Notes: generated by a model not told the origin, from the letters alone. A stretch of DNA of 29,400 nt from a virus (IMGVR_UViG_3300005253_000117:1-29400), one strand, 5' to 3'. Shown: positions 1 through 29,400, counted from the first letter of the stretch. Translations and numbers: made by a program.

Positions 1-149
1 ATGACCCCATGATGAACTTTGATATGACCGAGTGGAAGGCGATACCGGATCAGGTTAATGATCGGGCCGCCCAGGTTATCATGGCGGGGAACTTGATTAC
101 AAACCGTCGCAGGGTTCATGGTATCCTACATACCATCGACACCGCCTGA
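1..149 (+). CDS. C-terminal end of a probable major capsid protein (partial)
   Basis: An open frame enters from the left edge (frame beginning at base 3) and stops with TGA at 147-149. It encodes about 48 residues containing the segments DMTEWKAIPDQ, AAQVIMAGNLITNRR and VHGILHTIDTA. The pattern of a Trp-containing strand, then a hydrophobic 'ragxLitnRRRxhG' stretch and a short tail, is what I associate with the end of phage major capsid proteins. The position just before a small capsid-associated gene and the head-tail adaptor fits. The gene start lies outside the window. The capsid assignment is an inference from tail sequence and gene order; another head protein is possible. Confidence 0.5.
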   Translation, partial: DPMMNFDMTEWKAIPDQVNDRAAQVIMAGNLITNRRRVHGILHTIDTA

Positions 150-150
150 C

Positions 151-168
151 GTTCAAAATTTGAACACA
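151..168 (+). repeat. Oriented palindromic element, copy 1
   Basis: GTTCAAAATTTGAACACA: a 7-bp perfect inverted repeat around a central A, followed by ACA. It lies in the 40-base gap between the probable capsid gene and the next gene, 21 bases before that gene's ATG and just ahead of its GAGGAG Shine-Dalgarno. The same element occurs at 8096-8113 (+) and 19727-19744 (-). The ACA extension gives it a direction, and in each case it points along transcription. Function unknown: operator, phage-specific promoter element or recombination boundary are options. Confidence 0.7.
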
Positions 169-189
169 TCTAACGAGGAGATATAAGAT

Positions 190-693
190 ATGGCTGGTCA
201 AGCCCTAGGATCGTCGCAGCAAGGTATTAAGAAGGTCTTTGCGACAGGCCTTACAGAGACGGCCACTTATGACAAGGAAGGCCTTGGCGCTATCCGCCAC
301 GAAGGCCAGAAGGTCTATAAGTGGGTGAAGTATAACAATGGCGCTAGCGCGGTTGCGGCTGTTGCTGGTAATGTTGTATACTACTATGGCGTTGGTGGTG
401 ATGCTGTTAGTGGCGGCTATGAGAATAGCGAAGTCACAATGGAACTCGCCGACGGCTATATGGGTGCGGGCGTTCTGCAGGCCATTATCGCTGATGCTTC
501 GTTCGGCTGGATACAGATTAAGGGTCCGGCAACTCTCACCACGTCTCCATCAGCTGGTGCCGATGGTAATGCACTGACACATGTGGGTGCTAGTGATGGT
601 ACGCTCGATGTAGCGGCCCTAGTGACTGACGCTATTGTCGCCTACGCCACAGACATATCAGCGGATAAGATTGTCTGTGAATTCCCCTGGTAA
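190..693 (+). CDS. Putative capsid-associated (decoration/stabilisation) protein
   Basis: A 167-residue protein rich in Gly, Ala and Val with many predicted beta strands and no signal peptide or membrane segment. Features include a WVKYNN segment near residue 45, a YYYG stretch near residue 64 and a hydrophobic C-terminal strand ending CEFPW. The ATG at 190 follows GAGGAG at a good distance. It sits directly after the probable capsid gene and before the adaptor, the usual place for head decoration or minor head proteins in short-tailed phages. I do not recognise a named family, so the role rests on position and composition. A palindromic element (151-168) lies just upstream. Confidence 0.5.
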   Translation: MAGQALGSSQQGIKKVFATGLTETATYDKEGLGAIRHEGQKVYKWVKYNNGASAVAAVAGNVVYYYGVGGDAVSGGYENSEVTMELADGYMGAGVLQAIIADASFGWIQIKGPATLTTSPSAGADGNALTHVGASDGTLDVAALVTDAIVAYATDISADKIVCEFPW

Positions 694-705
694 GGAGGTG
701 AAACT

Positions 706-1044
706 ATGGCTGCTTATGCATACGCTGTTACTTCCCTCCTGATCAAACCAGCTAGGTTTGGGGATGTCACTGGGCTTGGAATGTATGGAGGCGTTCTGGA
801 CATTACAAACTATAACGTCGCCACCAAGCCTGCTATCACGGAGATTAGCGGGAAATTCCGGAATGTGGTCTCGGTAGTATTCGGGACTAGCGATACCGGG
901 TTCGTGTTCCGCTATGATCTTGCCACCAATACTGTGTTCGCATACTATGCAGACTATGATGCGGTGGCTGATGGAGCACTCATCCAGTCTGCGGTTGATC
1001 TGGATGCTGGCGCTGCCCACTTCCAGGCCTTCGGACTGGTTTAG
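706..1044 (+). CDS. Small virion-region protein of unknown function
   Basis: A 112-residue protein preceded by a near-perfect Shine-Dalgarno (AAGGAGGTG, seven to eight bases before ATG). It is beta-rich, with alternating hydrophobic residues (ISGKFRNVVSVVFG), and ends in a segment that looks like an exposed sheet (GFVFRYDLATNTVFAYYADYD). No catalytic motif, signal peptide or membrane helix is visible. Its stop overlaps the GTG start of the next gene by one base, so the two are probably translationally coupled. Between a capsid-associated gene and the head-tail adaptor it is likely a structural or head-completion protein; I do not recognise the family. Confidence 0.55.
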   Translation: MAAYAYAVTSLLIKPARFGDVTGLGMYGGVLDITNYNVATKPAITEISGKFRNVVSVVFGTSDTGFVFRYDLATNTVFAYYADYDAVADGALIQSAVDLDAGAAHFQAFGLV

Positions 1045-1760
1045 TGGGGACGCTAACTACGACAGAGCTGGTTAGTGAAACTCGCGCTCATTTGGGCGGG
1101 CGCGATGACCTGACTGATGCTGAACTTGTGGTTGCTCTCAACCTTACACAGCAACGCATAGCTCGTTCACACGACTTTGAAGAGCTGCGTACGGTTGAGA
1201 GTGGTGCCTTTGTTATATCAGGGACGCCTGCGACAGATAAGTTTCTTGCCTTCTCGACATTGGGCCAAAGTAATCCTCGGGAAATATATTCCTTCCGGGT
1301 GATAACTAATGATGGACGATCCCGAAAACTGATTGCTAAGCCAGTTCGGAAGTTTGATGAGGAGATACCAGAACCAGAATTCTATGCTACCGGTCTACCT
1401 ATACAGTATGCGATGTGGGCGGAGAAGTTTGAGTTCTGGCGAGTTCCAGATACAGTGGATAACTATGACATTCGTATGAGTTTCTGGCCGACTGCGTTGG
1501 TTGTTAGTCCTGGTACTGCGGTGTCAGAGTTTAAAGAAAAAGACGACATGATTATCAATCTGGGCGTATCATATCTGTATGGCCGTCTCGGGGAGTACGA
1601 ACGGGCAGGTAGGTTCTGGAACATCTTCCGCGAAATGTGGAAGAGTGCTAGGATGGAAGATCAGCTTCGACCAGATCTAGTTATATCCTCAGGGTATAGT
1701 CGTACACAGCCTGCAGGGCAAGGTAAGCCCTGGCTTGATCCATGGGTTAAGGGGACCTAA
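1044..1760 (+). CDS. Head-tail adaptor protein (P22 gp4 / SU10-adaptor type)
   Basis: A 238-residue protein. The N-terminus (residues 5-50) is helical with the pattern TELVSETRAHLGGRDDLTDAE and then LNLTQQRIARSHDFEEL, matching the signature of phage adaptor proteins: a short helix, 'a-n-xaqxxIaxxhdweeL', then a beta domain. A later FWPTALVV strand and a C-terminal helix (LGVSYLYGRLGEYERAGRFWNIFREMW) are also usual. Such proteins bind the portal and form the ring that receives the tail. The start is GTG, overlapping the upstream TAG as TAGTG. The family call is by pattern recognition, not by database search. Confidence 0.65.
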   Translation: MGTLTTTELVSETRAHLGGRDDLTDAELVVALNLTQQRIARSHDFEELRTVESGAFVISGTPATDKFLAFSTLGQSNPREIYSFRVITNDGRSRKLIAKPVRKFDEEIPEPEFYATGLPIQYAMWAEKFEFWRVPDTVDNYDIRMSFWPTALVVSPGTAVSEFKEKDDMIINLGVSYLYGRLGEYERAGRFWNIFREMWKSARMEDQLRPDLVISSGYSRTQPAGQGKPWLDPWVKGT

Positions 1761-1762
1761 CT

Positions 1763-2848
1763 ATGGCCTTTACATACACCTGGAATGGAACATTCGAGAG
1801 CCAGCCTGCCGATACGGAGGATTTATCGATTGGCGCGAGTCGTATGCGGGATCATAAGAAGGCGATTAGTGAGCGGGCGGAGATAGACCACAACTGGAAC
1901 GGCGGCGCGGACGACGGCCAGCATAAGAAGATTACCTTCGGCGCACAGATTGTGGACCCTGCTAATGTTGCTAATAAAGGGTTCCTATATACTAAGGATG
2001 TAGCTGCCAAGGTTGAACTGTTCTGGGAAGATGAGGACGGTAATGTTTATCAGATAACATCTGCTGGTAGGCTACTTGTTGCAGCAAATATTCAAGCACA
2101 AACCTATGAAGCATTTGATGATAGCGGGGTGGCAGACGCCTATGTTATCACGCCTGTTCCGGCGATTACAGCCTATGCTAAATATCAAAGGTGGGTTTTT
2201 AAAGCAGCTAACGCCTGTACTGGCGCTTCAACACTTAATGTTAGTGCAGTAGGCGTAAGAACTATTAAGAAAAATGGTGGGGTAGACGATCTAGAAGAAG
2301 ACGATATTGTTGCTGGTCAGATTGTCGTAGTTGACGATGATGGTACGAATTTGCAGATGGTCTCGTCAATCGCGTCCCTTGGGACAAGTAAAATTACCAC
2401 CTATAATTTCACTGATAATACCAATCACATTAATTTACCAACTGCGCCTACTAAAGTTCTGTGGAGTACAGAACAAACTATTGTTCTGCCCACCAGCGGT
2501 TTCTTACAGTTGTATTTCTATGGGCGTATTAATTTACAGGGAAGTACAAGTCGTAGACCAGTTATCGGATTACGGATTAATGGAACCGATTATTGGCCTT
2601 CTATAGATGAAGGAGGCTCAATAGTATACGCAGCTTTAGATAGAATTCTTTTTGGGTCGTATAACATTTATAAAGGGGGTAGTTATACTCGGCCTAATTT
2701 ATTTCATCTTGATATTGAAGGCCACGGTATTTCAACTGGATCAGTAGCTGCCCAGCCAATAATAGCACAGGAGGCTGGCACTACTATGGACCTTGTAGGT
2801 GCGACTGTTATATCACGACTTAAAGTTGTTGTTACAGATACAACATAA
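1763..2848 (+). CDS. Probable tail or head fibre protein
   Basis: A 361-residue protein. The first 60 residues have a pattern seen at the start of many phage fibre-like proteins: a Trp near residue 7, QPADTEDLSIGASRMRD, HKKAISERAEIDHNW and a GADDGQHKKI segment, which is probably the virion anchor. Residues 110-205 form a beta-rich repeat-like module (YVITPVPAITAY, FKAANACTGASTLNVSAVGVRTIKKNGG) typical of fibre shafts. The remainder is a beta-rich domain with TTYNF and VVTDTT strands that could carry receptor binding. The bases around 2400-2840 look more AT-rich than the first part of the gene, as often seen for exchanged receptor-binding domains. The host receptor is unknown. Confidence 0.6.
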   Translation: MAFTYTWNGTFESQPADTEDLSIGASRMRDHKKAISERAEIDHNWNGGADDGQHKKITFGAQIVDPANVANKGFLYTKDVAAKVELFWEDEDGNVYQITSAGRLLVAANIQAQTYEAFDDSGVADAYVITPVPAITAYAKYQRWVFKAANACTGASTLNVSAVGVRTIKKNGGVDDLEEDDIVAGQIVVVDDDGTNLQMVSSIASLGTSKITTYNFTDNTNHINLPTAPTKVLWSTEQTIVLPTSGFLQLYFYGRINLQGSTSRRPVIGLRINGTDYWPSIDEGGSIVYAALDRILFGSYNIYKGGSYTRPNLFHLDIEGHGISTGSVAAQPIIAQEAGTTMDLVGATVISRLKVVVTDTT

Positions 2849-2862
2849 ACTGTGGATTAGTA

Positions 2863-3426
2863 ATGGCTGGTAGTTTTAGTCAAGGAAGCACTACTAGAGA
2901 TACTGCTAGTAGAGGTGCAGGCGGATTAGGTGGAAGCCGGGATGGTGCAGGCAGCCTTTCACGTTCACCTGAGCTAGGTGGTCGCCGCCCTGGTAATGCT
3001 CGAGGGGCACCACTTAATGCTAATACAAGGGATCATACTGCGGGTTTTCTGAAAGCCCTCAAGATTGGCGGGCCGGGAGGTGCTCTTGCTTTTGGTTTGG
3101 CTAAGATGATCCAAGGCTTTTTTGAGCCTAACCCAGACGGCACATTCGGATTTACGCCTCCTGGTACGTCAAAGGAGAGACTAGATCGTCAGATTAGTAG
3201 GTCTAGGGAACGCGAAGGCGATAAACAAGGTAATCCACTCCTTGATATATTGCTTAGAGGAGCGCCTAGTAGTCAGGGTGCTAAACCACAAACGCAGCCC
3301 GCTCAGCAGGCTAGTCCTATTCCAGACGATCTCCTGGATTTGCTAGGCGCCCCTGCTGCTGCTCGAGCCAGGACTAAGGACGATGAGACTATGGAGCTAA
3401 TAAGACAGATATTAGGCGGCGGCTAA
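2863..3426 (+). CDS. Gly/Arg-rich virion-region protein of unknown function
   Basis: A 187-residue protein. Residues 1-55 are low-complexity and basic (Gly, Arg, Ser), with repeats of 'RGAGGLGGSRDGAGS' kind. A short hydrophobic patch follows (GGPGGALAFGLAKMIQGFF, residues about 68-88), then a Pro/Gln-rich linker and a C-terminal helix (DDETMELIRQILGGG). The hydrophobic segment could be membrane-active or a packing helix. It lies between fibre and nozzle genes and its TAA abuts the next ATG, so it belongs to the virion operon. No family recognised. Confidence 0.5.
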   Translation: MAGSFSQGSTTRDTASRGAGGLGGSRDGAGSLSRSPELGGRRPGNARGAPLNANTRDHTAGFLKALKIGGPGGALAFGLAKMIQGFFEPNPDGTFGFTPPGTSKERLDRQISRSREREGDKQGNPLLDILLRGAPSSQGAKPQTQPAQQASPIPDDLLDLLGAPAAARARTKDDETMELIRQILGGG

Positions 3427-3723
3427 ATGGCTGCTAAGAAACTAAGCACAGAGTTTCCGCAGTTTGTACTGCGCGGGGTAACATCCTTCGTTGAGGTCTA
3501 CAATAGACTAAGAGGCCTCATCGCAGCGTTTAATGATTTAAGGAATCAGATGATTAGTTCTGTTAATGACCACGGAGACCGTCTAACAGCAACAACAGGG
3601 GCAGGGGCACCTGCTACAACGCCGGCAGATACGTTATTGTATTATCTGGATACTAGCGCCAAGGATATGTATGTTAGTGTAGGTACGAGTAGTTCGGCAG
3701 ATTGGAAGAAGGTGACTCCGTGA
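3427..3723 (+). CDS. Small virion-region protein, possibly a fibre or needle component
   Basis: A 98-residue protein. Residues 15-50 form an amphipathic helix (VTSFVEVYNRLRGLIAAFNDLR) that could trimerise. Then comes a Thr/Ala-rich linker and a small C-terminal beta module (DTLLYYLDTSAKDMYVSVGTSSSADWKKV), reminiscent of the short 'YYDTSTxkxY..v.......W..v' units in phage fibre proteins. The ATG follows the previous TAA without a gap. Its stop overlaps the GTG start of the nozzle-type gene (GTGA). The structural role is inferred from position and architecture. Confidence 0.5.
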   Translation: MAAKKLSTEFPQFVLRGVTSFVEVYNRLRGLIAAFNDLRNQMISSVNDHGDRLTATTGAGAPATTPADTLLYYLDTSAKDMYVSVGTSSSADWKKVTP

Positions 3724-5498
3724 GTCCTCAAGCTAGCACAATACCAGATAGAAAGCCTGCGCTGGACGAGTGGGAATATCACTTGTCTGAGATTATAACC
3801 GGCGGCGAGGACTATTCTACCCGCTCGGAGTTAATCCAGGAAGGTGGAAGTGTTAGCGTTGAGAATATGTTCTTCCATAAGGGGCGAGCTGTTAAGGACT
3901 TCGGCTTTGCGACATTTGGTGGAGTGGTGCGGGGAGTTCCTAGGCTCGATTATCAGTTTAATAAGAGCGACGGCTCGTCGGAGTTGGTTCTGCTAACCAA
4001 TGCTACGTTGTATACCTGGAATGTGACGGCGGCAGAGTGGCAGTATGTAAGCGATGGTAATGACACAACTATGAGGGTTGCAGGAGTTGCGACAGACTTA
4101 GTAATAGATGTTGTATCTATTGCGGGATTCTCTAATGGAGATTTCATAGGTGTTCTTCTGGACGATGGTACACAGCATCAGACAACTATAAATGGAGTGC
4201 CGGCCGGTACACTGATAACAATTACAGATGCGCTACCTAGCGGGGCGGCGATCGGTAAGGTTGTGGTTAAAGCGGTGGATTTCGCAGGGAGTAGTGTTAT
4301 CCCAATTAGTATTGCAACGTGGACGGCGAAGGATAGAATATATATCGCTAATGGAGTCGATACACCTCGCTGGTACGACGGAGCAACGTGTGAGATAATC
4401 GAGAACCTACCGGCGACTACTTTTTCATGTAGGCTTATACGGGTGTTTAATGATTATATCTTGTTATTCCACACAGTTGAAGACGGCACGGCGTATCCTC
4501 AGCGAGAGCGTTGGTCTGATGCAGGGTTTGATAATATCTGGAATGAGACAGTTAACTTTAATGACTTCTACCAGAACGACGATTGGATCACGGCGGCGGA
4601 GCAACTTGGACCTTACCTGATTGTGTATAAAGACCGAAGTATAATTCGTCAGGCTTTCTTAGGGGAAACTGATAAGACTTGGGACTTCGTTCAGGTTGTG
4701 GATGGAGAGGGGGCAGCGTCTCAGGGAGCAGTTGCCAACCTGGGAAACAGTCATATATTTTTAGGGAATAAGAATATATTCGAGTATAGAGGGGAATTCG
4801 ACTTAGATCCTATCGGTGATGATATTCGTGATAAGATATTCGGCGTTGATGGAGATTTGAATGTAGGTAGTGTAGGTAGTGCCTTTTTAACTTATATAGA
4901 GGAGCTACTCGAAGTATGGGTGTCGTATCCTAGGAATACAGAAACAGTTCCTAAGGATACTATGAGATATAAGATAGATGAAAAGGCTTGGAGTCATAGG
5001 GTATGGCCGTTGAACTTTATGGAGTTCGGCTTTTATCAGTCTCAGGCGGGGCTACGATGGAGTGATGCAATTGGAGCGTGGAATATTCAAATAGGTCCGT
5101 GGGTTAAGAGTGCATTCTTAGCCAATGCGCCAACTATCCACCTGTGTAATGCAGATAACCTGCAGGTTTACGAGTATGATTATATTACAACTACCGATAA
5201 CGCCGCTGCGGTAGCCTATATATTGGAGACTAAGGACTACTATAATCCAACTGTCGATCTTCGCTTTGATCGGTTTGATTTTAGTATGTTAGGGACTAGT
5301 GTTTTAGTGGAGTATAGTGTGGATAAGGGAGTAACTTGGACAACCCTAAAAACACTCTCGCCCGGCTCAGTATATGCGAAGGTATCTGCATGGAGACAAT
5401 TCGTTGCCGCTCGGATTAGGTTTAGGTTCAGCGGCAGTGCGGTGTTTGGTTTGGAGTGGCTTGCTTTCAGGTTTAAGCCTGAGAGTGTTAGATTATAG
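3720..5498 (+). CDS. Tail nozzle / packaged-DNA stabilisation-type protein
   Basis: About 592 residues of almost pure beta structure, with segments such as SVENMFFHKGRAVKDFGFA near the N-terminus, WTAKDRIYIANGVDTPRWYDG, RLIRVFNDYILLFHT, and GAVANLGNSHIFLGNKNIFEYRG. The order 'genes for adaptor, then large beta-propeller protein' and the 'ngvd.p..ydg..' segments resemble the tail nozzle proteins of short-tailed phages (P22 gp10 and T7 gp12 types). I place the start at GTG 3720, which overlaps the upstream TGA as GTGA and has AAGAAGGTG upstream; an in-frame TTG at 3702 would add six residues and is less likely. The C-terminal 100 residues look like an additional beta domain. Confidence 0.6.
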   Translation: MSPQASTIPDRKPALDEWEYHLSEIITGGEDYSTRSELIQEGGSVSVENMFFHKGRAVKDFGFATFGGVVRGVPRLDYQFNKSDGSSELVLLTNATLYTWNVTAAEWQYVSDGNDTTMRVAGVATDLVIDVVSIAGFSNGDFIGVLLDDGTQHQTTINGVPAGTLITITDALPSGAAIGKVVVKAVDFAGSSVIPISIATWTAKDRIYIANGVDTPRWYDGATCEIIENLPATTFSCRLIRVFNDYILLFHTVEDGTAYPQRERWSDAGFDNIWNETVNFNDFYQNDDWITAAEQLGPYLIVYKDRSIIRQAFLGETDKTWDFVQVVDGEGAASQGAVANLGNSHIFLGNKNIFEYRGEFDLDPIGDDIRDKIFGVDGDLNVGSVGSAFLTYIEELLEVWVSYPRNTETVPKDTMRYKIDEKAWSHRVWPLNFMEFGFYQSQAGLRWSDAIGAWNIQIGPWVKSAFLANAPTIHLCNADNLQVYEYDYITTTDNAAAVAYILETKDYYNPTVDLRFDRFDFSMLGTSVLVEYSVDKGVTWTTLKTLSPGSVYAKVSAWRQFVAARIRFRFSGSAVFGLEWLAFRFKPESVRL

Positions 5499-5507
5499 GA
5501 GGACATA

Positions 5508-6509
5508 ATGGCTCTATCAGATATCCTATTCGGGACTAAGCCCAAGGCTACGATTACGGGCAAGACCACGCTTACTGAGGAACAGCAAAAGCTATTTGAG
5601 GAAACTGTGTTTCCTTTCTTAGACGAACCTATTGCTGGGCAGCCTCTTAGCAGTACTGAACAACTTTCACTGGCAGCCTTAGAAGAACAAGCAATACAGG
5701 CGGTTTCAGGAGATACTGCCGGCACCCAGGCGCAAGGTGCGTTAGGGGACATATTTAGTCGAGGTCCTACTGATATTAGTGAGTTCTTTGAGAGTAATAT
5801 CAGAGACCCACTGCTGAAGGATTTCAATGAGATAATTCTACCCGGAATAGGTAAGCGGTTTGCTGGTCAGTTCTTTAGCGGGGAGCGGGCGGAGGGAGAG
5901 CGCAGCGCAGTTGATGATCTACTTAGAACACTCACATCAGAGCGGTCTAAGATAGCTCTTGCTGGGCGGGAACAGGATACGGATGCAATACTGCGAGCAG
6001 CAGGTCTAGCGCCGGGCGCCGATGCAGGGGTGCTTAGTAATCTGATGGGGCTGTTTGAGGGCGGTGGGCTTGGAAGGAATATAGACAGACAAAGATTACA
6101 TGATATTCTTGCTGCGTTGGGTATACAGACAACAGAGAATATCGGAATTGGCACAGGAGGGTCCTCTGGGCTTTTAGGTGGGCTACTTGGTGGTGTGGGT
6201 ACAGGGGTTGGTATGGCTGGTGGTGCCGCCCTGCTTTCTTCTGAGGATTATAAAACTGATAAAGCACCCGCAGAAGATGTATTGCCGAGGCTGGATAAAA
6301 TGCGTATTGAGCGTTGGAGGTATAAGGGGGGCGCTGATAAAGCATTGCATATTGGCCCGTATGCTGAGGAATTCCAAGCAGCATTCAATACAGAAGATAG
6401 TAAAACCATACCTATTATTGATGCCCTTGGCGTTGCTCTTAAGGGTGTACAGGAACTCAGCGGAAAAGTTAGTATGTTAGAAAGTGCGATGATGGAGGAG
6501 GCAGCATAA
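5508..6509 (+). CDS. Virion protein with C-terminal S74 (endosialidase-type) intramolecular chaperone domain
   Basis: A 333-residue protein. The N-terminal two thirds are helical (residues 20-200), followed by a Gly-rich hydrophobic stretch (GGSSGLLGGLLGGVGTGVGMAGG, about 217-240). The last 85 residues carry features of the S74 chaperone/self-cleaving domain: SSEDYKTDK (Ser and Lys five apart, as in the SDxxxK site), then 'LPRLDKMRIERWRYKG', 'HIGPYAEEFQAAF', 'IPIIDALGVALKGVQEL' and a final coiled helix. In known fibres this domain trimerises the protein and then cleaves itself off. Here Asp of the usual SD is replaced by Ser. The rest does not look like a beta-helical fibre, which is unusual. 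The Shine-Dalgarno AGGAGG precedes ATG. Confidence 0.65.
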   Translation: MALSDILFGTKPKATITGKTTLTEEQQKLFEETVFPFLDEPIAGQPLSSTEQLSLAALEEQAIQAVSGDTAGTQAQGALGDIFSRGPTDISEFFESNIRDPLLKDFNEIILPGIGKRFAGQFFSGERAEGERSAVDDLLRTLTSERSKIALAGREQDTDAILRAAGLAPGADAGVLSNLMGLFEGGGLGRNIDRQRLHDILAALGIQTTENIGIGTGGSSGLLGGLLGGVGTGVGMAGGAALLSSEDYKTDKAPAEDVLPRLDKMRIERWRYKGGADKALHIGPYAEEFQAAFNTEDSKTIPIIDALGVALKGVQELSGKVSMLESAMMEEAA

Positions 6510-6510
6510 A

Positions 6511-7953
6511 ATGGCCGCAGTAATTAATCTTCCTCGGGACGAGCGGTTTGGAGATATCGGTACCGGCCTCGGTGGGATTGTAAGTGGGTTACTGACAGGG
6601 TTTGCCGCTAAGAAAAAGAAAGAAGATCAAGCGAGTGCGCTTGAGGAAGTTATGAAGCTAGCGGAAGATGATCCAGCTAACTTCAGCGTAGCAGTAGCAA
6701 TGCCTATTCTTGGGCAGGCTGGCTTTGATCCGGGTGAGTCCGCCCGGATTGCTCAAGCTATGGCGCAGCGTTCTCAGAACCTCCGCCAGAGAGAATTTCA
6801 GACGGTGCTGGAAGAGAGCAGGCAGCAGTTTCAGGGGGAGGAAGCTAAGAAGGGGCGTGAAGCGACGGCAGGGCTACAGGGAGAACGGATTGAGGCAACA
6901 GCGGCTGCCGCAGAACTAGATCAAGCCTTTGAAGAGCAGCAAAATATTCTAAAGCTAGATCGTAAGGGTACTATAGCTGCGCAGAATCGTGCTCAGGAAC
7001 TTCAAATATCAACAGATAAGATTACTGCTGCTGCAGATCGAGCCACAGCTACGGCAAAAGCTGCAGACGTGCGGGCGGAGGCTGATCGTGTATCTAGGGA
7101 GAAGATTGCCGGGCTTAAGTTTAAGATAAATAAAGAGCAAGGGGAAGATATTGCCAAGATTCCTGGGCTGGCGGATGCTATGGAGGCAGGGAAGACTGAT
7201 AGGTCACTAGCCCTAATTACAGGCTCAGGGCTGAATGTAGACAGTAAGCTAGGACTGATGAAAATTATCCTGGATAATGCACAAGCTAAGGCTAAGGCAG
7301 GCACAGCGGGCGGTAAGGAATCATTCCATGATGTTATCCTGCCCGGCGGTAATAAGAGAACTATCAAGGCTAATGTAGGGGAGACTGGCCAGCAGGCATT
7401 CGATCGTCTTGTGGCAGCGGGGGAACTACCTTCAGACTCACGGCTTGGTTCTAGGACTGAGGGTGGAGTTAATAGAGAGAGCATTGCTGAGAGTACTGGG
7501 CTTGATCTTGAGAAGCCTGAGGAGAGCGCTGTTGTGTCTGCAATCCTACGGGATGAGGATCAGATTGGGAAGGATATAGAAGAGGCATTCAAGACTGAAC
7601 AGAACATTGGTGGTATTCTTACCAAGGTATTCGGGGATAAGCTAGCCTTTACGAAAGCGACCCTTGGTCGGAGTAAGGTGCGAGATATAATGGTGGCGGG
7701 AGAGGTTGATCCGGGGAAGGTTGCTGCTATGGCTAAGCAGCAGGGTATTGAGGCGTTTGAGAAGTTTGAATGGATACCAGATAACATCACAGCTACAGGT
7801 AAACTGCCCCTATACCTTGATTATGCCCGAGTACAACTTGGCTGGGATAATCGGTCGCTTAGGAAATTTGCGATGGAGACATTAAAGTTAACCTCAGACC
7901 AATTCGACGCGTATCTTAATAAAGTAGAAGAACTTAAGTTGGGAAATCAATAG
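6511..7953 (+). CDS. Coiled-coil protein, probable internal virion (ejection) protein
   Basis: A 480-residue protein. A Gly-rich hydrophobic start (residues 13-31) is followed by KKKKEDQ. A long Ala/Glu/Gln-rich helical region then runs roughly from residue 85 to 205, with almost no Pro and heptad-like spacing, as expected of a coiled coil. The C-terminal half is mixed and helical. Long helical proteins next to a giant ejection protein at the end of the virion operon are typical of proteins released into the cell at infection in short-tailed phages. No enzymatic motif is visible. Bases are tightly packed (two-base gap to the next gene). Confidence 0.5.
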   Translation: MAAVINLPRDERFGDIGTGLGGIVSGLLTGFAAKKKKEDQASALEEVMKLAEDDPANFSVAVAMPILGQAGFDPGESARIAQAMAQRSQNLRQREFQTVLEESRQQFQGEEAKKGREATAGLQGERIEATAAAAELDQAFEEQQNILKLDRKGTIAAQNRAQELQISTDKITAAADRATATAKAADVRAEADRVSREKIAGLKFKINKEQGEDIAKIPGLADAMEAGKTDRSLALITGSGLNVDSKLGLMKIILDNAQAKAKAGTAGGKESFHDVILPGGNKRTIKANVGETGQQAFDRLVAAGELPSDSRLGSRTEGGVNRESIAESTGLDLEKPEESAVVSAILRDEDQIGKDIEEAFKTEQNIGGILTKVFGDKLAFTKATLGRSKVRDIMVAGEVDPGKVAAMAKQQGIEAFEKFEWIPDNITATGKLPLYLDYARVQLGWDNRSLRKFAMETLKLTSDQFDAYLNKVEELKLGNQ

Positions 7954-7954
7954 T

Positions 7955-10900
7955 ATGGCAGACCCTACATTTGATCTGGAGGATGTAGATAAAGACCCTA
8001 ATAAGCCTATAGTTACGTTCAACTTGGATGATGTGGGGCAAGACCCTACTCAGCCAGTAATTACATTTGATCTAGAGGATTTGGGTCCAACTGCTGTTCA
8101 AAATTTGAACACACCTGAGCAGGTGGATGAGTTGGTTATCATGCCATCCTTGGATGAATTCCTTGAAGAGATCGACCGAGGACTTGAGATAACTGTTAAG
8201 CAGTTGGAAGAGGGCGGTGCTCAGTCAGCACAGGAGGAGATACAATTCTCTATTGATAGAATTAATCAAATGTCTCCACAAATGCGACGCTTGCTTGGCG
8301 GTGTATTAGGGACAGCGGATGATTATATAGAAGATCTCTATATTGAGCAAGATACACAGAAAGTTATCGAGCGCCAGGCTGCAACTCGCGCGTTAATTGA
8401 AATGGGTACGCCGCCCGAGTCCTTAGGCGGAGGTATTACTCGAGGCGTTACTCGTATAGGAGTGTATGCGGCAATCGCTATTCCTCTTTTAAGGGGTGCT
8501 GGTGCTGGGCGGATAACGTCAAGTATTGTTGGTGGTGCGCTGGCTGATCTAGCAGCCTTCGAGGGTAGCGAACCTCGCCTGTCAAATATGCTTGCAGAGT
8601 TAAATCAGCCTGAGGTTACCAAGGCTGTGTTTGAGTATTTGTCTGCTGACCCGAATGATGATGCGGTAGAACAAAAGTTCAAGCAGGCTATTGAGGGAAT
8701 TATTCTCGGCGGAGTAGGCGAAGGTATCGCCCGTAGTATTGGTCTTACATTCAGGATGGCGAATGGCGTCAGGCGTAAACTCCAAGCTAGGTTGATTGGT
8801 AAGAGTAAAGGCACACAACCTCTTCCGAGGAGTGGGTCGAGAAATCCAGAAGTTGTTGCTATTGAAACACAAATGGATCAAGAGGCAACGAAGATATTTA
8901 ATAGTAAGCTGATAGGGAAGACCCTCAGGAGTGCTGAAGGTAAGTTTCAGTCTCCTGCTAGTATGATTAAGGCCTTTGAAGAGCGAATGTTTGAACTCGA
9001 TCCTACGGGATTACTAACTCCTAGACAGATGGCAGACAAAGTGATAGCCTTTAAGGGTCTTGCAGATACTGTATTCAGTATGTCCGACGAAGCTGTGAAG
9101 GATGGCAAGGCGATTAATCAGGCGCTCAAGGCAAATCGAGAGGCCCTCGAGGCTGCTAATAAGAAGACTGCCGCCCGGCGGTTTAGGGGATTCCTTAATA
9201 GTCTCGAGACAAGTATAGTCGATCGAAATGCTGGATTGAAGAGGGAACTATTAAAGCAGGGCGGCGCTGAGGGTCGAACGGCTGTAATGCACCTTGAACT
9301 TGCTCAGGGTGCAGGCACGGCCGCCCAACATTTCTATCGCGAGGGCTGGAAGCAGATATATAGAGGTCTGGGCGTCGATGATCGAAGGGTTCTCGATGAT
9401 ATTATTATGCTCAGTCGAATTTCGGAGATTAAAAAATACCAACCTAATTGGCAGCCTCCTATAGATATCCCTGGTGTACGTGGAGGTAGGAAGGCGGGAA
9501 AGGAGGCATACGATGCAGCCCTTATACAGAAGCGTCTGGAGGTTGGTGAGGAAGTTTGGGGAAGTCTCGAGCCACGTTCAGTTAGTTACTTCGAGCATAT
9601 AAAGCGTTCGATAGATGTGCTGCTCGAGGGTGGGGTTATTAGCAAGGCTGAGCATAAAGCTCTCGGGCAGTTCCGATATAGCCCGATACAGTTCTTGGAG
9701 AACCTTGATCCTGTTATGATGACCTTCAGGGAGGGGCCAAAGACTATATCAGTTCGATCTAGTGGGTTGCAACCTCTTGGTCGGGGCGATGAGAAGATTG
9801 TACTTACAAATACTGATATGTTTCTCGGGCAGGTTTTATCTAGAGCGCATTCGCGGGCGGCAAGGAATAGAGCTAATCAGGCGCTGTTTCAGATGGCTAA
9901 GGATACTCCCGACAATGGCGTTGTGGCTGTAGGGAAGAAGGCGCCTAAAGAGGGTGACTGGGCACAGATTAGTGTTATGATTGAGGGCGAGTCTAAGAAT
10001 ATGTTTCTCAAGAAGGAGTTTGTGAAGCAGTGGAGTTCCGATCCTATTGCTGTGTCGATGGCGTCGAGGGTATTTTCTGGTTCGTTCTTAGTTCGCCCCT
10101 TCGCAACAGGCATTAATCCTGAGTTTGCCTTCGTGAACTTCCCTCGTGATATTATGTACTCATGGTTGACCGCCGCGGATGGTACACTTTATTCTACGAA
10201 TATCTTCCGCGGCCTCGGAGAGTTAACAAATGATCTTGTTACAGTCCTTCCAGACGCCTGGGGGCGCAAGGGCCGCTTCGAGGACTATCTAAAACAAGGC
10301 GGCGGCATGAACCTAATGACTCACGGCGCACGGGAGGGATTGGGGGAATTAGATATAGCTGGTAAGGTTTCAGGTCGGGCAAGAGCACTGTCCGAAGTCC
10401 AGCATGTGTTAGGGTATCTTAATGAAACATCGGAGATATGGGTACGCCTAGCAGTACGTAATAGGGCTATTAAGAAAGCACTGGCTGAGGGTAAGTCGCT
10501 GGCTGAGGCTGAGTTAGAGGGGACTTGGCAGGGCCGCCGATATTTAGATTTTGCCCAGGGCGGGGGTATGACTAAAAGGATCGACGGGTGGATACCTTAT
10601 ACCAACGCGGGTGTGCAGGGGTTGAGAGGATTAGGCCGGGCGGCCGTGAATAATCCTAAGATTGTCAGTGCTAAGATCGGTCAGGTTATGGGAGTGTATG
10701 CTAGTGTCTGGTATGCAAATCATATAGTTAATCCCGAAGCCTGGAAGCAGGTACCCGATTATGCCAAGAACCGAAATCTAATTATTACAACTCCATTCTA
10801 TCGTATAGATATGGAAGGGAATAAACGCTTCACGTATTATAAAATTCCTATTGACCATAGCACTATGCCATTTAAGGTTCTGAGTGATGCTATGATGGAG

Positions 10901-11902
10901 AGGACTGTTAACGGGAAGGTTCCGAACAATGCAGCTATAGATGTTATCGCATCGTTGACTGGCCCAGTCCCAGGTATCGGTAATCTTCCGCCGTCGATAA
11001 ATGCCTTCATGGCTATCGCTGCTAATCTGGATATGTGGAGGAATGACCAGATATGGAGAGGTAGAGAGGGAATACCTAAACATATGGAGCGTCAGCTTAC
11101 AGGGGAGAACCCAACGAGTACGTTAGCAGTAGATATAGGTCGGGCGATCGGTCCGCCGTTGCAGGACGTTGAGCCGTTAGACGCATTCTCCTCACCTAAA
11201 CGATTGGAGGTTGCTACGCGCTCTCTAATACCTCAGAATGTCTGGACTGATATGGTAGGTTGGGGGTATAAGGGTCTAATGCATGGGATGAGTGATGAGC
11301 AGAACACGGCAGTTACCGAGAGTTTCATGCAACAGTTAGCAGAATTCCCATTTAGTCGGCGGTTTGTATCTGAAACCCATCCGCTGGTTTCGAGTCTGGA
11401 TAATATCCGGGCAAGACAGAAGGAGGCTAGTGGTGAGGTATGGGAGTTGCAAGAGAACATCAAGGTAATGATGGAGGGTATGAAGAAGGAGAGTGGTCTT
11501 AGACGACTGACAGGAAGGAATGTTGATGAGGTTAGTACATGGATTGAGAAGCAGCCTATTCTACACCAAGAGACCCTTGCTACCTATGCAACGAATACGA
11601 TTAAACTGGATGCGATATTTAAGGAGCTTAACCTCGCCGAAATGCCTGGTATGCCTCAGAGAGATGAGCTTCTTTTGTTGACGGGTGAAGATGTCCAAAC
11701 GCGCGCAATGATATTCATGGACTATTATACTGATGCTAAGGAGGATGTTAGGAGTGAGGTAGCAGGAGATAGGCGGGCGGGTAGGAAGAAGATACGTGCG
11801 CTGGATAATGTCATGGCTCTGGTTCCCGGCTTCTCTAGTCGTCGGATGGCTCTTGCTCTGGAGAAGGTGGCTCGGGAACGGGGAGTGGCTCTTCCTCAGT
11901 AG
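7955..11902 (+). CDS. Giant polyvalent / ejection protein (LPD38-like C-terminal region)
   Basis: A 1315-residue protein, the last gene of the virion arm. Residues 5-45 hold two and a half copies of a 16-residue acidic repeat (TF[DN]L[ED]DV..DP..P[IV][IV]). A hydrophobic Gly/Ala-rich stretch (VYAAIAIPLLRGAGAGRITSSIVGGALADLAAF, about 174-206) could insert in or pack against a membrane. The segments from about residue 700 to 1000, including INPEFAFVNFPRDIMYSW, YLNETSEIWVRLAVRNRAI and IPYTNAGVQGLRGLGRA, resemble the 'large polyvalent protein-associated domain 38' found in proteins injected with phage DNA; this is from memory of the family pattern. Codons 48-52 (VQNLN) are written by palindrome copy 2. 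The last 68 bases overlap the convergent helicase gene. Confidence 0.6.
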   Translation: MADPTFDLEDVDKDPNKPIVTFNLDDVGQDPTQPVITFDLEDLGPTAVQNLNTPEQVDELVIMPSLDEFLEEIDRGLEITVKQLEEGGAQSAQEEIQFSIDRINQMSPQMRRLLGGVLGTADDYIEDLYIEQDTQKVIERQAATRALIEMGTPPESLGGGITRGVTRIGVYAAIAIPLLRGAGAGRITSSIVGGALADLAAFEGSEPRLSNMLAELNQPEVTKAVFEYLSADPNDDAVEQKFKQAIEGIILGGVGEGIARSIGLTFRMANGVRRKLQARLIGKSKGTQPLPRSGSRNPEVVAIETQMDQEATKIFNSKLIGKTLRSAEGKFQSPASMIKAFEERMFELDPTGLLTPRQMADKVIAFKGLADTVFSMSDEAVKDGKAINQALKANREALEAANKKTAARRFRGFLNSLETSIVDRNAGLKRELLKQGGAEGRTAVMHLELAQGAGTAAQHFYREGWKQIYRGLGVDDRRVLDDIIMLSRISEIKKYQPNWQPPIDIPGVRGGRKAGKEAYDAALIQKRLEVGEEVWGSLEPRSVSYFEHIKRSIDVLLEGGVISKAEHKALGQFRYSPIQFLENLDPVMMTFREGPKTISVRSSGLQPLGRGDEKIVLTNTDMFLGQVLSRAHSRAARNRANQALFQMAKDTPDNGVVAVGKKAPKEGDWAQISVMIEGESKNMFLKKEFVKQWSSDPIAVSMASRVFSGSFLVRPFATGINPEFAFVNFPRDIMYSWLTAADGTLYSTNIFRGLGELTNDLVTVLPDAWGRKGRFEDYLKQGGGMNLMTHGAREGLGELDIAGKVSGRARALSEVQHVLGYLNETSEIWVRLAVRNRAIKKALAEGKSLAEAELEGTWQGRRYLDFAQGGGMTKRIDGWIPYTNAGVQGLRGLGRAAVNNPKIVSAKIGQVMGVYASVWYANHIVNPEAWKQVPDYAKNRNLIITTPFYRIDMEGNKRFTYYKIPIDHSTMPFKVLSDAMMERTVNGKVPNNAAIDVIASLTGPVPGIGNLPPSINAFMAIAANLDMWRNDQIWRGREGIPKHMERQLTGENPTSTLAVDIGRAIGPPLQDVEPLDAFSSPKRLEVATRSLIPQNVWTDMVGWGYKGLMHGMSDEQNTAVTESFMQQLAEFPFSRRFVSETHPLVSSLDNIRARQKEASGEVWELQENIKVMMEGMKKESGLRRLTGRNVDEVSTWIEKQPILHQETLATYATNTIKLDAIFKELNLAEMPGMPQRDELLLLTGEDVQTRAMIFMDYYTDAKEDVRSEVAGDRRAGRKKIRALDNVMALVPGFSSRRMALALEKVARERGVALPQ
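8096..8113 (+). repeat. Oriented palindromic element, copy 2 (inside a coding region)
   Basis: GTTCAAAATTTGAACACA, identical over all 18 bases to copy 1 at 151-168, here inside codons 48-53 of the giant virion protein. It lies straight after the acidic 16-residue repeats. An identical non-coding and coding copy makes convergent protein-level constraint unlikely as the cause and suggests a DNA- or RNA-level role. Confidence 0.7.
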
Positions 11903-13094
11903 GTACACCGATATACCTATATTCTACATCATTGTCCTCAATTATTCTGAAGATCTTAATAATCTTCATACCTTCAAGTACGCCTTCAATTTGTTCGAGA
12001 GTCCATAGGTCGATATCTCGATAGTGTTCTCGCAGGAGCACACTCCGCCTGACCGTCCGTTTTTTCATTATGTAGTTTAGAACAGCATCAGTCTGATCAG
12101 CAAAACGCGCACGGCCCAGGCCGGTAAAGGCTCGCTGCATTTTCTTCTCAGCATTTTCCAGGATTTTTTGTGCCCTAAGAAGATCTTCATTTGTGATGAT
12201 GAGGTCGTCACCACGTGAGGCCGATAGAGCCATTGCCACTTTCTTAATGTGAGTTGCGCGCCGTGAGATATAACCCGAGAACTTTGGATCGGGTATCGGG
12301 AATATGCCTTTCTTAATACCTCGTTCTTGCGCTTCATACCAGTTGACATAGTTATCTAGTGCCTCCTTATCAAATTCGTACTGACCGCGCAGGATATGGA
12401 TTTGTTCTAAGTCGTGTTCGAGTTTCTTCTTTAGCTTCTCGTCGACTCCGAAGAGGTTGGGGTTTGATATGACTTTTCCTTTATAGTTCTCGACGACGAA
12501 TATAACTCGAGAAGTCCATCCTCCTCCAACCGCTTCCGTAGGCAATATTGAAGGAAGCCAGTCAGGAGCAGTGGCGCCCAGAAGATTGACGCATACTCCT
12601 GTAACGCGATCAATCCCTTGATGTTTCGTCTCATAAGTCCACTCCGGTCTACTGTCATACCAATCAGTCATGTAGCCTAACAACTGCACATCCTTCTGTC
12701 GAAGGAGAACAGTTAACTCGTCGCTGATAATTGTAAGGGCGCTTTGGAATTTAGGTTCTCCTTGAGCATTCTGGTAGGTTGATGTAGAGTCCTTTAGTTT
12801 AGATATTAGAGCTTCTTGGGTTGTACTCTGTGCGCCGACGTTTACTCCGATATGATCTATAAAATTCCGGGCGAGGTTAACTGCTTCGCCTTTACGCGAT
12901 TGCCCAGACGGGCCAATTAGTACAATGTACTGGTTAGGATATATATCTGAATGCCCCCACTTCATAAAGCATTTTCGTTCAAGAGCAGATGCAATTGTGG
13001 ATATACCTACCCATATATGATAAGATAGTGGGGGTTCAGTATTCTTTGTAAATTCAATATACCCGGCAAGCCAATCACTAAGCATTCTATCCAC
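11835..13094 (-). CDS. DUF3987-type P-loop ATPase, probable replicative helicase/primase-like protein
   Basis: A 419-residue protein. The phosphate-binding loop reads GPSGQSRKGEA (residues 61-71), the variant 'GxSGxxRKG' seen in DUF3987-like ATPases. A Walker B follows at LTIISDEL (120-127, Asp125-Glu126), then LLGATAPDWLPSILP with a sensor-like polar residue and GGGWTSRVIFV near 205. The last 20 residues are acidic and Pro-rich. It immediately follows the split DNA polymerase in transcription order, which supports a replication role. The start is a GTG with GGGAG nine bases upstream; ATG 13085 is an alternative. The 3' end overlaps the convergent virion gene by 68 bp. Confidence 0.65.
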   Translation of the reverse strand: MDRMLSDWLAGYIEFTKNTEPPLSYHIWVGISTIASALERKCFMKWGHSDIYPNQYIVLIGPSGQSRKGEAVNLARNFIDHIGVNVGAQSTTQEALISKLKDSTSTYQNAQGEPKFQSALTIISDELTVLLRQKDVQLLGYMTDWYDSRPEWTYETKHQGIDRVTGVCVNLLGATAPDWLPSILPTEAVGGGWTSRVIFVVENYKGKVISNPNLFGVDEKLKKKLEHDLEQIHILRGQYEFDKEALDNYVNWYEAQERGIKKGIFPIPDPKFSGYISRRATHIKKVAMALSASRGDDLIITNEDLLRAQKILENAEKKMQRAFTGLGRARFADQTDAVLNYIMKKRTVRRSVLLREHYRDIDLWTLEQIEGVLEGMKIIKIFRIIEDNDVEYRYIGVPTEEEPLPVPEPPSPEQEPSDD

Positions 13095-13145
13095 ATTAAT
13101 ATACTCCCTAACCTTTATTATAACCCTGTTCGCTACGATGGGCCA

Positions 13146-14684
13146 CTATGCTGCCTGTTTTAGTTGAAGATATTTAGCTTCTAATCGATCAGCTAACTCG
13201 GTTTCATTATCTATTATAGGTATACCTGTCATTCCATAGGCATTATCCTGCTCATTGTACTCGCCCCAGTTCAGACCAATTTGTAGATCAGTCTCAATCT
13301 GGAATGAGCGGCCTTCATAGGTGAGAACGGGGTTTAGATGATCGCGCATTATTAAGATAGCCTTAGCAGCATTTTTCCACTGTCCTATTGGATATTGAGA
13401 TAAGACTGAGTCATGCACCTGGGCACTGAGTCTGAGAGGCTTGATTGATCGGGCGTCGTCCCAATAGATATCTATGATTGCCCGATTTACTAAGTCCGCG
13501 TTAGCCGATTGAGACATATATGATATAGCAGCTTTGAGCAAATCAGAGCTAAGTGGATCGTCTCCCCATTGACCAAGGAAACGCCTCGGGCGTCCGAAAC
13601 AATTTATCAGTGTGCGGTCTCTTGCCAGTTTTCCGTGGATGCGATACCAGTAGGCGACTAATCCAGGGTAGCCCTCACGATAGGCCATGACTAACTGCTT
13701 TGCTTCCGCCTCAGGGATTTCATTCTCTAGGGCGAACCTCCAATAACCCATTAGATAGTTCAGGCCGTGGTTGGATTTCTTTCCTGCCTGACGACAGGAC
13801 ATAGAACGAGGTAAGAATACGCCTGCCTCAAGGATTTCTGGGAGAAGCTCATGGCGGGCTTTTGTTAGGAGGTCTTGGTCGGTAACGTGGCCGAATAACT
13901 TAGCCTCCTTTTTTATAAGTTCTATAGGTATCCCAGTCATCATGTGGGCGGTAGATGCGTGAACGTCCTCGCCACGCTCGATAGCAGATATCATATTCGC
14001 ATCGTTGCATAGGTAGGCGGTAATAACCCACTCCGATTGCCGCTTATCGAGTTCGATGAAGAAGTGGTCGGGATCGGGGACTATGAAGCCCTTAAAAACT
14101 GGATGTAGATTTTGCAGGTTCATCCCTGTTCCGAAGATATTCTGGCTACTTGATATGCGACCTTCACGTGTACCCCGCAGATTGTAGGAGGTTCGCACTC
14201 TACCGTCACTGTCAGTTTCCACGTCGAGGTAAGTCCCTTTGAGTTTATTGTATCCTCGAATATTCTGTACCAGCTTCGCTTCACGGATGCCTTTTCGTGC
14301 GAGTCTAGCCATTGCCTTATCGTCGGTAGTAGGTCGGCCAGAACTTCCTGTATACGGAGTCTGGCCAAGGGTTCCATAGAAATAGGCAATACACTGTTTG
14401 GGAGAAAGAGCATTTAGTTCAAAGCCGGCGAGTTCAGTTAGCTCTGCCTCGGCTTCCCTTTGTAGTTTGCTTACGCGGTCACGCTCGATGGATAGGCGAG
14501 TTTTGTCGATCAACAAGCCTGTAGTCATCATGAAGATGACAGGTTCGTATAGGTTCATAGTTTGGCGATAGATATCCTGGTAGCCGCCCGCCGGGAGTTC
14601 GGCTTTTATATCCTCCCATATGTGGAAATCCACTGCGGCGTCGATGGAGTTATAGAGCGCCCAATTTTCGCTGCTTGTTAGCAT
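13146..14684 (-). CDS. Family A DNA polymerase, polymerase domain plus exonuclease motif III (split gene, C-terminal part)
   Basis: A 512-residue protein. Residues 7-19 (WALYNSIDAAVDF) are the YxxxD exonuclease motif III (Tyr11, Asp15) that normally ends the proofreading domain, so the gene begins inside that domain. Polymerase motifs follow: TREGRISSSQN...NLQNL (172-193), motif A ELDKRQSEW (Asp213), O-helix motif B R298-K302-H306-Y310, and motif C QVHDS (His424, Asp425). The thumb and fingers look complete. Deviations: His at the position of E. coli Phe762/T7 Tyr526, Ser after the catalytic Asp in motif C where Glu is usual, and Arg in DxxQ of motif A. The catalytic carboxylates are present, so it is likely active. 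Its partner domain is the gene at 15389-16423. Confidence 0.88.
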   Translation of the reverse strand: MLTSSENWALYNSIDAAVDFHIWEDIKAELPAGGYQDIYRQTMNLYEPVIFMMTTGLLIDKTRLSIERDRVSKLQREAEAELTELAGFELNALSPKQCIAYFYGTLGQTPYTGSSGRPTTDDKAMARLARKGIREAKLVQNIRGYNKLKGTYLDVETDSDGRVRTSYNLRGTREGRISSSQNIFGTGMNLQNLHPVFKGFIVPDPDHFFIELDKRQSEWVITAYLCNDANMISAIERGEDVHASTAHMMTGIPIELIKKEAKLFGHVTDQDLLTKARHELLPEILEAGVFLPRSMSCRQAGKKSNHGLNYLMGYWRFALENEIPEAEAKQLVMAYREGYPGLVAYWYRIHGKLARDRTLINCFGRPRRFLGQWGDDPLSSDLLKAAISYMSQSANADLVNRAIIDIYWDDARSIKPLRLSAQVHDSVLSQYPIGQWKNAAKAILIMRDHLNPVLTYEGRSFQIETDLQIGLNWGEYNEQDNAYGMTGIPIIDNETELADRLEAKYLQLKQAA

Positions 14685-14685
14685 G

Positions 14686-14895
14686 TTATGTTCCCTTTGG
14701 ATTACCTGTTATCTTAGATATCTCAACCTCATCAGGTAGTATTATCGTTATATTGAAGTCGTTACTTGGGGGATTCAGTTGTTCTACTTCTATCACTGTA
14801 ACTTCCTCCTTATATACTACTCTTGATAGGTAGTATTGAATAGCCTTCTGTACAAGTTCCTTACTAAAGTTCATCCTAATTATACGTTCCATCAT
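14686..14895 (-). CDS. Small protein of unknown function between the polymerase halves
   Basis: A 69-residue protein. It has a short basic N-terminus, a helix (SKELVQKAIQYYLSRVVY) and two beta strands (EEVTVIEVEQL, FNITIILPDEVEI). It starts at ATG 14895, overlapping the upstream TGA, and ends two bases before the polymerase ATG, whose Shine-Dalgarno (AAAGGGA) lies within its last codons. No recognised family. It is one of three small genes lying between the exonuclease-motif gene and the polymerase gene. Confidence 0.6.
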   Translation of the reverse strand: MMERIIRMNFSKELVQKAIQYYLSRVVYKEEVTVIEVEQLNPPSNDFNITIILPDEVEISKITGNPKGT

Positions 14896-15194
14896 CCGTC
14901 CTCCTTGTGTTCAACTACTCCATGCTCGTCAGGCTTACCCCACTTACGCTTTTGGTTTATAGCAAACTTCTTTTCAAGGGCAGTGGATAAGTTATGTATG
15001 TCAAAGCCTTGCTCTCGTAGTCCGTGCATGAATAGAAGTATAGCATCTGCCCATTCTTCTATATCATTAGGTTTAGCCTCAATCTCATCAAGTTCCCTGC
15101 GTAGGTGAGTTAAGATTGAGTGGTTAGTTCGCTGAGGGAAAGTATCCTCCGCCCAATTAGTCATTCGGTAGAACATTTCTGAGTTTATAACCAT
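14892..15194 (-). CDS. MazG-like dNTP pyrophosphohydrolase (DUF550 type)
   Basis: A 100-residue all-helical protein. The signature is clear: W14...TFPQRT, H30LRRELDE with E34 and E37, then DIEEWADAILLFMHG with E47 and D50 forming the second metal-binding ExxD, and a tail with K76, N80, R83 and W85 (KFAINQKRKWGKP...GVVEH). These four carboxylates hold Mg2+ in MazG-fold enzymes that cleave (d)NTP to (d)NMP and PPi; DUF550 members act on dATP/dGTP. It fits a phage that manages its nucleotide pool. The gene lies between the two halves of the DNA polymerase. The C-terminal KEDG is encoded by the AAGGAGG Shine-Dalgarno of the next gene. Confidence 0.78.
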   Translation of the reverse strand: MVINSEMFYRMTNWAEDTFPQRTNHSILTHLRRELDEIEAKPNDIEEWADAILLFMHGLREQGFDIHNLSTALEKKFAINQKRKWGKPDEHGVVEHKEDG

Positions 15195-15198
15195 CTAT

Positions 15199-15396
15199 CT
15201 ATCCTCTTGTTGCCTCAATCTTTCTTAATCTTTTAACTTCCTTGTATGCGTTCACTTTTTTCAGTCTGGTATCTACAACAACGCCACGTCGGTATATTCT
15301 CCAGTAGGAACAGTCTTGTGTTCGGTAGTCTTTCCCGTGGAGGAAAGGACGATTTTTAACAAATTCTGCATATACTACAGATTTGCATCTATCCAT
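15199..15396 (-). CDS. Small basic protein of unknown function between the polymerase halves
   Basis: A 65-residue basic protein with the segments AEFVKNRPFLHGKDYRTQDCSYWRIY, a VVVDTRLKK strand and a helix rich in Lys/Arg at the end (NAYKEVKRLRKIEATRG). It overlaps the end of the glycosylase-exonuclease gene by eight bases, so translation is probably coupled. The basic charge would suit nucleic-acid binding, which is only an inference. I looked for HNH or GIY-YIG homing-endonuclease motifs and saw none. Confidence 0.55.
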   Translation of the reverse strand: MDRCKSVVYAEFVKNRPFLHGKDYRTQDCSYWRIYRRGVVVDTRLKKVNAYKEVKRLRKIEATRG

Positions 15397-16423
15397 CCTC
15401 CTTATCTATCTCTCCATGCTTAACCATATCCTTCCAGTAGGGTTGATCAGTATAGATCGACGCTAGAAAGGCTAGACTCTTTGGGAAGTCTGCATACATT
15501 ATATGATTAGCGATCATGGTATCCTCGAGGTTTCCTTGTACAAGAATGTCATGGACCTGGAAGAGGAACTGTACATCGAAGGCGCCGTTCTGGAAGATCT
15601 TGGTTATGCTCTCATCTTCGAGAAGCACAGCAGTTGCCCTCCATAGAGCTGCTTCTTGCTGTAAACTCCACCCACCCATACCATAGGGGATACTAACAGC
15701 CTCGAGAGGAGACCAAGCATAGGCGATACAGCTGACTTGTTTATGCGCCACCTCAATATCCACAGCGATAGGGTTACAGTTTTTCCTAAGCCAGTCCAAG
15801 TAATCCATACACTTCTCGAAGGTCAAGTGCATGGGGAACTCGTATTGAGGTCGATTGATCTCAGGGAAGGCGCTCTCCTTCGCTGCGCGTTCCATGTCAC
15901 TTCGGATGATATATCGAACTGTATACATTCCGTATAGGGCATTCGCTGGGTGGATTGTGGGAACGCATTTGCGGGGCGCTGGAGCGCCTGTGGCGCGTGT
16001 TGCGGGCACGATGGACCCCCGCCATTTGGTAATGCCCCGCAACCCACACACGGCCTCGAGGGCCGGCCCACCGCACGGTACAATAACATTCGCGCGGGTT
16101 TGGTTGAGTTCCTGCCACAGACGATCTTTGTGTATATCAGCAGCTTTGGTTAGGCCACTACGCGGAGACCAGAGGAGTACATCGGTCTCAGGATCGTATA
16201 TGTTTGCCTTGCTCGATCCCTGCCCTTTCTTAACCATGAAGTCAAAGACATTGGTAAGATAGCATTCACTCCGAAGGATGCCTGCACTCTCAAGGCATTC
16301 GTTTAGAACTTGACCCGCCGCACCGACGAATGGGCGGCCTTCGTAGATTTCACTCTTAGCAGGGGCCTCACCGATTAGGACAATCTTCGCAGTTAACGGG
16401 TCGCCTTCAGGTTGGTAAGGCAT
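15389..16423 (-). CDS. Uracil-DNA glycosylase fused to DNA polymerase 3'-5' exonuclease motifs I and II (split polymerase, N-terminal part)
   Basis: A 344-residue protein with two modules. Residues 10-185 are a family 4-like uracil-DNA glycosylase: motif GEAPAKSE (18-25), GRPFVGAAGQVL, YLTNVF (Asn58) and HPANALYG (His158). The N-terminal Cys pair of iron-sulfur family 4 enzymes is not visible. Residues 195-340 are the start of a family A proofreading exonuclease: motif I IAVDIE (Asp222, Glu224), motif II FQNGAFD (Asn279, Asp283), then LEDTMIANHIMY and LAFLASIYTDQPYWKD, which normally leads into motif III. Motif III is absent here and appears at the start of the gene at 13146-14684. The C-terminus IDKEDG is encoded by the next gene's Shine-Dalgarno. 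It probably associates with the polymerase subunit. Confidence 0.82.
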   Translation of the reverse strand: MPYQPEGDPLTAKIVLIGEAPAKSEIYEGRPFVGAAGQVLNECLESAGILRSECYLTNVFDFMVKKGQGSSKANIYDPETDVLLWSPRSGLTKAADIHKDRLWQELNQTRANVIVPCGGPALEAVCGLRGITKWRGSIVPATRATGAPAPRKCVPTIHPANALYGMYTVRYIIRSDMERAAKESAFPEINRPQYEFPMHLTFEKCMDYLDWLRKNCNPIAVDIEVAHKQVSCIAYAWSPLEAVSIPYGMGGWSLQQEAALWRATAVLLEDESITKIFQNGAFDVQFLFQVHDILVQGNLEDTMIANHIMYADFPKSLAFLASIYTDQPYWKDMVKHGEIDKEDG

Positions 16424-16620
16424 TTTTCAGCATCCTTAATAAGAGTTCTTAGTTCATGAGCCAGACTATTAAAGGCATCGGCAGCTTCTACTGTTTCATG
16501 ACAGTCCCTACAGGTAGCCTTACCAATAGGCTCGCTGCCTACTATAACAAAGTCTGCATGGTTACAAGCTGTTCGTATGTCTTCACTACCACACTTATTA
16601 CAGCGATGTAGTTGGGTCAT
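16393..16620 (-). CDS. Small zinc-ribbon protein
   Basis: A 75-residue protein with two Cys pairs, CNKC (residues 8-11) and CRDC (37-40), spaced like a zinc ribbon, and His residues near the first pair and between the two. A C-terminal helix (FNSLAHELRTLIKDAEKCLTNL) follows. It could bind nucleic acid or act as a protein adaptor; nothing more specific can be read. Its 3' end overlaps the start of the glycosylase-exonuclease gene by 31 bases. Confidence 0.6.
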   Translation of the reverse strand: MTQLHRCNKCGSEDIRTACNHADFVIVGSEPIGKATCRDCHETVEAADAFNSLAHELRTLIKDAEKCLTNLKATR

Positions 16621-16630
16621 GGTTTACTCC

Positions 16631-16891
16631 TCAATAAACTAAATATGGTGCGCCGGGACCGGATGGCTCCTTAGTTCTGACCCCAGTATTGGAGCCCTTT
16701 AAAATTTCAATAACTCTCCAGTTATGAGCATATACTTCTACCTTAATCCTACCCTGTTTAGCGAGAACTTTTATGATAGGGGGAAGGCTCTTGTATTCTC
16801 CTGTCTGAGGGGCGCGCTCACCAGCAAGAGCTCTTTTAACTATTATATCGAATATCTGGTTTTGATACATACGGTTATCTTCAAGTCGCAT
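16631..16891 (-). CDS. Small basic protein, possibly winged-helix
   Basis: About 86 residues. I prefer ATG 16891, which overlaps the upstream stop as TGATG and has AAAGGA upstream; a GTG at 16921 would add ten residues with a longer overlap. The protein has a helix (YQNQIFDIIVKRALAGERA), a second helix (SLPPIIKVLAKQGRIKVEVY) and a two-strand segment (KVEVYAHNWRVIEIL), an order compatible with a small winged helix. No confident family. The tail is Gly/Pro-rich. Confidence 0.5.
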   Translation of the reverse strand: MRLEDNRMYQNQIFDIIVKRALAGERAPQTGEYKSLPPIIKVLAKQGRIKVEVYAHNWRVIEILKGSNTGVRTKEPSGPGAPYLVY

Positions 16892-17076
16892 CAGATCATT
16901 CCTTTTTCTAAAGCCATCCACTCAGGCATAGTTATCCATTTTATATCTTCATCGTATTCACATAGATCCTTAGGAACCCAGAACTCGTTGTCGCCATCAG
17001 ATAATAGATAGGCCTCATCAGTCTCCGTGATTAGATCTATTTCAATGCTGACTGGGTTATCGTCAAACTTCCCCAT
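16891..17076 (-). CDS. Small acidic conserved-looking phage protein
   Basis: A 61-residue acidic protein of the pattern 'EIDLITETDEAYLL.DGDNEFWVPKDLCEYDED..WITMPEWMALEKGMI'. I associate this pattern with short proteins found across many phages and prophages, without a known function. It is a small beta-rich fold with conserved Trp residues (WVPK, MPEWMA). It overlaps the upstream DUF4326 gene by 14 bases and the downstream gene by one, so all three are probably co-translated. Confidence 0.6.
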   Translation of the reverse strand: MGKFDDNPVSIEIDLITETDEAYLLSDGDNEFWVPKDLCEYDEDIKWITMPEWMALEKGMI

Positions 17077-17371
17077 CGACTTTTTCCTTATTGTTATCTA
17101 CAAATCTTTTAAGAATATCGCCGTGGCAAGCTTTTGGTGAGCACCAGCAGCCAAGTATCTTATCTTTTAGTTCAGTTTTAGCATGACTTAGACTAGGCCG
17201 TAGAGTATTATCAGGCGCTTTTATTACACCTAATAACCAATCCTCATACTTAGATATAACCTCCTCTCTTGTTCCGTCCTTTCCAATTATAAAAGGGTTT
17301 CCCCATTTAGATGGCCTACCAATATATACATCATATTTATCTCTTTTACAGTGAACTATTCTAGTTGTCAT
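17063..17371 (-). CDS. DUF4326-family protein
   Basis: A 102-residue protein with the full DUF4326 signature: YIGRPSKWGNPF (residues 16-27), DGTREEVISKYEDWL, then LGCWCSPKACHGDIL (72-86) with two conserved Cys before ACHGD. The molecular function of the family is not established as far as I know; the conserved Cys/His group and Arg-Pro-x-x-Trp-Gly-Asn motif suggest an enzyme or ligand-binding site. It is common in phages beside nucleotide and DNA-modification genes. It overlaps the methyltransferase gene end by 11 bases. Confidence 0.8.
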   Translation of the reverse strand: MTTRIVHCKRDKYDVYIGRPSKWGNPFIIGKDGTREEVISKYEDWLLGVIKAPDNTLRPSLSHAKTELKDKILGCWCSPKACHGDILKRFVDNNKEKVDGEV

Positions 17372-18662
17372 CTTCTACTCCTCCGGGAAACTGTTCATCA
17401 ATACGGGCGAGGAAACGATCCTTGTGTATTTGGCTTAGGTCATATCCCCATCCAGACATACTCTCGTAATAAGCAGCAATCAATGTATTCCCGCTGCCAA
17501 GAAAGGGTACAAGTATTCGATACTTAGGAAAGGCGAGCGTCTGTAGGATTTCCCTCATTAGTTCTACTGGGCGCTCAGTTGCATGGATACGTTGAGAGGG
17601 AGGTACGCCAGCGAATGCGAATACATTAGGCCGGGCGAGATTTCTTATCCGCGGGTTCCCTTTTCGACATATAAAAAATGGTTCATAGGCTCTAGATAAA
17701 TAAACATTAGGATTGTTTGTAGTACTGGGCGAGTCCACCTTATACCATATTGCAGGTATGTCGTCTACATGGAAGCCCACACTTTCAAGAGCATCTTTAA
17801 CCATACAATGCCAAGTCGGCCCATACCACCAAACGCAGAATGTATTGTCCTTTAGAATACGATAGACCTGCAGAGCAACCGACTTTATAAATCCAGGATA
17901 GACATTCCCAGGGATTTCATGGTAAGTATCAATAGCGATTGAGGTGTCATATTCTTTATTTCTCGTAGCTCGTTTTTCCGTAAGATCAATCCCATACGGC
18001 GGGTCAACCTCCGCAAAGGAAGCGATCCTATCGGATGCCTGAGAGAGTCCTTCAACTGCGTCCCGCACAAGATAGTCGTCAGTTGCGAATTTTGATAAAC
18101 TTCCAGCAGGCGCTTCGCTAATAGATCTTCGTATATGAGCATCCTTACTAATCCGGTTAACTTTCTTTCTTGCAGCGTCGGCTGTTGGGAGATTAGCAAG
18201 AGCAGGGAGGACAGCCATTGCTTCTGCAAGTTGGATTGAGTCGTTGATGCCGCCGATGCTTTTGCCAAGGAGTTTCGCCGTCGCCCTCTGCGTCCACTCA
18301 TCGCCATGTTTCTCCTGCATTAGTGTGTGAATTTGTTGAGTTGCTATAGCCTGCTCAGGCCATTCCAGGTCCTTACGATGGATATTTTCAAAGAGTTCAA
18401 TCTCACGTTCGTCGAGTTTGTCCTCAGTTGGACGGATTATACAGTCGATGGTTGGAAGTTCAGCGAGTTTGGTTGCGGCCAGGCGTCGCCCGCCGGCAAG
18501 CAGTCGATAGTCAGGCGTTATGGTTATGGGTTGGATTAGGCCCTTGGCTGCAATACTAACGGCTAGTTCATCTATATTCCCCATATCAGTACGCTGGCGG
18601 TCCTCAACGATTATTTTATCAGTAGGTAGGTTTACAATCTTTTTTTCGTTGCGCTTAGCCAT
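17361..18662 (-). CDS. ParB-domain / DNA methyltransferase fusion (orphan phage methyltransferase)
   Basis: A 433-residue protein. Residues 10-100 are a ParB/sulfiredoxin-like domain: LPTDKIIVEDRQR, GLIQPITITPDYRLLAGGRRLAA (GGRR at 57-60) and ELFENIHRKDLEWPEQA. Residues 110-200 are helical and resemble the ParB helix-turn-helix. Residues 210-433 are an amino-methyltransferase of the class where the catalytic DPPY motif (VDPPYGI, 219-225) precedes the AdoMet-binding motif (PFLGSGNT, about 386-393), like beta-class N4-cytosine or N6-adenine enzymes. No restriction endonuclease is adjacent, so it probably protects phage DNA or marks it. The specificity cannot be read from sequence. Translation is coupled to the preceding small gene (TAATG). 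Confidence 0.85.
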   Translation of the reverse strand: MAKRNEKKIVNLPTDKIIVEDRQRTDMGNIDELAVSIAAKGLIQPITITPDYRLLAGGRRLAATKLAELPTIDCIIRPTEDKLDEREIELFENIHRKDLEWPEQAIATQQIHTLMQEKHGDEWTQRATAKLLGKSIGGINDSIQLAEAMAVLPALANLPTADAARKKVNRISKDAHIRRSISEAPAGSLSKFATDDYLVRDAVEGLSQASDRIASFAEVDPPYGIDLTEKRATRNKEYDTSIAIDTYHEIPGNVYPGFIKSVALQVYRILKDNTFCVWWYGPTWHCMVKDALESVGFHVDDIPAIWYKVDSPSTTNNPNVYLSRAYEPFFICRKGNPRIRNLARPNVFAFAGVPPSQRIHATERPVELMREILQTLAFPKYRILVPFLGSGNTLIAAYYESMSGWGYDLSQIHKDRFLARIDEQFPGGVEDDN

Positions 18663-18826
18663 TATTTATTATCCTTAGTTTGAGCCCACTCCGCACATTT
18701 CTCAATGGCTTCTTCTGTAGCTTTTCTTAAACCTACCTTAGAAGTATAATGTCCTCCGTCCCTGAATATTGTTGCTAATAAATTACGTAGATAACGCTCA
18801 ATAGCCTCTTCGCTTATACTAGGCAT
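18662..18826 (-). CDS. Small helical protein of unknown function
   Basis: A 54-residue ORF, starting at ATG 18826 inside the end of the upstream Lys-rich gene (eight-base overlap) and stopping with TAA that overlaps the methyltransferase ATG by one base. It contains SISEEAIERYLRNLLATIF, GGHYTSKVG and a helix TEEAIEKCAEWAQTKDNK. The exact fit between coupled neighbours and the absence of stop codons support a real gene. No family recognised. Confidence 0.6.
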   Translation of the reverse strand: MPSISEEAIERYLRNLLATIFRDGGHYTSKVGLRKATEEAIEKCAEWAQTKDNK

Positions 18827-19049
18827 TGTCTATTTCCTCTAGTTCTTTAAGCAGGGCTACACGTTCAGCGGGAGACATTTTCTCGATGGCTGTTTTAGTT
18901 GTTGCCTTTTTCTTCTTCGCTTTCTTCTTAGCAGGTTGAACACTATTTATTTTATTAAACTCCCGCTCGGCTTTCCACTCAGTTACCCTAGCTAGGATTT
19001 GGGAGAAATCCATGTCGATTAGGCGAGTTTTCAGATGTTCATTTCTCAT
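18819..19049 (-). CDS. Lys-rich small protein, possibly DNA-binding
   Basis: A 76-residue protein. The middle (residues 42-54) is a histone-tail-like stretch AKKKAKKKKATTKT. The last 19 residues form a helix with the pattern 'MSPAERVALLKELEE', which is similar to the last residues of the 122-residue protein at 26743-27111 (MSKEERAELMKDLAA). The N-terminal half is an amphipathic helix with Trp. DNA or RNA binding is an inference from charge. The start codon follows an A-rich leader. Confidence 0.5.
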   Translation of the reverse strand: MRNEHLKTRLIDMDFSQILARVTEWKAEREFNKINSVQPAKKKAKKKKATTKTAIEKMSPAERVALLKELEEIDNA

Positions 19050-19067
19050 TTTTTTGATCCACTAATT

Positions 19068-19697
19068 CTAGCCCACACCCTCTGCGAAGTCGCACGCCAT
19101 CTGACGGGCGTCATCCAGTGTCTTAGCTGTCCACTTACCACGCCCAAATATCTCAGGGTATGGCGTAAACACGCTGCTGATCGAGCCGCGTATTTTTTTG
19201 TTCGGCACGGTCTCGGCGTACCTCCATTCCGTCCGAACACCCGAGTGACCGCCTTCCGTGGTTTCATGAGCTGCGATCTGGTCGTGGCCCTTATCATCCC
19301 AGAACCGGATGCAGTTCAGCCGGAAATCTTCTTTGTCCTTCGGCATATAACCGCAATTGCCCGGCTTGACGTGTGAGCCGACGCCAAATCCGTAGATCGC
19401 TCGGTGGCTCCAGCCATACCATTTCTGCTCGCGCTCACAGAAGCCGATGGAGCAGACCTTGTGACCGCGCAGGACTTCCGGCGCGATACCTATCTTCTTG
19501 CAGAGCATATGCGCAGTCCTTGGGTCTCCAATGTAGTGACCAGCCGGCGTGCGGGCGACTTTCATAGTAATTATCTGTGCCGACATCCTGTTGATTGCGT
19601 CGGCCAGTTCGTCCGTCTCACCGTTATCCTCATTCGTTTCCAGCCAGACATTGTAGCCAGCCTTGTAGCGACGAAATATCCTGCTCGTAGTTTTCAT
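19068..19697 (-). CDS. Phage protein of unknown function with conserved GWSHRA segment, GC-rich
   Basis: A 209-residue protein. Recognisable segments are CSIGFCEREQKWYGWSHRAIYGFGVGS (about 81-107), 'KPGNCGYMPKDKEDF' and a C-terminal 'TAKTLDDARQMACDFAEGVG'. I have seen this Cys/Trp/His-rich pattern in many phages and prophages with no known function. By eye the gene is richer in G+C than its neighbours (about 55 to 57% against roughly 45%) and uses different codons, and it lies just downstream of palindrome copy 3, which suggests recent acquisition as a moron. The Shine-Dalgarno GAGGAG precedes the start. Confidence 0.6.
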   Translation of the reverse strand: MKTTSRIFRRYKAGYNVWLETNEDNGETDELADAINRMSAQIITMKVARTPAGHYIGDPRTAHMLCKKIGIAPEVLRGHKVCSIGFCEREQKWYGWSHRAIYGFGVGSHVKPGNCGYMPKDKEDFRLNCIRFWDDKGHDQIAAHETTEGGHSGVRTEWRYAETVPNKKIRGSISSVFTPYPEIFGRGKWTAKTLDDARQMACDFAEGVG

Positions 19698-19726
19698 CAG
19701 TCATCTCCTCATTTTATTTGCCTACT

Positions 19727-19744
19727 TGTGTTCAAAATTTGAAC
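19727..19744 (-). repeat. Oriented palindromic element, copy 3
   Basis: Read on the minus strand: GTTCAAATTTTGAACACA, differing from copies 1 and 2 only at the central base, which lies on the symmetry axis. It overlaps the stop codon (TGA) of the 80-residue gene and precedes the 209-residue gene by about 30 bases, so again it sits upstream of a gene start and points along transcription. Confidence 0.7.
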
Positions 19745-19974
19745 AGCTCTAGGGCTGCATCATTAGCAGCGTACCAACCATGTAGCCATCCCTTGCCAGA
19801 AACGATTTGCCCAGCCTTTATTTCTACCTCTGCACCAATTCGAAAAGCATCCTTCATTTCATCTGTAGGCTCCCGCATAGCGACTATAGCAGCACGGGCT
19901 TGTTCTTCTGGACTTAACTTCCGTAAACGTGCATCCGTTATCGCATTACGAACCCGTTCTATCATGTCAGTCAT
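19732..19974 (-). CDS. Small protein of 'AMREPT' type, function unknown
   Basis: An 80-residue protein with two helices. The motif AIVAMREPTDEMKDAF and a terminal WYAANDAALEL resemble a recurrent small-protein module in phages and prophages in which 'aAi.aMReptdeM' is followed by a short Trp-containing helix. No biochemical role is known to me. ATG 19974 or the in-frame ATG 19965 could both initiate. Its stop is within palindrome copy 3. Confidence 0.55.
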   Translation of the reverse strand: MTDMIERVRNAITDARLRKLSPEEQARAAIVAMREPTDEMKDAFRIGAEVEIKAGQIVSGKGWLHGWYAANDAALELFKF

Positions 19975-19992
19975 CAGATTTCCTTTATATGT

Positions 19993-20205
19993 CTAGCCCA
20001 TATTCTTAGGCGCGAGTTTAATATACTCAGAACCATTAAGTATAAGCCCAATCATACCTGGTCCGCCCGCGTCTACAGCATTCAAGCCTACATCAATAAT
20101 CGACCGAACGAAAGCAGCACGAACGCCCTCAGGAACAGCGTCATTCAGTCGCTCCTTTACCTCTGGGTGAATGGGGATGCTTAGACGGTCGGGGAACTTA
20201 GCCAT
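19993..20205 (-). CDS. Small protein, possible ribbon-helix-helix regulator
   Basis: A 70-residue protein. A short strand DRLSIPIHPEV is followed by helix ERLNDAVPEGVRAAFVRSIIDVGLNAV, compatible with the Arc/CopG ribbon-helix-helix fold, in which the strand contacts DNA and 'fvRsiid.gl' is the second helix. The remainder is a short strand segment ending KLAPKNMG. If correct it could be a local repressor, possibly of the palindrome at 151, 8096 and 19727, but that link is speculation. Its start overlaps the endolysin gene's stop by eight bases. Confidence 0.45.
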   Translation of the reverse strand: MAKFPDRLSIPIHPEVKERLNDAVPEGVRAAFVRSIIDVGLNAVDAGGPGMIGLILNGSEYIKLAPKNMG

Positions 20206-20518
20206 TAATAGGTTCTTTCGGTTGGAACTCTACATGGATGTGGGTAGATTCGAGAACAACATCGAATTCGGAGCCAAGAACACTGCTGATTGAATCCCTT
20301 ATTGGGGCTTTCCTATCTTCTGCTACATCGCTAGTTCTTATATCAATCGCTGCACCGACGTAGTGGAGAGATCCTCGACCATGCCGCCCACCTGTGCAGG
20401 ATGTTATAGTACATTCGTCGTATCCATAGTTCTTATATACATGGTGTATAATAGTAGCAGCGAGTACTATCTCAGGGCGAATACCTCGGATAGATTTACC
20501 GTGTTTAATAACTAGCAT
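20198..20518 (-). CDS. M15-type zinc peptidase, probable endolysin
   Basis: A 106-residue protein. Metal-site motifs of M15 peptidases are present: S50-L-H52-x-x-G-x-A-x-D59 (SLHYVGAAID) and the later THIHVEF with His95 and Glu90 nearby. A central Cys pair and a Gly-rich turn (CTGGRHGRGS) are also visible. Enzymes of this group cut peptide cross-links of peptidoglycan. There is no signal peptide, so access to the wall would need the holin-like proteins in the same cassette. The gene starts only about 20 bases after a strong terminator (20540-20562) and has an excellent Shine-Dalgarno (AGGAGG), with no room for an independent promoter. Confidence 0.75.
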   Translation of the reverse strand: MLVIKHGKSIRGIRPEIVLAATIIHHVYKNYGYDECTITSCTGGRHGRGSLHYVGAAIDIRTSDVAEDRKAPIRDSISSVLGSEFDVVLESTHIHVEFQPKEPING

Positions 20519-20539
20519 AGTTACCTCCTGTTGTTATAG

Positions 20540-20562
20540 AAAAAAGGGGTGCCGAAGCACCC
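20540..20562 (-). terminator. Factor-independent terminator between membrane-protein gene and endolysin
   Basis: On the minus strand a six-bp perfect stem GGGTGC / GCACCC closes a TTCG tetraloop and is followed by CTTTTTTC. This is a textbook intrinsic terminator. It lies 10 bases after the stop of the 88-residue gene and about 20 bases before the endolysin ATG. Confidence 0.9.
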
Positions 20563-20572
20563 TAATAGTAAG

Positions 20573-20839
20573 TCAGGCAGCTGGGTCGATAGGCAATTCT
20601 GGATCATCGTTGTTCGCGGCTGCTTCTTGCTCACGTAGTTTATCTCTGGCATCTGTTAATGCCTGTGCATGGGCCTGATTAGCCTCAGCAACGAGTTGAT
20701 CTATACGATCAATCTCGAGCGTGGTTAGGTCTCGGTCTTCTGATGCCGCGACATTGATAATTCCTATGAACTCACTGGCTATGCCCATAATGAGTTCGAC
20801 GGCTGGAAGGTATTTTAGTATAGCTGCGAGTGCACTCAT
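20573..20839 (-). CDS. Small membrane protein of the lysis region
   Basis: An 88-residue protein. Residues 3-33 are strongly hydrophobic (ALAAILKYLPAVELIMGIASEFIGIINVA), and the rest is a helical segment rich in Ala, Glu and Gln (VAEANQAHAQALTDARDKLREQEAA), like a membrane-anchored coiled coil with an acidic tail. It could be a second holin, an inner-membrane spanin component or an antiholin; the layout favours a membrane-anchored lysis accessory. Start overlaps the stop of the lipoprotein gene by four bases. Confidence 0.55.
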   Translation of the reverse strand: MSALAAILKYLPAVELIMGIASEFIGIINVAASEDRDLTTLEIDRIDQLVAEANQAHAQALTDARDKLREQEAAANNDDPELPIDPAA

Positions 20840-21159
20840 TTGAAGGCCTCATATAGGGTTTGGAGTTTATTAACAAGACGTAAGGCTTCCGATACATAAA
20901 ACCCTACATCAGGATCATCGGTCTTAATTGCTCGGTCGGCCGACTCAATTCCCGCCCATGCAACAGCCCGAATAGGTTCCCACCTATTGACAAAGTCGTC
21001 GGCGCTGATATCGCCAGCATTGTAGGCGGCTACTCCGCCCTGCACGATTGAGGCATAGGTTACCTTAGCCGTTGTAAGTTTCTTCGTAGGCGTGTCGATA
21101 GATGCGCAGCCTGCAATCAGGATGAGCGTGGCTGCGAGGATTGCGATGAGTTTCTTCAC
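20836..21159 (-). CDS. Lipoprotein of the lysis region (spanin-like candidate)
   Basis: A 107-residue protein. The first 18 residues form a lipoprotein signal peptide: MKK, hydrophobic core, then the lipobox ending IAGC with Cys18. The mature part is helical and lies between the holin-like gene and another membrane-protein gene. An outer-membrane lipoprotein here fits a spanin, but the mature chain is longer than typical Rz1 and not Pro-rich, so it may be a different periplasmic lipoprotein. Four-base overlaps with both neighbours indicate a single co-translated unit. Confidence 0.65.
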   Translation of the reverse strand: MKKLIAILAATLILIAGCASIDTPTKKLTTAKVTYASIVQGGVAAYNAGDISADDFVNRWEPIRAVAWAGIESADRAIKTDDPDVGFYVSEALRLVNKLQTLYEAFK

Positions 21160-21347
21160 GGTGTACCTCCTACACTTGCCACTCCCATACGGAGGGTGAT
21201 AAGGCCAAAGCCTTCGAGCAAGAGCGGCGTGTTGATCTGGCTTAGGTCGAGGTCCATCAACCCAGGTCCTACCGCTGTTAAGATCATACCAACACCTACG
21301 ACGTAGGTCTTAGCGCCAGGGATGAATTTCATTAGAAGTCTAAGCAT
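21156..21347 (-). CDS. Holin-like small membrane protein
   Basis: A 63-residue protein with two hydrophobic segments (AKTYVVGVGMILTAVGPGLM, about 12-31, and PLLLEGFGLITLRMGVASV, about 41-59). A LITLR segment near the end and a short charged turn are the features of small two-segment holin-like proteins of lysis cassettes. It is first in the lysis group and starts about 15 bases behind a strong terminator (21362-21397) with a GGAG Shine-Dalgarno, so expression requires read-through. Confidence 0.6.
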   Translation of the reverse strand: MLRLLMKFIPGAKTYVVGVGMILTAVGPGLMDLDLSQINTPLLLEGFGLITLRMGVASVGGTP

Positions 21348-21361
21348 TAGCTTCTCCGATC

Positions 21362-21397
21362 AAAAAGAGCCAGGGCTAGGGATGTACCTAACCCTGG
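21362..21397 (-). terminator. Factor-independent terminator after the recombination genes
   Basis: On the minus strand an 11-bp stem (CCAGGGTTAGG paired with CCTAGCCCTGG, one G-T pair) closes a six-base loop and runs into CTCTTTTTG. It lies directly downstream of the 141-residue gene and about 15 bases upstream of the holin-like gene. Confidence 0.92.
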
Positions 21398-21405
21398 CAA
21401 GGTAA

Positions 21406-21831
21406 TCAGCCTTCCTCAGGGAGGGGCGGAAGGCTGATATTGTTGTTCCGCATTCCGTTCTGACTAACCGATTGAGTCAGGCCAGCGCGGGCAGTAGCAC
21501 CGAGGAAGTCTTTTGGATTGAAGCCATTCTTCTCGAACGGTATACCGAATAGAACGAGGAACCGCTTGACGAAGATCATCTTGTTGAAGGCGGTTGTGCC
21601 TGGTTCGCGGCTCTTCTCCTCGTCCGTTCGATCGTCCTTCTCCTTATTCGGAAGGTTGACGAAATGGTTGAAGTTCTTGAAGTCCGTCCCTGTTATCTCG
21701 ATAGTTGCTTGGACGTAGGATTTGCCGGGCGGCTCTTCAACATCCGTAACCCGTAGATCGTATTCCGCCTCGGGCGCTAGTGGAACTTCTTTGACGTTGC
21801 CGAACTCTTTCCCCATATCTATAAAGGGCAT
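21406..21831 (-). CDS. Probable ssDNA-binding protein partner of the Sak4-like ATPase (DUF669-like)
   Basis: A 141-residue protein with an N-terminal MPFIDMGKEFGN, beta strands (EYDLRVTDVEE, SYVQATIEITG, NHFVNLP), a charged linker (KEKDDRTDEEKSREPG), helix KMIFVKRFLVLFGIPF and a segment DFLGATARAGLTQ. The arrangement of beta barrel strands, then a helix and a short Pro-rich acidic tail, resembles the small OB-like proteins (DUF669 type) encoded beside Sak4 recombination ATPases. The pairing with the adjacent Sak4-like gene is the main support. Assignment moderate. Confidence 0.55.
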   Translation of the reverse strand: MPFIDMGKEFGNVKEVPLAPEAEYDLRVTDVEEPPGKSYVQATIEITGTDFKNFNHFVNLPNKEKDDRTDEEKSREPGTTAFNKMIFVKRFLVLFGIPFEKNGFNPKDFLGATARAGLTQSVSQNGMRNNNISLPPLPEEG

Positions 21832-21844
21832 GTTAGTATTCTCC

Positions 21845-22642
21845 TTAGCTAGTTGACTTCTGGATTAAGGCACTAATTCCATAGTCCTCAGGCTTCATCC
21901 AATTCTCGATTGTTACATCTTCGACTGGACTAAGACCCCGCATCGTGTTACGGATGTAGGGATTATAGCGATCCTGAGTTGTCTGGATATAGTACCGCGG
22001 ATTTCCATCTTTATCAGTGTCAGCATAGAAGCGCCATATCTCACTGAACAGTAGAGGGAGACTGTTTCGTAGTCGACCGATTAGCACGAGGGTGTTCATC
22101 ATCTTACCAGACACATCCTCTTGCTTAAATTCATTGTGGGCAGTTACATAGGATATGCAGCCTTCGATAGATGTCCACGTCCGTATTACGTTTTTGATAG
22201 TATTCATGCTGGCTGTCCAGTCGGCCTGCTCAGGCCACTTACCAAAGCGATTGTTCAGGTACATGATCCTGTCCATTACTATGTCGGAGAAGGTTGTCAT
22301 GCTGTCAAAGCCGATTGCATTGTAGTCGTCGAAGAAGCCATTGTTGAGTCTTTGCTCAAAGTCCTCCTCAAACTCGACATAGGTACGAGGTTCAGGTGGT
22401 TGGCCGCGGGTAGTATCAGCTACGCCCTTCTTCAAGGTAACGGCCTTTAGGTTGAGAACATCCGGTGTGAATATCTCATAATCTACATTATGGCCTTTGA
22501 TAGTGGATAGGGTGTTTGGGTCGAAGATATACATGAACTTCTTACCAGGTATAGTAAGGAAACCAGCAGACTTACCGCCGCCTACTCCACCAACTGCCAG
22601 AATTTTCTCACTTTGTAGTGTGTAGTCATTTGCGTTAGGCAT
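21845..22642 (-). CDS. Sak4-like RecA-fold ATPase (single-strand annealing/recombination)
   Basis: A 265-residue protein. Walker A VGGVGGGKS is at residues 17-25 (Lys24, Ser25) and Walker B AIGFDS at 109-114 (Asp113). Then come a polar strand CISYVTAHNEFKQED and LFSEIWRFYADTDKDGNPRYYIQT, a beta pattern typical of the short RecA-like Sak4 proteins and AAA_24-type ATPases in phages. Such proteins anneal or exchange single strands during recombination. The next gene in transcription order is a likely ssDNA-binding partner and a Cas4/RecB-like nuclease is upstream, making a plausible recombination module. Confidence 0.72.
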   Translation of the reverse strand: MPNANDYTLQSEKILAVGGVGGGKSAGFLTIPGKKFMYIFDPNTLSTIKGHNVDYEIFTPDVLNLKAVTLKKGVADTTRGQPPEPRTYVEFEEDFEQRLNNGFFDDYNAIGFDSMTTFSDIVMDRIMYLNNRFGKWPEQADWTASMNTIKNVIRTWTSIEGCISYVTAHNEFKQEDVSGKMMNTLVLIGRLRNSLPLLFSEIWRFYADTDKDGNPRYYIQTTQDRYNPYIRNTMRGLSPVEDVTIENWMKPEDYGISALIQKSTS

Positions 22643-23087
22643 TTTTTGGTTGCTCCTTATTTTCAGTGTTCATCATAACATCATCCGTCGAACTATTCAA
22701 CAGATCATCAGGCCAGTGTTTGATATATTCATCAGGGGGGATGTATATAATAGGTAGAACTAACCCATTTATGATATCTGTCTCCCAGGCTACTCCCTTA
22801 CTTTCCTCCCATCCAGGGAGTTGAAGAACAAACATGCCAGAAGATTTAATTAGGAAGGGATGGTCGGTAGCTAGCCAGGTTGAATGAGATATCGGTACTC
22901 TATTCTCATTTGCCCAGTTATGTGGACCATGAGTCATACAAATTGGGCTGAAGATACTTATACCCGTCTTGATTAAATGAACATAGCACTCCATGACAGC
23001 CATGTATCTGAGTTCTCGTACTGAACTTAGTTCATGCGTGTAAGGGCAGGCAAGATAATAGTACTCGTCTCGATCACTATATTTCAT
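22635..23087 (-). CDS. DUF1937-type (nucleoside deoxyribosyltransferase-like fold) protein
   Basis: About 150 residues. The core reads YLACPYTH, then ELRYMAVMECYVHLIKTGISIFSPICMTHG, TDHPFLIKSSGMFVLQLPGWEESKGVAWE. This is the DUF1937 pattern: a Rossmann-like domain related to nucleoside 2-deoxyribosyltransferases, with the 'LPGWxxSKGV' loop. A role in nucleotide metabolism is suggested but not proven. I choose ATG 23087 with GGAGAGGAG upstream over an in-frame TTG at 23114. The C-terminus is low complexity and overlaps the next gene by eight bases. Confidence 0.65.
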   Translation of the reverse strand: MKYSDRDEYYYLACPYTHELSSVRELRYMAVMECYVHLIKTGISIFSPICMTHGPHNWANENRVPISHSTWLATDHPFLIKSSGMFVLQLPGWEESKGVAWETDIINGLVLPIIYIPPDEYIKHWPDDLLNSSTDDVMMNTENKEQPKNA

Positions 23088-23385
23088 TTTGTTTAGGCTC
23101 CTCTCCCTGCTCAATGTGTGTTATTCTTATGACAGGGATTGCTTGAAGGTTTAAGACTATTTGGTCGCCATCAGGTATGAAAACATTCCATATTTTATTT
23201 CCTGCCTCCATTGCTGCTAGTAGTTTATCTACCATATCTTTATACACTGTGATTGATATAGTAGATTGTCCTAGCAAGATCGTTAAAATTACCTTGGCAC
23301 GATCAGTATCATCGCCACCATCAGGGCTATCGTTGCTAGGAACTGGATTAGTTCCATGTTCGTTAGTCCCATCAGAGTTTTCCAT
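23077..23385 (-). CDS. Hypothetical protein with acidic N-terminus
   Basis: A 102-residue protein. The first 29 residues are low-complexity and acidic (Asp, Asn, Gly, Pro), followed by beta strands (KVILTILLGQSTISITVYKDMV, IWNVFIPDGDQIVLNLQAIPVIRITHI). No catalytic motif, signal peptide or transmembrane segment is evident. It overlaps the nuclease gene's end by 14 bases and the following gene's start by 11. Function unknown. Confidence 0.5.
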   Translation of the reverse strand: MENSDGTNEHGTNPVPSNDSPDGGDDTDRAKVILTILLGQSTISITVYKDMVDKLLAAMEAGNKIWNVFIPDGDQIVLNLQAIPVIRITHIEQGEEPKQNEI

Positions 23386-24355
23386 TGCCTATAACTCCTT
23401 CTAGTTTAAGTTCTTTGAATGGCTCCCATTTGCTGACCTCAAATCCCTGAGGAGTTTCCTCCTTAGCAGATGGGTTAGGGATGAACTTACACAGGTCGAG
23501 GTAACTGCACTGAGTGTTAAACTCTATGCAGCTTCCTGTATTCTTGGGGAACGCCGGGAAGAAGGCTTCGCTTTTAAAACTATCCGTGTACTTCATATCA
23601 TTGTCAATGATAGAGATTTGATAGACAGCCTCCCAAAGCCAGGCTTCGAGTTGATTTAGGTGCCGCTCGATAGGAATAAACATGAAGCCCTCGTGAACGG
23701 TCTTATGTACCAGGGCGGCGTCAATTAGGATACCCTTAGCCTCCTTGCCATACAGCATAGTTAGGGCGTGCAGGTAACCGTCGATTTGACTGTTTGGGGA
23801 GAATGAGTCTATCCACGTCGGCGCGAAGTACCCACTCTTTCGATAGGATGCTGTAGTCTTATGTTCGATTACCCAAATTCGGCCTTCCCAACGGACTACC
23901 TTATCCAGGCGCCCGACGTAGAATAGTTCAGGGTTTGCTGGATCGAGCGGCACGGCGAAGGGTTTCTCATACTCGATAAGTTCCATCTTGTTCATAAAAC
24001 TTCTACGCTGCTCCATGTAGCTTTGCAGCATGAAGTAGGCCGTCTCATCATGACGGAAGCCGAAGTCTACGCGTTCCTCGGCAGACATATCGTTGTACAG
24101 GGGGAACTTGTACTCCTCTGTCCACTCCTTCATAAAGGCAACTGCACCAAGTTTAACGATCTCCTTATTGTCGAGTGAGTGATCGCTACAGGCAGCAGGC
24201 CATACAGCATCCATCGCCTTATGCCAGCAACTACCGAAGACCAAGGCCGGGCGGGTAGATACTGGAGCAAAATGCCGGACGTGCCGCCAGTAGAATTTAC
24301 GGGCACACTTACGATGGCACGATATGCGGGTGTTATCGTAGAGTTGTAGGGTCAT
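23372..24355 (-). CDS. Cas4/RecB-like PD-(D/E)XK nuclease with iron-sulfur-type cysteines
   Basis: A 327-residue protein. Nuclease motifs in order: GSCWHKAMDAV (His45), VGRLDKVV (Asp151), VIEHKTT (Glu164, Lys166) and QIDGYLHAL (Gln190, Tyr194). These are the conserved residues of the PDDEXK_1/RecB C-terminal nuclease fold. Cysteines at residues 13 and 17 near the N-terminus and at 276, 283 and 289 near the C-terminus resemble the one-plus-three arrangement that holds a 4Fe-4S cluster in Cas4 and AddB. It likely trims DNA ends during phage recombination together with the Sak4-like ATPase. No CRISPR array or other cas gene is nearby. Confidence 0.8.
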   Translation of the reverse strand: MTLQLYDNTRISCHRKCARKFYWRHVRHFAPVSTRPALVFGSCWHKAMDAVWPAACSDHSLDNKEIVKLGAVAFMKEWTEEYKFPLYNDMSAEERVDFGFRHDETAYFMLQSYMEQRRSFMNKMELIEYEKPFAVPLDPANPELFYVGRLDKVVRWEGRIWVIEHKTTASYRKSGYFAPTWIDSFSPNSQIDGYLHALTMLYGKEAKGILIDAALVHKTVHEGFMFIPIERHLNQLEAWLWEAVYQISIIDNDMKYTDSFKSEAFFPAFPKNTGSCIEFNTQCSYLDLCKFIPNPSAKEETPQGFEVSKWEPFKELKLEGVIGNGKL

Positions 24356-24884
24356 TTAGGTGCTTTCCTTTGTTAGAGTTTAGGTATTCTTGCCATTCCA
24401 TAGTTGTTAGATAGGGTACCTTGTATGCCTCAGCTACGAAGCGGCTACTTAGGCATAGTGGATACGCATGAGAGGCACGGTAGCCTCTGTAATGCTCAAT
24501 AACATCTCCCCATAGAGCTACTAAGCCTATTACATCTCCCATATGTGCAGCCCAGGCAGGATCAAGCATTCTCCGCCCAAGCTCCCTAACTGTAAAGGCG
24601 AATATACCTAGATCAGATCTATCAAATGGTCGGCCGCAGATTTTCTCTCTAATAGGAGTATCAGCTGTAGCAGGTTTATCTTTAGGCCATTTATAGTCAG
24701 CTATTATGCTGCGTAGTTGAAAAGTTGAGTTATCATGCGTTTGAAGAGGTTCATTTTCACCTTGGGATAGCATAGGCATGAAGCGGGTAGCTTCTACATA
24801 CTGTTTTACCTTCCAAAACCTAGCACCAACGATATAACCTGTCGATCGGTGGGGCATGAGATATTCAAACTGATCCCCCTTCAT
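24333..24884 (-). CDS. Phage/bacterial conserved-looking protein with 'WGxVIEHxxGYRA' motif
   Basis: A 183-residue protein. The centre has VIGLVALWGDVIEHYRGYRASHAYPL (about 120-145), a pattern I know from proteins of unknown function in phages and mobile elements. The N-terminal part contains YIVGARFWKVKQYVEATRF and a Pro/Lys-rich loop. No metal site or ATPase motif is visible. It overlaps the nuclease start by 23 bases and is itself coupled by an ATGA overlap to the small repeat-containing gene upstream. Function unknown. Confidence 0.6.
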   Translation of the reverse strand: MKGDQFEYLMPHRSTGYIVGARFWKVKQYVEATRFMPMLSQGENEPLQTHDNSTFQLRSIIADYKWPKDKPATADTPIREKICGRPFDRSDLGIFAFTVRELGRRMLDPAWAAHMGDVIGLVALWGDVIEHYRGYRASHAYPLCLSSRFVAEAYKVPYLTTMEWQEYLNSNKGKHLNDPTTLR

Positions 24885-25021
24885 GCTGGTACCTGCTCAG
24901 GCATCTTCTCAGGCATCTTCTCAGGCACTCTTATAGGATTAGGTATAGACCGTTGAGGCTGCTCAGCTGGTAGTGGGATAGGTGTAACGACGTGGCGTTT
25001 TACAGGTATTCCAATTTCCAT
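24881..25021 (-). CDS. Pro-rich small protein with 12-bp tandem repeats
   Basis: A 46-residue ORF from ATG 25021, preceded by the leader GGAGTAAAAAAG, to a TGA overlapping the next ATG (ATGA). The middle is Pro-rich (TPIPLPAEQPQ), and the end repeats PEKM (VPEKMPEKMPEQVPA), encoded by a 12-bp tandem repeat. The Shine-Dalgarno, exact coupling and lack of any other gene in the interval support it. Function unknown; short linear Pro-rich peptides of this sort are common in phages. Confidence 0.55.
   Translation of the reverse strand: MEIGIPVKRHVVTPIPLPAEQPQRSIPNPIRVPEKMPEKMPEQVPA
24896..24927. repeat. 12-bp tandem repeat
   Basis: CTCAGGCATCTT occurs twice in tandem with a partial third copy (CTCAGGCA), 2.7 units in all. 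It encodes the VPEKMPEKMPEQ repeat on the minus strand. It is a likely slippage-prone site, so copy number may vary between relatives. Confidence 0.85.
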
Positions 25022-25042
25022 CTTTTTTACTCCGATTAGATT

Positions 25043-25333
25043 TTAAATATTAGTGAGATGCTCCAGTGCTTGTTCAGCAGCGCCTTCGCCATTATCTCGG
25101 TTGTAGAGGGCTGTAGACATGTCGCCGTTGTAAAGACTGACTTTCATCACGCGACCCTTCACATAATCGAAGTAAGGGCGATGGCCGTATTCCTTGAGAT
25201 CATCCAGTACCACCTGTGCCTCCTCTACAGTCATGTCTTCCGGCGTATAGTGGAGAAATCCCATACCTTGCGGCTGCGCCCTGTTATAGAGTGCGGCAAG
25301 AACTTCAGCTTTGTCTAGTTTAGAAATGTCCAT
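25043..25333 (-). CDS. Conserved-looking small phage protein, function unknown
   Basis: A 96-residue protein with the pattern LDKAEVLAALYNRAQPQGMGFLHYTPEDMTVEEAQVVL, then YFDYVKGRVMKVSL and LYNRDNGEGAA. I associate this pattern with a widespread small phage protein of unknown function. The region 'FDYxxGRVMKVxL' is beta, the rest helical. It starts at ATG 25333 after the leader GGAGTAAAAAAG, identical to that of the gene starting at 25021. Confidence 0.6.
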   Translation of the reverse strand: MDISKLDKAEVLAALYNRAQPQGMGFLHYTPEDMTVEEAQVVLDDLKEYGHRPYFDYVKGRVMKVSLYNGDMSTALYNRDNGEGAAEQALEHLTNI

Positions 25334-25338
25334 CTTTT

Positions 25339-25587
25339 TTACTCCTCAAATTCTTCTCTAAAGGCTTCTATAAATGTGAGAAGATCCTTTGGAGTCCCCT
25401 TTCTTATGACTTCATGACCTTCTATACGCCATTTATTAGTAGTAGGCCAGTAATCAATTTTCTGTCCGCTAGGTAAGAAGTAGTACCAGTGATAGATACT
25501 ATACTTCTCGAACATGCGTCCTAGGATACCCTCAGCAACCTTCATACGACTGATCTTAGTTACATTAGTAGTCAACATTGTTTCCAT
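25339..25587 (-). CDS. Small phage protein with 'KIDYWPTTNKW' segment
   Basis: An 82-residue protein. Residues 28-65 contain a strand pair around YHWYYFLPSGQKIDYWPTTNKWRIEGHEV, a pattern seen in small phage proteins of unknown function, with conserved Trp, Pro and Thr. The C-terminal helix is PKDLLTFIEAFREEFEE. No catalytic motif. It lies five bases from the next start, in the run of small accessory genes. Confidence 0.55.
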   Translation of the reverse strand: METMLTTNVTKISRMKVAEGILGRMFEKYSIYHWYYFLPSGQKIDYWPTTNKWRIEGHEVIRKGTPKDLLTFIEAFREEFEE

Positions 25588-25591
25588 TTTT

Positions 25592-25894
25592 CTACTCCAC
25601 TCCTGTTAGGTCTAGTTCTCGATTTAGATACCTCTCTCCTCTATAAATCAACATATTAAGCCGATTGTGTTTCAACGCAAATACACTACACAAAATACTA
25701 ACCAATGCGTAAGGCCCAGACATTACAATATAGTCGATGGGCTTACTGTGTTCGAGGCTCTCGAGTGCGGTTGAGAATAGTGAATCGCTATCCGCCAGGT
25801 CTACCCAGCCTTTGGTTACGAATACGAGTTCTCCGAACCGCTCGGCGGGAGTGTAGATGTTGGTGCCTTTATTAGGGATATAGACGAGGGGCAT
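25592..25894 (-). CDS. Hypothetical phage protein with Rossmann-like middle
   Basis: A 100-residue protein: a beta-rich start (MPLVYIPNKGTNIYTPAERFGELVFVT), an acidic turn, then DYIVMSGPYALVSILCSVFALKHNRLNMLIY with a hydrophobic strand-helix-strand look, and a short charged end. The pattern recalls small 'YivlSGpa' phage proteins found by several groups but without known function. There is no signal peptide. Confidence 0.5.
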   Translation of the reverse strand: MPLVYIPNKGTNIYTPAERFGELVFVTKGWVDLADSDSLFSTALESLEHSKPIDYIVMSGPYALVSILCSVFALKHNRLNMLIYRGERYLNRELDLTGVE

Positions 25895-25897
25895 TTT

Positions 25898-26077
25898 CTA
25901 CGGCGCTCCACAAACACTACAACTCCCCTTACGCCAGTGGGGTCGATACTTACCACATTCATCGCAGAATAGGAACGGGCGGCGATTTTGGACTACCCAC
26001 ATTATATAGGCGCCGATTACTACACCAGTTGCTGCAGAAATCCAGCCGTAGATGTAGCTTGGGAGATCAAATTCCAT
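25898..26077 (-). CDS. Small membrane protein with C-terminal zinc ribbon
   Basis: A 59-residue ORF, ATG 26077 to TAG 25898-25900. Residues about 9-29 are a single membrane helix (IYGWISAATGVVIGAYIMWVV). After an NRRP basic turn, residues 38-56 form a compact zinc-ribbon: CDEC, then CSVC with Lys/Arg between. The basic residues right after the helix suggest that the ribbon faces the cytoplasm. The gap to the next gene is four bases; a GGAG Shine-Dalgarno lies upstream. Possible roles are a membrane adaptor or a host-takeover factor. No family recognised. Confidence 0.65.
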   Translation of the reverse strand: MEFDLPSYIYGWISAATGVVIGAYIMWVVQNRRPFLFCDECGKYRPHWRKGSCSVCGAP

Positions 26078-26102
26078 ATTTCTTACTCCATTAAAAAAGT
26101 GG

Positions 26103-26216
26103 AGGCTGGTAGTTACATGTCAGTGGCCTGAAAGGAAAGACCGCCCAGCTTTCATAGGACTGGGTCACCTGTCCTACCTAGCCTCCTAGGTCACAAGCTA
26201 GGCTGGTCCACCAGCC
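26103..26216 (-). ncRNA. Candidate structured RNA / leader (array of hairpins)
   Basis: This 114-base non-coding segment, between the 101-residue gene and the membrane-zinc ribbon gene, contains five successive inverted repeats: AGGCT/GGCCT-type 26103-26129, GAAAG/CTTTC 26135-26153, TAGGAC/GTCCTA 26155-26176 with an inner GG/CC, ACCTAG/CTAGGT 26176-26191, and GGCTGG/CCAGCC 26201-26216. Alternative pairs (CCCAG/CTGGG, CCTAGC/GCTAGG) compete with them. Minus-strand transcription would place it in the leader of the zinc-ribbon gene, followed by a run of six T. It does not match a tRNA. The RNA role is an inference from dyad density. Confidence 0.45.
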
Positions 26217-26234
26217 CGGCCTGCGACCAATTAG

Positions 26235-26540
26235 TTATATCTCGTATTCGTTCTGCTCGCCTTGGGAGATTTGAAGGGGAGCGTGGTCCTTCTCCCAACC
26301 CTGTCTACGCATGAACTCCTCGACAGCGGTATCGAGATTGTTACCAGTTACTTTTGGCCCATACTCCGGGCCAACTGAGTACTTAAACTTAAGATCACCG
26401 TCATGGACACGGCCCTTGATAGTAATCTCAACTTGGAACTCTGATAGTTGGGTGAGGACGGATAGTTGCCGCTTGATCTCGATTGACTTTCTTCGGATCA
26501 TACCGTCGAAGGATACGATTGCAACTTGTTCTGTTTTCAT
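26235..26540 (-). CDS. Hypothetical small protein
   Basis: A 101-residue protein. The N-terminus VAIVSFDGMIRRKSIEIKRQLSVLTQL has a strand then a helix, followed by strands FQVEITIKGRVHDGDLKFKYSVG and an acidic C-terminal helix. It starts at ATG 26540 after the leader GGAGTGAAAAAGT. It is flanked by non-coding structured segments on both sides. Function unknown. Confidence 0.5.
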   Translation of the reverse strand: MKTEQVAIVSFDGMIRRKSIEIKRQLSVLTQLSEFQVEITIKGRVHDGDLKFKYSVGPEYGPKVTGNNLDTAVEEFMRRQGWEKDHAPLQISQGEQNEYEI

Positions 26541-26563
26541 ACTTTTTCACTCCATTTTAGATC

Positions 26564-26656
26564 TTAGATCATAGGGTGGAGGACACTACAATGTCCGTGA
26601 GCCTGCATCTTGGGGAGAAGGAAGGCCCATGCAATGCCCTCCACGAAGTGATCTAA
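26564..26656 (-). ncRNA. Candidate three-way-junction RNA
   Basis: A 93-base non-coding segment with nested complementarity: outer stem TTAGATCA/TGATCTAA (26564-26571 with 26649-26656), four-by-four internal loop, inner stem GTGGAGG/CCTCCAC (26576-26582 with 26638-26644), then two arms, GGACA/TGTCC (26581-26596) and TGCAT/ATGCA (26604-26633) with an internal GGG/CCC pair and a pyrimidine-rich loop on the minus strand. Outer and inner stems are perfect. It precedes the gene starting at 26540. Confidence 0.5.
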
Positions 26657-26761
26657 AGGAAGGGGGCGGCGAGGCCCGATCCACAAACAAACCTCGCCGC
26701 CGGCGCCATAGGGAGGGAGTATGCTCCTTAGGCGGCCTTCCTTTACGCCGCTGCGGCGAGG
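26655..26761 (-). other. Long-range inverted repeats after the 122-residue gene, with competing partners
   Basis: GGCGGCGAGG/CCTCGCCGCC (26665-26674 with 26692-26701) is a perfect 10-bp stem with a 17-base loop. It is enclosed by AAAGGAAGG/CCTTCCTTT (26655-26663 with 26735-26743). A second GCGGCGAGG at 26753-26761, inside the gene end, could pair with the same CCTCGCC tract; AAGGAAGGCC at 26618-26627 (in the neighbouring RNA candidate) could pair with GGCCTTCCTT at 26733-26742. There is no T-run, so it is not an ordinary terminator. Confidence 0.5.
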
Positions 26762-27111
26762 TCCTTCATCAGTTCCGCACGTTCCTCCTTGGACATACTC
26801 TTATAGTCGTCCTTGATCTTCTCGGCCTTGGACTTACCAGGCACACGCAGACCAGGCTTCCACTCGGCGAGTTCTTTCTGGATTGCCTGGACGTTCACCG
26901 GCTGAGCCGGCTTAGCGTCGAGGTACTTTTTCATCTTCGCGCGGATCGTGCCCTGGAGGGCGATGGTAAAGCTGGATAGAACGTGGGCGAGGACAATCGG
27001 CTCACCGAACTTCTTCACAAGGTCTGCGACGGTGGTACCGAACTCGTAATTGATAGTGACAGGTGCAGAGGCGTCGTCGCCCTTGCCTACCTTGGTTGTG
27101 ATCTTGGTCAT
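26743..27111 (-). CDS. Small protein of unknown function from a promoter-led gene
   Basis: A 122-residue, largely helical protein. The N-terminus has strands (KITTKVGKGDDASAPVTINYEFG); the middle is VADLVKKFGEPIVLAHVLSSFTIALQGTIRAKMKKYL; the C-terminus is Lys-rich then ends SKEERAELMKDLAAAA. The final helix resembles the end of the Lys-rich protein at 18819-19049. By eye it is GC-richer than its neighbours. It follows the best promoter in the window (27166-27195) and is followed by highly structured non-coding RNA. This suggests strong or regulated expression of a phage-abundant protein. Family unknown. Confidence 0.55.
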   Translation of the reverse strand: MTKITTKVGKGDDASAPVTINYEFGTTVADLVKKFGEPIVLAHVLSSFTIALQGTIRAKMKKYLDAKPAQPVNVQAIQKELAEWKPGLRVPGKSKAEKIKDDYKSMSKEERAELMKDLAAAA

Positions 27112-27165
27112 TTGTATTTACCTTTCGGGTTTTAAGTTTATGGGCCGGCGTTTGGCCGGTCCGCC

Positions 27166-27195
27166 ATTATACGCAGGTTTGCTCGGAGTACGCAA
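27166..27195 (-). promoter_or_regulatory. Sigma70-like promoter with downstream hairpin
   Basis: On the minus strand a perfect -10 TATAAT (27166-27171) is preceded, with an 18-base spacer, by TTGCGT (27190-27195; three of six match the -35 TTGACA). The next gene starts at 27111. The predicted start of transcription lies near 27160 and the first bases hold an imperfect GC-rich inverted repeat (about 27142-27161). It is the only strong host-type promoter I found. Confidence 0.65.
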
Positions 27196-27214
27196 GCGTT
27201 TATTTTTACGTTGT

Positions 27215-27550
27215 TCATCCGGTTTTAGATTTATGAGGAGTCAGTATCATTGGCACAATCTCCATATCTTCTCGCTTACGCTCAGGAGCAGGCTCAGTAT
27301 GTTCTATTTCGTCATGCTCTTCTCCCCACTCACCAGAATAAGTGGAGTGGGTAACACTGAACCTCCCTTTTAGCCAGTAGGTTAGAGCTATCTTGGCTGC
27401 ATGCTCACTACAAAATAGTCTAGGTGGATTGATATTACTAAGAGGCACAGGCTCAGTCCATGTTCCCCCTTTACCACTTCTTCCTATTGGAACAGATAGA
27501 AAGTTCCCAGTTGGAATGTGCCGAATTGAGTAGAATTGTACATGCTTCAT
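27215..27550 (-). CDS. Hypothetical small protein
   Basis: A 111-residue protein. It starts with strands MKHVQFYSIRHIPTGNFLSVP, then a Gly-rich turn GRSGKGGTW, a helix SEHAAKIALTYWLKGRF and an acidic/Pro-rich tail with many Glu. The organisation (a strand pair, a Cys-Ser-Glu-His helix with Trp, a low-complexity end) is common in small phage proteins; no function known. Its leader contains the AAGGATTAGAATAA sequence shared with other leaders. Confidence 0.5.
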   Translation of the reverse strand: MKHVQFYSIRHIPTGNFLSVPIGRSGKGGTWTEPVPLSNINPPRLFCSEHAAKIALTYWLKGRFSVTHSTYSGEWGEEHDEIEHTEPAPERKREDMEIVPMILTPHKSKTG

Positions 27551-27572
27551 GTTTATTCTAATCCTTTGCTAG

Positions 27573-27740
27573 TTATAGAAGTTCCATTCTCAGGTAGGCT
27601 TCCTCTAGTTTCCTAGCCGCCCGGCTTTGAGCCTTCTGCTTCCAACCAACATCCTTTGGTGCATAGCAAGAACACGCTACAAAGGCTGCTTGTAGTTCTA
27701 TCTTTGTTAGATTTAGTGTGTAGATTTTACCCTTTGGCAT
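27573..27740 (-). CDS. Small basic protein, coupled to neighbour
   Basis: A 55-residue ORF from ATG 27740 to TAA 27573-27575. It contains LNLTKIELQAAFVACSCYAPKD, GWKQKAQSRAARKLEEAYLRMEL. The ATG overlaps the preceding gene's TAA by one base (TAATG). That exact coupling and the helical amphipathic content support it as a gene. Function unknown. Confidence 0.55.
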   Translation of the reverse strand: MPKGKIYTLNLTKIELQAAFVACSCYAPKDVGWKQKAQSRAARKLEEAYLRMELL

Positions 27741-27997
27741 TATTCTAAGTCCTCCTTGCTAAATCTTATCACGATGGTTAGCCCGTCAATGGGTTTACGA
27801 AGTTCTAGCTTTCGTAGGTTGCGTAGTGACTGTACCTGCATTCCTGAACCATCGCCGTAGAACTGTACCGCCTCACCATTATGTACTGCAATAACAACAG
27901 TACCCTCAATAGATATTCCTACGTCTCCTGGCATCATATTATTGGTGAAGCCGCGTTGATACTCACTGTACTTTGACTCTGTTACTTTAACCTGCAT
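27740..27997 (-). CDS. Small beta-rich protein of unknown function
   Basis: An 85-residue protein. It consists mostly of strands (KVTESKYSEYQRGF, VGISIEGTVVIAVHNGEAVQFYG, RKLELRKPIDGLTIVIRF), with a Gly-rich turn. The start overlaps the helicase stop as TAATG. Its last codons, EDLE, carry an AAGGAGG Shine-Dalgarno for the next gene. Function unknown. Confidence 0.5.
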   Translation of the reverse strand: MQVKVTESKYSEYQRGFTNNMMPGDVGISIEGTVVIAVHNGEAVQFYGDGSGMQVQSLRNLRKLELRKPIDGLTIVIRFSKEDLE

Positions 27998-29400
27998 TAT
28001 TCTAATCCTTCACTGGTTACGAATATTAGATTCTGCATCGCCCTCGTATCGCCCACATACGCGAGGTTTTCCTCTTGTTGTATCTGCCAAGGTTGTATCG
28101 CATAGCGGGACGGTATGAGGTGTGGGTCGAGGAAGTATACTGTCTCCCATTCGAGACCTTTAGCCTTATGGATTGTACAGAGGCATAGACCGTTCTTCAA
28201 CCCGCTAAACATATCGTTTATTAGCTTTTCGAGATTGTGCATTGTTGCATCTTCAGGTAGGTTCTCAATAAGGATGAAGATAGTGTCGATCTTATCGTTC
28301 ATAGCATCCGCCCGCTCTGGTTTGTCGAGGCGGTTGTACTTGGTAATCATCCTATCCCGGTATTCATTGAGTTTTACTTCGAGAACATCTATATTGTTGG
28401 TTCCCATTTTCTTGATAAGAGTAATCAGGCCGAAGCCGATATCTCGGCCAAGCACATAGCAGGGAGTATTTCGACGGATTAGCCTGAAGGCCATGTCTAC
28501 AAGGGGTTTTGTATTCCTGCAGATGATCGCGGTATCCTTAGGGATTTCGTGTGCCTTCCAGATCTGTAAACTGGCCACCATACCATCAGGTGCCCCAGGC
28601 GCAGGCTTTATGTCCTTCACGTAGCGTTTAGCTTCATTTACTACAGCCTTGGGGCATCGAAAGCTATAGGTTAATCCCATAGGCTTGCAATCGAACTCAT
28701 CTGCGATCAACTCCATCGAGTCGTGGGCAGCTCCTCGGAAGCCATAGATAGCTTGGTGAGGGTCGCCCACGGCGATCAACCTGCCGCCCGGCTTAAGCAC
28801 TGCTCGGAGTATCTCTCGTTGGATACCAGATATATCTTGGGCCTCGTCGATCAGAACAACATCAAACTTCTGCCATACTCCATCGAAGTTAATAGGCATA
28901 TACAGTTGATCGTCGAAGTCTATATGACCTTTGAAGGCTTCTTGGATGCCCCAGATGAGAACCTGAGAACACATATCTACTGCCTTCTCAATAAATTCCT
29001 CCTCGATTGTGAGATCGAAGTGGTCGACGATGTGTTCCCAGATTTGCATATCATCATCGTTACCGCCTGGCACAATTCCGTGGGCCTTGGCGAGGGAGGT
29101 TAGCTTATAGATATCATCCATTTCCTCGCGTGGTACAAAGTCTCGGCCAAAGATAACCCTGAATCCATCGACATTCTTTCGGGTATTCAAATTAACCTTG
29201 CAGTCTATCTTCCTAATCCACGCCCGATGCCCGAGAGCGTTCATGGTTTTGCAGACTACCGTATTCGCCATACGGGTTGCTAGTTCCTCAGCGATTTTCT
29301 TATTGAAGGCTAAGGCTGCGATGGATAACATCGAGCCGTTCTCTGCTATTGCGTTCACGCCTTGGACGAGAACAAAGGTTTTGCCGCTGCCTGCGACGGC
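27997..29400 (-). CDS. UvrD/Rep-like superfamily 1 DNA helicase (5' end cut by window edge)
   Basis: The open frame runs through the right edge, so the N-terminus is missing. Motif I AGSGKT lies at the very edge (about 29380-29395); the GTG at 29358 is therefore not the real start. Further motifs: VLIDEAQD (II), AVGDPHQAIYGFRGA (III), TYSFRCP (IV), CTIHKAKGLEWETVYFL (V) and EENLAYVGDTRAMQNLIFV (VI). The Q-motif is outside the window. Visible length is about 467 residues, shorter than UvrD, so subdomains 1B or 2B are small. It likely unwinds DNA during replication or recombination with ATP hydrolysis. Transcription runs leftwards into the small-gene run. Confidence 0.85.
   Translation of the reverse strand, partial: AVAGSGKTFVLVQGVNAIAENGSMLSIAALAFNKKIAEELATRMANTVVCKTMNALGHRAWIRKIDCKVNLNTRKNVDGFRVIFGRDFVPREEMDDIYKLTSLAKAHGIVPGGNDDDMQIWEHIVDHFDLTIEEEFIEKAVDMCSQVLIWGIQEAFKGHIDFDDQLYMPINFDGVWQKFDVVLIDEAQDISGIQREILRAVLKPGGRLIAVGDPHQAIYGFRGAAHDSMELIADEFDCKPMGLTYSFRCPKAVVNEAKRYVKDIKPAPGAPDGMVASLQIWKAHEIPKDTAIICRNTKPLVDMAFRLIRRNTPCYVLGRDIGFGLITLIKKMGTNNIDVLEVKLNEYRDRMITKYNRLDKPERADAMNDKIDTIFILIENLPEDATMHNLEKLINDMFSGLKNGLCLCTIHKAKGLEWETVYFLDPHLIPSRYAIQPWQIQQEENLAYVGDTRAMQNLIFVTSEGLE

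Follow-up and report, generated by a model that had tools for sequence, protein, structure and literature searches.

A family A DNA polymerase that is encoded in two pieces, with the break inside its proofreading exonuclease, was found in a viral DNA of 29,400 nucleotides (the window, that is, the whole stretch analysed). Comparison with relatives makes it likely that the two gene products are the subunits of one replicative polymerase, whose exonuclease site would be completed in trans and whose junction would tolerate insertions.

Both genes are on the minus strand, and the motif residues and coordinates given for the two halves in a preliminary description of this DNA were confirmed. The upstream gene (15389-16423) encodes the N-terminal subunit of 344 amino acids, in which a family-4-like uracil-DNA glycosylase (UDG) domain (Pfam UDG, 4.8e-19, residues 5-165), which the preliminary description had also noted as a uracil-DNA glycosylase, is followed by a 3'-5' exonuclease (DNA_pol_A_exo1, 6.1e-10, residues 214-326) with exonuclease motifs I (Asp222, Glu224) and II (Asn279, Asp283). 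Motif III (Tyr11, Asp15) is found at residues 11-15 of the 512-residue product of the downstream gene (13146-14684), the C-terminal subunit, where it precedes the thumb, palm and fingers (DNA_pol_A, 1.2e-43; the Klenow fragment is a sequence match). All six exonuclease residues are invariant in alignments with relatives. Polymerase motifs A (Asp213), B (Arg298/Lys302/His306/Tyr310) and C (His424-Asp425) are present in the C part as well, and Asp213, Arg298/Lys302 and His424-Asp425 are invariant in the alignment. Both parts match the same DNA polymerase family, phrog_17, the N part over profile positions 479-798 and the C part over 808-1234. Exonuclease and polymerase are not in one polypeptide in the window but in two ORFs about 0.7 kb apart. 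A DUF3987/primase-like gene (11835-13094, minus strand; phrog_14296 DNA primase, 1.6e-55) adjoins the polymerase gene downstream, and genes of this kind (primase-like or DUF3987) are located behind the polymerase gene also in the relatives L001, L002, L008 and L009.

Three genes, one of them MazG-like, had been described between the halves, and this was borne out. All three are on the minus strand. The one with an assigned family encodes a MazG-like dATP/dGTP pyrophosphohydrolase of 100 amino acids (14892-15194; PF04447 dATP-dGTP_PPHyd, 7.5e-16; phrog_4826, 7.6e-21). It is flanked by a 69-residue ORF (14686-14895) and a 65-residue ORF (15199-15396), each called as an ORF only and without an assigned family; the latter has no family match above the Pfam cut-offs. 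The start of the 65-residue ORF lies directly on a Shine-Dalgarno-like AAGGAGG, and its translation is therefore uncertain, as is its start codon. This AAGGAGG is part of the codons for the last 12 residues of the N-terminal subunit (MVKHGEIDKEDG; 15392-15427, minus strand), which follow the YWKD segment and could provide the ribosome-binding sequence for the next ORF. Tails of the same type are present in split relatives. In the AlphaFold2 model of the N part from the window alone (pLDDT 90.8), the tail is predicted to be disordered. We do not read the conservation of the tail as that of a protein-interaction motif, since much of it overlaps with Shine-Dalgarno-like codons and the tail is predicted to be disordered.

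Inspection of relatives revealed where the chain is interrupted. Proteins of the unsplit type have at this position a loop such as YYKDEGKxWFKxGGxWxxLWxYNxxDS. In alleles broken between exonuclease motifs II and III (site A), the typical C-terminus of the upstream protein is YWKD-x-VKF-x-NIK-(D/E)-(E/D)-(S/A) and the downstream protein starts with M-(K)-M-D-E-x-F-L-R-Y-N-A-L-D-S; therefore, the break is in a length-variable loop. The two proteins of the relative L080 were modelled with AlphaFold2 as a single chain, with the stop codon TAG read through as Gln. This joined model has a mean pLDDT of 94.2 and a pTM of 0.89, and the block around the break (residues 321-330) has a pLDDT of 62, the lowest of all ten-residue blocks; the nearest solved folds found by Foldseek are those of E. 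coli Pol I/Klenow fragment. A motif of the type AAGGA/AGGGA/GAGGA is present at the gene end in 30 of 40 split N genes, which is consistent with termination-reinitiation at the junction.

IMG/VR scans, together with mapping of a full-length profile on all ORFs, gave about 40 distinct sequences broken at site A, including the window and the Caulobacter phage Kuura; a single-protein scan with the N half as query gave no match. Kuura is an isolate, and all other split members at site A are metagenomic contigs. It has two small unassigned ORFs between the halves; the paper on this phage describes a DNA polymerase, and no reference to a split turned up when its text was searched. There are further break sites. 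Three relatives (L006, L119, L134) are broken just after motif III, and about 25 loci, for example L026, L043 and the isolated Vibrio phage VS-ABTNL-3, are broken just before polymerase motif A (site B). Unsplit homologs of the glycosylase-exonuclease-polymerase, whose existence the preliminary description had left to a search, do exist, such as in Desulfofustis phage LS06-2018-MD01, Microcystis phage Mel-JY34 and ctMlz233, and many relatives are unsplit. Chance does not account for a break that recurs at one position in about 40 sequences; the split is a recurrent trait of long standing in a group of phages.

Is proofreading kept in these phages? The catalytic Asp, Glu, Asn, Asp, Tyr and Asp of motifs I to III, distributed over two chains, are each present in 35 of 35 split alleles. 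Only 11 of the 160 exonuclease columns are invariant in these alleles, and all six catalytic columns are among them (hypergeometric 2e-8), although pairwise identity in the main clade (29 members compared) is as low as 37%, with a median of 50%. In the close pair L088/L089, in which synonymous sites are unsaturated, dN/dS is about 0.04-0.07 in the UDG, exonuclease and C parts; two further pairs agree with low dN/dS, with dS near saturation. We conclude from these comparisons that strong selection acts on the exonuclease in both chains, as expected for chains that complete one site. Since all six catalytic columns are among the few that are invariant, the phages very probably retain proofreading, with the site completed in trans. 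Conservation across about 40 genomes suggests that a functional enzyme is reassembled from the two pieces, and from residue conservation together with the joined model we infer that the two chains form an active enzyme. The members broken at site B strengthen this point: there, the polymerase domain itself is interrupted, all motifs are kept, and a phage can hardly dispense with its polymerase, so the family apparently tolerates reassembly.

This bears on the opposite assumption, that proofreading was lost with the split and that the N part is kept for its UDG only, next to a polymerase without exonuclease. Inactivation would indeed be expectable when a domain is broken inside its active site, and the preliminary description had named loss as an alternative. 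However, the six residues are retained in all 35 alleles at a median pairwise identity of 50% in the main clade, and conservation is weaker for the acidic residue of the UDG motif than for the exonuclease residues. We therefore regard loss of proofreading as unsupported and quite improbable. A site completed in trans, the other possibility raised there, is well supported by the catalytic residues, the confident joined model and the lack of a detected splicing element.

In SPO1-type phages, a group I intron resides in the gene of the family A polymerase and is spliced to give one protein. By analogy to SPO1 gene 31, the insert could be a self-splicing intron, or a split intein could join the halves, and the enzyme would then be one chain. 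Phage DNA polymerase genes often carry introns, and an intron was proposed by the authors for the split PolA of OM43 phages (PMC10580990). However, a search against Rfam at the gathering score revealed no family, introns included, in the window or ten split relatives, and at E<=1 there was no intron in the inserts of the window, L009 and L118, the last giving one irrelevant snoRNA (E 0.36). Against a split intein, Pfam detected no intein in either half, and the N tail has only 12 residues past YWKD before the stop and the C lead about 10. Moreover, six split relatives have no insert at all and keep only a stop/start junction (TAATG in L016, L178, L181 and L182, GTGA in L179, TAG-ATG in L080). 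Intron or splicing thus does not apply to these six, and their differing frame relations do not allow an explanation by a common frameshift. Altogether, splicing at RNA or protein level is very improbable; unlike in SPO1-type genes, no intron was found here and two proteins are predicted. Even less credit can be given to the view that the splits are recent pseudogenes, assembly errors or read errors. One relative, L032, has a lone in-frame stop in an otherwise unsplit clade; it may be such a case, by a stop mutation or a read error, and was put aside. But the same break recurs in about 40 sequences of varied origin and in an isolate, and both halves are under purifying selection. The preliminary description would have fallen with a read error or with splicing, and neither artefact nor intron was found.

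What resides at the break varies. HNH endonuclease genes are found between the halves in four relatives (L009, L118, L180, L187), as seen for the inserts of L009 (phrog_3377, 6e-31) and L118 (HNH_3, 1e-14; phrog_826, 5e-38). The end of the HNH ORF in L009 (VKFNDIKENS*) nearly repeats that of the upstream gene (VNFHDIKENS*), which may well be the footprint of an insertion at the 3' end of a gene that had been split before. At site B, ORFs of L043 and L046 resemble only the C-terminal zinc-ribbon part of HNH proteins and are possible HNH remnants. The proposal that the MazG-like gene reflects exchange of dNTP-control functions holds in part: L008 and L126, which belong to distant lineages, have a dCMP deaminase gene at site A, and L074 and L075 have ThyX at site B, but the majority of the inserted genes are small ORFs without assigned function, and six split alleles have no insert.

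In a tree of the polymerase part, 32 site A members form one clade (support 94). The window forms a group with L008 and L011 in the vicinity of unsplit and site B members; Kuura, together with L126 and L137, is placed far from the other site A members. A single origin for the main clade and the window trio was not rejected in the AU test (p 0.20). A single origin for all splits at this loop was considered as well and rejected, since the AU test does not allow inclusion of the lineage of Kuura, L126 and L137 (p 0.002). The same loop was thus broken in at least two lineages, unless fusion has restored joined alleles. In the tree, alleles without cargo, with HNH genes and with other inserts are intermingled; therefore, the split is maintained and its cargo is exchanged.

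We propose that the gene was broken in the variable loop between exonuclease motifs II and III. The upstream gene would have retained the UDG and most of the exonuclease and the downstream gene the last exonuclease helix, with motif III, and the polymerase. Both chains would then associate, and a single proofreading site would be completed in trans. The Shine-Dalgarno-like sequence in the upstream tail would allow termination-reinitiation of the downstream or an inserted gene, so that this spot would tolerate insertion or replacement of small genes, with homing endonucleases as the likely driver of insertion. The window itself has no endonuclease gene between the halves (Pfam, PHROG), so for its own break we can only infer an endonuclease origin. 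Concerning the origin only, a plain stop/start fission may have come first and endonucleases later, as one kind of cargo. This order of events, to which we give slightly less than an even chance, also yields two working chains and is compatible with the mechanism proposed here. It is favoured by the interspersion of cargo-free alleles with HNH and other alleles, and the same uncertainty about the order of endonuclease and split is stated for gene 43 of T4-type phages (PMC2988022). However, an endonuclease origin would equally account for the HNH genes at the break in four relatives and for the HNH-like remnants at another break site in L043 and L046. It is tempting to speculate that the break is not a scar but a selected feature, with a separate chain for proofreading and uracil reading and, within the replication operon, a ribosome-binding "docking" junction that gains and loses endonuclease and nucleotide-pool genes, and that proofreading could thereby be tuned or exchanged apart from synthesis; at present we consider this unlikely.

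Split phage polymerases, including endonuclease-associated cases (gp43A/B, nrdA), are already known. The replicative polymerase of the T4-like Aeromonas phages 25 and 44RR is likewise encoded by two genes, gp43A and gp43B, with an endonuclease gene or a non-coding stretch between them, and the split gp43A/43B of phage 25 co-purify and are active (PMC2988022). In contrast to the polymerase described here, these are family B enzymes without UDG, and the source describes no break between the catalytic motifs of the proofreading site (PMC2988022); here, genes of nucleotide metabolism are among the cargo, and the split has recurred within a family A group. In Aeromonas phage Aeh1, the HNH endonuclease gene mobE is inserted in a functionally critical region of nrdA, and the split enzyme is rebuilt from two chains and functional (PMC2988022). 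HNH insertion is seen here in relatives, whereas nrdA encodes a ribonucleotide reductase and not a polymerase, and its endonuclease is still present. In the OM43 phages MEP401 and MEP402, a family A PolA is also found in two ORFs with a small ORF in between, which is common in that phage group (PMC10580990). However, their break is in the polymerase domain (exonuclease plus N-terminal polymerase part/C-terminal polymerase part) and leaves the exonuclease whole (PMC10580990). On the full-length profile, their N ORF reaches position 452 and their C ORF starts at 629, and we equate this break with neither site A nor site B. The polymerase of Desulfofustis phage LS06-2018-MD01 (WBK39748) has the same domain order and gene neighbourhood at 34-35% identity, but is a single chain of 826 amino acids. 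A literature search, which covered few subscription journals, revealed no family A polymerase with a break between exonuclease motifs and a site to which two chains contribute, and a family A proofreading site common to two chains seems to be undescribed.

If the chains share one active site, the proofreading domain of this family A polymerase would be naturally built from two chains, an arrangement that is stable through deep divergence and has arisen in this loop at least twice. It would offer a system to study the way in which split enzymes turn into obligate complexes and essential genes are reshaped by endonucleases, and also polymerases to which a proofreading subunit can be added or omitted in vitro. 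It is also a warning for annotation: "hypothetical proteins" with UDG and exonuclease domains, as in phage Kuura, would be half of a replicase.

UDG-like domains have been linked to phage polymerases before, as in SPO1. The motifs of the domain in the window are GEAPA and HPAN, compared to GE(A/G)PG and an HPS-type motif in family 4. In split alleles the acidic residue varies (Glu, Asp, sometimes Gly or Asn), and UDG activity is therefore uncertain in these alleles. The N part of the window matches family-4 UDG chains in the PDB (1.6e-12), and several family-4 UDG chains there carry the name "Phage SPO1 DNA polymerase-related protein".

Besides the break in the loop between exonuclease motifs II and III (site A), which the window shares, the family A polymerase is recurrently broken at a second position, site B, directly ahead of motif A at positions 550-554 of the full-length polymerase profile. 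Examples among the IMG/VR relatives (L-numbers) are L026, L043, L053, L055, L059, L062, L068 and L005. The genes found within this break differ among relatives; it encloses ThyX in L074 and L075, a DnaQ-like exonuclease in L143 and possible HNH-like remnants in L043 and L046. In L032, a member of an otherwise unsplit clade, a single in-frame TGA (L032:5961-5965) lies at the site A loop and may be a stop mutation, a read error or a very young split.

In four relatives, the polymerase domain is interrupted in-frame by inserts of about 300 amino acids. The insert in L127:4003-6561 matches intein splicing and LAGLIDADG domains; those in L030:5995-8469, L192:4968-7454 and L072:4963-8331 gave no further match in the Pfam search.

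His306 in the C-terminal polymerase part of the window (13146-14684) is equivalent to Phe762 of E. coli Pol I, and nearly all members of this polymerase family have His there. In phage PolA, the residues usually discussed at this position are Phe, Tyr or Leu, from which His differs.

On the minus strand of the window, 17361-18662 encodes a fusion of a ParB N-terminal domain with an N6/N4 DNA methyltransferase domain. In L001, L002, L008, L009 and L080, the polymerase likewise has upstream of it a gene annotated as ParB or methyltransferase, or else an ORF that is similar. The early region contains, on the same strand, a DUF4326 gene (17063-17371; 1.4e-27) and a DUF1937 gene (22635-23114; 4.4e-15). 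The minus-strand gene at 19068-19697 strongly matches Tad6, a type I Thoeris inhibitor, in the Pfam search (8.7e-53); judged by this match, it is likely an anti-defence gene of the phage.
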